Shown here: positions 1 to 64,000 of the stretch, piece after piece
Layout of the letters: every line of letters begins with the position of its first letter
How positions within the stretch are numbered: position 1 is the stretch's first letter
Made by a program: the position numbers and the translations under genes
Notes under the pieces: generated by a model
What the model was told of the DNA's origin: nothing
What the model saw: the letters and a program-made list of their open reading frames with translations, nothing else
The model's database searches: none
Assembly (NCBI GenBank): GCA_020624805.1
Contig: JAHKVW010000006.1
Location: forward strand, 1-64,000
Direction of reading: 5' to 3'
DNA: 64,000 bases
Source of the DNA: a bacterium
Lineage (GTDB): Bacteria > Bacillota > Clostridia > Oscillospirales > Acutalibacteraceae

Positions 1-236
1 ATGCAGAGCGTCGTCGCCTAGCTTATTGTTTCAGGATGATCAGGGAAAAGTCTGGTATGAGCAGGACTGATTTTTCTGTGTGGCTGGGAGTTCCTTACTT
101 GAATCAGCACGGATAATATGTTATATTCTTAGTTGTTAAAAAATCGCCGCTATTTAAAATTTGTATAAATACGCATGAAATTTAAGATTTTATGCAAAAA
201 GCATGATTGAATGTGACGATATAAGAAGAACCTGAT

Positions 237-1349
237 ATGAAGAAAAAATCGCTTTTTGAAAGATTCAAAAACTATATAATGTACGCCGGAACCGATAAAG
301 ATGAGTTCAAGCAGGTTCAGGATCAGGTAGCCAAGTCAAATCTCAAGGCGCTGAAGTACTGGTCGATCCTTGTCAGCGTATTCTGGACCTACTGCATCTG
401 TATGTCTTTTTACGCGACAGATTACCATATGTGCCGACCCGCCTATATCGTTTCGCTCTGCACCTGTATCTTTTCCTTCTTTTGCTCCCATTTTCTGATA
501 CCGCGATTTCCGAAAACGCTTCCTCTGTTCCAATTCTTTTTCCGCTTATCGCTGCTCGGCGGCGGAATCGGGATCGCCGTCTGTCAGCCGAACCTGCGTT
601 CGCTGACTATGTTTGCCGTCGCGATCATTTCGCCCTCCATTTTTATCGACACCACCTTGTCTTCGCTGGCGGTGCATTGCTCAGCCCTTGTCCTCTATGT
701 TCTGATGGGTAGGAACGTCATTTCCCCGGATATCTATTACTGGGGACTGAACAACTATATGCTGTTCTCCGTTTTCGGACTGTTGATCGGAAACGCGATC
801 AACAAAGAGCGTTTTGAGCGTTATGTTTACGCGGAATATGAGAAACAGCTGGCGGATGTTCAGATGCGTTACGCTTATTTCGATCGTTTAACCGGGCTCA
901 GGAACAGACATTCCTTTGAGGATAAGCTGACGCAGCTCTCGGAGAATCCGCCTGCGGAGCTGTGCATCATCATGGCGGATATCAACGGACTGAAGACGAC
1001 AAACGATACGATCGGGCACAAGGCGGGTGACGAGTTGATCACCGGCGCTTCGGAATGTCTGTCCGGAGCGTTTGAAGGGATCGAAACGATTTACCGCATC
1101 GGCGGCGACGAGTTCTGTATCATCATGAACGCGCCCATCGAAAAGGCACAGCAGTGTCTTTCGCGTCTGGATAAGCTGACGGCGATCTGGCACGGCAGCT
1201 ACATCGACAGCCTGTCGGTTTCTACCGGCGTCGCTTCGATCAAGGATCACGATGATGTGGAGTCTGTCTTTGCTCAGGCGGATAATAATATGTATGAGCA
1301 TAAGCGCGATTACTATAAGAACCTCGGCGTCGACAGAAGTTATCACTGA
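237..1349 (+). CDS. Membrane-bound diguanylate cyclase (GGDEF domain)
   Basis: N-terminal hydrophobic multi-TM region, then FDRLTGLRNRHSFEDKL...IYRIGGDEFCII with an intact GGDEF motif. Confidence 0.93.
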   Translation: MKKKSLFERFKNYIMYAGTDKDEFKQVQDQVAKSNLKALKYWSILVSVFWTYCICMSFYATDYHMCRPAYIVSLCTCIFSFFCSHFLIPRFPKTLPLFQFFFRLSLLGGGIGIAVCQPNLRSLTMFAVAIISPSIFIDTTLSSLAVHCSALVLYVLMGRNVISPDIYYWGLNNYMLFSVFGLLIGNAINKERFERYVYAEYEKQLADVQMRYAYFDRLTGLRNRHSFEDKLTQLSENPPAELCIIMADINGLKTTNDTIGHKAGDELITGASECLSGAFEGIETIYRIGGDEFCIIMNAPIEKAQQCLSRLDKLTAIWHGSYIDSLSVSTGVASIKDHDDVESVFAQADNNMYEHKRDYYKNLGVDRSYH

Positions 1350-1370
1350 CGAGAAATAATAACAGATAGA

Positions 1371-1412
1371 AATCCCCGAAAACCGTTGTATGCGGTATTC
1401 GGGGATGTTTTT
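1371..1412 (+). terminator. Rho-independent terminator after the GGDEF gene
   Basis: ATCCCCGAA ... TTCGGGGAT followed by GTTTTTA. Confidence 0.7.
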
Positions 1413-1497
1413 ACGGTGTTTCTATCAATGCGTCATCTATGGTTCGTAAAGTCGCAGATAATTTATTTGAGATTTTAAGATCTTTATGAAAAAATAC

Positions 1498-1529
1498 TTG
1501 ACAAATAAGCACTAAAGGTATATTATAAT
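1498..1529 (+). promoter_or_regulatory. Sigma-A-like promoter for the riboswitch transcript
   Basis: TTGACA (1498-1503) with an AT-rich -10 region TATTATAAT (1521-1529). Confidence 0.6.
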
Positions 1530-1540
1530 TATAACTAGAT

Positions 1541-1625
1541 AAAAAGGCAAAGCTGTTGAAAGGCAGTGACGCAAAACGAAGAGCCTAAGGTGCTTATGCA
1601 CTATGGTCGTCTGGTTGCATCTATG
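1541..1625 (+). ncRNA. Cyclic-di-GMP-I (GEMM-I) riboswitch
   Basis: GGCAAAGCTGTTGAAAGGCAGTGACGCAAAACGAAGAGCCTAAGGTGCTTATGCACTATGGTCGTCTGGTTGC contains the GCAAA..GAAA..GACGCAAA..GCCTAA..ATGG..GGTTGC signature. Confidence 0.9.
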
Positions 1626-1672
1626 GTGTGTCCGATTGAAGATGGGCACATAATAGGTGCTTTTATTTTTTC
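1626..1672 (+). terminator. Riboswitch expression platform (mutually exclusive hairpins, U-tract)
   Basis: GTGTCC..GGGCAC and GCAC..GTGC both use the segment GGGCAC; the second hairpin is followed by TTTTATTTTTTC. Confidence 0.5.
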
Positions 1673-1701
1673 TTAATGAAATTCGAAAGGGCGGTGCCAT
1701 C

Positions 1702-3324
1702 ATGAAAAAACTGCTTTCCCTGATGCTTGTCGCATTATTGGCGATCTCAGCATTCTGCATACCCGCTTATGCCTACACAGGTCACGTGAACGAGGGCGAT
1801 ACGCTGCAATTCAACGGCGCTACATCGAATAATATCTTCGGTGATCTGCTGAACTGGACGGGCGTTGTTTTTGGTAACGCAAACAATATCATCGACGTGG
1901 AGGGTACGCTTGCTGTCGGCGGTAACTTTGATTCTGACAGAGGCTTATCCGTTAACGGCGGCGTCAACGGCGCTGATAACGCGTCGACCGAGGATGTTGC
2001 GTTTTTGGTCAACGGCAACGCGAATATCGCCGGCTACGGCAACGTCTGGGGACAGACGGTGATCGGTAAGGCGGACGGCAACACCTATAAACTGTCCAAT
2101 GTGACTCCTTCCGCGACGACAAACGGTCAGTATACCGTAGCGAACGCCGCACAGTACTTTGCGGACGCGAAGAACACCGCGTATGCCGCAAAGACCGCGG
2201 TGGAAGCGCTTCCGGTCAACGGAGTCTGCGACGCTGCTTACGGTACCTATACATTTGCCGGTAACCCGGATGAAAATGTTTTGGTATACAACGTCGATGA
2301 CGCAGTCATCAACTCCTATCTCTTTGATTTCACGATCACCGAGGGTCAGACCATCGTCGTGAACCTGACGGCTGCCGACGCGATCACGCTGAAAAACGGC
2401 GCTTACAGGATCAACGGCAGCATGGATCCGGATTATCTGAGAGATTACAGCCGCAATATCATCATCAATGTCGTCAATGCGACGAAGCTCGAAATGACCT
2501 CTACCGAATTGATCGGTACGCTTCTGGCTCCCGATACGGATTTGACGGGCAGCAATGCCAACGTATGCGGTACCTCTATCCTGAACGGTCTTACCGGTTT
2601 GAACGGCTTTGAGCTTCACACCGGCTACAATCAAAGCTTTGTTCCCGCGGTTCCCGCTTCGGATCCCACTCCTGCTGCGGATCCCACCGAGGCTCCCGCT
2701 CAAGATCCCGTTGAGGGTCTGAGCATCAGGATCGATGTTCCTCTGAAGATGGCGGTCGCTTTTGCGGACGGCAGTGTTTATTACGGCGGCGAGATGAAGG
2801 AAGTCGTCGTCGGTAAAGAGTACGCCTTCCGTATGTGCGCGGTCAACTGGGACAATGGTCTGTATGACGGCAACGGAAACGGCATTGCCGGCACCGTCGT
2901 TTACAGAATGGTCGTTGTACATCAGAACGAGTTCAACGAGCTTGCCAAGGCGGCTAAGGAAGATCCTGATCGCTACACCGTGAAGGGTATTGATATCATC
3001 GACAACGTCGAGAAGAAGATCATCATCAACATCGACGCGAAGGATACGCACCTCGAGACCGACGTCAACAACTTCTTCATGGCATATCGCTTCCATTTCG
3101 CGAACGGAGATTATAACAAGAAGACCGGCATCGATCAGGTGATCAACAAGCCTCTTGAGAGCCTGTCCGTCAATCTGCCGCTCGGTTCCACTATCACCTG
3201 CAAGGCATATAACGGTGACGAGCTGATCGACACCACGGATGTGTTCATTGCCAACAACTCCGGCGAGGGCGTTTACGAGGATGAATTCCTCACCAGCGTC
3301 AACGATTTTACATGGAATCATTGA
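1702..3324 (+). CDS. Secreted choice-of-anchor A domain protein
   Basis: Signal peptide MKKLLSLMLVALLAISAFCIPAYAY; NIIDVEGTLAVGGNF...FLVNGNANIAG...GTLLAPDTDL...LNGFELH pattern of choice-of-anchor A domains; Pro/Ala linker; no LPXTG; upstream ORF start at 1657 judged too early. Confidence 0.75.
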   Translation: MKKLLSLMLVALLAISAFCIPAYAYTGHVNEGDTLQFNGATSNNIFGDLLNWTGVVFGNANNIIDVEGTLAVGGNFDSDRGLSVNGGVNGADNASTEDVAFLVNGNANIAGYGNVWGQTVIGKADGNTYKLSNVTPSATTNGQYTVANAAQYFADAKNTAYAAKTAVEALPVNGVCDAAYGTYTFAGNPDENVLVYNVDDAVINSYLFDFTITEGQTIVVNLTAADAITLKNGAYRINGSMDPDYLRDYSRNIIINVVNATKLEMTSTELIGTLLAPDTDLTGSNANVCGTSILNGLTGLNGFELHTGYNQSFVPAVPASDPTPAADPTEAPAQDPVEGLSIRIDVPLKMAVAFADGSVYYGGEMKEVVVGKEYAFRMCAVNWDNGLYDGNGNGIAGTVVYRMVVVHQNEFNELAKAAKEDPDRYTVKGIDIIDNVEKKIIINIDAKDTHLETDVNNFFMAYRFHFANGDYNKKTGIDQVINKPLESLSVNLPLGSTITCKAYNGDELIDTTDVFIANNSGEGVYEDEFLTSVNDFTWNH

Positions 3325-3343
3325 TTTGAAATAGAAAAACAGT

Positions 3344-3375
3344 ACATGACCGCGTAACAGCGGTCATGTTTTTTT
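3344..3375 (+). terminator. Rho-independent terminator
   Basis: ACATGACCG cgtaacag CGGTCATGT followed by T6. Confidence 0.85.
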
Positions 3376-3553
3376 GTCCTGAAACGATCGCGAACTACAG
3401 ACCTTCGGACTTTCTTTGCCAAGCAGGATAAAGGGATTGTATTCGGGTATGATTGTGTTACAGTATTGACAGGAACAGAACGATAATCATACCATTCTGT
3501 TTTTTCAAAACAAAAACAATAAAATAACTCACAAAAGGAAAGGAGGTTTTTTG

Positions 3554-3724
3554 ATGATTCCGAGAGAAGAATTAGCAAAGCTGGATCAGGATCTGATCGA
3601 GTTAGACTCGCCGTTCAGCAAGGAATTACCTATGCTCCGCAATAAGGCATGGGAGATCGCTAACAAATACGGCACCAACGACCCCGACGTAATGAGACAG
3701 TATTTCGAATGGAAATCACAGTGA
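3554..3724 (+). CDS. 56-aa small protein of unknown function (absent from the ORF track)
   Basis: ATG after strong SD AAGGAAAGGAGG; MIPREELAKLDQDLIELDSPFSKELPMLRNKAWEIANKYGTNDPDVMRQYFEWKSQ; followed by a terminator. Confidence 0.7.
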   Translation: MIPREELAKLDQDLIELDSPFSKELPMLRNKAWEIANKYGTNDPDVMRQYFEWKSQ

Positions 3725-3787
3725 TCCGTCGATGGGGGATCCATTGCTCCTTATCATGAAGGGTTTGGATCGACAATCAAAATGAAA

Positions 3788-3819
3788 ACTCCGAAGGCTG
3801 CGGCTTTCGGAGTTTTTTT
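3788..3819 (+). terminator. Rho-independent terminator
   Basis: ACTCCGAA ggctgcggc TTCGGAGT TTTTTT. Confidence 0.85.
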
Positions 3820-3901
3820 GACTTTTTCCATCCTATCATATATAATAAAAAAGATTAACGATCGATGATTCAACCGAATCGGGAAAGTGGAAGGTGATCG
3901 C

Positions 3902-4831
3902 ATGATTTACAGAAATGTGTTGGAGGCGGTGGGACAGACCCCGCTGATCCGACTGAATCGTATGCCTCAGCCCGGCAGCGCCGAGGTGCTGGTCAAGTTT
4001 GAGGCGCTGAATGTCGGCGGTTCGATCAAAACGCGCACCGCGCTGAATATGATCAATCACGCGGAGAAAAAGGGGCTGCTCAAATATGACAGCATCATCG
4101 TCGAGCCAACGTCGGGCAATCAGGGCATCGGACTGGCGCTGGTGGGCGCGGTAAAGGGCTACAAGACGATCATCATTATGCCTGATTCCGTCAGTGAGGA
4201 ACGCCGCAAGCTGATCAAGCACTACGGCGCGAAGGTCAAGCTGATCCATGATGCGGGCGATATCGGCGCGTGTATCGACGAATGTCTGAAGACCGCGTTG
4301 AAGATGGCGGAAAAGGATCCGCGCGTCTTTGTACCCCAACAGTTCGAGAATATCAATAACGTCAGAGCGCACAAGAAGTACACCGCGCTGGAGATCATGC
4401 AGCAGTGCGCCGACCATATCGACGGCTTCTGCTCGGGCATCGGCACCGGCGGCACCATCACCGGTATCGGTGAGGTGCTCAAGGCGCAGTATCCCGACAT
4501 CGAGATCTGGGCGGTCGAGCCTGAGAACGCCGCGATCTTAGCGGGCGGCACCATCGGCACGCACTTGCAGATGGGCATCGGCGACGGTCTGATCCCGCCG
4601 ATACTGAACAAGGAGATCTATGATGAGATCTATGTCGTGACGGATGAAGAGGCGATCAATACCGCAAAGCGGCTGGCGCGTGAGGAAGGGCTGATGTGCG
4701 GCATCTCCGGCGGCACTAATGTCGCCGCGGCATTGAAGCTCGCGAAGAAGCTCGGCCCCGGCAAGACGGTCGTCACCGTTCTGCCCGATACCGCCGAGCG
4801 CTACTTCTCCACACCGCTGTTTGAGGAATAA
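3902..4831 (+). CDS. cysK: PLP-dependent cysteine synthase family protein
   Basis: VGQTPLIRLNRM, GGSIKTRTALNMI (PLP lysine region), PTSGNQGIGLA, GTGGTITGIG, GISGGTN. Confidence 0.85.
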   Translation: MIYRNVLEAVGQTPLIRLNRMPQPGSAEVLVKFEALNVGGSIKTRTALNMINHAEKKGLLKYDSIIVEPTSGNQGIGLALVGAVKGYKTIIIMPDSVSEERRKLIKHYGAKVKLIHDAGDIGACIDECLKTALKMAEKDPRVFVPQQFENINNVRAHKKYTALEIMQQCADHIDGFCSGIGTGGTITGIGEVLKAQYPDIEIWAVEPENAAILAGGTIGTHLQMGIGDGLIPPILNKEIYDEIYVVTDEEAINTAKRLAREEGLMCGISGGTNVAAALKLAKKLGPGKTVVTVLPDTAERYFSTPLFEE

Positions 4832-4857
4832 CGGACAGTTTGATGGGGAGATAAATC

Positions 4858-5892
4858 ATGAAGAACAACATACGTATCGCGGCAATGATCCTTTTGATCA
4901 TGGTCATCTGCGCGGTGATCGCGGGATGTCAGAAGGGAACTGAACAAGCGACCGCCGATGAAGCCGCGGCACAGACAGCATCCGATCAGGCGACGAGGGA
5001 TGAGGCGATCATCACGATCCCGCTGACCGATGAAACCGCTAAGGCAAAGGAAAAGATGCAGACGCTCAATGTCAAGGAGAGTCTGTCCGAGAAGGGTTTT
5101 CCCGCGGCGCTGGATATGCTGAAAAACCGCGAGGGGCAGGAGTTCCCTCAAACGAAAACGAAATTGACGCAGAATTATTCCGCCGTCAACGGCAACGACC
5201 TCTATACGCTCGAAAATGACGATGCAGAGAGCATCCTCTTCTATCTTCACGGCGGCGCGTACGCTTACGGCATCAGTGAAAAACAGGTATTGTTTTGCGA
5301 CGATATGGCGCAGCGCCTGAACGCGAAGGTGTATCTGCCGCTCTATCCGCTGACCCCGCAGGCGACCTGTCGGGACGCGTATCCCTTCCTCGACGCCGCT
5401 TATGCCGAGGCGCTCAAAGAGGGCAAGCCCATCTACCTGATAGGCGATTCTGCCGGCGGCGGCTTAGCGCTCGGTTTTGCGGAGTATCTGAGGGATAACG
5501 GAACACAACTGCCGCAGAAGCTGTTTCTGCTTTCTCCGTGGGTCGATGTGACGATGTCCGATCCCGCGATCGCGGAGTATGAGCAAAAGGATCTGATGCT
5601 CAACAGCTACGGACTGATCGAGCTGGGCAAGCTGTGGGCAGGCGAGCTCGATACCAAGGATCCGTCGGTCAGCCCGCTTTACGGCGAGATGAAAGGTCTG
5701 CCCCCGACGATGATCTTCACCGGCACAGACGAGGTCATGGTGCCGGATAATACAACGCTTTATCATAAAATGCGGGAGGCGGGCGTTGACTGCTCCCTGA
5801 TCTTCGGCGAGGGCTTGTGGCATGTTTTTGTGCAGGATGAGTTCCCCGAGGCTGTTTCCGCGCGGCAGATGATAGTCGATTCCTGCCGGTAA
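4858..5892 (+). CDS. Lipoprotein alpha/beta hydrolase (HSL/esterase-like)
   Basis: Lipobox AVIAGC; HGGAYAYG oxyanion motif; GDSAGGG nucleophile elbow; C-terminal GLWHVF. Confidence 0.85.
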   Translation: MKNNIRIAAMILLIMVICAVIAGCQKGTEQATADEAAAQTASDQATRDEAIITIPLTDETAKAKEKMQTLNVKESLSEKGFPAALDMLKNREGQEFPQTKTKLTQNYSAVNGNDLYTLENDDAESILFYLHGGAYAYGISEKQVLFCDDMAQRLNAKVYLPLYPLTPQATCRDAYPFLDAAYAEALKEGKPIYLIGDSAGGGLALGFAEYLRDNGTQLPQKLFLLSPWVDVTMSDPAIAEYEQKDLMLNSYGLIELGKLWAGELDTKDPSVSPLYGEMKGLPPTMIFTGTDEVMVPDNTTLYHKMREAGVDCSLIFGEGLWHVFVQDEFPEAVSARQMIVDSCR

Positions 5893-5996
5893 AAAGGTTT
5901 TATCGATCATGTGATAAAGTCGATCGGTGAGATCGACATACGGAGAGAACATACGACGGCTCACGGTCAATGAAAATGGATAAAAGAGAGGGATAT

Positions 5997-7049
5997 ATGA
6001 CAGAAAGAAGACTCGATTCCCACGAACTGAATTTTTCGTCATTAAGTAAATACAGAAACGCGATCTACGGTCTGTGTGCGATTTGGATCGTCTTTTTTCA
6101 TGGTTCCGAAACGTTCAATATCAATGATTGTGAAGGGATCCGGATGACATTGGGACTGATCCTCCGCACGGGCAACTGTGCCGTCGATGTTTTTATGCTG
6201 CTGTCGGGTATCGGACTGTACTTCTCGCTGTCGAAAAAGCCGAAGCTGAGCACCTTTTATTGGAGAAGGCTGACGCGCATTTATTTGCCGTATCTGATCC
6301 TGATCGTGCCGTATCTCATTTATACGTGTATCATAGCGGAACAACATATCGACAGATTTTTTAAGACGGCGCTGGCGATCAACTATTGGCTCGGAGATGA
6401 TGAACCGATCGTTTTGTGGTATATTTCCGCTGTCATCGTCTTTTATCTGATCTCGCCGCTGCTGTTCAAGGCGATCCATTATCAGGAGAAAAACGCCTTG
6501 TTAAGAACGATCCTCATGGTCGCGGCTATCGTTGTGATCACGATCGTGTTGTATCACCGATTCAACGCTCTGTACTACTTGCTGGATAAAGCGCTTACGC
6601 GTTTAGCGGTATTTATCATCGGTATCTATATGGGCAGGACCGTGAAGCAGAAACGTCTTTTTTCGCCGCTGTTTTTGATCATTTGCGTGATGATCGCGGC
6701 ATTGGGCGTTCCGGTATGCGGCGTTCCGGAGGTTCATGGCGCGTATTATCGCTTATCCTGCTCGATCGTCGGTGTGGCGCTCACCTTTGTGTTTGCCCAG
6801 AGCTTTGTCACTTTGAGCAAGTGGAAGATCGACAAAGTATTCAATTTCTTCGGCGCGTTCTCGCTGGAGATCTATATCGCGACGAGCATCGGCAGAAAAA
6901 TATATGAAAAGACGTCTTGGGGCGCAGGTCACGGCTTGTACAAGTATTTGATCTTCTCATTGCCGTTTATGCTCATGGCATACCTCGCTTATTTGATACA
7001 GAAGCTGTTGCTGCGAAAGCAAAAACCGACAGAAGCACCGAAAATATAA
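5997..7049 (+). CDS. Acyltransferase family (acyltransferase 3) membrane protein
   Basis: YRNAIYGLCAIWIVFFHGSE start and about 10 TM segments; start chosen after AGAGAGGG. Confidence 0.8.
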   Translation: MTERRLDSHELNFSSLSKYRNAIYGLCAIWIVFFHGSETFNINDCEGIRMTLGLILRTGNCAVDVFMLLSGIGLYFSLSKKPKLSTFYWRRLTRIYLPYLILIVPYLIYTCIIAEQHIDRFFKTALAINYWLGDDEPIVLWYISAVIVFYLISPLLFKAIHYQEKNALLRTILMVAAIVVITIVLYHRFNALYYLLDKALTRLAVFIIGIYMGRTVKQKRLFSPLFLIICVMIAALGVPVCGVPEVHGAYYRLSCSIVGVALTFVFAQSFVTLSKWKIDKVFNFFGAFSLEIYIATSIGRKIYEKTSWGAGHGLYKYLIFSLPFMLMAYLAYLIQKLLLRKQKPTEAPKI

Positions 7050-7094
7050 CCATGTCAGCGCCTCAGAGAATCCGCGCTGCTGCAAAGGACGGAT

Positions 7095-7655
7095 ATGATG
7101 AATAAGACAGATTTAAAATGGAGTATCACCGACAGCAAATTGCTGCTGCATACACCGATATTCGATGTGAACGAGCAGCATGAGGTCGCCGCGACGGGGA
7201 TCGAGGGCGATTATGTGGCGATGGACGCGCCCGATTGGGCGATGGTCATCGCGGAGTACCGGGGCAGCTTTGTGCTGGTGCGCCAGTGGCGACATTCGGC
7301 GGAATGTCTGAGTCTGGAATTCCCCGGCGGCATGGTGGACGACGGAGAGGACGCCGCGACCGCGTCACGCCGTGAGCTGATGGAGGAGACCGGCTTTGAA
7401 GCAGGCAGGCTGACCCACTTGGGCACCGTCAGCCCGAACCCCGCTTTGTTCAAAAACCGCTTCCATGTGTATCTCGCCGAGGACTTGAAGCAGACGGGCA
7501 CGCAGTCGCTCGACCATGACGAGCTGCTCACCTATGAGCTGATGCCGACGGACGAGGTGATCCGCAATTACGGAAAGGGCGAATTCGCCCACGCACTGAT
7601 GGGTACGGCGCTGATGTTCTATTTGCAGCATCGACAGAAGGAAAACGACGATTGA
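7095..7655 (+). CDS. NUDIX hydrolase (ADP-ribose pyrophosphatase-like)
   Basis: Nudix box GGMVDDGEDAATASRRELMEETGFE. Confidence 0.9.
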   Translation: MMNKTDLKWSITDSKLLLHTPIFDVNEQHEVAATGIEGDYVAMDAPDWAMVIAEYRGSFVLVRQWRHSAECLSLEFPGGMVDDGEDAATASRRELMEETGFEAGRLTHLGTVSPNPALFKNRFHVYLAEDLKQTGTQSLDHDELLTYELMPTDEVIRNYGKGEFAHALMGTALMFYLQHRQKENDD

Positions 7656-7706
7656 CAACCCTACAGTCAAATGATATAGTATTTTCGGACGAGGGGTGGT
7701 AGCATC

Positions 7707-9191
7707 ATGTCGAGACTCGGCGTTATTATTGATAACACCTATCAATTAATTGAATACATCAATCGCGGCGGTATGTCGATCGTGTATCTCGCGGAGAACA
7801 TTCGGCTCGGAAATCGTTGGGCGGTCAAAGAGATTGTCAAAACGAACGATGAATATAACCGTCTGTACATCGACGCTTTGATCCATGAAGCGAATATGAT
7901 GAAGGATCTTGACTATCCCGCGTTTCCGCGCATCGTCGATATCATCGAGGATGACTACGCGCTCTATCTGGTGATGGATTATATCGAGGGCAAAACGCTG
8001 GAGGAGATCCTCTTTGAAGAAGGACCCCAACCCGAGGAGAGGGTGATCGGATGGGGCGTGCAGCTGTGCGACGCGATGTCTTATCTGCACAATCAGCCTT
8101 CCCCGATCATCTACCGTGATATGAAACCATCCAATGTGATCATGAAACCGGATGGCAGTCTGAGGATCATCGACTTCGGTGTGGCAAGGGTGTTTCATCC
8201 CGAAAAGACCAATGATACCGTTGCGCTCGGCACCAAGGGCTTTGCGCCGCCGGAGCAGTATGTCGGTCAGACGGATGAGCGCTCGGATATCTATGCGCTC
8301 GGCGCGACCATGCGGTATTTGTTGACAGGTGTGAATCCCCGTTCGAATGAGGCAGTGGATTATCCCGCGCTCTACGCGCAGATGGGATTGTCGGATAAGA
8401 TGATCCGCATCCTCGATAAATGTACCGCGATCAATCCCGCTGATCGTTATCAGACAGACAGCGAGCTGTGTGAGGCTCTCACCGAGGATGATCAGGCGGT
8501 AAAGCTCGCCCGTAAGATGAAAAAGATGAAGATCATCCTGCTGATCGCCGCGATCGTCGTTTTTGTGATCGGTCTGTCCGTGACGGTTTACAGCCTTGTC
8601 GGTATCAGGCAGCAAGAGATCATCGAGGCAACGGAAAATGCCGCGCCGCAGCTGGCTGTTGTGCCGAATCTGGTCGGAAAAACCTATGAAGAGGCAAAGG
8701 CGATTTTGGAAAAAGAGGGCTTGACCTGTGAAAAAACGGAGTCCTACAACGCAACGGTGAAAAAGGGCGTCGTGATCAGTCAGGATAAGCGCCCCAATGA
8801 GGTCTTGGAAAAGGGCTCAAAGATCGTTCTTACCGTGAGCTTGGGCGAAGAGGGTGAGACGACTGAAGCAGAAGCTGAGGAATCCAAGGAGAAGGACAGC
8901 AGTGAAAGCAGCTCCAAATCATCGTCCTCAAATTCATCGAGCAACGACTCCGACGATGATAACGGCTCTGACTCCGACTCTTCAAGAACCAGTCATTCCG
9001 CCGAGGATAACTCGGGCGGAGGCTCAAGCGGCAGCAGTTCCGGCTCCTATTACTCTGCATCTTCTTCCGCTTCCGGCGCAGATAGCGGTTCAGCTTCCGG
9101 CGCAGATAGCGGCTCAGCTTCCGCAGCGTCCGGCGGCGAAGGCGGTCAAGGTGGCGAAGGCGGTCAAGGCGGCGGAAGCGCAAGCCAGTAA
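7707..9191 (+). CDS. Membrane Ser/Thr protein kinase with one PASTA-like repeat and a Ser/Gly-rich tail
   Basis: GMSIVYLAE, AVKEI, IYRDMKPSNV, DFGVAR, APPEQY; TM; VVPNLVGKTYEEAKAILEKEGLTCEKTESYNATVKKGVVISQDKRPNEVLEKGSKIVLTVSLG. Confidence 0.92.
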   Translation: MSRLGVIIDNTYQLIEYINRGGMSIVYLAENIRLGNRWAVKEIVKTNDEYNRLYIDALIHEANMMKDLDYPAFPRIVDIIEDDYALYLVMDYIEGKTLEEILFEEGPQPEERVIGWGVQLCDAMSYLHNQPSPIIYRDMKPSNVIMKPDGSLRIIDFGVARVFHPEKTNDTVALGTKGFAPPEQYVGQTDERSDIYALGATMRYLLTGVNPRSNEAVDYPALYAQMGLSDKMIRILDKCTAINPADRYQTDSELCEALTEDDQAVKLARKMKKMKIILLIAAIVVFVIGLSVTVYSLVGIRQQEIIEATENAAPQLAVVPNLVGKTYEEAKAILEKEGLTCEKTESYNATVKKGVVISQDKRPNEVLEKGSKIVLTVSLGEEGETTEAEAEESKEKDSSESSSKSSSSNSSSNDSDDDNGSDSDSSRTSHSAEDNSGGGSSGSSSGSYYSASSSASGADSGSASGADSGSASAASGGEGGQGGEGGQGGGSASQ

Positions 9192-9201
9192 TTGTACTAT
9201 C

Positions 9202-9366
9202 AATCCCCCTGTATTTGCACAATATCATTAAGTTAAGGAAGGCTCCTTTTGGTAAAAGGAGCTGTCGCCCGTTGGCGACTGAGGAATTGTATCAATCGAT
9301 CGAGCGTCAGCGAGATACTTTTTCCTTAACTTAATGACATTGCTGTTTTGCAGGGGGATTTTTTGC
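9202..9366 (+). terminator. Kinase-gene terminator stem whose loop contains repeat copy A
   Basis: AATCCCCCTG (9202-9211) and CAGGGGGATT (9351-9360), followed by T-run. Confidence 0.6.
9220..9342 (+). repeat. MITE-like palindromic element, copy A
   Basis: Imperfect 21-bp TIR CAATATCATTAAGTTAAGGAA / TTCCTTAACTTAATGACATTG, internal GGCTCCTTTTGGTAAAAGGAGC and GTCGCC..GGCGAC hairpins; near reverse complement of 22529-22657. Confidence 0.85.
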
Positions 9367-9580
9367 ACTTTTCGGGTGTTGCTATTTTTTTTTCATCGAT
9401 AGATCTTCTTGTGATCCATAGACTGTAAGAATGGCGCTCCAACATGGAATCTATCTCAAAAACAACAGCAAAATTAGGGGAATATGTCAAAACGAGGATA
9501 ACTTTATGTGCAAACTGCACAATTGCGAAAGGGCGTTTTTATATATTTAGTGGATTTTTCCGCTCGGCGGACGGTTTTTA

Positions 9581-9609
9581 TTGTACCGACCCTCGATTTG
9601 TACTATAAT
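9581..9609 (+). promoter_or_regulatory. Sigma-A-like promoter of the EF-G-like gene
   Basis: TTGTAC - 17 nt - TATAAT. Confidence 0.6.
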
Positions 9610-9731
9610 GATATGGTAGCTTGAAACAGGTATCATCTGTTGTGAGAGCATAGGCAACCGAGGATTAATCCGAGATCGTGTTTATTCTCAGTTGACTAAC
9701 GAACATCACACTCTTGAAAGGAGTTTTTTCA

Positions 9732-11804
9732 TTGAAACAGTACGACCCGAAACACATTCTCAATATCGCTATGGCAGGCCATTCCGGCGCGGGTAAGACT
9801 TCCGTTGCCGAAGCGATGCTGTATCTTTCCAAGGCGAGCGACCGTCTGGGCAAGATCGCCGACGGCAACACCCAGCTTGACTTTGACGCGGAGGAGATTC
9901 GCCGCAAGGTATCTATCGTTACCGCAGTAGCTCCCGTAGAGTGGAAGAATACAAAGATCAACATCATCGACACCCCCGGTCTGTTCGACTTTGAGGGCGG
10001 CGTTTTTGAAGGCTATCGCGCGGCTGAGACAGCGGTCATCGTTGTATCCGCAAAGGACGGCGTGAATGTCGGTACCGAAAAGGCTGTCAAGGCTGCCGAT
10101 AAGGAAGGTCTGACCAAGATCTTCTTCGTCAACGGCGTATGCGACGAGGACGCTCGCTTCTATCGTGTATTAGAGGATCTCAAGGCGACCTTCGGTCCCT
10201 CCGTATGCCCTGTCATCGTTCCGCATATCGAGAACGGTCAGGCGAATACCTACATCAATCTGCTCGAATACAAGGCTTATAAATATGACAACAAGGGCAA
10301 CGCGACTCCCACCGCGATCATCCCCGAAATGGGCGACCGCTTTGAGGGACTCCGTGAAGCCATCAAAGAGGCTGTTGCCGAGACCAGCGAAGAGCTGATG
10401 GAGAAGTTCTTCATGGAAGAGGAATTCACCCCCGAAGAGATCATCACCGGCGTTTCGCAGGGCGTCAAGGACGGCTCTCTGTGCCCCGTATTCTGCGGTG
10501 ACGCGGCTACTACCTTCGGCATCGAGCAGTTCCTGAACACCATAACATGGCTGGCTCCGACTGCCGCCGACAAGGGTTCCGAGACCGCTGTTGACGTCAA
10601 CGGCGACCCCGTAGAGATCGCCTGCAACGAGCAGGGCGCTACCGCCGCGATCATCTTCAAGACCGTAGCCGACCCGTTCGTCGGTAAGCTGAGCTACTTC
10701 AAGGTCGTATCCGGTAAGGTAAGTACCGATACACCTCTTGTCAATATGCGCACCGGTAATCAGGAGCGTATCACCAAGGTGCTGACCGTTCGCGGTAAAA
10801 AGCAGGAGGACGCCGCCGCGGTACTCGCGGGCGATATCGGCGCGATTCCGAAGCTGACCGCCGCCAATACCGGCGACACCCTTTGCTCTCCCACCCGCAA
10901 GGTCATCCTTGACGGCATCGATTATCCGGCTCCTTCCTTCACGATGGCGGTTTATCCCAAGAAGAAGGGTGAAGAGGATAAGGTAGCGCAGGGTCTGGCC
11001 CGTCTGGTCGAGGAAGATCCCACCATCCAGTATAAGAACGACCCCGAGACCAAGGAGCTGGTCATGTCCGGTATGGGCGAACAGCATCTGGACGTCGTCG
11101 TTTCCAAGTTAAAGAGCAAGTTCAACGTAGAGGTTGAGCTCAAGCAGCCCAAGGTCGCGTATCGTGAGACCATCCGCGGCAAGTCCGATGTGGAAGGCAA
11201 GCATAAGAAGCAGTCCGGCGGTTCCGGCCAGTACGGTGACGTATGGATCAAGTTTGAGCCGTGCGATTCCGACGGTCTGGAGTTCGATATCGCCGTTGTC
11301 GGCGGTTCGGTTCCGAAGCAGTTCTTCCCGGCTGTTGAAAAGGGACTGAGAGATTCCATCAAGCACGGCCCGCTGGCAGGCTATCCGGTCGTCGGCGTGA
11401 AGGCGACGCTGTATGATGGTAAGTACCATCCCGTTGACTCCAACGAAATGGCGTTCAAGACCGCTGCTCAGCTCGCTTTCAAGGCGGGTATCCCGCAGGC
11501 TAAGCCCGCTCTGCTGGAGCCGGTCGGTTCCTTGAAGGCGACCGTTCCGGACGCGAACATGGGCGACATCATGGGCGAGGTCAACAAGCGCAGAGGCCGC
11601 GTGCTCGGTATGAACGCCGGCGAGGACGGCATGCAGATCGTCGAGGCTGAGGTCCCGATGGCCGAGATGGCTGACTTCTCCGTATTCATGCGCCAGTGCA
11701 CCCAGGGTCGCGGCAGCTACAGCTTTGAGTTCGAGCGCTATGAAGACGCTCCCGCTCAGGTTGCTCAAAAGGTCATTGAAGCCGCTAAGGCTGATATAGA
11801 TTAA
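9732..11804 (+). CDS. Elongation factor G-like translational GTPase
   Basis: P-loop AGHSGAGKTS, DTPGLFDF (G3), EF-G domain IV/V signatures YRETIRGK, GQYGDVWIKFEP, RRGRVLGM; TTG start after AAAGGAG. Confidence 0.88.
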   Translation: MKQYDPKHILNIAMAGHSGAGKTSVAEAMLYLSKASDRLGKIADGNTQLDFDAEEIRRKVSIVTAVAPVEWKNTKINIIDTPGLFDFEGGVFEGYRAAETAVIVVSAKDGVNVGTEKAVKAADKEGLTKIFFVNGVCDEDARFYRVLEDLKATFGPSVCPVIVPHIENGQANTYINLLEYKAYKYDNKGNATPTAIIPEMGDRFEGLREAIKEAVAETSEELMEKFFMEEEFTPEEIITGVSQGVKDGSLCPVFCGDAATTFGIEQFLNTITWLAPTAADKGSETAVDVNGDPVEIACNEQGATAAIIFKTVADPFVGKLSYFKVVSGKVSTDTPLVNMRTGNQERITKVLTVRGKKQEDAAAVLAGDIGAIPKLTAANTGDTLCSPTRKVILDGIDYPAPSFTMAVYPKKKGEEDKVAQGLARLVEEDPTIQYKNDPETKELVMSGMGEQHLDVVVSKLKSKFNVEVELKQPKVAYRETIRGKSDVEGKHKKQSGGSGQYGDVWIKFEPCDSDGLEFDIAVVGGSVPKQFFPAVEKGLRDSIKHGPLAGYPVVGVKATLYDGKYHPVDSNEMAFKTAAQLAFKAGIPQAKPALLEPVGSLKATVPDANMGDIMGEVNKRRGRVLGMNAGEDGMQIVEAEVPMAEMADFSVFMRQCTQGRGSYSFEFERYEDAPAQVAQKVIEAAKADID

Positions 11805-11829
11805 TCTTAAACAGAGAAAGGATAGGACG

Positions 11830-12594
11830 ATGAAAATGACGAAAAGAATTATTGCGGTTGTAATGGTAGTTGCGCTTCTTGCTGCATTATTGGTAGGTTG
11901 TTCCAAAAAGCCGAACAACAATAACAATACCAACTCTGCGGCGGATTCCGCTGTCAGCTCTGCAGCAAGCTCTGCGGCAAGCTCCGCGGCTTCTTCTGAA
12001 GGCGAAGAGACTGTTTCCGGTACCGGCGACAACAACAAAGTTACTTTGAGCATGACCCTGTTTGATAAAGAGTATACACTCGGTAAGAGCCGAGTCAAGG
12101 ATCTTTCTGACAACGACTGGGGTTATGATCCCGAGGACTGGAAAGACATCGATATGGAAAAGAAGATCGAGTATAAGCAGACAGGCGGTTCCTACCTGAC
12201 CATGGATAACTCGACTACAGAGGTCGATATCAGCTTCAAAAACTTAGCTGAGACTTTTGCGACTCCCGAGCAGTGCATCCTGACTAAAATGGAATTCAAG
12301 GGTTCTCCGGACGGCGCTATCACCAAGGCAAGCGCTAAGATCTTCGGCGGACAGATCGATCTGGCAAAATGCACTACCTTTGATGAGATCGAAAACCAGC
12401 TCAAGAGTAATCTTTCTTCCTTTGTGAAGGAGAAGCAGTATGATTCCGAGTATTCCACTTCCTACAGCTATAAGGCTGATACAAAGGACGGTAAGTTCTA
12501 TATGTACGCAAGCTTCGATAAAAAAGAGAACAAGATGAAGAGCATCGATACTTCTCTGGATCTGAGCTACGATTATACTTATCAGCCTGAATGA
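11830..12594 (+). CDS. Putative lipoprotein, paralogue of the next CDS
   Basis: Lipobox ALLVGCSKK; Ser/Ala linker; domain homologous to 12781-13590. Confidence 0.75.
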   Translation: MKMTKRIIAVVMVVALLAALLVGCSKKPNNNNNTNSAADSAVSSAASSAASSAASSEGEETVSGTGDNNKVTLSMTLFDKEYTLGKSRVKDLSDNDWGYDPEDWKDIDMEKKIEYKQTGGSYLTMDNSTTEVDISFKNLAETFATPEQCILTKMEFKGSPDGAITKASAKIFGGQIDLAKCTTFDEIENQLKSNLSSFVKEKQYDSEYSTSYSYKADTKDGKFYMYASFDKKENKMKSIDTSLDLSYDYTYQPE

Positions 12595-12623
12595 TCTCGT
12601 TGATCATGTTACAGAAATCTTAT

Positions 12624-12651
12624 GCACCCCGTCAACAGACGGGGTGTGTTT
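12624..12651 (+). terminator. Rho-independent terminator
   Basis: CACCCCGTC aaca GACGGGGTG TGTTT. Confidence 0.7.
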
Positions 12652-12780
12652 GAAAAACGACGAATCATCGAGTTAAACGAAAAAAAGACCACTCTTTGCG
12701 CGGTCGTTACTGTATCTGTATGATAGAAAAAACAGGGATGAAGAATTATTTCTGATAAAAATGAGAAAAGAGGAGAAAGA

Positions 12781-13590
12781 ATGAAAAGAATCATTGCTTT
12801 TTTGATGGTACTGATGCTGATGGTCGGTTGTCTTGCGGCGTGTAACTCATCAAAGAACAACAATAACAACACACCCACAGAGGCTGAACAGGCAGCATCT
12901 TCACAGGCGAATTCCGCAGCGGCAAGTTCTAAGGAAGAGGCTACGGAATCGCAGTATGAGAAAGCCGGATCCGTTTCAGTCGGAAAAACCGATTCACTTT
13001 GGAAAAACAGCACGGAGCTTACCACCAGCGGTGACAGCAAAGAGCTGACCCCCACGATCACGATCTTTGACAAAGAGTATACCATTGGCTTGACTACTCT
13101 GAAGCAATTGGTTGACGAGGGTTGGGGCTATGATACCGAAAGCTGGAAAAAGGTCAACATGGATCAGAAGATCGAGTATAAGACAGGTTACTCAGGCAAA
13201 ACTCTTGATAACAATACAGCAGAGATCCAGGTTAGCATCGGCAACTACGCCTCTACCTTCGCGACACCGGTGGATTGTATCGTTACCGAGATCGAGATGA
13301 AGGGTTCTCCCGATGGCGTCTTCACTAAAGCAGGCGTTAAGATATGCGGCGATAAGATCGATCTGAGCAAGTATGCGACGATTGATGATTTAGAATCTGC
13401 CTTGTCATCCGCTGCTTCTTGGGTAGAGAAAAAAGAGAACTCCTCAAAGTCCTATTCTTATCATTTCTTAGCTCAGGACGGCAACGGAAGCATTACGCTC
13501 AGCGTTGCGACAGACGATTCCAAGAAAATCAAGAATTATGATCTGGATATGAAGATCAGTTCTGACTATTCCTTTGAGAAAAAGGATTGA
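12781..13590 (+). CDS. Putative lipoprotein, paralogue of the preceding CDS
   Basis: Lipobox GCLAAC; TIFDKEYTIG...WGYDTESWKKVNMDQKIEYK aligns with TLFDKEYTLG...WGYDPEDWKDIDMEKKIEYK. Confidence 0.75.
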   Translation: MKRIIAFLMVLMLMVGCLAACNSSKNNNNNTPTEAEQAASSQANSAAASSKEEATESQYEKAGSVSVGKTDSLWKNSTELTTSGDSKELTPTITIFDKEYTIGLTTLKQLVDEGWGYDTESWKKVNMDQKIEYKTGYSGKTLDNNTAEIQVSIGNYASTFATPVDCIVTEIEMKGSPDGVFTKAGVKICGDKIDLSKYATIDDLESALSSAASWVEKKENSSKSYSYHFLAQDGNGSITLSVATDDSKKIKNYDLDMKISSDYSFEKKD

Positions 13591-13621
13591 TCCGATAACG
13601 GCATGATCGCTGTATCATCGA

Positions 13622-13652
13622 AACACCCCGTCGATTTCGGCGGGGTGTTGTT
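13622..13652 (+). terminator. Rho-independent terminator
   Basis: AACACCCCG tcgatttcgg CGGGGTGTT. Confidence 0.65.
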
Positions 13653-13686
13653 GCGTTTAGTTAGATCTTCTGCTTTGCCGAAAATT

Positions 13687-13772
13687 TGCCAAGAAAACTT
13701 TGCAAAAAGTATTGACAAGTAAACTTGGCAGTGCTATAATGAAGCCATCAAAGATGACAAGTAAACTTGTCA
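13687..13772 (+). promoter_or_regulatory. Consensus promoter with three similar 18-bp operator-like inverted repeats
   Basis: TTGACA (13712-13717) - 17 nt - TATAAT (13735-13740); TGCCAAGAAAACTTTGCA, TGACAAGTAAACTTGGCA and TGACAAGTAAACTTGTCA at 13687, 13713 and 13755. Confidence 0.75.
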
Positions 13773-13845
13773 AAACTTCTCATTGCGGGTGAGATTGCCA
13801 CTATCATAAGCTCCCTCGCAACGACAGACAAAAGGAGATGTTATC

Positions 13846-14175
13846 ATGAACAGAGAAGATATTTTAGCAAAGGCGCAGAGCGAAGGAAAGGGCAAGGACG
13901 TTGCCGATCTGGAGGCGCAGCAAAGGGGCGCGTATTTCGCGTATCTGATCGGGATCTGTCTGATCATTGTCGTCGATATCGTGGAGGGTATCGTGCTGCA
14001 CCGTATCAGCTTCGGGTGCAACATGGCGATGTTCGTGATGGCGTTCGTCGCGTTCTTCACGAAATACCGTATCCGCGGAAAGACGCATGAGCTGTTTGTC
14101 GCGATCGCGTACGGCGTCGGCGCAGTTGTATGGACGGTGCTGTGGATACTCCAGCTTTGCGGGGTGATGGCATGA
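13846..14175 (+). CDS. Small three-TM membrane protein (possibly DUF6442 family)
   Basis: MNREDILAKAQSEGKGKDVADLEAQQRGAYFAYLIGICLIIVVD... with three hydrophobic segments. Confidence 0.7.
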   Translation: MNREDILAKAQSEGKGKDVADLEAQQRGAYFAYLIGICLIIVVDIVEGIVLHRISFGCNMAMFVMAFVAFFTKYRIRGKTHELFVAIAYGVGAVVWTVLWILQLCGVMA

Positions 14176-14381
14176 GTGATAACGCGTTGGTGTTAAGAAA
14201 CAACCTTGCCGCGATCCGCAAGGAAAAGAAGCTCTCTCAGGCAGAGCTTGCCAAGATGGTCGGCGTGTCGCGCAACACGATCAGCTCCATCGAAACGGGA
14301 CAGTTCAATCCCACAGCGAAGCTGGCGCTGATCCTGTGTATCGCGCTGGATAAAAAGTTTGAAGAAGTTTTCTATTTCTGA
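14172..14381 (+). CDS. XRE-family HTH transcriptional regulator
   Basis: LRNNLAAIRKEKKLSQAELAKMVGVSRNTISSIETGQFNPTAKLALILC; ATGA overlap with upstream CDS. Confidence 0.92.
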   Translation: MSDNALVLRNNLAAIRKEKKLSQAELAKMVGVSRNTISSIETGQFNPTAKLALILCIALDKKFEEVFYF

Positions 14382-14390
14382 GGTGATTTG

Positions 14391-14879
14391 ATGAAAACTG
14401 CGATCGTTTATTATTCAATGAGCGGCAATACCAAGATGGTTGCCGAAATAATTGCTAAGGAGCTTTCAGCCGATCTGATCGAAATAAAGCCCGTGAAGGA
14501 TTATCCCGACAAGGGAGCGCGCAAGTTTATCTGGGGCGGTATGAAAGCGGTGATGGGTGAGAAGCCCCAACTGAATCCGTATGAGTTCAACGGAGATTAT
14601 GACAGGATCATCTTCGCTACACCTGTCTGGGCGAGCAGTTTCACGCCGCCGATCAGGACGTTTATCGACGAGAATCGCGCCGCGCTGAAAGGTAAGCGCT
14701 TCGCCGTATGTGTGTGCTATGCCGGAGGCGGCGCGGAGAAGGCGATCGATAAGCTCGCGAAGTTTTTAGGGATCGAGCACTTTGACGCACAGCTGATCCT
14801 CGTCGACCCGAAGGATCAACCCTCGCAGGAGAACGAGGAGAAGATACAGGCATTTTGCGGCAAACTGAATCAAGCATAA
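14391..14879 (+). CDS. Flavodoxin family protein
   Basis: IVYYSMSGNTKMVAEIIA FMN-phosphate loop, TPVWASSFTPPIRTFI. Confidence 0.88.
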   Translation: MKTAIVYYSMSGNTKMVAEIIAKELSADLIEIKPVKDYPDKGARKFIWGGMKAVMGEKPQLNPYEFNGDYDRIIFATPVWASSFTPPIRTFIDENRAALKGKRFAVCVCYAGGGAEKAIDKLAKFLGIEHFDAQLILVDPKDQPSQENEEKIQAFCGKLNQA

Positions 14880-14881
14880 GA

Positions 14882-14909
14882 AAAAGCTCCCGATCTCTCG
14901 GGAGCTTTT
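14882..14909. terminator. Bidirectional terminator between convergent genes
   Basis: AAAAGCTCCCGA tctc TCGGGAGCTTTT. Confidence 0.8.
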
Positions 14910-14910
14910 G

Positions 14911-16395
14911 TTATGAATACAGAATGGTTTGTGCGGTTTCGTTGATGGGATAGGGGGTCGGCATTTGGGCGATATAGCGCTGCAGGTATGTCGCGTCGGT
15001 GATATCGAATGTGTCGCCCGATAAGGAGGAGCGCAGGGCGATCATGCCGTCGTCATCGGATTGCACATTGGCGAATACGCGCTGGATCAACGTCACGTCA
15101 AGGATATCGACCTTTCCGTCGCCGTCGCTGTCGCCGCACAGATAGGAATAGCGGTACAGTCCGTAGTAGTCGCTGAGCCACAGGTGGCGTTCGGCGCACC
15201 ATGTTTTCAGGAAATTGAAGTTATCGTCATAGGTTCTCAGCGGTGGTTTTTGGTAATTGAGCCACCATCTGTTGACATTCCATACGGAAAAGTTGCGATC
15301 AAAAAGCGCCTGATTCTCCGTGCGTAAAGCGTCGAGTCGTCCGCCGTCGGCAGAGAGGTTTTCGATATAGTCGTAATGTTGGGCATAGACACGCTTGACC
15401 TCGGTTTGGAACCAGTCTTTGCCGGTGAGAAAGCGGTAGAAGTTTTTATCCGCCTGCATAATGCCGTCGGTGCGGCTGCCCTGCTTGGCGGCGGTGGAGT
15501 TGAGGTCGCCGTTGAGGTTGCCCAGCGCGAGGTCGTAGTCCCACGCGGGTCCCGCGTAGAGCATACCGTCCTTGTAGAAGAAGAATACGGAGCTTAAACC
15601 GAAATCACCGGTCTTGGCGTACTCGTTGAGCAGGTAGAACTTCGCGAAGGAATCGATGTCGATGGTTTGGCGGATCTCTTCCTCAGTGCCGTTTTTCAGC
15701 GTGTTGATGATATTGTTCAGGGTATCGGTGACATAGGCGAGCCGATCCTCTGTCGGCTCGTCGGGATCGCTCATCGCAAAACGCAGTCCGCCGGCGCTGA
15801 CGTAGGATACATCAGCCTCCGTGCGGCTTGCCTCATATTCTAGCAAAAAATCTTTTTTGCCGTCGTTGCTCTCGATATCGATGTCGACACGATCCGTGCC
15901 TTCCTGTACCGGCTCGTAGACGGTGTAACAGCCGCGGTAGGAGCCGTCCAGCCACACCTCGACGTAGCGCTGCTGTGAGGTGTAGGGGAGATCAAGCTCC
16001 TGCGCAAGGTCAAAGGCGAGATAATTGCGCAGGAGGGAGGGGTCGAAGCAGTTGGCGAGCAACGCCCATTTTTTGCCCTTGCCCATCCCGAGGATCTCTG
16101 TTTTTTTGGCGAATTTGAAGTTGAAGGATTTTTTGGTGACATGTTCCATCGCGGTGCTGTTGCCGCGCACCTTGAGGGAGATCGTATCATCGACCGTGGA
16201 GCCGTCCGCATCGGTGATCGTGATGTGCGCGCCGACATAGCCGTCCGCCTTTTCCAGCGATAAACCGTTGCCCGCGTCGGTAGTGATCTCGATCTTCGGC
16301 ACAGACGGGTTCTGTGATGCTGCGGCAGATGTCGAAATACACGAAAAAGAGAACAGCATGATGAAAATCAGGACGAATGAAAAAACACGTTTCAT
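14911..16395 (-). CDS. Secreted CotH-kinase family protein with C-terminal dockerin-like domain
   Basis: Signal peptide; LKVRGNST, KKSFNFKF, LLANCFDPSLLRNYLAFDLA, PAWDYDLALGN (CotH); C-terminal GDSDGDGKVDILDVTLIQRVFA...GDTFDITDATYLQRYIA (dockerin-type duplicated segment). Confidence 0.85.
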   Translation of the reverse strand: MKRVFSFVLIFIMLFSFSCISTSAAASQNPSVPKIEITTDAGNGLSLEKADGYVGAHITITDADGSTVDDTISLKVRGNSTAMEHVTKKSFNFKFAKKTEILGMGKGKKWALLANCFDPSLLRNYLAFDLAQELDLPYTSQQRYVEVWLDGSYRGCYTVYEPVQEGTDRVDIDIESNDGKKDFLLEYEASRTEADVSYVSAGGLRFAMSDPDEPTEDRLAYVTDTLNNIINTLKNGTEEEIRQTIDIDSFAKFYLLNEYAKTGDFGLSSVFFFYKDGMLYAGPAWDYDLALGNLNGDLNSTAAKQGSRTDGIMQADKNFYRFLTGKDWFQTEVKRVYAQHYDYIENLSADGGRLDALRTENQALFDRNFSVWNVNRWWLNYQKPPLRTYDDNFNFLKTWCAERHLWLSDYYGLYRYSYLCGDSDGDGKVDILDVTLIQRVFANVQSDDDGMIALRSSLSGDTFDITDATYLQRYIAQMPTPYPINETAQTILYS

Positions 16396-16455
16396 GGGCT
16401 CATCCTTTCGGTGGGGTGTTTGTCATATTATATCACAGTGTGTCTGCGGATACAA

Positions 16456-16487
16456 GAAAAAGCTCCCGGGTGATCGGGAGCTTTTAG
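16456..16487. terminator. Rho-independent terminator
   Basis: AAAAGCTCCCGggtgatCGGGAGCTTTT. Confidence 0.7.
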
Positions 16488-16638
16488 CAATTCAATGCTT
16501 GATTGAAAACAAATCGGTAGCGCTCAATGATTTGTATCAATAGATCAAAAGCGCGATAGGATCATGCCGTTTTGACACGCCGTTGAAGCCTGTGAAAGAT
16601 GATGAATAACCTTTCAAAAGGCGGAAAAAGTAACTTCG

Positions 16639-18159
16639 TTACCGGATGATCATTGATTTGCCGGTCATTTCCTCGGGCTGAGGCAGACCCATGATATCGA
16701 GCATGGTGGGCGCGATATCCGCGAGCACGCCGCCCGCGCGCAGCTCCTTGCACTCGTCATAGCCGACGACGCAGAAGGGTACGGGATTGGTGGTGTGCGC
16801 GGTGAAGGGAGTACCGTCACGATCGATCATGCGATCGGCGTTGCCGTGGTCGGCTGTGATGCAGGTCACGCCGCCCATCTCGGCGATCGCGTCGGATACC
16901 TTCTTGACGCCCCAGTCAACTGCCTCGACCGCCTTGACCGCTGCATCAAATACGCCGGTGTGGCCGACCATGTCGCAGTTGGCGAAGTTGAGGATGACGA
17001 CGTCATACTTGCCGCTCTTGATCGCCTCGACGCACTTTTCGGTGACCTCATAGGCGCTCATATGGGGCTGCATATCGTAGGTGGCGACGGCAGGGGACTT
17101 GACAAGGATGCGATCCTCGCCCTCATACTGCTTTTCAACGCCGCCGTTGAAGAAGAAGGTGACATGCGCGTACTTCTCGGTCTCGGCGATACGCAGCTGG
17201 GTCAAGCCGTTTTTAGAGAGATACTCGCCGAGGGTGTTGACGAGCTGCTGCGGCTTGAAGGCAACGTCGACGTTGGGCATGGTCGCGTCATACTGCGTCA
17301 TGCAGATGTAGGTGACGGGGAAGCGGCCGTTCCTGCGCTCAAAGCCGGTGAAATCGTCATCGACAAAGGTGCGGGTGATCTCACGCGCTCTGTCGGGACG
17401 GAAGTTGTAGAAGATGACGCTGTCGCCCGCTTTGACGGTGTCGCCGCCCGCGATCACGGCAGGCAGCATGAACTCGTCGGTCACGCCGTTGTCATAGCTG
17501 TTCTGCACCGCCTGTACGGGATCGGTCTCCTGTACGCCCTCGCCGTAGACGATCGCGGAATACGCCTTTTCGACGCGCTCCCAGCGATTATCTCTGTCCA
17601 TCGCGTAGTAACGTCCGCTGATGGTAGCGATCTTGCCGACGCCGATCTCAGCGCACTTTTCGACTGCCTGCGCGACATATTCTTTCGCGCTGGAAGGGGG
17701 TACGTCACGACCGTCGAGGAACGCGTGGATGTAGACCTTGGTCAGACCCTTGCGCTTGGCAAGCTCTAAGATACCGTACAGATGGGTGTTGTGGCTGTGG
17801 ACGCCGCCGGGAGAGAGCAGACCGAACAGATGCAGGGAGCTGTCGTTCGCCTTGCAGTTGTCGATCGCCTTGTTCATCGCCTCGTTCTCGAAGAAATCGC
17901 CGTCCTCGATACTCTTGGTGATGCGGGTGAGCTCCTGATATACGATGCGGCCCGCGCCCATGTTGGTGTGGCCGACCTCGCTGTTACCCATCTGACCGTG
18001 CGGCAGACCTACATCGAGACCCGACGCGCCGATCATGGTAAGGGGATTTTGGAAGAACAGCTGGTCAAGATGCGGCGTGCGCGCATAGTCGATGGCGTTG
18101 CCGTACTTGGGAGCGATACCAAAGCCGTCCATGATAATCAATGCAATTGGTTTTTTCAT
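16639..18159 (-). CDS. gpmI: 2,3-bisphosphoglycerate-independent phosphoglycerate mutase
   Basis: IMDGFGIAPKYGNAI, GQMGNSEVGHTNMGAGR, FLDGRDVPPSSA, TADHGNADRM. Confidence 0.97.
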   Translation of the reverse strand: MKKPIALIIMDGFGIAPKYGNAIDYARTPHLDQLFFQNPLTMIGASGLDVGLPHGQMGNSEVGHTNMGAGRIVYQELTRITKSIEDGDFFENEAMNKAIDNCKANDSSLHLFGLLSPGGVHSHNTHLYGILELAKRKGLTKVYIHAFLDGRDVPPSSAKEYVAQAVEKCAEIGVGKIATISGRYYAMDRDNRWERVEKAYSAIVYGEGVQETDPVQAVQNSYDNGVTDEFMLPAVIAGGDTVKAGDSVIFYNFRPDRAREITRTFVDDDFTGFERRNGRFPVTYICMTQYDATMPNVDVAFKPQQLVNTLGEYLSKNGLTQLRIAETEKYAHVTFFFNGGVEKQYEGEDRILVKSPAVATYDMQPHMSAYEVTEKCVEAIKSGKYDVVILNFANCDMVGHTGVFDAAVKAVEAVDWGVKKVSDAIAEMGGVTCITADHGNADRMIDRDGTPFTAHTTNPVPFCVVGYDECKELRAGGVLADIAPTMLDIMGLPQPEEMTGKSMIIR

Positions 18160-18183
18160 AAGATATCCTCATTCTGATGATAT

Positions 18184-18310
18184 CAGAGAACAGAGAATAG
18201 AGAACAGATAACAGTTGAGGGAAATGCTTTGCATTTTGGATTGATATTACAATCGGGTGCGGATAGCGCCCGCAGTTCACGGTTATCTGTTATCTTTAGC
18301 TGTTATCTGG
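18184..18310. repeat. Short-word-arm palindromic repeat (tpiA-gpmI gap)
   Basis: Arms AGAGAACAGATAACAG / GTTATCTGTTATC; core GGGAAATGCTTTGCATTTTGG...AATCGGGTGCGGATAGCGCCC. Confidence 0.65.
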
Positions 18311-18315
18311 AAAAA

Positions 18316-19080
18316 TTAATACTCTTCGGGCTTGGTGGCTTCGATGATCTTCGCGAATTTCTCAGGCACCAGAGAAGCGCCGCCGATCAGACCGCCGTCA
18401 ACGTTGGTTTTAGCCAGCAGCTCAGCCGCGTTAGCGTCGTTCATAGAGCCGCCGTACTGGATGGTAACGCCAGTAGCCGCCTCGAGGGTATACAGGCTCT
18501 TGAGGCACATACGGATGAGCTCGCAGACTTCCTCTGCCTGCTCAGCGGTAGCGGTCTTGCCGGTGCCGATCGCCCATACGGGCTCATAAGCGATGACAAT
18601 GTTCTTGAGCTCTTCTTCGGTAACGCCCCACAGGTCGAGCTTGAGCTGACGCGCGATGACCTCGTTGGTGATGTTGCACTCACGCTCCCAGAGCAGTTCG
18701 CCGACGCAAACGATGGGCTTGAGGCCTGCTGCCAGAGCAGCCTTGACGCGCTTGTTGACGGTCTCGTCGGTTTCGCCGAAATACTGTCTGCGCTCGGAGT
18801 GACCGATGATAACATATTCTACGCCCAGTTCCTTGAGCATACCGGTGCTGATCTCGCCGGTGAAAGCGCCGCTCTCTGCCCAGTGGCAGTTCTCAGCGCC
18901 GATCTTGATGTTGGTGTCCTTAGTGACCTCAACCGCTGTAGCAAGGTCAACATAAGGAACGCAGGCTACGACCTCGCAGGTCGCGTCCTTGACGAGGGGG
19001 ATGATCTCCTCGAGCAGAGCCTTCGCCTCGGAAGGAGTCTTGTTCATCTTCCAGTTGCCGGCGATGATGGTCTTTCTCAT
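18316..19080 (-). CDS. tpiA: Triosephosphate isomerase
   Basis: MRKTIIAGNWKMNKT, GHSERR, AYEPVWAIGTG, YGGSM. Confidence 0.98.
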   Translation of the reverse strand: MRKTIIAGNWKMNKTPSEAKALLEEIIPLVKDATCEVVACVPYVDLATAVEVTKDTNIKIGAENCHWAESGAFTGEISTGMLKELGVEYVIIGHSERRQYFGETDETVNKRVKAALAAGLKPIVCVGELLWERECNITNEVIARQLKLDLWGVTEEELKNIVIAYEPVWAIGTGKTATAEQAEEVCELIRMCLKSLYTLEAATGVTIQYGGSMNDANAAELLAKTNVDGGLIGGASLVPEKFAKIIEATKPEEY

Positions 19081-19169
19081 ACCTTTGGTTAAAGCGTCAA
19101 GTATCATGATAAAAATCCTTTCTTTATGGGAATGGAGGGCGACGCCATGCCGCCCTCGTTGAATAATGC

Positions 19170-20381
19170 TTAGTCTTTGTCAGCGATAGCCGCGATACCG
19201 GGCAGAACCTTACCCTCGAGGTACTCGAGAGAAGCGCCGCCGCCGGTGGAGATGTGGCTCATCTTGTCGGCGAAGCCGAGGTTGACGACAGCCGCAGCGG
19301 AGTCGCCGCCGCCGATGATGGTGGTAGCGTCGGTCTCAGCCAGCGCCTTGGCGACCGCGATGGTGCCTTCCGCGAGGATCGGATTCTCGAAAACGCCCAT
19401 GGGGCCGTTCCAAACAACGGTCTTAGCGGACTTGACAGCCTCCGCATAGAGCTCGCGGGTCTTGGGGCCGATATCCAGACCCATGCTGTCCTCGGGGATC
19501 TCGCCCGCGGCATAGACCACGGTGTCGATGGGAGCGTCGATCGGATCGGGGAAGGACTTGGTGCAGACGGTGTCGATGGGCAGCAGGAGCTTCTTGCCGA
19601 GATCCTCAGCCTTCTTGATCATCTCGTTGCAGTAATCGAGCTTGGTGTCGTCGACCAGAGAGGTACCGATCGCCTTGCCCTGTGCCTTAGCAAAGGTGTA
19701 AGCCATGCCGCCGCCGATGATCAGGGTGTCGCACTTCTCGAGGAGGTTAGAGATAACATTGAGCTTGTCCGCGACCTTAGCGCCGCCGAGGATCGCGACA
19801 AAGGGACGTACCGGAGCTTCTACCGCGTTGCCGAGGTAGTCGATCTCCTTCTGCATCAGATAACCGACTGCGGTGCACTTGATGTGGTCGGTCACGCCGA
19901 CGGTGGAGCAGTGTGCGCGGTGAGCGGAACCGAACGCGTCCATAACGAATACTTCTGCTAAAGAAGCCAGCTCGGAGCTGAACGGCTCAAGGTTCTTGGT
20001 CTCTTCCTTGCGGAAACGGGTGTTCTGCAGCAGAACGACGTCGCCGTCCTTCATTGCGGCAACAGCAGCCTTGGCGTTAGCGCCGACGACCTCGTCGTCA
20101 TTGGCGAATACAACATCCTTGCCCAGCAGCTCGGACAGGCGAACAGCTACGGGTGCGAGGGAGAACTTCTCCTCAGGACCGTTCTTCGGCTTGCCGAGGT
20201 GGGAGCAGAGGATGAGCTGACCGCCGTCGGCGATGATCTTCTTGATGGTGGGCAGAGCGGCGGTGATACGGTTATCGTTGGTGATCACGCCGTCCTTGAG
20301 CGGTACGTTGAAGTCACAGCGGCAAAGGACTTTCTTGCCGGCAAAGTTGATGTCATCAACGGTGTACTTATTGAGTTTCAT
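19170..20381 (-). CDS. pgk: Phosphoglycerate kinase
   Basis: [52 protein letters not shown]. Confidence 0.98.
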
Positions 20382-20580
20382 GATAAAAACATCCTTTCTT
20401 CGCATTGGGCGTTCGCACTTATGTTAGTTAAAGCTAACCGCAAACGCGCAATACCATAATTTTACTCATTAATTATATAACAAAACGGTAGCTTATTGCA
20501 ATAGCAAAATGGAATAATAATGCGTTTCTTTGTGAAAAATCACAAAGAAAACGCCCCTTTCGGAGCGTTGGACGAAAAAA

Positions 20581-21105
20581 CTATTCTGTATCCTCCCAAT
20601 GATGGCGGTGGAGCTCGCCTTTGGTCAGCAGGGCGGGGTAATCCCACTGACGCAGCACCTCGTAGCAGCCGACGGCGACGGAGTTCGCGAGGTTGAGGGA
20701 TCGCGCTTCATCGATCATCGGGATGCGGACGCATCGGTCGGGGTATTTCATCAGAACATGCTCGGGGATGCCGCGCGTTTCCTTGCCGAAGATGATGTAC
20801 GCGCCGTCGGGGTAGCTGACCTCGCTGTGCTTGTGACGCGCCTTGGTGGAAAAGAAAAAGTATTCGCCGCCCTCGGTCTTGGCAAAGAAGTCGTCGATAC
20901 TATCATAATAGGTGATGTCGACGAGGTACCAGTAGTCGAGCCCCGCTCGTTTGAGGTTGCGGTCGGTGATCTCAAAGCCGAAGGGTCGCACCAGATGGAG
21001 CCTTGCGCCCGTAGCGGCACAGGTGCGCGCGACGTTGCCGGTGTTCTGCGGGATCTCGGGCTCGAATAAGACGATGTTCAAAACCTTGTTGTCAGATTTT
21101 TCCAA
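20581..21105 (-). CDS. trmL: tRNA (cytidine(34)-2'-O)-methyltransferase
   Basis: FEPEIPQNTGNVARTCAATGARLHLV, FGKETRGIP, RSLNLANSVAVGCYE (SPOUT). Confidence 0.95.
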   Translation of the reverse strand: MEKSDNKVLNIVLFEPEIPQNTGNVARTCAATGARLHLVRPFGFEITDRNLKRAGLDYWYLVDITYYDSIDDFFAKTEGGEYFFFSTKARHKHSEVSYPDGAYIIFGKETRGIPEHVLMKYPDRCVRIPMIDEARSLNLANSVAVGCYEVLRQWDYPALLTKGELHRHHWEDTE

Positions 21106-21186
21106 TTTGAATTCCCTCTTTTATCATAGAATATGAGCTGAGCAATTACAAAGAATAATGATGTGTTTGAATAAGGACAGCATTTG

Positions 21187-21510
21187 AGCCTTCCCCTTGA
21201 GGGGAAGGTGCCTCGCCCAAAGCGAGGCGGATGAGGTGGAGACCTTTCCGTTATATCGATGGAAAAGAGTTGAATGAAGCGTTTATACTGATTTCTCATA
21301 AAACGGGTTAATCAGATGATAGTGGAAGATTTCGCAGAACAAGGCGGAGGACGCCGATAGGCTGGCGCCTATCAAGGACAACAACGCAGTTATGCGAAAT
21401 TATTACGCATCAGATGATAAGCCGTTTTATTAGGAATCAGTATTACACCTCATCCGACCTTTTCGGCTTTCAGCGCGAAAAGCCCACCTTCCCCTCAAGG
21501 GGAAGGCTTG
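21187..21510. repeat. Composite nested palindromic repeat region
   Basis: CCTTCCCCT(TG/CA)AGGGGAAGG hairpins at both ends (21189-21208, 21487-21506), GGATGAGGTG/CACCTCATCC, 24-nt arms 21283-21306/21422-21445, and an inner 87-bp palindromic insert flanked by direct repeat ATCAGATGATA. Confidence 0.75.
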
Positions 21511-21545
21511 ATTCAGCCTGTCCAAAACAGAAAGGAGTTGGTATC

Positions 21546-21758
21546 ATGCCAAAGACGATGTGTACAAATGGTAATTGCGCCGATAAGAAGAGCGGCGTGG
21601 TGAAAGGGATCCTCGGCGGTCTCGCGGCGGGAGTCGCGGTCAGCGCCGTGGTTGTTGTGATGATGAACAACAGTAAGAAAACCCTGCAGAAGAAGGCAGG
21701 GAAGGTCGCCGACGCGATGGAGGACCTGTTCGACAGCGCGAAGGATATGTTTCAGTAG
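21546..21758 (+). CDS. 70-aa small protein with one TM segment (YtxH-like)
   Basis: ATG after AAAGGAG; GILGGLAAGVAVSAVVVVMMNNSKKTLQKKAGKVADAMEDLFDSAKDMF. Confidence 0.7.
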   Translation: MPKTMCTNGNCADKKSGVVKGILGGLAAGVAVSAVVVVMMNNSKKTLQKKAGKVADAMEDLFDSAKDMFQ

Positions 21759-21759
21759 G

Positions 21760-21880
21760 GTCAGTGGTCAGTGATTAGTGGTTAGTGGTTAGTGATTATG
21801 GGAAACGCTTCGCGTTTTGAATAGATATAAAAATCAGGTGTAGGCGTGCCCACCAAACACTCCTAACTCCTCACTATCTT
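21760..21880. repeat. Short-word-arm palindromic repeat
   Basis: AGTGGTTAGTGGTTAGTGATTA arm, GGGAAACGCTTCGCGTTTTG core, ATCAGGTGTAGGCGTGCCCACC, CTCCTAACTCCTCAC arm. Confidence 0.65.
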
Positions 21881-21953
21881 TAAAGGTGTTGAAAAAGTCC
21901 TCCTTTTATGCTAAACTCATATCAAATGATGACAGCATAAAGGAGAGATTAAT

Positions 21954-22478
21954 ATGGAACTGATCCAGAGCTTTACCGTTGACCATACCAAGATCGTCCC
22001 CGGGATCTTCCTCAGCCGTGAGGATCATGTCGGCGGCGATATGGTCACGACCTATGATGTCAGGCTGAAAAAGCCGAACAGAGAGCCGGTCATCGATGTG
22101 GCGGCGATGCACACGCTCGAACACCTCATCGCGACCTTTCTGCGCAACGATCCCGATTGGAAGGACGAAGTGATCTACTGGGGACCAATGGGATGCCTGA
22201 CGGGTTTTTATCTGATCCTCAAAGGCAATCGCGCGCCGAAGGAGATCTATGAGCTGCTCCTCGCCGCGTTCCGGTCGGTGGATAAAGCCGAGGTGATCCC
22301 CGGCGCGACGGCAGTGAACTGTGGCCATTATCTCATGCACAATCTCGGGATGGCGAAGTGGTACGCGGCGGAATTCGCGGAGTATCTGGAGAAGAACGCC
22401 GAAGATCCCGCGATCTTTGAGTATCCGAAAACCGAACGGCTCATCACGGATGAGGGACAGCAGTTCTTTGATTCGTAA
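21954..22478 (+). CDS. luxS: S-ribosylhomocysteine lyase
   Basis: FTVDHTKIVPGIF, HTLEHLIATFLRN (zinc ligands), GPMGCLTGFYLI, CGHYLMHNLGMAK. Confidence 0.97.
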   Translation: MELIQSFTVDHTKIVPGIFLSREDHVGGDMVTTYDVRLKKPNREPVIDVAAMHTLEHLIATFLRNDPDWKDEVIYWGPMGCLTGFYLILKGNRAPKEIYELLLAAFRSVDKAEVIPGATAVNCGHYLMHNLGMAKWYAAEFAEYLEKNAEDPAIFEYPKTERLITDEGQQFFDS

Positions 22479-22528
22479 GCCGCGATCCCGCAAAAAGCAT
22501 ATTGACACAAACAAGCGCTTTCTTTGGT

Positions 22529-22657
22529 CGATATCATTAAGTTAAGAAAATGTATCTCGCTGAAGCTCGAGCGATTGATGCAATTCCTCAGTCGCCCGAC
22601 ATATGTCGGGCGACAGCTCCTTTTACCAAAAGGAGCCTTCTTAACTTAATGATATCG
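22529..22657. repeat. MITE-like palindromic element, copy B
   Basis: Perfect 18-bp TIR CGATATCATTAAGTTAAG / CTTAACTTAATGATATCG; internal GTCGCCCGACatatGTCGGGCGAC and GGCTCCTTTT hairpins. Confidence 0.85.
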
Positions 22658-22693
22658 TTACCTCGGTAGGCGCTTGTTGTATCGTAATCCGTA

Positions 22694-23614
22694 TTATTCG
22701 GTAAAATCGGTGAAGCTGATGTTCATGTCGACGGTGCCTTCGACGCCCGCGATCTTGCCCTCCTTGCTGTACTGCCACATATCGAACTTGTAGTACATGG
22801 TGGGGAATTCGCGGTAGTCGGCGAGCCAGAAGTCATAGTCCTTCATGGTCTCGAAGTCATACATGATCAACATCTGCGAGGTGTTGGAATATACGATAGC
22901 CTTATAGCCGGCATCGGTGACGGTGTCACAGAAGGCCTCGGCGATATCGGTCAGCTGATCGCCGGTGACCTTATCGGTGCGGGCAGCCTCCTCCTGGATG
23001 TTTTCCCAGTCAAAGCCGATAGGGTAGTCGAGGGCGCGCTTGTTCAGCTTTTCGAGGGTATAATTTGCCTCTTGCTTTGCATCCTCGGCACTGATCGCCT
23101 GTGAGAAGAAGTACGCGCCGACCTTGATTCCCGCCGCCTTGGCTTTTTCATAGTTGGTATCAAAGCTGTTGTCCGTGTAGAGAACGCCGTCATCGCCGTA
23201 GTAGCGGCCGCCAATGCGCAGCATGACGAATTCCACGCCCGCTTCCTTCATCGCGGCAAAGTCGACGTCACCCTGGAACTCACTGAGGTCGATCCCGAGG
23301 TGAGAGATCTTTTGACCGTTCTCATAGTAGGCGGGGATCCCGTTCTCGTCGGTGACAAGGTTGTCCGCCGTGTAGGTGTTGACCTCGGCGCCCTTGACGG
23401 TTTGGATCTCGATATCGCCCATGACGGAGTCGTTGATGGTGACGACCTCACCCGCGGAGGTCGCGGAGGTGGCGTCGGATGTATTTTTCGGAGTCAGTAA
23501 TCGCATCGCGCCGTAGCCGACGCCGATGATCAGCGCGGCAGAGAGGAGGATCACCACGATGATGATGCCTACACGCTTGCCGCCGGAGGATGTTGTGGAT
23601 TGTGAATGTTTCAT
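22694..23614 (-). CDS. GH25-family lysozyme-like membrane-anchored muramidase
   Basis: N-terminal TM; HLGIDLSEFQGDVDFAAMKEAGVEFVMLRIGGR, GAYFFSQA, IGFDWENI, WLADY, MWQYS. Confidence 0.9.
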   Translation of the reverse strand: MKHSQSTTSSGGKRVGIIIVVILLSAALIIGVGYGAMRLLTPKNTSDATSATSAGEVVTINDSVMGDIEIQTVKGAEVNTYTADNLVTDENGIPAYYENGQKISHLGIDLSEFQGDVDFAAMKEAGVEFVMLRIGGRYYGDDGVLYTDNSFDTNYEKAKAAGIKVGAYFFSQAISAEDAKQEANYTLEKLNKRALDYPIGFDWENIQEEAARTDKVTGDQLTDIAEAFCDTVTDAGYKAIVYSNTSQMLIMYDFETMKDYDFWLADYREFPTMYYKFDMWQYSKEGKIAGVEGTVDMNISFTDFTE

Positions 23615-23631
23615 ATCAGCCTCTGTTTCTT

Positions 23632-23790
23632 TCAGTGATCTTGGGGGTTCGGATCGTTCTCTTGATCGGCTTCGGTAATGCCGTCAAGCTCTTTGAGAGA
23701 CGCTTTCAGCTCAGCAAGCTCTTTGTCGAGCGCCTCGAGAGGGTCGCCCGCTGTGTACAAATGATCGTTGTTGTCATCTAAATAAGCCAT
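23632..23790 (-). CDS. 52-aa small acidic protein
   Basis: MAYLDDNNDHLYTAGDPLEALDKELAELKASLKELDGITEADQENDPNPQDH with upstream AGGAGC SD. Confidence 0.55.
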   Translation of the reverse strand: MAYLDDNNDHLYTAGDPLEALDKELAELKASLKELDGITEADQENDPNPQDH

Positions 23791-24067
23791 TTTTGCTCCT
23801 TTTATCGAGATCGCATCGGGATGAACACGCGATCCATCCCCGCAATATCGGTTGTTTTTGCTCTTTTGAGTCCATAATAGCATAGCACAAAACGAGGTTG
23901 TTGTAAATAAACTTCATAATAAGTTTACTTTTACTTGAAAATCTCTTATCTTTCGATTATAATATAGCTAATAATGCTCTTCATTACCGAAAAGGGCAAA
24001 TTTATGGCGCATAGGCGATCATTTCGGTGATGTTTTATGCGACAATAACGGGAAAGGAGGAAGGCTC

Positions 24068-24541
24068 TTGCAAAAACCGGTTTATCAAAGACATACGACC
24101 GAACAGATCCTCAGGGCGATCGAGACCTGTCCGACGATCGACAAGCTCTTTGAGATCGTCAAGAACGAGCATATCGTGATCCAGATGCAGAGCTTTAACT
24201 CCGCATCGTCCCTTCCTAAACAAACACCCAAGCAGATCCCCGACCTCTCACCTCTCGAAAGCCTCAAGATACAGGTGCGGCAGGCGGTATTGGACGCGGC
24301 GCGTACCAAAGCGCCCCGGCATACGAAAGAACAGCTCATCCGCGCGGTGCAGACCTGCCCCACGATCGACAAGCTGTTTGAGCTGGTAAAGAACGAGCAC
24401 ATCGTCATTCAGATGAAGAGCTTCAGCTCGGCGTCCTGTTTGCCGCAGCATAAACCCGATCCCGCGGAGCTGATCCCCGACAAAAGCCCGTTGGATCGCC
24501 TGAAAGAACAGGTTCTTGACGCGGTGATGAACGGCGGCTGA
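24068..24541 (+). CDS. Unknown protein with tandem internal duplication
   Basis: TTG start after AAAGGAGGAAG; RHTTEQILRAIETCPTIDKLFEIVKNEHIVIQMQSFNSAS repeated as RHTKEQLIRAVQTCPTIDKLFELVKNEHIVIQMKSFSSAS. Confidence 0.75.
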   Translation: MQKPVYQRHTTEQILRAIETCPTIDKLFEIVKNEHIVIQMQSFNSASSLPKQTPKQIPDLSPLESLKIQVRQAVLDAARTKAPRHTKEQLIRAVQTCPTIDKLFELVKNEHIVIQMKSFSSASCLPQHKPDPAELIPDKSPLDRLKEQVLDAVMNGG

Positions 24542-24589
24542 ACCCATCAAACCTCACCTTGATATTACATTGGTTAGGAGAGCAAGATT

Positions 24590-26374
24590 ATGAGCAATTA
24601 CTGTTATCATTGTATGAATGAAATCACAGATGATCAGCGTGTGTGTCCTCATTGTCACAAAGAGAATACTCCCGATAATGTCGTTTATCGCCTCAGACCG
24701 GGTACGATTCTGGATAATAAATATCTGGTCGGCAACTGTCTGGGTGAAGGCGGTTTCGGAATTACCTATATCGGCAGAGATCTGTCGCTGGATATCAAGA
24801 TCGCGATCAAGGAGTATTATCCTAACGGATATGCCAACCGTAATAATACGATCGATCAGAATGTTTTTGCCACTACCGAGAGCCAAAAGCATTATTTCTA
24901 TAAGGGTAAGGATAACTTTTTGGAAGAAGCGCGTAAGGTCGCCAAGTTCCTCGGTGAGCCCGGTATCGTCGGTATCAGAGAGTATTTTGAGGCAAACGGT
25001 ACGGCGTACATCATCATGGAGTACCTCGAGGGAGAGAATCTGGCTTCTTACATCAAGCGCAACGGTACCTTTAATGCGGAGAAAATGTTCAGGCTGATGC
25101 TGCCCATCACCTATTCGCTCAAGCGGATCCATGACGCGGGAATGATCCATCGTGATATCTCGCCCGATAATATCATGTATATGAGTAACGGCAGCTTAAA
25201 GCTGATGGACTTTGGGTCGGCAAGGTACTTTACCAACGAGCAAAAAGAGATGTCGGTACTGCTCAAGCAGGGTTACGCGCCTGAGGAACAATATCGTAAA
25301 AACGGAAAGCAGGGTCCGTGGACGGATGTTTACGGTCTGTGCGCGACGATGTACCGTTGTATCACGGGCAACATCCCCGAGGACGCGCTTGATCGACTCA
25401 GAGAAGATAACCTGATACCGCCCTCCAAGCTGGGGGTCAACATTCCGATCGCGATGGAAAACATCCTGTTATACGGTTTGGCGGTGTTCAAAGAGAATCG
25501 CTGCCAAAGCATGGATGAGCTGTCCTCCCTGATCGAAAAAGCACTCGATGATCCGAAGGGTGCGGCAGAAGAAACAGCGAACTTGCTGCCGAAGCCTCAA
25601 CAGGTTCCTTCCGATCAGCCCGAACAGCATACATATCTCGCGGATGACGGTGCGATGTCGCAGAATAGCGCAAGCAAGGTCTCGTATGCACAACCGGTCA
25701 CGGGAGAACGATCGTCATCTTCACAGAGCCCCTCCTACGCAACACCTGTTCGTACCAATAACAACAATTATGCAACGCCGGTAAACACGAATAACAATAG
25801 TTACGCAACGCCGGTGCGCACGAACAATAATAACTATGCGACGCCGATAAGTACCGACAACAATACGAACTACGCAACACCGGTATCCTCTTCCAAGCAG
25901 TATCAAAACACCGACTATCGTTCTCAAAACTCTTATGCGACGCCGGTTTCGGGTGTGGAGACTTACGGCACACAAACTGCTGTCGTCGAAAAGCCAAAGA
26001 AGAAAAAGACCGGTTTGATCATCGGCTTGATCATTGGCGGAATCGTAGTGTTGGCGGCGGGCATCACATTGTTGGTGGTATTAGGACTCGGTAACGGGAT
26101 TGAAGCGTTGGACGGTACCTATCGTATGACTGAGATGGTATCGGATGGTGTTGATAAATCTCAGGATCTGAATAATATCATTGTTGATTTGGTGATCAAG
26201 GATAACATCGGCACGATCGATATCGGATCCGATCATTTGGTCTGGAAGTTCGATCCTCAGAGCCATACGATCACCAACGAAAACAATCAGTCGATCCCCT
26301 ATCGGATGGAAGGAAAAAAGATGATTATAGAGAATCCGGACGGCAAGGATCGAATGGTATTTGAAAAACAATAG
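24590..26374 (+). CDS. Zinc-ribbon Ser/Thr protein kinase with YATPV-repeat linker, TM and extracytoplasmic domain
   Basis: CYHCMNEITDDQRVCPHCH; GEGGFGITY; AIKEYYP; IHRDISPDNIMY; DFGSAR; YAPEEQY; multiple YATPV repeats; GLIIGLIIGGIVVLAAGITLLVVLG TM. Confidence 0.9.
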   Translation: MSNYCYHCMNEITDDQRVCPHCHKENTPDNVVYRLRPGTILDNKYLVGNCLGEGGFGITYIGRDLSLDIKIAIKEYYPNGYANRNNTIDQNVFATTESQKHYFYKGKDNFLEEARKVAKFLGEPGIVGIREYFEANGTAYIIMEYLEGENLASYIKRNGTFNAEKMFRLMLPITYSLKRIHDAGMIHRDISPDNIMYMSNGSLKLMDFGSARYFTNEQKEMSVLLKQGYAPEEQYRKNGKQGPWTDVYGLCATMYRCITGNIPEDALDRLREDNLIPPSKLGVNIPIAMENILLYGLAVFKENRCQSMDELSSLIEKALDDPKGAAEETANLLPKPQQVPSDQPEQHTYLADDGAMSQNSASKVSYAQPVTGERSSSSQSPSYATPVRTNNNNYATPVNTNNNSYATPVRTNNNNYATPISTDNNTNYATPVSSSKQYQNTDYRSQNSYATPVSGVETYGTQTAVVEKPKKKKTGLIIGLIIGGIVVLAAGITLLVVLGLGNGIEALDGTYRMTEMVSDGVDKSQDLNNIIVDLVIKDNIGTIDIGSDHLVWKFDPQSHTITNENNQSIPYRMEGKKMIIENPDGKDRMVFEKQ

Positions 26375-26383
26375 CGAAATGAA

Positions 26384-26412
26384 AAGAGCAGCGGACTTCC
26401 GCTGCTCTTGTT
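26384..26412. terminator. Bidirectional terminator between convergent genes
   Basis: AAGAGCAGCGG actt CCGCTGCTCTT. Confidence 0.75.
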
Positions 26413-26429
26413 TGTTATATGCAGCTGTT

Positions 26430-27197
26430 TTATTCGTTCAGGATCATCTTGCCCTCGTGGTCGGTGTAATAATCGCCCTCGGGGATCAGCTGTGAGATCG
26501 GTACGATGATGTAGCCCTCGCCTTGTAACATCTCGATGATCTTCGGGAGTGCCTCGGGCGTATTCTTCGCGCCGTTGTGCATCAGGATGATCGAGCCGGG
26601 ACACAGCTTGCTTTTGACACGGCTGACCATCTCATCGGGCGTGGGATCTTTCCAGTCGAGGCTGTCGATGTTCCACTGCACGCAGTACATATCGCGGGAT
26701 CTGAGGTTGTTGACGAGGTTGTCGTCATATTCGCCGTAGGGCGCGCGGAACAAAGTCGACGCGGTGCCTGTCAGCGCCTCAATCGCGTCGTTGCAGTCGC
26801 CGATCTCGGTTTGCTGTTCGTCGGAGCTCAGCTGCGCCATATGCGGATGGGTGGAGGAATGGTTGCCGACGTCATGACCGTGTTTGGCGATCGCCCTGAC
26901 GTCATCGGGGTACTTGTCGACCCATTGCTTGACGAGGAAGAAGGTGCTTTTGACCTCGTATTTGTCGAGGATATCGAGCAGGGTATCCGTCTGCTCGTTG
27001 CCCCATGCCGCGTCAAAGGAGATGGCGCAGACCTTTTCGTCGGTATCCACGTAATAGATCGGGATCTGCCGCGGTTCGTTCGCGGTGTAGACCGCCTTGC
27101 CCGCTGTATCGGAGGCGACCGCGATCGCCGCGACGCCGATCAGCACGCAGGAGAACAGGATCATCAGCTTTTTCTTTGTCAATACCACAAACGTCAT
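26430..27197 (-). CDS. Polysaccharide deacetylase (CE4 family)
   Basis: CAISFDAAWG, GHDVGNHSSTHPHM, FRAPYGEYD, ILMHNGAKNTPEAL. Confidence 0.92.
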   Translation of the reverse strand: MTFVVLTKKKLMILFSCVLIGVAAIAVASDTAGKAVYTANEPRQIPIYYVDTDEKVCAISFDAAWGNEQTDTLLDILDKYEVKSTFFLVKQWVDKYPDDVRAIAKHGHDVGNHSSTHPHMAQLSSDEQQTEIGDCNDAIEALTGTASTLFRAPYGEYDDNLVNNLRSRDMYCVQWNIDSLDWKDPTPDEMVSRVKSKLCPGSIILMHNGAKNTPEALPKIIEMLQGEGYIIVPISQLIPEGDYYTDHEGKMILNE

Positions 27198-27338
27198 ACC
27201 ATCACCGATATATGGTATGATAAAACGATTGATATTATTCCGTAATAATTGTTTATTATTCTGTCACAAATCGTTGGAATATGGGTATATAATAGTAAGC
27301 GCTTCAGATGATCTGAGCAAATCCAAGGAGGTTATCTT

Positions 27339-28565
27339 ATGAAGAAAATTTTTAGTCTGATGATAGTATTGGTGATGGCGGTATCTGTGTTTGCAGGCTG
27401 TCAAACAAAAGAAAAATCATCTTCACCGGATGAGGTATCGATTGAAGCGACTCAGGATGAGGCAGTCAATGTTGCCACTCAAGATGAAGCGGTCGATGTT
27501 GCCACCCCGGATGAAGTTGCTCAAAACGACGGTTTTACAGCACCCGAGACCGTTGATGTCAAAGAATTGATGGAGGATCTGCCTGAGTTGAGCGCAGAGG
27601 ATTTTGTATCAGATCATCATAAATGCAATATGCTGTATCATAATGGTTTGTTGTATTCGAATGGTAAAATCTATGACGGTAAGGGTGAAGATAAAACATA
27701 TTCCAAAGAATATATCCGTTATTTTTCGATAAATGACTCGGTGATCCTATATGCTGTGTTAGACAAAGATAAGGAACAAAGTGAGATCTGGGCAGTGCTT
27801 GCGGATTGTTCCCGTCGTGCCAAACTGACTCTTGCAAAAGGTTATGCCGATCCTTTGTTCATTGACAATGGTCTTTTGTATTATACGGAAGGTGTTGTGA
27901 GAGATAGCATAAACACCTTGGATCTCAATACAGGAGAAATAACGCAAATCGTTTCGCACTGCCATATGATTATGAACATTGGTAGAAAACTCTATTTCCA
28001 GGATATGTCAGACAGGGAGGATGACGAAACTGCCCTGTGCTGTTATGACCTTGACACCAAAGAGCAAAAAGAGATCTATCGGATGACGGGAGCTGGCAGA
28101 GTCATAGTGGATCATGATTTGATGTATTTCGAAAGCAACAACACCGTATACCGTCTGGATCCGCAGACTGATTCACCTGAAGAGTATGTAAAGATTCCCG
28201 AAGAAGGGTGGTTATTCATTATCGTTAACGGTACGGTCGTATATGAAGAAGCGGCAGATTTTGATGATCACTCGCTGTGGGCAGTATCCGATACTCAGCC
28301 GGCGCATAAGCTGTTTGATACCAGAAAAAGTCATTTTTACAGCTGTCTCGGCGACGCGTATTATCTCGACGCAAATGTCATGGATGTTGGCATAATCAAT
28401 TATTATTATGACGGCACAGAGCTGAAAGAACATCCGGAGGTTGAGGGTGATAAAGAAAATAGGCTTGTCTTTGTTAAAGATGGAAAATTCTTTTATCAGG
28501 ATGGCAAAACGATCCTGATGTCTACAGAGTATGTGGATGATGAAACCTATCCTTCTAATAAATAA
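27339..28565 (+). CDS. Putative lipoprotein (DUF5050-like)
   Basis: Lipobox SVFAGCQTK; repeated ATQDEAV-type linker; beta-propeller-like repeats. Confidence 0.7.
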   Translation: MKKIFSLMIVLVMAVSVFAGCQTKEKSSSPDEVSIEATQDEAVNVATQDEAVDVATPDEVAQNDGFTAPETVDVKELMEDLPELSAEDFVSDHHKCNMLYHNGLLYSNGKIYDGKGEDKTYSKEYIRYFSINDSVILYAVLDKDKEQSEIWAVLADCSRRAKLTLAKGYADPLFIDNGLLYYTEGVVRDSINTLDLNTGEITQIVSHCHMIMNIGRKLYFQDMSDREDDETALCCYDLDTKEQKEIYRMTGAGRVIVDHDLMYFESNNTVYRLDPQTDSPEEYVKIPEEGWLFIIVNGTVVYEEAADFDDHSLWAVSDTQPAHKLFDTRKSHFYSCLGDAYYLDANVMDVGIINYYYDGTELKEHPEVEGDKENRLVFVKDGKFFYQDGKTILMSTEYVDDETYPSNK

Positions 28566-28617
28566 GCTATAGTATAAAGTGACAGCCCTTCCGAGAGGAA
28601 GCGCTGTTGATTCTATA

Positions 28618-30075
28618 TTATACTTTTATTTCCCAAGTGGCGCCGTTTTTGCTGTCCTTGATGACGATGCCTTTTTCCAAAAGCTCGTCACGGATGCGGT
28701 CGGCCTCCGCCCAGTTTTTGTCGGCTTTTGCCGCGGCGCGCGCCGCGATCTGCTCGTCGACCCAGTCCTTGGAGATGCCTTTTTCTTCAAGGAGCTTGAG
28801 CTGCTGTGCCGCTTTTTCCGCTTCCGCCTGTGCCGCCTTTTCGATCTCTGCGTCAGCCGCTTCGATCAGTCCGAGGGAAAGCACGCGGTCGAAATCGTCG
28901 ATCAGATAACGCTTGGTCACGTCGTCGAGCTTGCCCTTGAGCACATCGTAGAGCGCGGTGATCGCGAGGGAGGTGTTCAGATCGTTGTCCAGCGCCGCCT
29001 TGAACTTTTCCTGATACGGCTTTGCGGCGTCGAGATCGGGTTCGCCGTCCTTACTGAGCTTTACGATCTTCGCGACCAGTTTATTGTACGCCTGCACAGT
29101 GTTGTCGAGGTTCTCAAAGGAGAATACCAGCGGCTTACGGTAGTGGGACTGCAGGCAGAAGAAGCGATAGGCAAGGGGATCATAGCCCTTTTCTTCGAGC
29201 AGGGATACGGTCAAGAAGCCGCCCTTACTCTTGCTCATCTTGCCGCGCTTGTCGAGCAGGTGCAGGACATGGAACCAGTAGGGGCACCACTGATGGCCGA
29301 GGTAGGCTTCACTCTGCGCGATCTCGTTGGTATGGTGAGGGAAGGCGTTGTCCACGCCGCCGCAGTGGATGTCGAGGTATTCACCCGCGTGCTTGATGGA
29401 GATCGCGGAGCACTCGATATGCCAGCCGGGATAGCCCAGACCCCACGGTGATTCCCATTTAAGCGCCTGATCCTCAAACTTGCTTTGGGTGAACCAGAGG
29501 ACGAAGTCGTTCTTGTTGCGCTTATTGCTGTCCTCGTTGACGTCGTCACGTACGCCGACCTGCAATTCGTCCTCGTTCATGTTGCCGAAAACATAGTAGT
29601 TGTCGAGCTTGCTGGTATCGAAATAGACGTTGCCGCCCGCAAGGTAGGCATAGCCCTTGTCGATCAGGGTCTGCACCATCTCGATGAACTCGGGGATGCA
29701 GTTGGTAGCGGGCTCGATGACGTCGGGCTTTTTGATATTGAGCTTCTCAGCGTCGGAGAAGAACGCGTCGGTGTAGAATCGCGCGATATCCATGACGCTC
29801 TTGTGCTCACGCTTAGCGCCCGCGAGCATCTTATCCTCGCCGGTATCCGCGTCGGAGCTGAGGTGTCCCACGTCGGTGATGTTCATCACGCGCAGTACGT
29901 CGTACCCCGCGTAGCGCAGGTATTTTTCAAGCACATCCTCCATGATGTAGGTGCGCAGGTTGCCGATATGAGCGTAGTGGTAGACGGTGGGGCCGCAGGT
30001 GTACATCTTCACCTTGCCCTCCTCGTGGGGGATGAATTCCTGTCGGGTACCGCCGAGTGTATTATACAGAATCAT
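28618..30075 (-). CDS. cysS: Cysteinyl-tRNA synthetase
   Basis: MYTCGPTVYHYAHIGNLRTYI, NITDVGHL, GWHIECSAIS, KMSKSKGGF. Confidence 0.98.
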   Translation of the reverse strand: MILYNTLGGTRQEFIPHEEGKVKMYTCGPTVYHYAHIGNLRTYIMEDVLEKYLRYAGYDVLRVMNITDVGHLSSDADTGEDKMLAGAKREHKSVMDIARFYTDAFFSDAEKLNIKKPDVIEPATNCIPEFIEMVQTLIDKGYAYLAGGNVYFDTSKLDNYYVFGNMNEDELQVGVRDDVNEDSNKRNKNDFVLWFTQSKFEDQALKWESPWGLGYPGWHIECSAISIKHAGEYLDIHCGGVDNAFPHHTNEIAQSEAYLGHQWCPYWFHVLHLLDKRGKMSKSKGGFLTVSLLEEKGYDPLAYRFFCLQSHYRKPLVFSFENLDNTVQAYNKLVAKIVKLSKDGEPDLDAAKPYQEKFKAALDNDLNTSLAITALYDVLKGKLDDVTKRYLIDDFDRVLSLGLIEAADAEIEKAAQAEAEKAAQQLKLLEEKGISKDWVDEQIAARAAAKADKNWAEADRIRDELLEKGIVIKDSKNGATWEIKV

Positions 30076-30773
30076 GATTGACTTCCTTTCTGTGATGAAT
30101 CATTGTGAGAGGTCGCGGCGAGCTCGACCGCCTGACTGACGTTCTTTTCCAGATATCGCACCTCGTTGCTGAGCTGCTGGATCTCGTTGTGCATACGGCA
30201 GAGCTCCTGCGCCACGGGATCGGAGTAGTGGATCTGGTCGAGCAGATCGGGTCTTACGCCGTTGACGCGCACGACGCGCGCCGGTACGCCGACTGCGGTG
30301 GAGTTGGGCGGGATCTCGGTGAGCACGACCGCGCCCGCCGCAATGCGGGAGTTATCGCCGACCTTGAACGGGCCGAGCACCTTCGCGCCCGAGCCGACCA
30401 TCACGTTGTCGCCGAGGGTGGGATGGCGCTTGCCCTGATCCTTACCCGTACCGCCGAGGGTGACGTTCTGGTAGATCAGGCAGTTGTCGCCGATCACGGT
30501 GGTCTCGCCGATGACGACGCCCATGCCGTGGTCGATCACCAGCCCCTTGCCGATGGTCGCGCCGGGATGGATCTCGACGCCGGTTTTGTTGCGCGCGCGC
30601 TGACTCAGCCAGCGTGCGATGAACTTCATGTTATGGATCTGGAACCAGTGCGCGCGGCGGTATTTGCGTACCGCCTTGTAGCCGGAGTAGAGGAAGAATA
30701 CCTCCATCTTGTTGCGTGCCGCGGGGTCGCGCTGTAAATAGGCGTCCAGATCAGCTCTCAGTGTGTCAAACAT
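30072..30773 (-). CDS. cysE: Serine O-acetyltransferase
   Basis: GVEIHPGATIGKGLVIDHGMGVVIGETTVIGDNCLIYQNVTLGGTGK left-handed beta-helix; ATGA overlap with cysS. Confidence 0.96.
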   Translation of the reverse strand: MFDTLRADLDAYLQRDPAARNKMEVFFLYSGYKAVRKYRRAHWFQIHNMKFIARWLSQRARNKTGVEIHPGATIGKGLVIDHGMGVVIGETTVIGDNCLIYQNVTLGGTGKDQGKRHPTLGDNVMVGSGAKVLGPFKVGDNSRIAAGAVVLTEIPPNSTAVGVPARVVRVNGVRPDLLDQIHYSDPVAQELCRMHNEIQQLSNEVRYLEKNVSQAVELAATSHNDSSQKGSQS

Positions 30774-30914
30774 AATATCAACCTTTTTAATTAGGAATTA
30801 GGAGTTAGGAATGAGGAATTTCAGTAGGTGAACCTGATCGGAAGAGGTGACATCTATATCGGAACAATCGATGATCATGCTCCGTGAATTGAATTGAAAA
30901 CAATTCATGAGAAT

Positions 30915-31162
30915 AAAAAGCGCCGTCGTCCGAAGGGACGACAGCGCCGTGGTTCCACCCAAATTCAGCGTATAATACGCTCTTTGAAGCTCATCAATAA
31001 GCTATTGTCCTTAACGCGGACTGACGGACTGCCATTTCCTGCAGTCAGCTCACAGGCGCATTTCACTGAACTTCCGCTAAGACGGCTTCCAGCCTATGCC
31101 GTCCTCTCTGTTAGCATCCGTAAAGCTACTTTTCCTGTTCACAGCCTTTTGATATCTACCAT
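30915..31162 (-). ncRNA. T-box leader (probably cysteine-specific) upstream of cysE-cysS
   Basis: On the minus strand: AGAGAGGACGGCATAGGCTGGAAGCCGTC, GTGAAATGCGCCTGTGAGC (candidate TGC specifier), GGGTGGAACCACGG T-box, and terminator GGCGCTGTCGTCCcttcGGACGACGGCGCTTTTT. Confidence 0.92.
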
Positions 31163-31191
31163 ATTATATACGATTGTGATGAAAAATGCAA
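31163..31191 (-). promoter_or_regulatory. Promoter of the T-box transcript
   Basis: Minus strand TTGCAT - 17 nt - TATAAT. Confidence 0.7.
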
Positions 31192-31245
31192 CCGGTTTTT
31201 TTACATTGAACTATTATTCAGATTTATGAGATTTCCACAGTTTTG

Positions 31246-31292
31246 GCAACCCTCAGTCATCTTCGATGACAGCTCCCTTAGGAAAGGGAGCC
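31246..31292. repeat. CTCAGTC/CTCCCTT-AAGGGAG palindromic repeat
   Basis: GCAACCCTCAGTCATCTTCGATGACAGCTCCCTTAGGAAAGGGAGCC. Confidence 0.7.
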
Positions 31293-31318
31293 ATTTATTG
31301 TTTCTCAATGACAGATGA

Positions 31319-31915
31319 TCACATATCGCTGATGACGTCTTTGTTGTCTTTGAGATAGATGATGCCCGAGATCACGGTGATGACCGCGACGATCCAGAAC
31401 ATGACCTGTCCGATGATGTTGAAGATGTCATAGATGCCGACCAGCGCGACGGGGTCGGTCATGGTACGCTTGAGAATCTCATAGATGAATTGCATGAGAA
31501 ATACCGATACGATCGCGATGATCTGGGTCACGGTCTTGACCTTGCCCCACATATTGGCGGCGATGACTTTGCCCTTCGCGGCGGCGACAAGACGGATCGA
31601 GGTGACGGTGAATTCGCGGAAGATGATGATGATCAGCGGGATCGCGCCGCACAGATTCAGCTTGACAAAGCAGACCATCACGGAGATCACGAGGATCTTG
31701 TCCGCGAGCGGATCGGCGAATTTGCCGAAGTCGGTGATCAGGTTGTCGCGGCGGGCGATCTTGCCGTCCAGCGCGTCCGTGATCGCGGCGGCGCCGAAGA
31801 GCAGTCCCGCTATCAGAAAGTGATACGGGAATTCGATCAGGATCGCGGCGATGACCGCGGGGACCAGTATGATACGCAGGAGCGTCAGTTTATTGGGTAG
31901 GTTCATCTTTTTCAT
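31319..31915 (-). CDS. pgsA: CDP-diacylglycerol-glycerol-3-phosphate 3-phosphatidyltransferase
   Basis: LPNKLTLLRIILVP and CDP-alcohol phosphatidyltransferase motif DALDGKIARRDNLITDFGKFADPLADK. Confidence 0.95.
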   Translation of the reverse strand: MKKMNLPNKLTLLRIILVPAVIAAILIEFPYHFLIAGLLFGAAAITDALDGKIARRDNLITDFGKFADPLADKILVISVMVCFVKLNLCGAIPLIIIIFREFTVTSIRLVAAAKGKVIAANMWGKVKTVTQIIAIVSVFLMQFIYEILKRTMTDPVALVGIYDIFNIIGQVMFWIVAVITVISGIIYLKDNKDVISDM

Positions 31916-31978
31916 AGTATGACCTTTCAGTGTGAAGGAGCAGGGGGGAGTCGTTCCTCCCGCTCCATTCTGTATACT

Positions 31979-33310
31979 TTATGATTCGATCATCTCGCCG
32001 ACCAGATCGCAGTCGATGTGGTCGGTGACGCGAACGTGTATGATCTCGCCCGAACGCGGCTTGCGGTCAGGGGTGGTGAAGAAGACGCAAGGGTCGACCT
32101 CGGGCGCGTCAAAGGCGGAGCGTCCGAAGAAGCAGTCCGCGTAGCGGTCAAAGCCGTCGGTGAGCACTTCGATCTCTTTGCCGACCATGCTCTCACACCA
32201 TTTGTCCATGATCAACGCCTCCTGCTCGGTGATGATCTCGGCGCGGCGTTTTTTGACGTCCTCGTCGATCTGATCGGGCAGCAGAGCGGCAGGAGTATCC
32301 TCCTCCTGCGAGTACGCGAAGCACCCGAGGCGCTCAAAGCCCGTCTGCGCGACAAAGTCGCTCAGCTCCTCAAATTCCTCGTCCGTCTCACCGGGGAATC
32401 CGGTGATCAGGGTGGTGCGCAGGATCACGCCGGGGATCTTCTCGCGGATGTGCTGTACGAGCTTTATCAGACTCTCTTTGTCGCCGCGGCGGTTCATCGC
32501 CCGCAGCACCCTGCCGTCGCAGTGCTGGAGCGGCAGGTCGATATAGTTGACGATCTTCTCCTCTTCACGGATCGTGTCGAGCAGTTCGTCCGTTATGCGG
32601 TCGGGGTAGCAGTACAGCACACGGATCCAGTGCAGATCTTCGATCTTACACAGGCGGCGGAGCAGCTCAGGCAGCATCAGCTTTCCGTAGTTGTCCTCGC
32701 CGTAGCGCGTGGTATCCTGCGCGATGACGTTGATTTCCTTGACGCCGTTGCGCACCAGCCGCTCGGCTTCTTCGACGATCGTTTCCATCTTGCGGGAACG
32801 GAAGGAGCCGCGGATCAGCGGGATGGCGCAGTAGGTACAGCAGTTGTCACAGCCGTCGGCGATCTTCAGGTACGCCCAGTGGGACTCGGTGCTTTGGACA
32901 CGGCCGCCCTCCATGGGCAGGAGCATTCTATCGGGGAAGTCCTCGACCTTGTTTCCGTCAAGCGCCTGTTGCACTACGGCGGCGATATCGGCGTTTTTGC
33001 CGATGCCGATGACGGCGTCCACCTCGGTCAGTTCCTTCATGATATCGCTGTTATAGCGCTCGGCAAGACAGCCTGTGACGATGATCGCCTTGATCTTGCC
33101 TTCCTTTTTCAGCAGGGCAAGCTCGAGGATCTCATCGATGCTTTCCTGCTTGGCGGATTCGATGAAGCCGCAGGTATTGACGATCACGGCGTCAGCCATG
33201 GCGGGGTCTTCCTTGAGCTGAAAACCCGCCTGATTCAGTTGATACATCATCATTTCGGCGTCGACGCGGTTCTTCGCGCAGCCGAGGGAAACGATTCCTA
33301 CGCTTGGCAT
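31979..33310 (-). CDS. rimO: Ribosomal protein S12 methylthiotransferase
   Basis: VGIVSLGCAKNRVDAE, NTCGFIESAKQESID, CDNCCTYCAIPLIRG radical-SAM motif, TRAM-like C-terminus. Confidence 0.96.
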   Translation of the reverse strand: MPSVGIVSLGCAKNRVDAEMMMYQLNQAGFQLKEDPAMADAVIVNTCGFIESAKQESIDEILELALLKKEGKIKAIIVTGCLAERYNSDIMKELTEVDAVIGIGKNADIAAVVQQALDGNKVEDFPDRMLLPMEGGRVQSTESHWAYLKIADGCDNCCTYCAIPLIRGSFRSRKMETIVEEAERLVRNGVKEINVIAQDTTRYGEDNYGKLMLPELLRRLCKIEDLHWIRVLYCYPDRITDELLDTIREEEKIVNYIDLPLQHCDGRVLRAMNRRGDKESLIKLVQHIREKIPGVILRTTLITGFPGETDEEFEELSDFVAQTGFERLGCFAYSQEEDTPAALLPDQIDEDVKKRRAEIITEQEALIMDKWCESMVGKEIEVLTDGFDRYADCFFGRSAFDAPEVDPCVFFTTPDRKPRSGEIIHVRVTDHIDCDLVGEMIES

Positions 33311-33388
33311 ATTTTCAATCCTTTGTTGGTTAGTAACGAATACGGACGGGCGGGTGAAAGGCGCGGTCTCACCCTGATCCCGTCGGAG

Positions 33389-34003
33389 CTATTCATCCTC
33401 GATCTCAGTATATTCGCGCATCACGCTGCGGATGCTGCTGTAAGAAAAACCCATCCGCGCAAGCGCGTTAGCGCAACGACGGCGCCCCTTGTCATCAGTC
33501 AGGGAGCGCGCGTATTTTTTCTTGATGATCGCTCGGATCTGTTCATCCTCGTCAACGGTGAATTCGTCGAGCACCTCGTCGATCAGGTCGCGGTCGATGC
33601 CCTTCTCATAGAGCTTTTGGCGGACGCCGCGTTCGGACAGGTGCTTGATATTGAACAGATCGGCGGCATAACGGCGGGCATAGCGTCCGTCGTCGATGAG
33701 CCCGAGCTCCTCCATGCGGCAGAGCGCCGCCTCACAGCTTTCCTCGCCGTAATCCTTTTTGAGCTTGTCGAACAGCTCGCGGCGCGAGTGGTCGCGGTAA
33801 GAGATCAGCCACAAGGCTTTGTCCTTACAGCGCTTTCTGTCCGAGTCGAGGACACAGGCGTGGAGCTGTTCATCGTCGATCTCGCGCCCTACGTCAAAAC
33901 GGTGGGCGAGGATCACCTCGGTGTCGAGCTTCATGGCGAACTCGCCGTCAATATAGAGAGCGGAGAGCCCCTTTCGGCGGGGCTCAATCGCGGTGATCTG
34001 CAT
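33389..34003 (-). CDS. recX: Regulatory protein RecX
   Basis: LISYRDHSRRELFDKLKKDYGEE, YARRYAADLFNIKHLSERGVRQKLYEKGI; overlaps recA stop. Confidence 0.92.
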   Translation of the reverse strand: MQITAIEPRRKGLSALYIDGEFAMKLDTEVILAHRFDVGREIDDEQLHACVLDSDRKRCKDKALWLISYRDHSRRELFDKLKKDYGEESCEAALCRMEELGLIDDGRYARRYAADLFNIKHLSERGVRQKLYEKGIDRDLIDEVLDEFTVDEDEQIRAIIKKKYARSLTDDKGRRRCANALARMGFSYSSIRSVMREYTEIEDE

Positions 34004-35121
34004 CAGTCTTCGACAAGAATGTCGATCTTAGCATTCTTTTTCTTTTTATCTGCCGCGTCCGCGGGAGCGGGAGCGGGTGCAGGCGCGGGAGCCGCTTTTG
34101 CCGCTGCTTTGGCGGTTTTCTTGGGACGGGCGGTCAGCTTGTCGACATTATCCCACAGATCCTTTTCGATCTTCTCACGCAGCGCGTCGTCGTTTTTGAG
34201 CAGCTCCTTGACGTTGTCGCGGCCCTGACCCAGACGGGTCTCGCCGTAGTAGAACCATGCGCCGCTCTTTTGCATGACGTCCGCCTTGACGGCAAGATCG
34301 ATCAGCTCGCCTACGCGGCTGATGCCCTCGCCGTACATGATATCGAACTCCGCCTCCTTGAAGGGGGGAGCGATCTTATTTTTCACAACCTTCGCTCTGG
34401 TGCGCGAACCGACCATTTCACCGTTGGATTTGAGGGTCTCGATGCGGCGGATGTCGATACGGACAGAGGAGTAGAATTTCAGCGCGCGGCCGCCGGTGGT
34501 GACCTCGGGGTTGCCGTAGACGACGCCGACCTTCTCACGCAGCTGGTTGATAAAGATGGCGACGCAGTTGGACTTGTTGATCGCGCCAGCGAGCTTGCGC
34601 AGTGCCTGCGACATCAGGCGCGCGTGCAGACCGACGTGGCTGTCGCCCATCTCGCCCTCGATCTCAGCCTTGGGAACAAGCGCCGCGACGGAGTCGATGA
34701 CGATGACGTCGATCGCGCCGGAACGGATCAGCGCCTCGGCGATCTCCAGCGCGTCTTCTCCGGTATCGGGCTGTGATACCAAAAGGCTGTCGACGTCGAC
34801 GCCCAGCGCGGAGGCATAGACGGGATCGAGCGCGTGCTCTACGTCGATGAAGGCGACGTTGCCGCCGTTCTTCTGACCTTCGGCGATGCAGTGCAGGGAG
34901 AGGGTGGTCTTACCGGAGCTTTCCGGTCCGTAGATTTCGACGATCCTGCCGCGGGGCAGACCGCCGATCCCCAGCGCGATATCGAGGCTCAGCGAACCGG
35001 TCGAAATGTGTTCGACGTTCATATGGGTGTTCTGACCGAGCTTCATGACGGCGCCTTTACCGAACTGCTTTTCGATCTGTGATAACGCTGTTTCCAGTGC
35101 TTTGTTTTTATCAAGAGCCAT
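34003..35121 (-). CDS. recA: Recombinase RecA
   Basis: [58 protein letters not shown]. Confidence 0.99.
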
Positions 35122-35156
35122 AATCATTTTCTCCTTTGGTTTCTGTGATACAACCG

Positions 35157-35197
35157 GTCATTGCGAACCGCCGCATGGCGGTGTGGCAATCTCAACC
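35157..35197. repeat. CATTGCGA...GCAATCTCAACC palindromic repeat
   Basis: GTCATTGCGAACCGCCGCATGGCGGTGTGGCAATCTCAACC. Confidence 0.75.
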
Positions 35198-35324
35198 GAT
35201 GATTGATTGATCATATTATAGCATATATGTTTGAAAGAAGCAAGTTTTTTTCGAACAAAAATTCCATGCCGGAGGGTTGTCGTGCGTGATTTATTCTATT
35301 TAATAGCATTTGATAACAGCGTAT

Positions 35325-35387
35325 CAACCCTCAGTCGCGTGACACAAGTGTCCGCGACAGCTCCCTTAGGAAAGGGAGCCTTTTTTT
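35325..35387. repeat. CTCAGTC/CTCCCTT-AAGGGAG palindromic repeat overlapping the prmC 3' end
   Basis: CAACCCTCAGTCGCGTGACACAAGTGTCCGCGACAGCTCCCTTAGGAAAGGGAGCCTTTTTTT. Confidence 0.75.
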
Positions 35388-36217
35388 GCCGTGACGGCAC
35401 GGGTGATGCCTTGGATATCGGGGGTGCCGTTGATATCGGAATAACCTGCGGTACGCAGCATATCGGCGATGGCGTAAAATTGACCCTCGCCGATCTCAAA
35501 GGCGATCGAGCCGCCGTTTTTGAGCTTCGGCGTCCACAGGGAAAGGATCATTTTGTAGAAATCGTAACCGTCCTCGCCGCCGTCCAGCGCAAGACGCGGC
35601 TCGTACCGCACTTCCTTTTGCAGGTCGGCGATCTCATCCGAGCGGATGTAGGGCGGGTTGGATACGATCATATCCAGTGAGCCGTCCGCGAAATCGTTGA
35701 CGCAGTCCCGCAGATCGGCGTGGATCGCGCGGACGGTTGCCTGATTGAGCGCGATGTTCTCCGTCAGATAGGAAAACGCGGCGTCGCTTTTCTCAACCGC
35801 ATACACGGTGGCGTTCGGCAGTTCCTTCGCCAGTGTGACAGCGATGATGCCCGAGCCGGAGCACAGATCGACGATCACGGGATCGGGGGTGTTTTCGGTC
35901 AGCTTCAATGCCTCCGTCACCACCACCTCGGTATCGTCGCGGGGGATAAGCACTCCTTCGCCGACCCTGTAGTCGCGCCCCATAAAGCTCCATGAGCCGA
36001 GGATATACTGGATGGGTTCGCCGCTGATGCGGCGGCGCGCCATCGCGAGGGCTTTTTCGGTCGCTTCTTCGGGGAGGTCATCGTTTCGCAATATCAGCTC
36101 CGTGCGCGAGCAGTGCAAAACGGCGCAGAGGATCTCCAGCGTATCGCCGGCGGGATTCTCTACGCCCGCGCGCGTCAACAGGCTTTTGACGGCGCTATTG
36201 AGCGCAGGAACAGTCAT
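35366..36217 (-). CDS. prmC: Peptide chain release factor N5-glutamine methyltransferase
   Basis: YILGSWSFMGRDYRVGEGVLIPRDDTEV, VDLCSGSGIIAVTLA, IVSNPPYI. Confidence 0.95.
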   Translation of the reverse strand: MTVPALNSAVKSLLTRAGVENPAGDTLEILCAVLHCSRTELILRNDDLPEEATEKALAMARRRISGEPIQYILGSWSFMGRDYRVGEGVLIPRDDTEVVVTEALKLTENTPDPVIVDLCSGSGIIAVTLAKELPNATVYAVEKSDAAFSYLTENIALNQATVRAIHADLRDCVNDFADGSLDMIVSNPPYIRSDEIADLQKEVRYEPRLALDGGEDGYDFYKMILSLWTPKLKNGGSIAFEIGEGQFYAIADMLRTAGYSDINGTPDIQGITRAVTAKKGSLS

Positions 36218-37196
36218 TGATGATATCGGAACCGTCGTCCGGGATGACCGCCGTCATGGCTTCGATCGCACATTCGATCATCTCGTCGGCGGGTTCTCTG
36301 GTGGTGATGCGCTGTGCCCAGAGTCCGGGCGTAGCGAGGATGCGGGTGAGCTTGTTGTCGTATTTGCCGCAGAGCTTGATGAACTCATAGCCCAGACCGA
36401 CCATGACCGGCACGAGAAGCAGTCTGAGGGCCGGACGCAGGATCGGGAGATTCGGGAAGGTCGGGATGAACAAGCCGACAAAGATACTCACGAGAAGGGT
36501 GACGACTAAGAACGAGGTACCGCAGCGGGGATGGAATCGGGTCTGCTTGCGGACGTTCTCCACGGTCAGTTCCTCGTCGTTTTCATAACAGAAGATGGTT
36601 TTATGCTCAGCGCCGTGATACTGGAACACGCGCTTCATATCGTTCATCAGGGATACCAGTGACAGGTAGCTGAGGAAAAGGGCGATCTTCAATACGCCCT
36701 CAAAGGCGGATTGAAGGATCCTGACAGAGGATTCGTTCCAATCGGTGAGAAGCGGCTTGATCAGCCATGTGAACAGCATCGACGGCAGCACGACGAACAA
36801 GCCGATCGCCAGCGCGATACCCAGAACGGACGCGATGACCATGACGACGTTCATCAGCTTGTCGCCGAATTTATCTTCCAGCCATTTTTCAAACTTGGAG
36901 GGTTCTTCTTCCTCGACCAGCCCCGCTTCCATTGCCTTGTCGGCGGATAGTCCCAGCGCCTTGTAGCTCAGGCGCATGCTGTCGATCATGCCCGCGAGTC
37001 CGCGGATCAGGGGGAGCTTCCAGAATTTTGCCTTGAACAGCGGCTTGACTTCGATGTCTTCGGTGTAGATAGTGTCTTTATCGACCCTGCACGCGACGGT
37101 GGTGCGCTTGGGTCCGCGCATCATGATGCCCTCGATCAGAGCGGAGCCACCGATGGAGGTGATGCGCTTTTGTTGTTTTTTGTCCTGTTTTTTCAT
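36195..37196 (-). CDS. DUF1385 (YqhQ-like) membrane protein
   Basis: SIGGSALIEGIMMRGPKRTTVACR, YHGAEHKTIFCYE, RFHPRCGTSFL. Confidence 0.92.
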   Translation of the reverse strand: MKKQDKKQQKRITSIGGSALIEGIMMRGPKRTTVACRVDKDTIYTEDIEVKPLFKAKFWKLPLIRGLAGMIDSMRLSYKALGLSADKAMEAGLVEEEEPSKFEKWLEDKFGDKLMNVVMVIASVLGIALAIGLFVVLPSMLFTWLIKPLLTDWNESSVRILQSAFEGVLKIALFLSYLSLVSLMNDMKRVFQYHGAEHKTIFCYENDEELTVENVRKQTRFHPRCGTSFLVVTLLVSIFVGLFIPTFPNLPILRPALRLLLVPVMVGLGYEFIKLCGKYDNKLTRILATPGLWAQRITTREPADEMIECAIEAMTAVIPDDGSDIINDCSCAQ

Positions 37197-37273
37197 AAAT
37201 ACCTTCTTTCTGAGCCTCTCTTTTCTGAGAGAGGCGGAGGGTTGAAAAGCTTATATCCCTTTATGTAACGTAT

Positions 37274-37329
37274 CAACCCTCAGTCGCACGACACAAGTGT
37301 CCGCGACAGCTCCCATCAAATAGGGAGCC
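37274..37329. repeat. CTCAGTC/CTCCC palindromic repeat
   Basis: CAACCCTCAGTCGCACGACACAAGTGTCCGCGACAGCTCCCATCAAATAGGGAGCC. Confidence 0.7.
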
Positions 37330-37364
37330 TGATTTATCCCGCCTAAAGGCGGATGACGTCAGTG

Positions 37365-37574
37365 CTATTTCTCTTTTTTGTTCTTGCGGATGACAAGAGT
37401 GACGATCTCTATGATGATCCACACGCCCAAGCAGAACAGGGGTGTGGAGGGGTTGAACGTATAGGTGTTTTGCTGAAGCACTGTTTGATAGAGAAAGTCA
37501 AATAAGGTGGCTAAGCCAAATACGATCGGGATACCGATCAGACATTCGATCAGTGTTCTTTTGATTGGATTCAT
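37365..37574 (-). CDS. 69-aa membrane protein, unknown function
   Basis: Two hydrophobic segments; 10 nt downstream of the histidine kinase gene. Confidence 0.55.
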   Translation of the reverse strand: MNPIKRTLIECLIGIPIVFGLATLFDFLYQTVLQQNTYTFNPSTPLFCLGVWIIIEIVTLVIRKNKKEK

Positions 37575-37584
37575 ATCGATCCTC

Positions 37585-39060
37585 CTACGGGGTAGGCGGC
37601 TGAACAGGCGGATTCATCCCGCCTAAGGGCTGGGTGTCGTCATCCAGCGCCGCGGCTTCGTTATAGATCGGGATGGTGATGGTGACGGTGGTACCGACCT
37701 CAGGCGAGCTCTCGATATCGAGTGAGCCCTTGTGCATTTTGATGATCTCGTCGGCTACCGCCAATCCGATGCCGGAGCCGTTGATCTTCTGATTCGCTTT
37801 ATAGAATTTATCCTTGACCTTGGGCAGATCCTCTGCCTTGATGCCGCAGCCGTTGTCGGCGACCACGACCTTGATGGTGTGTTCTTTATAATCCTGATAG
37901 ACCTGTACGCCGATCATGCCGCCCTCGGGCGTATACTTGAGCGCGTTGTCGATGACGTTGAGGAATACCTGCTTGAGTCGGTTCTTATCACCGTAGATGA
38001 TGGGCATCTCTTCGGGGTCGTCATATAAGAGATGCTTGCCCTCCGACAGGGCGCGTTCCTTGAGCATATAGACCGCCTCGTCGATCTCGGCGAGGATATC
38101 CATGCGCTCCATCTGCATGGTCAGTCTGCCGCTCTGGAGCTTGGAGAAGTCGAGCAGCTCTTCGACCAGAGAGGTCAGGCGCGAGCTTTCCTTGACGATG
38201 ACGCTCATGCCCTTTTCCAGCGTGACGCGGTCGGGTACGCCGTACTGCATGGTCTCGGCCCAGCCCTTGATGGCGGTCAGCGGTGTACGCAGTTCGTGAG
38301 ATACGCGCGAGATAAAGTCGTTTTTGAGCTTTTCGTTCGCGTCGAGCTCTTTCGCCATTTCGTTGATGCTGTCGCTGAGCTCACCGATCTCGTCGTCATA
38401 CATTTTGTCGACCTTGGCGGTAAAGTCGCCCTGCGCGATCTGCCGCGAGGTCTCGGTCATCTCGCGGACGGGTCGGACGATCGAACGGATAAAGTAGTAG
38501 CCCGACAACGCGACGACCGCGATGATTATCAGTCCGACGATGATCGCGATGATCGTATAGATCAGCACCTTGGCGTCTGCCTTGCGCAGTGAGGTGACAT
38601 AGCGCACCGCGCCCAGCTCCGTACCCTGCGGGCTCTTGATGATCGTAGTGACCGCCATGATCTTTTCGCCCGAATCACTGCGTCCCTTGTATCGCCCGAA
38701 GCCGTTCTCGGATGATTGTGCCTGGGCATAGTCGGGGATATTCTCCGTCTCCGCGCCGAAGCCGGCGGAGGTCGTGATCACACGCCCCGAGGCGTTGAGG
38801 ATCTGTACCTCCATCTCGTCCTTATCCGAAAAATCCGTGGCATAGGCTGACGCGCGGGACTCAAAGGTCTCGGCGCTCTCCGAGATACCGTTCGGGAATA
38901 TGTCGTTGAGCTTTTTTGTCTGGTTGAGCAGCTCGTTTTCTACCGTAGAATAACACAGTGAGTGAACAGCGACGGATATGAAGATGATCAGCAAAACAAC
39001 GATCGCTGATACAACACCGAAGGTATTGATCAACCATCGCTTACTGATACCTTTGAACAT
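37585..39060 (-). CDS. Sensor histidine kinase (HAMP, HisKA, HATPase)
   Basis: SRVSHELRTPLTAIKGWAE H-box, VFLNVIDNALKYT N-box, DNGCGI, GSGIGLAV. Confidence 0.95.
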   Translation of the reverse strand: MFKGISKRWLINTFGVVSAIVVLLIIFISVAVHSLCYSTVENELLNQTKKLNDIFPNGISESAETFESRASAYATDFSDKDEMEVQILNASGRVITTSAGFGAETENIPDYAQAQSSENGFGRYKGRSDSGEKIMAVTTIIKSPQGTELGAVRYVTSLRKADAKVLIYTIIAIIVGLIIIAVVALSGYYFIRSIVRPVREMTETSRQIAQGDFTAKVDKMYDDEIGELSDSINEMAKELDANEKLKNDFISRVSHELRTPLTAIKGWAETMQYGVPDRVTLEKGMSVIVKESSRLTSLVEELLDFSKLQSGRLTMQMERMDILAEIDEAVYMLKERALSEGKHLLYDDPEEMPIIYGDKNRLKQVFLNVIDNALKYTPEGGMIGVQVYQDYKEHTIKVVVADNGCGIKAEDLPKVKDKFYKANQKINGSGIGLAVADEIIKMHKGSLDIESSPEVGTTVTITIPIYNEAAALDDDTQPLGGMNPPVQPPTP

Positions 39061-39190
39061 CGCTGTCACCTCCTCGTCACGCGTCGTACTCGCTGATAGC
39101 AATTTTGCAGAGGAAATTACTATCGTGCTCGTGTGACGGTTCCTCGTCTCCCCAAAAAGCAGGGGCTTTTCGGGGACCCCAATTATTTTG

Positions 39191-39327
39191 ATATTAAAAC
39201 TGAAAACTGAAAATTGAATAATGAATAATGAAGGTTACTCGCTTCGCTCGATCAATTTTAACCGGGTGAGGGCGCAGCCCTCCCTTTATTCTTCATTCTT
39301 AAGTTTTCAATCTTCAGTATTCATTGT
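39191..39327. repeat. Short-word-arm palindromic repeat between response regulator and kinase genes
   Basis: AACTGAAAACTGAAAATTGAATAATGAATAATGAAGG arm, CTCGCTTCGCTCG hairpin, GTGAGGGCGCAGCCCTC hairpin, CTTCATTCTTAAGTTTTCAATCTTCAGTATTCATT arm. Confidence 0.65.
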
Positions 39328-39342
39328 AAACCGCGATGCGGT

Positions 39343-40047
39343 TTACACCGTGTCCCACTTATAGCCCAGACCCCATACGGTGACGATGTACTTGGGGTTG
39401 CTGGGTTCATCCTCGACCTTCATGCGCAGACGGCGGATGTTGACGTCGACGATCTTTTCCTCGCCGACATACGCCTCGCCCCATACGTGGTTGAGGATAT
39501 CGGTACGGTCGAGCGCTACGCCGGGATTAGAGAAGAAGTATTCCATGATCTGGAACTCGACCTGGGTCAGCTCGATCATCTTGCCGTTCTTCATCAGCGC
39601 GCGGTTTCTCAGGTTCAGGGTAAAGATACCGCTCTGCAGCTCCTCCTTGAAGTTGTTCTCACTGCGCTGTTCGGAGAGAGATACTCTGCGATACAGTGAG
39701 TCGACGCGCGCGGTCAGCTCAGAGGGGGAGAAGGGCTTGGTGATATAGTCGTCGGCGCCCAGCATGAGACCGGTGACCTTGTCCATCTCCTGTGTACGTG
39801 CCGACAGCATGATGATACCGATGCCGGAGTTCTTGTTGCGCAGTTCCTTACAGACCTGCAGACCGTCGATACCGGGCATCATGATATCGAGGATGGCTAC
39901 GTCAAAGTCGCCGCCCTGTTCCTCATACTTCTCGAGCGCCATCTCGCCGCAGTCCGCTTCGACTACGTCATAGCCGGCTCTTCTGAGATTGATTACCACA
40001 AAGTCGCGGATCGCGGCTTCGTCCTCGCATACCAGAATCTTTTTCAT
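39343..40047 (-). CDS. OmpR/PhoB-family response regulator
   Basis: ILVCEDEAAIRDFV, DVAILDIMMPGIDGL, winged-helix VDVNIRRLRMKVEDEP. Confidence 0.95.
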   Translation of the reverse strand: MKKILVCEDEAAIRDFVVINLRRAGYDVVEADCGEMALEKYEEQGGDFDVAILDIMMPGIDGLQVCKELRNKNSGIGIIMLSARTQEMDKVTGLMLGADDYITKPFSPSELTARVDSLYRRVSLSEQRSENNFKEELQSGIFTLNLRNRALMKNGKMIELTQVEFQIMEYFFSNPGVALDRTDILNHVWGEAYVGEEKIVDVNIRRLRMKVEDEPSNPKYIVTVWGLGYKWDTV

Positions 40048-40132
40048 AATTTTAACCTCCGTTCAGGATGTATATTACAGGATTGAAAATGAACAGACAG
40101 GTGACGCAGGGATCACGCGCCTATCTGATGAT

Positions 40133-41455
40133 TTACTTTTTTGAAGATGCTTTTTCATCACCGGAGAGCAGCATGAAGCTGTCCTTGATATCATCGTGAG
40201 AAAAACCGGAATCCTCGCTGAGGATGTAGGTATAGGTGTATTCCGCCGTTTCATACAGCTGTGCCTGTGCCGTCAGACTGCTGTCGTAGCTTGCTTTATC
40301 ATAGCGGTAGACGGTCAGCTGTTCCTTGCCCAATACAGGCTCGCTGTTTTTGTAGCTGATGTTGTACAGGGTCACGGCGTTGTCCGCGGAGTAGCGGGCG
40401 GTGACCGTCTTGAGCTTATCGGTACCGAACAACAGCATGAAGTTCAGCTTCTCGCACAGGACGGCGTCTTTCTTGAAGGACAGACCCATCTGTTCGGGAT
40501 CATAGTCGTTCCACCGCGCGACGTTGCACACGGTGCTTGTGTCCTCGTCCTTGGTGTGATCCATCAAAGAGCTCAGCGGGATATTGATCGCGCCGTCGCC
40601 GTCGATGTCCATACAGGTGACGGCGGAGGTGCGGGTGGTTCGTTTATAGTTACTGTTCAGGTACAGCGGATTGACCAGGAGCTTTGCGGCGGAGTCATAG
40701 TAGATGAGCTGGGTCGTATACTCGCCCTCGCCGACTTTTCCGTCCGCCGCCGCACCGTAAAGGTCGCCGTTGAGCTTGTCGAAGCGCAGTCCGGTGTAGG
40801 AGATGACAGCGGGATCGATCTCGCAGGAGGATTTTTCGCTGAAGCCCTTTTCGGATAAGCTCAGCAGCCTCGCCTTGGCGGTGGAGGTGCTTTCGGGCGC
40901 CATCATCAGCAAAATGTCGGTCGACGAGTCTTTATCAAAATCGCCCGTGACATAATCGACGAAGCCTTCTTCTGTATTGGACAATGACACGCCGTCGGCG
41001 ATCAGGAAGGTTTGCAAAACGGCATGGCGGGTGCCGATCGCGAATCCCAACAGGAGCTCTTCTCTGCCGTTGCTGTCAAAGTCGATGAAGCTCAGCTCGG
41101 ATACGTCGGCGGAATAAATGTCGGCGCTTCCTAAGAGTCGAAAGGCGTCTTCACGCTGCTGCGCGATCAGAACGCGGGAGGTGTTGTCGGCGGTGGTATA
41201 CAGCGCAACGGCTTCTTCGATGCCGTCGTTATTGACGTCATGCAGGAACAAACCGCTTTTGTTGGCGCCGTCGGTGGGGTAGATCAGCGAGTAGGCGCCG
41301 CCGGCGTCGGTCTCGATCAGCTTTTGTACTTCGGCGCGGATACCCGATGCTTTAGGGGGCGTGAGGATCTCGGATTTGCCGAAACCCAGAGAGGTACAGC
41401 CGGATAAGAGCAGCGCCGTGACGATGACGGCGGCAAGGATTCGCTGTAGCCTCAT
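40133..41455 (-). CDS. Putative lipoprotein with FG-GAP/VCBS-like repeats
   Basis: Lipobox ALLLSGC; DVNNDGIEE, DFDSNGREE, DIDGDGAI motifs. Confidence 0.7.
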   Translation of the reverse strand: MRLQRILAAVIVTALLLSGCTSLGFGKSEILTPPKASGIRAEVQKLIETDAGGAYSLIYPTDGANKSGLFLHDVNNDGIEEAVALYTTADNTSRVLIAQQREDAFRLLGSADIYSADVSELSFIDFDSNGREELLLGFAIGTRHAVLQTFLIADGVSLSNTEEGFVDYVTGDFDKDSSTDILLMMAPESTSTAKARLLSLSEKGFSEKSSCEIDPAVISYTGLRFDKLNGDLYGAAADGKVGEGEYTTQLIYYDSAAKLLVNPLYLNSNYKRTTRTSAVTCMDIDGDGAINIPLSSLMDHTKDEDTSTVCNVARWNDYDPEQMGLSFKKDAVLCEKLNFMLLFGTDKLKTVTARYSADNAVTLYNISYKNSEPVLGKEQLTVYRYDKASYDSSLTAQAQLYETAEYTYTYILSEDSGFSHDDIKDSFMLLSGDEKASSKK

Positions 41456-41506
41456 GTTTCGTTTGCCTCCTTATTGGATCGGGGTAGCGCCAGACGGCGC
41501 GAGGGA

Positions 41507-42160
41507 TCAAACCGTCGCTTCCAGATATTTGATCGGGATGCCTTCGTCGGAAAACATCTTTTCGTGTTCGGTCATGATATTGCCCGTGACCTCGCTGTGG
41601 TGCAGGTCGCGGGTGATGAAGCGGATGGTATAGCCCGCTTCCGTGAAATAACCGATGCTTTCCTCAAACAACTCGTCGTCATCGGTCTTGAAGTAGATCA
41701 CCGCGTCATCGGTGAGAAAATCGCGGTACATTTTGAGCTTTTTCGGATAGGTCAGGCGGCGTTTTTTGTGCTTTTCACGCGGCCACGGATTGCAGAAGTT
41801 GATGTACATCGCCGCGATGCGGTCGTCAGCGGAAAACGCCTTGTCGATCTGTTCGACGTTACAGCGCACCAGCGCGATGTTGTCGGGCGCCCTGTCGTTT
41901 TCGGCAAAGATCCGCTCTACGTTGCGCCTGCCTACGCCCAGCATATCGCTCTTGATATCCAGGGCAATGAAGTTTTTGTCGGGATCACGTATCGCTTTTT
42001 CGGCGGAAAAGGTGCATTTGCCGCAACCGATCTCCAGCTCGATCGGTTTATCGTTGCCGTAGAATTCCTTCCAGCGGCCGCGGTACTGCTCGGGCTCGTT
42101 GATATAGTAGCGACATTCGGCGAGCTCCGGCTCCGCCCATTTCTTCTTTCTGATTCTCAT
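41507..42160 (-). CDS. trmB: tRNA (guanine-N7)-methyltransferase
   Basis: IELEIGCGKCTFSAEKA, YINFCNPWPREKHKKRRL. Confidence 0.95.
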   Translation of the reverse strand: MRIRKKKWAEPELAECRYYINEPEQYRGRWKEFYGNDKPIELEIGCGKCTFSAEKAIRDPDKNFIALDIKSDMLGVGRRNVERIFAENDRAPDNIALVRCNVEQIDKAFSADDRIAAMYINFCNPWPREKHKKRRLTYPKKLKMYRDFLTDDAVIYFKTDDDELFEESIGYFTEAGYTIRFITRDLHHSEVTGNIMTEHEKMFSDEGIPIKYLEATV

Positions 42161-42494
42161 TGTTCCTGCCTGTCTTGATGACAGTTCATGGGAAAACGGT
42201 TTTACGGACACGCGCCGAAAGTTGTGGGCGGCGCGCTTTCAGAAAAACCCCATAAATCCCATACTATCACATGATATAGTTATATATACTACAACATTAT
42301 AACAAACGCTTGTGGTTTTTGCAATTGTTTTTTACATATATATAGCAGAAATTTTATCTTTTCCGCTCAAAATTTACAGTTTGTTAATCTTGAAAACAAA
42401 AACAGTTGGCTTTTTTCAAAAAATAAAAGCGCTTTCATCAAGAAAACGCTTTTTGATATGGTTGATGTGACAGAGCGGCATGATGAAATACGCG

Positions 42495-44066
42495 TCACTT
42501 TGTTTTTGTACGGCGGCGCTCGGTGAAGCGCTCCGCCAGTTTTGTTGTGCCGTCGGTCGCGATCAGCAGGTATAAGGGTGTGAAATTATACGGATAACGC
42601 GCGTTGGTTTCCCATATCAGGAAGAACAGGAACATCCCGAACACGGCGATCCGAAAGAGGGTGGTGACGTCGTGCTCATGCTGTTTCCATGCGCGTTTTG
42701 CCGAATACGCCATCATGAACAGCAGAAAGAGCTGGAACCCGCAGCTGTAGGCGTAGAAAACCGGATGGAATCTGCCCTCATACAACAACAAACTGTGTAG
42801 GGCGCACCGCTCCTGATAATCCTCTAAGTAGTTGGCGATATAATAGGTGCCGTCCATGTGTGTCCATACCGCCTTGATACCGACATGGAGGACAGTGCCA
42901 AAAAAGCCCTTTTGCTCAAAGCGGCGCCGGATCTCTTCGAGATTCGCCTGTTCTTTCGCTTCGATCCCCTCATACTCGTAGGTGAACTGGTTGTCCTCGA
43001 GCGTATACGCGCCGTAGTCGTTCAGCCCGATCATCAGCCAGTGTGTATAGGGGTATTGCCAACGCTGTGAGACATCCTCGGGGATGATGTTCGACGCTTT
43101 GACGACGCCCGCATATGACGCGAGCAGGATCACAAAGCTCAGCAGGAACGCCGCGGTCATTTTCAGACAGCGCTTGAAGCCGTATTGCAGCAGCAGATAG
43201 ATGATGAATGCCGGGATCAGGATGATCAGACTGCCCTTGATCTTGAAGCCGATACAGCAGACGCATCCGCACACAAGCAGCAAAAGCAGCTTCTTTTTGC
43301 CGCTGCTCCGGATCGCCGCGACAAAGGCGTAGACCGCGCCGACGGTGAACGGAATCGAAAAGGAGTCGGTATAGAAATAGGGCGCATAGGTGTAGTACGG
43401 TGCGAACAACAGGCAGAACAACAGCGTCAGCATCGCCTTTCGCTTGCCGAAGATCCTGCGCGATAACAGCACGGTCAGCAGCACGGCGATGTTGATACAC
43501 AGCACGTTAAATACAATGATCGGCGCGCGTGAAAAGCTCCCCGTTACCAGATAGGTGATCTTGTAGAACAATGTGACGATCAGCAGATAAGGCAGGTTGT
43601 TCTGATATCGGACGATGTAATAATCGTTGTAGCCGTCGCGGATGCAGTCAAAGGAATCTTCCGTGACGATCTTTTGCGCGTAGGTATCGATGCGCGATAC
43701 GTCGGTGATCGGATTCATCCGCAGAAGGTACGCGAATGTCAACTGTACCGCCAGCATCAGGGCAACCGCCGTGATCACCGTGGCGGTAAATGACGGCTTG
43801 AAACGGCTGTTCAGCTGTCCGGAGCGCAGATGATGAGCGCACAAAACGAATACCGCAGTCAGTGCCGCAAAGCACAGCAGGATCGATATATGCTGTAGAA
43901 ATACACTCAGGAAGGGCGCGGGAACGCCCTCGCCCGTTTCTCCGTAAACAGATACCAAAAAGTATCCGATGACTGCCACCAGAGCGAACAGTACGCTGAA
44001 TGTCCAAAAAAAGCCGGCGTTAAATAGATCCGTCAGCTTTTTTGATCGTTTTCTCTCTGTTTTCAT
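42495..44066 (-). CDS. Multi-TM glycosyltransferase-like membrane protein (GT-C fold)
   Basis: About 11-12 hydrophobic segments; ARYPYNFTPLYLLIA; acidic residues in the first loop. Confidence 0.65.
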   Translation of the reverse strand: MKTERKRSKKLTDLFNAGFFWTFSVLFALVAVIGYFLVSVYGETGEGVPAPFLSVFLQHISILLCFAALTAVFVLCAHHLRSGQLNSRFKPSFTATVITAVALMLAVQLTFAYLLRMNPITDVSRIDTYAQKIVTEDSFDCIRDGYNDYYIVRYQNNLPYLLIVTLFYKITYLVTGSFSRAPIIVFNVLCINIAVLLTVLLSRRIFGKRKAMLTLLFCLLFAPYYTYAPYFYTDSFSIPFTVGAVYAFVAAIRSSGKKKLLLLLVCGCVCCIGFKIKGSLIILIPAFIIYLLLQYGFKRCLKMTAAFLLSFVILLASYAGVVKASNIIPEDVSQRWQYPYTHWLMIGLNDYGAYTLEDNQFTYEYEGIEAKEQANLEEIRRRFEQKGFFGTVLHVGIKAVWTHMDGTYYIANYLEDYQERCALHSLLLYEGRFHPVFYAYSCGFQLFLLFMMAYSAKRAWKQHEHDVTTLFRIAVFGMFLFFLIWETNARYPYNFTPLYLLIATDGTTKLAERFTERRRTKTK

Positions 44067-44083
44067 TCTCTCAAAATATCATG

Positions 44084-44827
44084 TCAAACCGCGCGGTACG
44101 GGCAGCTGTTCTTTTCACTGATGACAAACTCGACCTCGGGGAACTTTGCGGCGAGCAGATCCCTCAGCGGTGCGATCACCACATCCTCGGTCGAAAAATG
44201 CCCCGCGTCAATTGCGGCAATACGGTGTTGTTTTGCGTACAGGTATTGGTGGTGCTTCAGCTCACCCGTCACAAAGGCGTCAAAGCCGTATTTTGCGGCG
44301 AGCTCCACGCCCTCACCGCCGCCTCCGGAGGATACCGCCACGCGGGTGACCGAGCCATCGGTGAACCGTACCGACGGCGCGTGCAATTTTTCTTTGAGGA
44401 ACGCGGCGTATGCCCCGGCGGAGCAAGGCTCAGCCGGCTCTCCGACCAGCAAAAAATCCTCGGGATAAAGGGTGGTGTTTTTCAGCTCCAAAGCCGCACC
44501 CAAAGCGGTGTTCACACCCTGCTCGGCACGGTCGAGATTCGTGTGCAGACACAGTGCCGCGACGTCGTATTTCGCAAGCAGATATTCCGCGTTATCAGGC
44601 CGGAGAGCGTGCAGGGGAGAGAAGATGACGGGATGGTGGCTGACGATCAGCCGCGCGCCCTTTTGGTGCGCTTCCTCGACAACCTCCGGTGTGATGTCCA
44701 GCGCCAGCAGAACGCGGTCAGCTTCCCGATCGGGCGAGCCGACCAACAGTCCGACGTTATCCCATTCCTCCGCCGATTCAAACGGCGCGATCTGTTGCGC
44801 GAACGCGATGATGCTACTCAGCTTCAT
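44084..44827 (-). CDS. Nif3-like dinuclear metal center protein
   Basis: PFESAEEWDNVGLLVG, LIVSHHPVIFSPLHAL, HTNLDRAEQGVN, DAGHFSTED. Confidence 0.95.
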   Translation of the reverse strand: MKLSSIIAFAQQIAPFESAEEWDNVGLLVGSPDREADRVLLALDITPEVVEEAHQKGARLIVSHHPVIFSPLHALRPDNAEYLLAKYDVAALCLHTNLDRAEQGVNTALGAALELKNTTLYPEDFLLVGEPAEPCSAGAYAAFLKEKLHAPSVRFTDGSVTRVAVSSGGGGEGVELAAKYGFDAFVTGELKHHQYLYAKQHRIAAIDAGHFSTEDVVIAPLRDLLAAKFPEVEFVISEKNSCPYRAV

Positions 44828-45476
44828 AAAGCGCCTCCTCTAATTGTTGTACGACAGGCAAAAGCGACTTTTCGCCCTTGCTTTTGTTGCGCAGATTTTG
44901 CAGACTGCGGCTGAGAAATCCGCGGCTGTTTTCATCATGCGGATCGAGCTTTCCGACGATGGCGGTGTAAAGATCGCAGTCGGTTTTATCACCCGTGAAA
45001 CGCGTTGACAGGACGGTATAAACCTTTCCGTCGTCGCGGACAGCCGCCTGCCGCTCGATGTCAAAGCCGTTTTCATACAGCCATCGGATCAGGTCGTCGT
45101 GATGGGTCATCGGCTGGAGCACAAGGTGCTTTGCCTCATCTTTTACCCACGGCGCGGCTGCGAGGATATCGCGGATCAGCTCGCCGCCCATGCCGGCGAT
45201 CACGACGTCGTCGACCTCGTCGGGCGCGATCTCTTTGAGCCCGTCCGACAAACGTGTTTGTATTTTTTCTGAAAAACCGAACTTTGCGATGTTTCCCTCC
45301 GCTGATTTCAGCGGAAAAGGATTGATATCGCAGGCGATCGCCGAGGGGATTTTTCCGATTTGGCACAGCGCGATCGGCAGATAGCCGTGATCTGTCCCGA
45401 TATCCGCAAGGCGGCTGCCTTCGCGCACGAAATCGGCGCAAAGCGACAGCCGCCCATGAGGTTTGAGTATTGACAT
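44814..45476 (-). CDS. trmK: tRNA (adenine(22)-N(1))-methyltransferase
   Basis: RLADIGTDHGYLPIAL, DDVVIAGMGGELI, LQPMTHHDDLIRWLYENGF. Confidence 0.94.
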   Translation of the reverse strand: MSILKPHGRLSLCADFVREGSRLADIGTDHGYLPIALCQIGKIPSAIACDINPFPLKSAEGNIAKFGFSEKIQTRLSDGLKEIAPDEVDDVVIAGMGGELIRDILAAAPWVKDEAKHLVLQPMTHHDDLIRWLYENGFDIERQAAVRDDGKVYTVLSTRFTGDKTDCDLYTAIVGKLDPHDENSRGFLSRSLQNLRNKSKGEKSLLPVVQQLEEALYEAE

Positions 45477-45670
45477 TACGCGCCGACAGCCTTGTTCAGC
45501 GCGTCGACGAGCTTATCGGCGTCGGCGCCGTGTACCATGCACGCTTCCTCGATGCTCTCGCCGCGGGACGCGGGACAGCCCAGGCAGTGCATGCCCATCT
45601 GTAAAAACAGGGGTGCGGTAGACGGATACTTATCCAGCACATCGCCGATGATAGCGTCTTTTGTGATCAT
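45476..45670 (-). CDS. DUF1858 domain protein
   Basis: MITKDAIIGDVLDKYPSTAPLFLQMGMHCLGCPASRGESIEEAC. Confidence 0.9.
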   Translation of the reverse strand: MITKDAIIGDVLDKYPSTAPLFLQMGMHCLGCPASRGESIEEACMVHGADADKLVDALNKAVGA

Positions 45671-45689
45671 AATATTACCTCCAAAAATA

Positions 45690-45728
45690 GTCATTGCGAG
45701 GCACTTTTGTGCCGTGGCAATCTCAACC
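45690..45728. repeat. CATTGCGA...GCAATCTCAACC palindromic repeat
   Basis: GTCATTGCGAGGCACTTTTGTGCCGTGGCAATCTCAACC. Confidence 0.75.
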
Positions 45729-45905
45729 TAAGTCAATCGTCATTGTGAGAAACCGAGCCGGAGGGTTGCCGTCGCAAATCAAATATAGTCTGTACTTTGA
45801 CAAGCCGATTATAACACACCGATGTCAAAAAAACAATACTGCATTTGTCGGCATATTGAAAAACAGCGCCCTGATCGGACGCTGTAAGCAATTATATTAC
45901 TTTTA

Positions 45906-46202
45906 TTATTCAGCTTGAGCCGCTTCTTCGGCCTCTTTGCGCTTTGCAAAACATTCGCTGCAATAGTAATCCTTGCCTTCCATCGGCTTAAATGGGATCT
46001 TTGCTTCGCCGCCACAGTCTGCACACACGGTAGTGTGCATCTCACGATTAGCCCTGATTGCATTCTTACGAGCGATGCGGCAGTCCTTGCAGCGTTGGGG
46101 TTCATTGACGAAACCTTTCTCTGCGTAGAACTCCTGCTCGCCGGCTGTGAATACGAACTCGTTTCCACAGTCCTTGCAACGGAGAATCTTGTCTTCGTAC
46201 AT
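45906..46202 (-). CDS. Zinc-ribbon domain protein
   Basis: CKDCGNEFVF...CKDC...CADCGGEAKIPFKP...YYCSECF. Confidence 0.85.
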   Translation of the reverse strand: MYEDKILRCKDCGNEFVFTAGEQEFYAEKGFVNEPQRCKDCRIARKNAIRANREMHTTVCADCGGEAKIPFKPMEGKDYYCSECFAKRKEAEEAAQAE

Positions 46203-46277
46203 AGCGTGTACCTCACTTTTTGGTATATATTTTACCCCGCGGCGGAGTTGCACCGTCTGAATTCTATTCGGGGTGTA

Positions 46278-46838
46278 TTACCTAGAAAGCTTTTGACGTA
46301 TACGGGTCTGTGCATTGTCAACTGATTTTAGGGAAATGTTCAGCCGCTGTGCTATTTCTTTGTACGTATAGCCGGAAAGGTGCAAAATCGCTACTTTGTA
46401 CTCGAGGTTTGAGAGGCTGTTTTTGAGGATGCGGTGCAGGCTGTTGATATACTCCTTTGTTTCCACCAGCTCGGAAAGCGAGGTCTCGGTCGGGTCAAAG
46501 GCGGCTTGCGGCTCATCCTCAAGCGAAATCATATTGCGGGAGGGGACAGCGCGCTGTCGCAGGATCGAACGCATCATCGAGCGGTAGCGGTTCTCGACAC
46601 AGATCATCAGGTAGTTCTTGAAGCTCATGCCCTTGTCACCGTCATAGGTGCGGCAGGCTGAGAGCAGAGCCACCATGCCTTCCTGTATCATATCGCTGTC
46701 GTCTAAATCCGCTGCCATACCGCGGTATTTTTTTGCGGCTGTTGAGATCAGCCCCAAATACCTTGACGCGATCAGATCGAACGCATCGTCGTTCCCCGAC
46801 AAAAAATCACGCAGGAGTTCTTCGTCGGTCTGCCGCAT
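46278..46838 (-). CDS. sigH: Sigma-70 family sigma factor, SigH-like
   Basis: DMIQEGMVALLSACRTYD region 2; LSNLEYKVAILHLSGYTYKEIAQRLNISLKSVDNAQTRIRQKL region 4; exact start uncertain. Confidence 0.82.
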   Translation of the reverse strand: MRQTDEELLRDFLSGNDDAFDLIASRYLGLISTAAKKYRGMAADLDDSDMIQEGMVALLSACRTYDGDKGMSFKNYLMICVENRYRSMMRSILRQRAVPSRNMISLEDEPQAAFDPTETSLSELVETKEYINSLHRILKNSLSNLEYKVAILHLSGYTYKEIAQRLNISLKSVDNAQTRIRQKLSR

Positions 46839-47169
46839 ATCACGGCACGCGGTAGGATCGTTCAGACATAGCACCTCACAATAGATTATCTTTATGTAAA
46901 TTGTAATAAATAACCCGCCAAAAGTCAACAGGTTTTTCAAAAACAGTGGCGCCAAAGAATGACAAATTATTCACAATATGGAATATTTTGTGCACAATAA
47001 ACAGTATTTTTCCATAATTTTGGTTTACAACCGTAAAGAAGTATGGTATAATGCAAACAGAGGAAATCGAACAAAGATACGAGGAGCGGTTTTTGCTTAG
47101 AATCGGGCAGGATGAAGGCAAAAGGAATGTTGCTGATTATCAACAAATGAGAAAAAAGAAGGGTAGATT

Positions 47170-48693
47170 ATGGTAGTAAAATGCAACAGCCTGGGATTAT
47201 TCGGAATGAATACCTATGCAATCGAGATAGAGGCGGATCTCTCACGCGGGATGGCGGCGTTCGATATCGTCGGACTGCCCGATACGGCGGTGAAGGAGAG
47301 TCGGGATCGTGTGCGTTCCGCAATGAAAAACTGCGGTTTTGAATTCCCGAATTCGCGCCTGATCCTCAACCTCGCACCCGCGGATATCAAAAAGGAAGGT
47401 CCGCTGTATGATCTGCCGATATTGATCACGGTGCTCAAGGCGACGCGTCAGATCAACGCCAATACCGATGACAGCGCGTTCATCGGAGAGCTGTCGCTAT
47501 CGGGCGAGCTGCGCGGCGTCAACGGCGTGCTGCCGATGGCGATCGCCGCAAGGGAGCTGGGATTGAAGAAGCTCTATGTTCCCGCTGTCAACGCCAATGA
47601 GGGCGCGGTGGTGGACGGGCTGGAGGTCTATCCGGTGACGCATATCTTTGAGCTGATCGATCATCTCGCGGGACGCAGACAGATCGAGCCTGCCGTTTTT
47701 CAAAACAGCGATCAGCTGCCCGACAGCACGCTTGACTTTTCGCAGGTGAAGGGTCAGGCGGAGGCAAAACGCGCGTTGGAGATCGCCGCGGCGGGCGGGC
47801 ATAACGTCCTGCTGATCGGCTCGCCCGGCGCGGGCAAAAGTATGCTTGCCAAACGCATGGTGACGATCCTGCCCGAGATGACCTTTGAGGAGACCATCGA
47901 AACGACCAAGATCCATTCCATCGCCGGTACCCTGCCCAAGGGTTCGGGGTTGATCACGATGCGGCCGTTCCGCTCACCGCACCATACCGTCACGAGGGTA
48001 GGCATGACGGGCGGCGGTACCACGCCCAAGCCCGGCGAGATCTCGCTCGCGCATAACGGTGTGCTGTTCCTCGATGAACTGCCCGAGTTCCAGCGCACGG
48101 CGCTGGAGGTGCTGCGCCAGCCGCTTGAGGACGGTGTGGTATCGATCTCCCGCGCGCACGGCACCTATACTTATCCATCGGAATTCATGCTGATCGCCGC
48201 GATGAACCCCTGCCCCTGCGGCTACTATAATCATCCCAAAAAGCATTGCTCGTGCTCGGACGCAGCGGTGCATAAATACCTTAATCGTGTGTCGGGACCG
48301 CTGCTCGACCGCATCGACATCCATATCGAGGTGCCGCCGGTGGAGTATGACGATCTGACCGCCAAAGGCGGTGAGGAACCATCCGCCGATATCCGCAAAC
48401 GCGTCAACGCCGCGCGCGCGATCCAGACGGAGCGCTTTCGACAGTCAAAAACAAAGTGCAACGCCCATATCGAGGCGGCGATGTTCGAGGATGTTTGTCA
48501 GATCGACGACAAGGCGGATCGGATGCTCAAGGCGGCGTTCGATAAGCTCGGCATGACCGCCCGCGCCTATGACCGCATCATGAAGGTAGCGCGCACCATT
48601 GCCGACCTCGACCAAAGCGAGGTCATCCGCGCGCCGCACATCAGCGAAGCGATCCAGTATCGATCGCTCGACAGAAAATACTGGCATGAGTAA
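47170..48693 (+). CDS. YifB/ComM family Mg-chelatase-like AAA ATPase
   Basis: GMAAFDIVGLPDTAVKESRDRVRSA, GSPGAGKSMLAKR, FLDELPEF, PCPCGYY. Confidence 0.96.
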   Translation: MVVKCNSLGLFGMNTYAIEIEADLSRGMAAFDIVGLPDTAVKESRDRVRSAMKNCGFEFPNSRLILNLAPADIKKEGPLYDLPILITVLKATRQINANTDDSAFIGELSLSGELRGVNGVLPMAIAARELGLKKLYVPAVNANEGAVVDGLEVYPVTHIFELIDHLAGRRQIEPAVFQNSDQLPDSTLDFSQVKGQAEAKRALEIAAAGGHNVLLIGSPGAGKSMLAKRMVTILPEMTFEETIETTKIHSIAGTLPKGSGLITMRPFRSPHHTVTRVGMTGGGTTPKPGEISLAHNGVLFLDELPEFQRTALEVLRQPLEDGVVSISRAHGTYTYPSEFMLIAAMNPCPCGYYNHPKKHCSCSDAAVHKYLNRVSGPLLDRIDIHIEVPPVEYDDLTAKGGEEPSADIRKRVNAARAIQTERFRQSKTKCNAHIEAAMFEDVCQIDDKADRMLKAAFDKLGMTARAYDRIMKVARTIADLDQSEVIRAPHISEAIQYRSLDRKYWHE

Positions 48694-48707
48694 AGGAGCA
48701 AAAGCAA

Positions 48708-49082
48708 ATGAAAAGAGAGCTGGGGATCGCCCGCTGCGGACTCGCCTGTTGCCTGTGCAGCGAAAACAAACATTGTAACGGCTGTGCCTCGGGAGAGTGT
48801 CCCGATAAGGATTGGTGTGAGAATCTGAAATGCTCTATGGAAAAGGGCTTTGCTCACTGCTTTGAATGTCAGGAGGACTGCCATAAGGGTTTACTGTCAA
48901 GGCTCAAGCCATATGGATTCACGCTGTTCGCGAAGCGTTACGGAGAAGAGGAATTGCTGAACTGTCTTGAGCGTAACGAGAAAAACGGTATCGCTTATCA
49001 CTGTGAAGGCATCGTCGGGGACTACGATCATTTTGATGACGTTGAAAAGCTGATCGCGTTCATCAAAGAAGGAAAGAGATAA
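48708..49082 (+). CDS. DUF3795-like Cys-rich protein
   Basis: CGLACCLCSENKHCNGCASGECPDKDWCENLKC...HCFEC. Confidence 0.8.
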   Translation: MKRELGIARCGLACCLCSENKHCNGCASGECPDKDWCENLKCSMEKGFAHCFECQEDCHKGLLSRLKPYGFTLFAKRYGEEELLNCLERNEKNGIAYHCEGIVGDYDHFDDVEKLIAFIKEGKR

Positions 49083-49124
49083 AAAATGAGGCAAGGCCGC
49101 AGCGTTTGCAGTCTTGCCTCTTGT

Positions 49125-49946
49125 TTATTTCAGCGCCTTTTTCGGGCATACCTTGGTACATTCGTAGCATAAAATACATTCGGTGGCGTTTTTGCGCTTG
49201 CGGCTGTTGCTGTCGACCTCGACGTCCATGGGGCATACCTTTTTGCACTTGCCGCAGTGCACGCATTTGCTCTCGTCACACTTGACGCGGATCAGGGAAA
49301 AGTAGCTCATCGGCTTTAAGAAAACCGTGATCGGACAGATGTATTTGCAAAACGCGCGGTTGTCTTTGAAAACGAACGCCAGAATGATGCCGACGGCATA
49401 ATACAGGATGTTTCCGCCGAGGAACAGCCAGAACATGATGCGCTCGAGGTTGCCGACGTGCGTCAGGAACAGCGCCGCGACAAGGATCAGCGACAGGGCA
49501 AAGGTGATATAGCGGATGAAGCCGAGCTTTTTGCGCGGAGCCTGCGGGGTCTTATAGGGCAGCAGGTCGAGGATCATCGCCGTCCAGCACGCGTAGCCGC
49601 ACCAGCCGCGTCCGAAGATCAGCGGGCCGAAGATCTTGGCGACGGCATAGTGGATGGTCGCCGCTTCAAAGACGCCGGTGAACAGATAGTACCAAAAGCC
49701 CTCGATCTGCATATTTTCATTGCAGATCAGACCGAGGTAGACCAGCATATAGCTGCCCACCGCGAATTGTACGAATCGCCGCGCGTGTTTCCAACCGGCA
49801 ATATACAGTGCCAGTCCGACCGCGATACAGACGCCGATATAGGAGAAGTTGAACAGATAGAACAGGTTGTCCATCGTCAGCCACAGGGTGATCGCGATCG
49901 CCTCGAATACGGCGAAAATAATCAAAACGGGAAGATATTTCTTCAT
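49125..49946 (-). CDS. Membrane 4Fe-4S ferredoxin-type protein (NapH-like)
   Basis: CVHCGKCKKVCP and CILCYECTKVCP; multi-TM; RGWCGYACWTA. Confidence 0.88.
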   Translation of the reverse strand: MKKYLPVLIIFAVFEAIAITLWLTMDNLFYLFNFSYIGVCIAVGLALYIAGWKHARRFVQFAVGSYMLVYLGLICNENMQIEGFWYYLFTGVFEAATIHYAVAKIFGPLIFGRGWCGYACWTAMILDLLPYKTPQAPRKKLGFIRYITFALSLILVAALFLTHVGNLERIMFWLFLGGNILYYAVGIILAFVFKDNRAFCKYICPITVFLKPMSYFSLIRVKCDESKCVHCGKCKKVCPMDVEVDSNSRKRKNATECILCYECTKVCPKKALK

Positions 49947-50376
49947 GATACGGATCCTTTCAGGGGGTTTGCTCCATCATTATAGTCGATTTGAGCGGAC
50001 TGTGCAAGCCGGGAAAAAGCAAAATTGCGGAAGTGCGGAAAATAAGCGGAATTTGATTACAAAATAATTACATAAAAGAATAATAAATATAGAAAAAGCA
50101 TACAGACGGCAAGGATAAAAACATACAAAATCACTAAAAAAGATTACAAAACATTTTTTCGGTTGACTTTGCGCGGTCTTTGTATTATCGTATTGTATAA
50201 GCAGAATAGGATAGGTGCGTGAGATCCACGCCCGATTTCAACCTACATTTTGATTCATACACGGCATTGTCGTGTGGCATATATTCGGAGTCTCCGCTCG
50301 GGTTTTCGCTTTTGCGGGAATAGGATCGGAGCGCAAAAACAGAAACTAAAGAGAAGTTGTTAGGAAGTGTACAGAT

Positions 50377-51669
50377 TTGGAAAAGATAGTTATTAACGGC
50401 GGTAAGCCCTTATTCGGTGAAGTAACTGTCAGCGGTGCGAAAAACGCGGCGGTTGCGATCATCCCCGCGGTAGTGCTGTGTGACGAGCCCTGCCGCATCG
50501 AGAACATCCCGAACATTTCCGACGTGTCGCTGATCGCGAATATCCTGCAGGATATGGGCGCGATGGTGCGCCGCGTCGATAAGAACACTTTGGATATCGA
50601 CCCCAGACCCATCAACACTTGGGAGGCGACCCATGACGCGGTGCGTGGTATGCGCGCGTCCTATTATCTGTTGGGCGCGCTGTTGGGACGATTCCATAAC
50701 GCGAAGGTCGCTCTGCCCGGCGGCTGTAACTTTGGTGTGCGTCCGATCGACCAGCACCTCAAGGGCTTTGCGATGATGGGCGCGCACAATGAGCTCGTCA
50801 ACGGCGCGGTCATCGAGAGCACCACCTCCGGCTCCTTCCACGGCGCAAGAGTGTATTTCGACACGGTATCGGTCGGCTCGACCATCAACCTGATGCTCGC
50901 CGCTGTCAAGGCGGAGGGTCAGACCATCCTCGAGAACGCCGCCAAGGAACCGCATATCGTTGATTTGGCGAACTTCCTCAACTCTATGGGCGCCAACATC
51001 CGCGGCGCCGGTACCGACGTCATCAAGATCCGCGGCGTGGATTATCTGCGCGGCGTTACCTATTCCATCATTCCCGACCAGATCGAGGCGGGCACCTATA
51101 TGGCTGCCGCCGCCGCGACCAGAGGCAGGATCACGATCCGCAACATCACCCCGAAGCATCTTGAGAGCATCAGCTCCAAGCTCATGGAGATGGGCTGTGA
51201 GATCGAAGAATATGATGAGGCGGTCATCGTAGACGCGACCAAGCGTCCGCTCAACCGCGTCAACATCAAGACGATGCCTCACCCCGGTTTCCCGACCGAC
51301 TGCCAGCCGCAGTTTGTCGCACTGCTGTCTACCGTCAAGGGAACCTCAATCGTGAATGAGAGCGTGTGGGATAACCGCTATCAGTATGTCAGCGAGCTCG
51401 TTCGCATGGGCGCGAAGATCTCTGTCGAGGGCAGACTCGCGATCATCGAGGGCGGTAAGCTGACCGGTGCTCCGGTCAAGGCGACCGACCTGCGTGCCGG
51501 CGCGGCGATGGTGATCGCCGGACTGGTGGCAGACGGCACCACAAGCATCTCGAACATCAATTACATCGAACGCGGTTATTCGGATGTGGTCACCAAGTTC
51601 CAGAGCTTAGGCGCGGATATCAAGAAGATCTATCTTCCCGATCACAAGCACATCGCGACAACAGCTTAA
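50377..51669 (+). CDS. murA: UDP-N-acetylglucosamine 1-carboxyvinyltransferase
   Basis: INGGKPLFGEVTVSGAKNAAV, LPGGCNFGVRPIDQHLKGF (catalytic Cys), HPGFPTDCQPQFVA; TTG start. Confidence 0.96.
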   Translation: MEKIVINGGKPLFGEVTVSGAKNAAVAIIPAVVLCDEPCRIENIPNISDVSLIANILQDMGAMVRRVDKNTLDIDPRPINTWEATHDAVRGMRASYYLLGALLGRFHNAKVALPGGCNFGVRPIDQHLKGFAMMGAHNELVNGAVIESTTSGSFHGARVYFDTVSVGSTINLMLAAVKAEGQTILENAAKEPHIVDLANFLNSMGANIRGAGTDVIKIRGVDYLRGVTYSIIPDQIEAGTYMAAAAATRGRITIRNITPKHLESISSKLMEMGCEIEEYDEAVIVDATKRPLNRVNIKTMPHPGFPTDCQPQFVALLSTVKGTSIVNESVWDNRYQYVSELVRMGAKISVEGRLAIIEGGKLTGAPVKATDLRAGAAMVIAGLVADGTTSISNINYIERGYSDVVTKFQSLGADIKKIYLPDHKHIATTA

Positions 51670-51680
51670 TCAAAGATTTG

Positions 51681-51707
51681 AAAAAGCCACCTCAGGGTGG
51701 CTTTTCT
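51681..51707 (+). terminator. Rho-independent terminator of murA
   Basis: AAAAAGCCACC tcag GGTGGCTTTT. Confidence 0.8.
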
Positions 51708-51785
51708 AATGAGTAATGAATTCTGAAAAAACGGTGGGCTGTGTTCGCACCCGAATGGCAGTTTTTTGAAGGGAATTATACATCA

Positions 51786-52574
51786 ATGGCTAAAATCGTA
51801 CCGCTCTTCTCGTCGAGCAAGGGCAATTCCTATTACATACAGGGCAACGGCTCCGCGATCCTGATCGACGCGGGCCGCAACCTCAAACAGATCGAGCTGG
51901 CGCTTTCCGCGAACGATCTTTCACTTCGCAACGTCGGCGCGATCTTTGTCACGCATGAACATTCCGACCACATCAGCGCGCTCAAGGTGCTGCTCAAGCG
52001 CTATGATATCCCGCTCTACACCTCCCGCGGTACGCTCGAATATCTGACGCAAAACGACAAGGTGCCCGCGACGGCAAGCCTGAACGTAATCGAGGAAATC
52101 ATCGAGACAGATGACTTTCGCGTTCAGCGCGTCGCGACCTCGCATGACGCGGCGGAGCCCTGCGGTTACTTCATCACCACACCCGACGGGCGGAGGGTGA
52201 GCGTCGTGACAGACACGGGTTATCTGACCGATGACGCGCGCACGGCGATCTCCCGCTCCCATCTCGCGGTCGTTGAATCCAACCACGATATCGATATGCT
52301 TCGTGAGGGGATGTATCCGTATATCTTGAAGAAGCGCATCCTGTCCGCTAACGGACGCCTGAGCAACGCCGCCTTTGCGGAGGCGATGCCCGATTTTGTC
52401 GGCGCGGGACTTACGCGGATCATCCTCGGACACCTGAGTGAGGAGAACAACACGCCGCACCTCGCGCTGAATGAAACGGTCGATTCGCTCAACCACGCGG
52501 GAATGGTGCTGAACGCCGACTATACGCTGGACGTCGCACCCGTCGTCACCAACGGAAAATCCGTGATTTTTTGA
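51786..52574 (+). CDS. MBL-fold metallohydrolase (YycJ/WalJ-like)
   Basis: FSSSKGNSYYIQ, ILIDAGRNLKQIE, FVTHEHSDHISAL, ESNHDIDML, ILGHLSEENN. Confidence 0.92.
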   Translation: MAKIVPLFSSSKGNSYYIQGNGSAILIDAGRNLKQIELALSANDLSLRNVGAIFVTHEHSDHISALKVLLKRYDIPLYTSRGTLEYLTQNDKVPATASLNVIEEIIETDDFRVQRVATSHDAAEPCGYFITTPDGRRVSVVTDTGYLTDDARTAISRSHLAVVESNHDIDMLREGMYPYILKKRILSANGRLSNAAFAEAMPDFVGAGLTRIILGHLSEENNTPHLALNETVDSLNHAGMVLNADYTLDVAPVVTNGKSVIF

Positions 52575-52625
52575 TGGTAGGGTGCGGTGATGTATCATAT
52601 AACAGAAGGCAGTCTTTCGTAAAAA

Positions 52626-52688
52626 GGCAACCCTCCGACCAATTTGCCTCAGTCGGCAAATTGCCCACCTCCCTTAGAAAAGGGAGGC
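52626..52688. repeat. CTCAGTC/CTCCCTT palindromic repeat variant
   Basis: GCAACCCTCCGACCAATTTGCCTCAGTCGGCAAATTGCCCACCTCCCTTAGAAAAGGGAGGC. Confidence 0.6.
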
Positions 52689-52766
52689 TGATAAGCGTAC
52701 CGTATATAACAAAACCCTATATAGGGTTCGGCGGGAGCAAGCCCCCGCCCTACAGGAGTGATCCCA

Positions 52767-53246
52767 ATGCTTACGATCAATATCATCTGCGTCGGCAAGC
52801 TCAAGGAGCGGTATTGGCGCGACGCGGTCGAAGAATACAGCAAGCGGATGAAGCCGCTGTGCAAACTGAATATCGTGGAACTCAGTGAAGAACGCGTGGG
52901 TGATGATCCGTCCGACGCGCAGATCAGGCACACGATCACCGCTGAAAGCGAGCGGATCATGCAGAAGCTCGGCAAGGGCGACTATGTGATCGCGATGTGC
53001 GTGGAGGGAAAGAACATCAGCTCCGAGGAGCTGTCGCAGAGGATCGAAGAAACCTGTTTGACGCACAGCACGATCGACCTGATTATCGGCGGCAGCTGGG
53101 GACTGAGCGATGAGCTCAAAGCGCTCGCGGATATGAAGCTCAGCATGGGGAAGATGACCTTTCCGCATCAGCTGTGCCGCGTGATGCTGCTCGAACAGCT
53201 CTACCGCGCGTTCCAGATCAGTAAGGGGACAAAATACCATAAATAA
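52767..53246 (+). CDS. rlmH: 23S rRNA (pseudouridine(1915)-N(3))-methyltransferase
   Basis: INIICVGKLKERYWRDAVEEYSKRM, FIIGGSWG-like LIIGGSWGLSDE, MTFPHQLCRVMLLEQLYRAFQI. Confidence 0.97.
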   Translation: MLTINIICVGKLKERYWRDAVEEYSKRMKPLCKLNIVELSEERVGDDPSDAQIRHTITAESERIMQKLGKGDYVIAMCVEGKNISSEELSQRIEETCLTHSTIDLIIGGSWGLSDELKALADMKLSMGKMTFPHQLCRVMLLEQLYRAFQISKGTKYHK

Positions 53247-53399
53247 TGAGGAATTAGTAATTAGTAATTAGGAATGAATGGTGGGCAGAGCCCACACCCA
53301 TTGATAAAAGGAACTGTAACGATTCAATCCCCGCTGTTAGAATCCAAAACGCGAAGCGTTTCCCGCAATTCCTAATTCCTAACTCCTAATTCCTAATTG
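53246..53399. repeat. Short-word-arm palindromic repeat between rlmH and rqcH
   Basis: GAGGAATTAGTAATTAGTAATTAGGAATGAATGGTGGGCAGAGCCCAC ... CCAAAACGCGAAGCGTTTCCCGCAATTCCTAATTCCTAACTCCTAATTCCTAATT. Confidence 0.75.
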
Positions 53400-53414
53400 A
53401 ATCGAGGTGAAAAC

Positions 53415-55103
53415 ATGGCATTTGACGGAATCATGATGACGATGGTGCGGCGCGAGATGAGCGACGTGCTGATCTCTTCGCGCGTCAGTCAGATCTATCA
53501 GCCGGCGCGTGACGAATTGGTATTTGCTTTCCGCACGCAGGAGGGTACAAAGAAGGTGCTGATCCGCCTGTCGGATTCCGCGCGCGTGCATATCTCCGCC
53601 TGTTCCATCGAGAATCCTCCCGTACCGCCGATGCTGTGTATGCTTTTGAGAAAGCGTCTCGGCGGCGCAAGGCTCAGCGATATCACCCAGCCGAAGAACG
53701 AGCGTGTGATGTGCCTGCATTTTGAGGCGGTCAATGAGATCGGTGACCGTGAACAGCTGCGGCTGTATATCGAGATCATGGGACGGTACTCCAACGCCGT
53801 GCTCACCGACGGTGAGGACAGGGTGATCGATACTGTGAGAAGGATCGATTTTTCCGTATCCGAGGAGCGCGTATTGCTCCCGAAGATGCCGTATGAGCTG
53901 CCGCGTATGCAGGATAAGCTGTGTATCGAAGAATGTACGGCCGAAGAGATCGTCGAGCGGATCGAGGCGCTGGGCGGCGATGACCGCGCGGTATTGAACA
54001 CCATCCAAGGCACTTCGCCGATGGTCGCGCGCGAGATCTGTTTCCGCGCTGCAGATAGTGATATGCTCACGCAGGTGCGGGCGCTCCAAGAGATGGTCAC
54101 ATCCGGCAGGGGAGAGCCGACCTTGATCGATAAGGCGGACGGCTCGCCGATGGATTTTTGCTTTATGGATGTGCAACAATACGAGGGCGCGCTGAATGTC
54201 CGACATTTCGATACCTACAGCGAGCTGCTCGACACCTTCTTTTCCGATCGCGACCGTATCGCGCGGATGAAGGCGAAATCCGCCGATATCGGCAAGCTGC
54301 TGAGCAATACTATCGACCGCCTGTCGCGCAAGATCAATCTGCAAAGAGCGGATCTGAAAAAATGCGCCGACCGTGAACAACTGCGGATCAAGGGCGATCT
54401 GTTGCAGGCGAACCTGTACCGCATTGAGCGCGGAGCGACTGCCGTAACGGTAGAGAACTTCTATGCCGAGGACAACGCGCCGATAACGATCCGTCTCAAT
54501 CCCACGATCTCTCCCGCAATGAATGCCCAGCGATTCTATAAAGAGTATAACAAGGCAAAAACGCGTGAAACGATGCTCACCGAGCAGATCGAAAAGGCGA
54601 CGGAGGAGCTCAGCTACATTGAGAGCGTGCAGGATGAGCTGTCCCGCTGTGAGACGGAATCGGAGCTGTCCGCGATCCGCGCGGAGCTGAGAGAACAGGG
54701 ATATATCAAGGCGCAAAAGGGGAATGTCAAGCGCAAGGATAAGCCCCTGCCGCCGATCGAATACACAAGCTCCGACGGGTTCAGGGTTTTGGTCGGCAGG
54801 AACAATAAGCAGAATGATCTTTTGACGCTGAAAACAGCGCAAAAGAATGATATGTGGCTGCACACCAAGGGCATCCACGGCACACATGTCATCATTTGCG
54901 CCGAGGGCAAAGAGATCAGCGATACCGCGATCATGGAGGCGGCACAGATCGCCGCCGCTCACAGCAAGGGCAGGGACAGCACGCAGGTGCCGGTCGATTA
55001 CACCCGCGTCAAAAATGTGAGCAAGCCCAACGGCGCTCTGCCCGGCAAGGTGATCTACGTGCGTTACAACACGGTGTACGTCAAGCCGCACATACCTTCC
55101 TGA
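53415..55103 (+). CDS. rqcH: Rqc2/NFACT-family ribosome quality control protein
   Basis: MAFDGIMMTMVRREM, coiled-coil middle, NDMWLHTKGIHGTHVII NFACT-R motif. Confidence 0.95.
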   Translation: MAFDGIMMTMVRREMSDVLISSRVSQIYQPARDELVFAFRTQEGTKKVLIRLSDSARVHISACSIENPPVPPMLCMLLRKRLGGARLSDITQPKNERVMCLHFEAVNEIGDREQLRLYIEIMGRYSNAVLTDGEDRVIDTVRRIDFSVSEERVLLPKMPYELPRMQDKLCIEECTAEEIVERIEALGGDDRAVLNTIQGTSPMVAREICFRAADSDMLTQVRALQEMVTSGRGEPTLIDKADGSPMDFCFMDVQQYEGALNVRHFDTYSELLDTFFSDRDRIARMKAKSADIGKLLSNTIDRLSRKINLQRADLKKCADREQLRIKGDLLQANLYRIERGATAVTVENFYAEDNAPITIRLNPTISPAMNAQRFYKEYNKAKTRETMLTEQIEKATEELSYIESVQDELSRCETESELSAIRAELREQGYIKAQKGNVKRKDKPLPPIEYTSSDGFRVLVGRNNKQNDLLTLKTAQKNDMWLHTKGIHGTHVIICAEGKEISDTAIMEAAQIAAAHSKGRDSTQVPVDYTRVKNVSKPNGALPGKVIYVRYNTVYVKPHIPS

Positions 55104-55118
55104 CGACAGGAGAAGAAC

Positions 55119-55613
55119 ATGGATCAAGATTGTTGTTTTACAGAGGGAAAGAATTGGTTCCGGTACAGAGTCGGCGCGATCATCATTGAGGACGGATGCG
55201 TCCTGCTGGTCGGAAACGAAAAGGAAGATTATCTCTATTCCGTCGGTGGCGGCGTCCGGCACGGCGAAACAGCTCGACAGGCTGTTTTGCGCGAGGTATT
55301 CGAGGAAACGGGCGTTCGGTATGAGATCGATCGGCTTGCCGTTGTTCACGAGAATTTCTGGAACGGTGACGGCGCTTATGACAAAGGCTTATCCTGTCAT
55401 GAGATCTCGCTGTATTTCTTAATGAAACCGCGCGGCACACAGGAGCTGAACAGCGACAGCTATACCCATTTCAACGATAAAGAAAGCATGGTTTGGATTC
55501 CGATAGATGAGCTGAACCACTATCGCTTCTATCCCTCGTTTTTAAAGGATTATCTAAACACGGAGCACGACGCGGTCGAGCATATCGTGACGGATGAAAG
55601 AACAAAACAATAA
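55119..55613 (+). CDS. NUDIX hydrolase
   Basis: GGGVRHGETARQAVLREVFEETGV. Confidence 0.92.
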   Translation: MDQDCCFTEGKNWFRYRVGAIIIEDGCVLLVGNEKEDYLYSVGGGVRHGETARQAVLREVFEETGVRYEIDRLAVVHENFWNGDGAYDKGLSCHEISLYFLMKPRGTQELNSDSYTHFNDKESMVWIPIDELNHYRFYPSFLKDYLNTEHDAVEHIVTDERTKQ

Positions 55614-55847
55614 AATTGTTTTTGGTGATTTTATATGCACAGAAGCGGGAAGTATTGTATACTTTGCCGATTTTGTGCATTTTTCTTTTTATTTTCTTTT
55701 TGGGAAAATAATTGACTTTTCGATTTAGTATTATTATCGTAGGGTAATTTGAAAACACCCTATATAACAGAATAGAGTATCGCCCCCCGCGATACCCGCA
55801 TTTCAGCTTGATTTCTCAGCAAAAAGCTGCAAAAAATGGAGTTCAAA

Positions 55848-57497
55848 ATGAGTATAGTGTTTACTTTATTCAAGGTGCTCGGAGGACTGGGACTTTTCTT
55901 CCTCGGTATGAAGTACATGGGAGAAGGTCTCGAGCTTGCCGCAGGTAACAAGCTGCGTACCCTGCTCGAAAAGATCACCTCCAACCGATTCCTCGGGATG
56001 TTGGTCGGTCTGGCTGTCACCGCCGTGATCCAAAGCTCGTCGGCGACCGACGCGATGGTGGTCGGCTTTACCAACGCGGGTTTGATGGAGCTGTCACAGA
56101 CGGTTGGTATCCTCTTCGGCGCGAAGATCGGTACCTGTGTGACCTCGGTGCTGTTGTCATTTGACATCAAGAGCATCGTCCCGCTGTTTATCTTCCTCGG
56201 CGTTATCGTGATGATGTTCGCCAAGAAGAACAAGTATAAGTATTACGGACAGATCCTCGCCGGCTTCGGTATCCTCTTCTTCGGTATGGATATGATGTCC
56301 GGCGCGCTCAAGACGCTGAATGAAAACGGCTTGATCGACGGGATCCTGTCGAGCGTCAATAATCCGTTCGTCGGTATCCTGCTCGGCACGGCGGTCACCG
56401 CTGTGATCCAGAGCTCGTCCGCTTCCGTCGGTATCCTGATGGCGTTGGCTTCCGCAGGCGCGATCAATATCGATCAGGCGATCTTCATCGTATTCGGCAT
56501 GAACCTCGGTGCGACTGTTCCGGCGTTCCTTTCCGCCGCAGGCGCAAAGCGCAACGCAAAGCAGGTCGCGGTTCTGAATATGCTGATCACGTTGACCGGT
56601 GTGATCATCCTGACGCCGCTGACGATGCTGCTCCCCGTAGCGGATACCATCCAAAAGCTATTGCCCGCCAGTGCCGCAGCGCAGATCTCAGCCGCTCATA
56701 TCTTCTTTAACGTAGCGATGACGATCATCCTGCTGCCGTTCGCGTCCTTGCTGGTCAAGCTGACTCAGAAGATCCTTCCCTACGAGGAGGATCCGGAAAA
56801 GGACAAGATGGCGGTCGAATATATCGACAACCGTATTCTGACCACCCCTCCCATGGCGGTGCTGCAGTGTGAAAAAGAAGTCGCGCGCATGAGCCGTCTG
56901 GTGCAGAAGAACTATAACCGCGCGATGATCGCGTTCTTCGATCGGGACAAGGAATCGATCGACAAGGTGATCGACCGGGAGAAGGTCATCGACTATCTCT
57001 CCAAGGAGATCACCGACTATATCGTGAAGATCAACGCCCTTGATCTGGATGATCACGACAGACAGATCGTCGCGGCGATGTACAGCGCGATCCAGGATCT
57101 GGAGCGTATCGGCGACCATGCCGAGAACATCGTTGAATATGTGCGTTCTATTATCGAAAACAACCTCTCCTTCTCCGATACGGCGATGGGGGAGATGCGC
57201 GATATCAGCGACAAGTGCCGCAGCCTGATGGAGCTGAGCTTTGCGATGTTCAACGCGCAGGGCGGTTCACCCGAGCTGATCGAGCGTATCATCCAGGCGG
57301 AGGACAGCGTGGATGACTGCAAGGATGATTACAAGCAGAACCACATCCAGCGCATGAACAAGGGCGAGTGCAACGCCGAGGCGGGCACGACCTTCTTGAA
57401 TATGCTGATCGATATCGAGCGTATCGGCGACCACGCGATCAACGTAGCGTTCGCGATCCCGAACAGACAGAAGAGCGTCATTACTGCCGCTGTCTGA
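55848..57497 (+). CDS. Na/Pi-cotransporter family protein with C-terminal PhoU-like domain
   Basis: LGGLGLFFLGMKYMGEGLE; repeated TAVTAVIQSSSA(T/S); C-terminal DLERIGDHAENI and DIERIGDHAINVA. Confidence 0.95.
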   Translation: MSIVFTLFKVLGGLGLFFLGMKYMGEGLELAAGNKLRTLLEKITSNRFLGMLVGLAVTAVIQSSSATDAMVVGFTNAGLMELSQTVGILFGAKIGTCVTSVLLSFDIKSIVPLFIFLGVIVMMFAKKNKYKYYGQILAGFGILFFGMDMMSGALKTLNENGLIDGILSSVNNPFVGILLGTAVTAVIQSSSASVGILMALASAGAINIDQAIFIVFGMNLGATVPAFLSAAGAKRNAKQVAVLNMLITLTGVIILTPLTMLLPVADTIQKLLPASAAAQISAAHIFFNVAMTIILLPFASLLVKLTQKILPYEEDPEKDKMAVEYIDNRILTTPPMAVLQCEKEVARMSRLVQKNYNRAMIAFFDRDKESIDKVIDREKVIDYLSKEITDYIVKINALDLDDHDRQIVAAMYSAIQDLERIGDHAENIVEYVRSIIENNLSFSDTAMGEMRDISDKCRSLMELSFAMFNAQGGSPELIERIIQAEDSVDDCKDDYKQNHIQRMNKGECNAEAGTTFLNMLIDIERIGDHAINVAFAIPNRQKSVITAAV

Positions 57498-57519
57498 TCA
57501 TATAACTGAATAAAGAATG

Positions 57520-57557
57520 ATCGGCGGTGAGTGCTGTACTCACCGCCGATTTTGTTT
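57520..57557 (+). terminator. Rho-independent terminator
   Basis: ATCGGCGGTGAGT gctgt ACTCACCGCCGAT TTTG. Confidence 0.8.
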
Positions 57558-57564
57558 TTGTATC

Positions 57565-57617
57565 GTCATTGCGAAGCCCCTTGACGCGCGTGTCAAGGGG
57601 CTGTGGTAATCTCAACC
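57565..57617. repeat. CATTGCGA...AATCTCAACC palindromic repeat
   Basis: GTCATTGCGAAGCCCCTTGACGCGCGTGTCAAGGGGCTGTGGTAATCTCAACC. Confidence 0.75.
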
Positions 57618-57635
57618 GATCGTTTATCGATACGA

Positions 57636-58319
57636 TTATTTGATTTTCAGTGTGCGCAGATAGGTTTTTTGCTCCGCGGTGATGCGGTAGCTCTCCACCG
57701 CCTTTTGGATCGTTTTATTATGTACCCACGGCTCCAGCCGTCGCCCGGTCAGATAGGGCAGAACAGCGTCATACTGCTTGGCGAGTGCGGTAGCGAAATA
57801 CCATGCCTGCATCATGCGGACGTAGTATTCTTTGCTGTGTACCGCGGCGACCATATCGGGATAGCGGGTCGCAAAGCGGTCATTGAGGAAATAGTTCATC
57901 AGACAGAGGATGCCGTAGCGTACGGTGTAGGGGTGGTCGTCCTTCAGCCACCGGTCGATATGCGGCAGGAGTCGCTCGGGGTCGCGGTCGAACGCCTTGA
58001 AGCGCATGGAGTCGGTCAGCGCCCAGCTGTTGAGATACGGCAACAGGCGATCTGCCTGTTGTAATGCTTCGTCAAAGTCCTTGATGCAGCCGATGATGAA
58101 GCTATGGAGCTGGTATTCTTCAAAGTATTCATGTGGGAGAATGTCGATAAAATCCGCCGCTTCATCCGTCCCTTTCAGCTCCTTGGCGAGCGCCCTGAGC
58201 GCAGGGATCCGTATGCCGATGATGGTATCGGGGTCGACAGACGGATTCAGCTTGACGGAGCCTGCTTGATAGCCTTTATCCTGCATACTGAACAAACGTG
58301 TTTGTGTTTCAGTCATCAT
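57636..58319 (-). CDS. DNA alkylation repair protein (AlkD-like)
   Basis: GIRIPALRALAKEL, EEYQLHSFIIG, YVRMMQAWYFATAL, NKTIQKAVES; start after the trxB stop. Confidence 0.88.
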   Translation of the reverse strand: MMTETQTRLFSMQDKGYQAGSVKLNPSVDPDTIIGIRIPALRALAKELKGTDEAADFIDILPHEYFEEYQLHSFIIGCIKDFDEALQQADRLLPYLNSWALTDSMRFKAFDRDPERLLPHIDRWLKDDHPYTVRYGILCLMNYFLNDRFATRYPDMVAAVHSKEYYVRMMQAWYFATALAKQYDAVLPYLTGRRLEPWVHNKTIQKAVESYRITAEQKTYLRTLKIK

Positions 58320-58320
58320 T

Positions 58321-59304
58321 TTACTTAGGCTCCCTTTGGGAAAGGGAGCTGTCACCGTTAGGTGACTGAGGGATTGAATCGATGTTTGAGCGTGAGCGAG
58401 TATCCGAAAGATAATCGTGCGCCGCGGTTGCCGCCTGAGCGCCGTCGGAGCAGGCGGTGACGATCTGGCGCAGGGATTTTTGGCGTGTATCGCCTGCGGC
58501 GAAGAGTCCGGGGGTCTTGGTGCACATCTCACTGTCGGTGAGGATGTAGCCGTTGTCGTCCAACTCGGCGAGGTCGGCGTAGACGTCGTTGTCGGGGATC
58601 AGACCGATCGCCTCGAATACGCCGTTGACGGCGAGATCGGTTTCCTCTGAGCTGTCGATGTTCCTGATCTTCAGCGTGGTGACAAGGCGATCGCCCTTGA
58701 TCTCGACCGGGATATGGCGCGGCATCAGGCGGATGTTGTCGATGTTCTCGAGCTTATCCATATAGCTCTTGGTCGCGGTGGGATAATCGCGGCGGAAGAT
58801 GAGGTAGACCTCTTCACACAGATTGGACAGATAGATCGCGTCGCCGAGCGCCGAGTTGCCCGCGCCGATAACGGCAGTTTTCTTTTTGCGGAAGAAGCCG
58901 CCGTCGCATACCGCGCACCAGCTGATGCCTCGGCCGCGGAATTCGTCCTCACCCGGGATGCCGAGTTCTCTGCGGCGAACACCGTTGGCGATGATGACCG
59001 CCTTGGACTGATAGCTGTCGCTGTCGGTCGTGACGGTGAAGACGTCGTTCTCCTTTGTCAGGCTTTGTACCTGCGCGGAAAGGCTCTCGACCCCCAGCGC
59101 GTCGACCTGTGCCTTGATGTCGGCGGCAAGCTGAAAACCGTCGATCTCTTTGTAAGAGGGATAGTTTTCGATTTTAGCGGTAAGCGCCGCCTGTCCGCCG
59201 AAGCCAGCCTTTTCGATGATCAGCGTGGACAGTCCCGAACGCGCGGCGTAGATCGCGGCGGTCATACCCGCGACGCCGCCTCCGATGATGATCAGATCGT
59301 ACAT
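58321..59304 (-). CDS. trxB: Thioredoxin-disulfide reductase
   Basis: YDLIIIGGGVAGMTAAIYAARSG, SWCAVCDGGFF redox CXXC, VIGAGNSALGDA, GLFAAGDT. Confidence 0.96.
   Translation of the reverse strand: MYDLIIIGGGVAGMTAAIYAARSGLSTLIIEKAGFGGQAALTAKIENYPSYKEIDGFQLAADIKAQVDALGVESLSAQVQSLTKENDVFTVTTDSDSYQSKAVIIANGVRRRELGIPGEDEFRGRGISWCAVCDGGFFRKKKTAVIGAGNSALGDAIYLSNLCEEVYLIFRRDYPTATKSYMDKLENIDNIRLMPRHIPVEIKGDRLVTTLKIRNIDSSEETDLAVNGVFEAIGLIPDNDVYADLAELDDNGYILTDSEMCTKTPGLFAAGDTRQKSLRQIVTACSDGAQAATAAHDYLSDTRSRSNIDSIPQSPNGDSSLSQREPK
58328..58402. repeat. CTCCCTT-AAGGGAG palindromic repeat forming the 3' end of trxB
   Basis: GGCTCCCTTTGGGAAAGGGAGCTGTCACCGTTAGGTGACTGAGGGATTGAATCGATGTTTGAGCGTGAGCGAGTATC, collinear with the interior of repeat copy A. 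Confidence 0.75.
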
Positions 59305-59419
59305 AGTCAACACTCCTTTATTGATTGTTTTATTATTTGGATAAGTTCATAAATTATTGATAGACTTTGCGGATATAATATGCTATAATCAGCTAAATAA
59401 TTATATGGAGGTAAAAATT

Positions 59420-59734
59420 ATGGCAGTAGAGCATTTAAATGACAGTAATTTTGCTGAGAAAATCAAGAGCGGCGTCACACTGGTCGACTTCTTCGCGACA
59501 TGGTGCGGCCCGTGCAAGATGCTGGCCCCCACGGTCGAGGAGATCGGCGCTGAGAGCGACGGTTCCTACGCAGTGTACAAGGTCGACATCGACGAGTGCG
59601 GCGATATCGCGATGGACTTCGGCATCATGAGCGTGCCGACTATGATCGTGTTCAAGGACGGCGCCGAGGCAGATCGTATGATCGGCGTACAGCCCAAGAC
59701 CGCGATCCTCGACGCGATCGCAAAAGCAAAATAA
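59420..59734 (+). CDS. trxA: Thioredoxin
   Basis: VDFFATWCGPCKMLAP, MSVPTMIVFKDG. Confidence 0.98.
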   Translation: MAVEHLNDSNFAEKIKSGVTLVDFFATWCGPCKMLAPTVEEIGAESDGSYAVYKVDIDECGDIAMDFGIMSVPTMIVFKDGAEADRMIGVQPKTAILDAIAKAK

Positions 59735-59747
59735 TAAAATGATAAAG

Positions 59748-59782
59748 ACACCCGCTGTGATCGACGCAGCGGGTGATTTTTT
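59748..59782. terminator. Terminator between convergent trxA and DtxR-type regulator genes
   Basis: CACCCGCTG tgatcgacg CAGCGGGTG ATTTTTT. Confidence 0.75.
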
Positions 59783-59785
59783 GCT

Positions 59786-60157
59786 TTACGCTTCGTTATA
59801 ATGAAAGTATTGTTTGATGGCGGCAAAGGACTTGTCCGAAACCACATGCTCCATGCGGCACGCGTCCTGCGAGGCGGTTTCTTTATCGACGCCCATTTCC
59901 ATCAGCATCTTAGTGAGGTATCTGTGACGTTCATAGATCTTTTCGGCGACCTCTTTACCGGTTTCGGTCAGGCTCAGACCGCCGCCGTCGCCGACCTCGA
60001 CAAAGCCGCCGTTGCGCAGCAGTCCGATCGCGCGGCTGACAGAGGGCTTGGAATAACCCATGTGCTCGCCGACGTCGATCGCGCGGACAAAGTTCTTTTC
60101 CTGCGTCAATACCAGGATCGTTTCCAGATACATTTCACCGGATTCCTGTAATTTCAT
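59786..60157 (-). CDS. DtxR/MntR-family metal-dependent transcriptional regulator
   Basis: SGEMYLETILVL...VRAIDVGEHMGYSKPSVSRAIGLLRNGGFVEV...TETGKEVAEKIYERHRYLTKML. Confidence 0.93.
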   Translation of the reverse strand: MKLQESGEMYLETILVLTQEKNFVRAIDVGEHMGYSKPSVSRAIGLLRNGGFVEVGDGGGLSLTETGKEVAEKIYERHRYLTKMLMEMGVDKETASQDACRMEHVVSDKSFAAIKQYFHYNEA

Positions 60158-60267
60158 GTCATGACCTCCATGATACGATACTCTGCGGTAAACTTTTCCT
60201 TATTCTACCATACGCAGGTGCAAAAATCAATCATGCATTTTGGATTTGGGATTTGTAACTTTTCGGT

Positions 60268-60612
60268 AAAAAAGAGGCTGCGGTGTGCAGCCTCTTGCAG
60301 AAAAGATTTTTCTGCCCCCTCTGACGAGGGGGCAAGCGAGCAGAACTTTATAGAGGGTTCACCGCTTGTGTTCGCAGGGGAGAGATAACGCAGCGTAACA
60401 GTAGCTTTGAAATGTTTGACTCAATACTGTATGCAATGTTGTTTCAGCGGCGGATTGAGTCAAAACACGGTTTGTTAAAATGACGCTTCGTTATCTCTCC
60501 CTCCGCCTCGCTTGATTGCTCGGCACCTCCCTCGTCAGAGGGAGGCTCGAAAACGCTCTGCTCCTAAATCAATGTCCATTTCGAAAAAAGAGGCTGCGGT
60601 GTGCAGCCTCTT
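60268..60612. repeat. 29-bp terminator-like direct repeats flanking a 287-bp imperfect palindrome
   Basis: AAAAAAGAGGCTGCGGTGTGCAGCCTCTT at 60268-60296 and 60584-60612; interior arms CCCCCTCTGACGAGGGGG / CCTCCCTCGTCAGAGGGAGG and GGGAGAGATAACGCAGCGT / ACGCTTCGTTATCTCTCCC. Confidence 0.8.
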
Positions 60613-60622
60613 TTGGTTATCC

Positions 60623-62839
60623 TTATTTTTCAATCTCTTCGGTCTTGTAGATGAACTTGACTTCGCCGTCCATCTCGTCGGTCAGACCGGAATAGGACTT
60701 GTAGTGCTTGGCGACATCGGCGGTCGCTTTCAGGCGGGTGGCGATCTTGCTCAGGTCACTGTCCTTCAGAGAAGTGATCTTGCTGATACCCTCGGTGTTG
60801 AAGGTTTTCAGTCCTTCGTTCAGCGTCATCGCGCCGTCGCGCAGTAACGTCACGCCCTCAGTCAGAGCGGGTACTCCGTTCTTGAGGGTGAGGATACCGT
60901 CGGTCAGTGCCGAAGCGCCGTCGCTGAGCGACTGTGTGCCCGAATGGAGCTGAGTCGCGCCCAGGCTGAGATCGGCAGCTCCGTTGCGCAGTGTTGTGGT
61001 GCCGCTGTGGAGCTGTGACGCGCCGCCTGCCGCGGAGCCGACGCCGTTTGTATAATCCTGCAAACCGGAATCGAAGGTGCCGTAGCTGTCGAGCTGAGCT
61101 TTCAGCGCCGTGATCTTCTCTCTGCCTGCTTTGGCGCTTGCCAGCGCGTCGGAGATCGCCTTTTGTACCTCTTCGCTCTGCATGTTCTCGTCGATCAGCG
61201 CGGCGATCTTCGCGTCTGTGTTAGAGGCAATAGTTGCCTGTACCGCATCACTTTGCATATTCTGGTCGGTGAGAGAGGTGATGGTGCTTTGTGTGCTTTC
61301 GGAATTCATCTGTGAATCGATCGCGCCGGCGACCTGCGCCTGCATTGCGTTATCGATCATGCCCGCTTCTACCGCGGCGTTGTATTCGTCCACGCTGTAG
61401 CCCAGATTGGCGATCACGGCGGCGGTGACCTGATCGTGCACGCTCGCTGTGACCTGTGCCTCTACATTTTCTCTGACGGCGGCGGTGACAGCGGCAGTGA
61501 CGGCATCACGGTTCGCTTCTACGCTTGCGGTGACCTTTTCCCTTGCGGCGGAGGTCGCCTGTGCCTTGACGTTATCATCGGAGAGCTTCTCCACGAGCTG
61601 ATCGAGTACGGCGGCGTAGTTATCCTTTGTCAGCTCGGGAACGTCCAGACCCGCGCTTTGGAGTGAGGATCGCGCGGTGGAGAGCAGGGCGGAGAAGGTT
61701 GCGTTACTGCCCTTGGTCAGCTTGGAGCTGTTGAGGTCGAGGGTGTTCAGACCTTTGTACAGATCCAGCGCACCGTTGTCCAATGTGACGCTGCCTGCGC
61801 TCAGGGTCGACGCGCCGTTTTCCAGCGCGCCCGCGCCGTTGTTGACCTGCTTTGCGCCGTCGTTGAGCTGTACGGAGCCGTCATAGATCGCGTCTACGCC
61901 CGACGTCAGAGTGCCGGAACTTTCAAGCAGGGTATTCAGACCGCTGTACAGCTGTGACGAGCCGTCGATCAGCGCCGACATGGCGGAGTCGAGCTTGTCG
62001 AGAGAATCGTTCAGATCCTTGATACTGTCGATCTTGTCCGCCTCGATCTCATCAAAGAGTCCGTTCGCGGCAATGGTGACGGTCGTGCCGAGCTTAAAGT
62101 TGTCGGTATGGGCGGTGATCTCAAAGTAATCGGGGATCTCGACCGTATCACGGCTCAGTCCCAGATCGTGCTGTAAGCCCGGGAACGCGATGCCCGCGAC
62201 GATGATGCGGTCGCCGTCGGAAACGACCTTGCCGTTGGTGACATGCACATCACTGAATTGGGAGCTGTCGAGGAACAGACCGGAGAGCATGAAGAACGGC
62301 ACATAGATACGTTCTTCTTTGCCGTCTATCTCAACATTTTCGTATTGGTTGTTGGTGTAGTCAAAGCGGATGGTGACGTCACCGCTCTTGCCGGCGATCT
62401 CGTCGGGAGTAACGACCTTGCCGTCGAGGGTGTAGGTGAGGGACAGATCAACGGGCAGCGGCGTGGCGCCCTCGCCTTGGATATACAGATCCTCGCCGTC
62501 CGTCTGCCATACGCGCATATTGTCGCTGTCCATCGTGAAGGACGCGTCGGTCTTGACGTTTTCGATATCGCCCAGCGCGGCGACATCCTTGATGACGTCG
62601 ACGTGGTCATTGTTCTTGATCCAGTCGCTGACGATGATCTTGTCGACCGTACCGTCGGCCTTTGCCATGACATAGACGGTCTCTTCCTTATAGAGAGGCG
62701 CTTCATCGGCGGTAGCCTTGTCGTCGTCGGATTTCAGGCTGACGCCTTGGAGCGACAGGGCGAATACACCCATCAGCGAGGTCGACAGCGCGATCGCCAG
62801 ACAAAGGATGATACTCATCAGTTTGATCAGTCTTTTCAT
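60623..62839 (-). CDS. Secreted/membrane coiled-coil repeat protein (YhgE/Pip-like), partner of MMPL
   Basis: N-terminal signal/TM; many GxxxLxxG-type repeats (SGLNTLLESSGTLTSGVDAIYDGSVQLNDGAKQVNNGAGALENGASTL). Confidence 0.75.
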   Translation of the reverse strand: MKRLIKLMSIILCLAIALSTSLMGVFALSLQGVSLKSDDDKATADEAPLYKEETVYVMAKADGTVDKIIVSDWIKNNDHVDVIKDVAALGDIENVKTDASFTMDSDNMRVWQTDGEDLYIQGEGATPLPVDLSLTYTLDGKVVTPDEIAGKSGDVTIRFDYTNNQYENVEIDGKEERIYVPFFMLSGLFLDSSQFSDVHVTNGKVVSDGDRIIVAGIAFPGLQHDLGLSRDTVEIPDYFEITAHTDNFKLGTTVTIAANGLFDEIEADKIDSIKDLNDSLDKLDSAMSALIDGSSQLYSGLNTLLESSGTLTSGVDAIYDGSVQLNDGAKQVNNGAGALENGASTLSAGSVTLDNGALDLYKGLNTLDLNSSKLTKGSNATFSALLSTARSSLQSAGLDVPELTKDNYAAVLDQLVEKLSDDNVKAQATSAAREKVTASVEANRDAVTAAVTAAVRENVEAQVTASVHDQVTAAVIANLGYSVDEYNAAVEAGMIDNAMQAQVAGAIDSQMNSESTQSTITSLTDQNMQSDAVQATIASNTDAKIAALIDENMQSEEVQKAISDALASAKAGREKITALKAQLDSYGTFDSGLQDYTNGVGSAAGGASQLHSGTTTLRNGAADLSLGATQLHSGTQSLSDGASALTDGILTLKNGVPALTEGVTLLRDGAMTLNEGLKTFNTEGISKITSLKDSDLSKIATRLKATADVAKHYKSYSGLTDEMDGEVKFIYKTEEIEK

Positions 62840-62860
62840 AATAACTCTCCTTTATTCTAT

Positions 62861-64000
62861 CTAAACTCGATTTGTTTGATCGTTTTTCCTGACGCATTTG
62901 CGCATTCCCATCGTGGTGTAGCAGATGGGCTTGTCACAGAGCAGCAGCAGTGCCGGCAGGATGAAGATGACCGTCAGCATACTGATGACGGCGCCGCGCG
63001 CGAGCAGCATACACATCGAGCTGATGATGTCGATGTCGGAATAGACCGCCACACCGAAGGTCGCCGCGAACAAGCCGATTCCGCTGACGAGGATGGAGGG
63101 GATAGAGGCGGTGAGGGTCGTGCGCATGGCTTCCTTTTTCTCTACGCCCGAGATCCGCTCCGATTTGTAGCGCGTGGTCATCAGGATCGCGTAGTCGACG
63201 GTCGCGCCGAGCTGGATCGTGCTGATACAGATGGGTGCGATGAACGGCAGTGACTCGCCGAAGTAGTGGGGCAGACCGAGGTTGATGAAGATCGCGAGCT
63301 CGATCACGGAGATCAGGATGAACGGCAGACTGATACTGCGTTCCACCAGCGCGATGATGACGAAGATCGCGATGATTGAGATCAGGTTGACGACCTCAAA
63401 ATCGTGACCCGTGGTGTCGATCATATCCTTCATACACGGCGCCTCGCCGATGAGCATACCGCTTTTATCATAGCGGTGCAGGATCTCGTTGAGAGAGTCG
63501 ATCTGCGCGCCGACCTCGTCGCTCGCGCTGTGATACTCGCTGTTGACGAGCATCAGCTCATAGCGGTCGTTTTCCAATATATCTTTGATGTGGGAGGGCA
63601 GGATGTCCTCGGGAACGGTGGAACCGAGCAGGCTTTCGATGCCCAATACCTGCTTGACGCCGTCGACCTGTTCCATCTCTCCGATCATCTTTTTGGCTTC
63701 TTTGTTGTCGATGGAGCTGTCCATCAGGATCATATGGGTGGAGGAGATGTTGAAGTCCTCGCTGAGCTTGGTGTTTGCGATGACAAAATCCATTTCCTCG
63801 GGCAGACAATCTGCCATATCATAGTAAACTTCGTTGTTGGTCTGGATATAGCCGTACAAAAACGGCGGGATCAACAGGACGAAGACGATCAGGAATACGG
63901 GGAAGATCTTGACGATGCCGCCGGAGAGCTTCTTCATGCTCGGGATCAGCGAGCGGTGGTTGAGCTTTGACAGCGGCTTGTCGAGGATCAGGATCAGTGA
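62861..64000 (-). CDS. MMPL/RND-family transporter, C-terminal portion, truncated by window end
   Basis: Frame stays open past the ORF-track Met to 64000 (SLILILDKPLSKLNHRSLIPS-MKKLSGGIVKIFPVFLIVF...); TIQLGATVDYAILMTTRYK, TLTASIPSILVSGIGLFAATFGVAVYS, FILPALLLLCDKP. Confidence 0.85.
   Translation of the reverse strand, partial: SLILILDKPLSKLNHRSLIPSMKKLSGGIVKIFPVFLIVFVLLIPPFLYGYIQTNNEVYYDMADCLPEEMDFVIANTKLSEDFNISSTHMILMDSSIDNKEAKKMIGEMEQVDGVKQVLGIESLLGSTVPEDILPSHIKDILENDRYELMLVNSEYHSASDEVGAQIDSLNEILHRYDKSGMLIGEAPCMKDMIDTTGHDFEVVNLISIIAIFVIIALVERSISLPFILISVIELAIFINLGLPHYFGESLPFIAPICISTIQLGATVDYAILMTTRYKSERISGVEKKEAMRTTLTASIPSILVSGIGLFAATFGVAVYSDIDIISSMCMLLARGAVISMLTVIFILPALLLLCDKPICYTTMGMRKCVRKNDQTNRV

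Follow-up and report, generated by a model that had tools for sequence, protein, structure and literature searches.

A small element in the terminator of a PASTA kinase gene, probably an IS4-family MITE of an IS1675-like group inserted at terminator hairpins

Results

Anatomy and location of the element. The DNA analyzed here (the window, 64,000 nucleotides from a member of the Acutalibacteraceae) carries a gene for a PASTA-domain kinase whose stop codon, at 9191, is followed from 9202 by the 5' arm of an intrinsic terminator that is interrupted by copy A of a short element (Table 1). A preliminary description had reported an element of about 120 bp with imperfect 21-bp terminal inverted repeats (TIRs) and without an ORF, and this was confirmed: the two TIRs pair at 20 of 21 positions, and 9220-9342 is not covered by any ORF. 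The outer arms, AATCCCCCTG (9202-9211) and CAGGGGGATT (9351-9360), lie outside copy A, with a run of T's after the 3' arm, and the stretches between the arms and the TIRs correspond to an imperfect target duplication of 11 bp, one copy on each side. Arms and TIRs together form an inverted repeat (9202-9240/9322-9360) of 39 nt that is 79% complementary and that is not a product of chance, since the window holds four CATTAAGTTAAGG-like ends, which make up two TIR pairs, compared with 0.58 expected.

Table 1. Positions of the element copies and of the associated features in the window
Feature	Position	Strand	Remarks
Ser/Thr kinase with PASTA domain	7707..9191	+	Gene served by the terminator; Pkinase 1.9e-38, PASTA 1.5e-16
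5' arm AATCCCCCTG of interrupted intrinsic terminator	9202..9211	+	Uninterrupted in G017 (L051)
Left target-site duplication copy CTGTATTTGCA	9209..9219	+	Loop plus part of stem; empty site, CTGTGTAAGCAG
MITE copy A	9220..9342	+	Length, 123 bp; no ORF; contains three hairpin segments
Left terminal inverted repeat CAATATCATTAAGTTAAGGAA	9220..9240	+	
Internal hairpin 1 (GCTCCTTTT/AAAAGGAGC)	9242..9262	+	
Internal hairpin 2 (GTCGCC/GGCGAC)	9264..9279	+	Compensatory stem changes among copies
Right terminal inverted repeat TTCCTTAACTTAATGACATTG	9322..9342	+	
Right target-site duplication copy CTGTTTTGCAG	9343..9353	+	
3' arm of terminator (GCAGGGGGATT) and U-tract	9350..9366	+	
MITE copy B, same TIRs as copy A	22529..22657	-	Empty terminator in G017 (L160)
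Terminator arms of copy B, AACAAGCGC and GCGCTTGTT	22510-22518 and 22670-22678		

Empty sites and other copies. The close relative G017 has the same kinase/EF-G arrangement with a terminator that lacks the element. Its junction (L051) reads ACCGATCCCCCTGTGTAAGCAGGGGGATTTTTGCGC, the same terminator, here with a loop of six bases; the bare hairpin is GATCCCCCTG-TGTAAG-CAGGGGGATTTTT. This agrees with the earlier proposal that the flanking sequences are the arms of one terminator split by the element. Copy B is bounded by a 10-bp duplication (TTTCTTTGGT, element, TTACCTCGGT), and its site in G017 is likewise an empty terminator, which reads AACAAGCGCTTACTTCGGTAGGCGCTTGTT. The two empty sites and the duplication of loop and inner stem also support the proposed insertion into a terminator loop. 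In two other close relatives, G044 (L048) and G012 (L052), the PASTA kinase gene is absent at this place, where its own terminator and EF-G come directly after a NUDIX gene.

A BLAST search of the host genome gave 53 matches, and about a dozen of these are copies with both TIRs; the core is repeated frequently in the genome, and further matches are core repeats that lack TIRs. When the TIR-bearing copies from five genomes of the genus were pooled, a MITE set of about 31 was obtained, nearly all of them intergenic and two of them (L081 and L088) with exact 11-bp duplications. The preliminary description had asked whether other genomic copies are flanked by hairpin arms; they lie mostly in hairpins, and the outer arms are not alike between sites. 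These data bear on the possibility that the outer stem is part of the element and the whole is a fixed long hairpin terminator unit. Outer arms do go with many copies, but they vary by site and empty terminators with the same arms exist, so that this possibility is refuted by the empty sites and retains practically no probability. Copy A thus has the properties by which a MITE is recognized: it is short, noncoding, TIR bounded and multicopy, it has target-site duplications (10-11 bp) with empty sites in G017, and its TIRs are common to autonomous elements of the same genus (L164, L166, and L109).

Several further features of the copies were observed. In the host genome the MITE core (AAGGCTCC...GAGATAC) is also found at many places that lack the CATTAAGTTAAG ends (L010, L011, L013, L016, L021, L023-L026, and L030), and some of these repeats are longer foldbacks that have a second, inverted half; the MITE looks like a core repeat that has been enclosed by IS ends. 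Blocks of additional sequence within hairpin 1 or 2 (e.g., CCCCCGTTGGGGGAATGTCCGCAAAGCGGACAAGGGGGGAGCCGC...) were found in L014/L015 and L019/L020/L027/L028, and because such blocks are shared between loci, the hairpin tips of the MITE seem to acquire modules. At L020, around 1370-1590 (G000 C120:34087 region), an intact terminator lies to the left of the copy and a repeat of its 3' arm to the right, as if the whole terminator arm had been duplicated. In L014 the right outer arm (AGGAGGG) falls where the following gene probably has its ribosome-binding site.

Transposase-bearing partners. The MITEs share the TIR CAATGTCATTAAGTTAAG, as well as target duplications of 10-11 bp, with complete transposase-bearing ISs of about 1.66 kb. 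Contigs of the genome collection contained 44 relatives, and both ends were found for 21 of them; these complete ISs are about 1.6-1.7 kb each, except for a shortened 1.15-kb copy (L147). Duplications of 9-11 bp with about one mismatch or none flank 13 of the 21, as in L118 (CAAACTCCCCCAGAGG, IS, CCCCCAGAGGGAGTTTGTTTTTT), L130 (GAGGGGCTGATGCC, IS, GGCTGATGCCCCTCTTTT), and L139 (AAAGGATGTCTATTTAGAC, IS, CTATTTAGACATCCTTTTTT). Little or no target duplication was seen in L117, L119, L120, L122, L123, L136, and L164, which are intact and have well-matched TIRs, and several of the duplication-poor ISs have matching outer arms nonetheless. The lack of a duplication may be due to recombination between copies or to chimeric assembly. 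The flanks of L119 resemble halves of two different terminators.

The same-genus ISs L164 and L166 begin with CAATATCATTAAGTTAA, as does the MITE, and the left TIR of copy A is identical to the left end of L164 over the first 18 bp and to that of L166 over the first 17. In G035, an IS4-family transposase gene (L109) with the left end CAATGTCATTAAGCTAA lies downstream of ftsZ after the half-terminator AAAAGCCCTTCCGGG, on a contig that ends inside the IS. Just inside this left end, at about 1010-1052, the IS carries a hairpin resembling an intrinsic terminator (ATACCTCGTACTC...GGGTACGGGGTATTTTTT) that could take over from the terminator split by the IS. The transposase of this group was found in 5 of 161 genomes of the genus and not in the host draft genome; repeated ISs are often lost from draft assemblies. 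A single DDE_Tnp_1 match in the host was considered as the partner transposase and rejected, as it lacks these TIRs. Relatives were not found in the viral contigs searched, and in the phage collection they were limited to one small fragment.

By its sequence the transposase is a member of the IS4 family, scoring 189 bits against NCBIfam NF033592 (cutoff, 115). The transposase of L124 has the YREK signature Y(2)R(3)E(6)K (YAMRWSIETSFRELK) and the D(60-110)D(100-150)E pattern (D115, D191, and E330), and the IS ends fit -AATR--------WTW (CAATGTCATTAAGTTAA) with 10-bp duplications. The account by De Palmenaer, Siguier and Mahillon (2008, PMC2266710) describes the IS4 subgroup by -AATR--------WTW ends, YREK and DDE motifs, and duplications of 10-13 bp. 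On sequence criteria, then, the partners appear to fit subgroup IS4 by their ends, motifs, and duplication length.

Target-site preference. Empty sites were rebuilt by dropping one copy of the duplication and were scored for a stem centered within 4 nt. This score replaced a first hairpin test, the folding of 44-nt windows, which was too permissive, with 20-40% of controls positive. Stem scores of at least 20 were obtained for 11 of 21 IS sites and 13 of 31 MITE sites, compared with 1.4% (IS) and 1.8% (MITE) at nearby positions, 1.2% and 1.7% at random flanking positions, and 5.6% and 5.3% when left and right flanks were swapped between copies. The binomial probabilities were about 2e-15 (IS) and 3e-15 (MITE) against the nearby control and about 4e-9 and 7e-9 against swapped flanks, and the statistics were unchanged after orthologous duplicate sites had been removed. 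Terminator-like hairpins with a T-tract were present at 14 of 31 MITE sites versus 0.9% of nearby positions. The complementarity of the rebuilt sites peaks exactly at the duplication center (0.53 for ISs and 0.46 for MITEs, with a background of about 0.25), and the hairpin dyad is centered on the duplication within half a base on average.

These values argue against survivorship alone, that is, wide insertion followed by survival just in terminators or 3' regions. Insertions in genes would indeed be lost, and the predominance of intergenic copies accords with this, but strong hairpins occur at 1-2% of nearby positions versus 42-52% of sites, and such precise centering is not expected from survival alone. 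We therefore consider survivorship very unlikely as the sole explanation.

The preference for hairpins is strong but not absolute, because about one-third of the sites lack a good hairpin (e.g., L125, L135, L147, L003, L029, and L096). At some sites (e.g., L120, L123, and L142) the hairpin has no clear T-tract, which points to the inverted repeat, not the U-tract, as the probable cue. Orientation relative to the U-tract showed no significant bias (IS, 6:4; MITE, 15:7; P = 0.13).

How the inverted repeat is recognized can be read in two ways. A preference at the sequence level, with somewhat less than an even chance of being correct, would have a GC-rich inverted repeat read in the ordinary duplex, as reported for IS231A, with terminators as the commonest sequences of this kind and no hairpin or cruciform involved. 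The swapped-flank controls are already raised (about 5% versus 1.4-1.8%), indicating a shared left/right sequence bias, and in Lactococcus and Enterococcus the duplicated core GGGTATACYC shows conservation of its sequence and not of foldback alone. Target specificity has also been noticed earlier in IS4-family relatives (PMC2266710). However, the arms differ greatly between clostridial sites, and the complementarity is near background in the loop and reaches about 14-16 bp from the center, beyond the 10-bp duplication, a profile that a stem-loop fits better than a short palindromic motif. The second reading, recognition of DNA secondary structure, is a tentative one to which we give somewhat less than an even chance: an IS4-family DDE transposase would capture extruded terminator hairpins (cruciforms) and join symmetrically across the loop, and a widespread group of ISs and MITEs of Bacillota would use terminators as safe havens, in which fold-back MITEs let the terminator re-form.

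Fold of the occupied terminator. The RNA of 9195-9370 has a folding energy of -74.7 kcal/mol, compared with -40.7 for shuffled sequences (z = -8.1). In the predicted fold the terminator arms are paired, the TIR stem is stacked beneath them, and the inner hairpins lie inside. Termination may thus be largely kept at the occupied site and the insertion tolerated, because the fold-back MITE would let the arms of the transcript pair again just before the U-tract. Pairing in hairpin 2 is kept through changes on both sides (alignment A1, columns 50/69: GC 12, AU 6, CG 4, UA 1). These compensatory changes and the conserved three-hairpin fold would be in line with an insert co-opted as a regulatory RNA or attenuator at the kinase/EF-G junction and hence retained. 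Compensatory change, however, can also stem from DNA pairing or arm-to-arm correction, no Rfam family matched 9000-9800, many copies lie at unrelated genes, and the nearest relative lacks the element at its kinase terminator; co-option is therefore highly improbable.

Discussion

Taken as a whole, copy A is very probably an IS4-family MITE of an IS1675-like group, inserted at terminator hairpins. As a nonautonomous element it would be moved in trans by an IS4-family transposase of this group, which we infer because TIR, duplication length, and target type agree. The transposase would pick inverted-repeat DNA as its target, chiefly intrinsic terminators, and the element ends would be joined at a stagger of 10 bp (in some cases 11 bp) placed symmetrically around the hairpin dyad; the loop and the inner stem would thereby be duplicated, with one outer arm left on each side.

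An element that aims for terminators spreads without gene damage, because intrinsic terminators are common and lie between genes. The relatives of copy A that carry a transposase occur in gut and dairy bacteria and make up a little-described group with this aim. The group extends to Lactococcus, Enterococcus, and Lactobacillus, which can be cultured, so that the rule is directly testable, and the fusions of MITE and terminator show a route to new long terminator structures.

Group IIC introns, which insert at terminator stem-loops, are known to choose their targets by structure; no description of such choice by IS4-family transposases was found in the literature searched. The preliminary description had compared the element with terminator-favoring elements such as these introns. 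The comparison was a proper one, although copy A is not a group IIC intron but an IS4-family MITE related to IS1675: it has no ORF, the Rfam search was negative, and none of the parts of such introns was found in it. Group IIC introns, moreover, are RNA retroelements that insert beside the stem, without TIRs or target duplications. Another element for comparison is IS231A, of the IS4 family, whose target, GGGN5CCC with bending, is palindromic, GC rich, and about one helical turn long. Its palindromic and GC-rich character and its length are shared with the targets described here; in contrast, the TIR of IS231A begins CAT... and its target is a short motif, not a full terminator stem.

Extragenic palindromes are also the target of ISs, including the IS4-family ISRm22, that insert in REP sequences (PMC1525189); these target one repeat family, whereas the present group uses many unrelated terminators. 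The text of PMC2266710 contains no mention of terminators, and insertion of IS4-family elements in terminators was not reported in the open-access literature searched, which does not prove that there is no such report. We claim as new just the terminator rule with its MITEs, since target specificity in the IS4 subgroup (PMC2266710) and insertion of IS4-family elements in REP sequences (PMC1525189) are already known.

Among the named elements found, IS1675 of Lactococcus is the nearest, and it has close relatives on Enterococcus plasmids. IS1675 has the same TIR (CAATGTCATTAAGTTAAGGA), a 10-bp duplication, and a length of 1.60 kb, it sits in intrinsic-terminator-like hairpins, and the transposase of IS1675 and its Enterococcus relatives is about 44% identical to that of the clostridial IS L124. 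The ISs of Lactococcus and Enterococcus lie in terminator-like hairpins of the form (A)nGACCAACAGGGTATACCCTGTTGGTC(T)n with a 10-bp duplication, and several hundred records of plasmids from Enterococcus and lactobacilli contain the bare hairpin. The Enterococcus faecalis plasmid pBEE99 is empty where pMG2200 has the IS, with an identical right flank (340/340), and an IS site in Lactobacillus crispatus reads AAAAAGCAGACCGAAAAAATC, IS, GAAAAAATCGGTCTGCTTTTT. Two differences set IS1675 apart: it is autonomous, with a gene, while the element in the window is a 123-bp MITE, and its plasmid sites have a conserved core sequence, while the MITE sites share little sequence.
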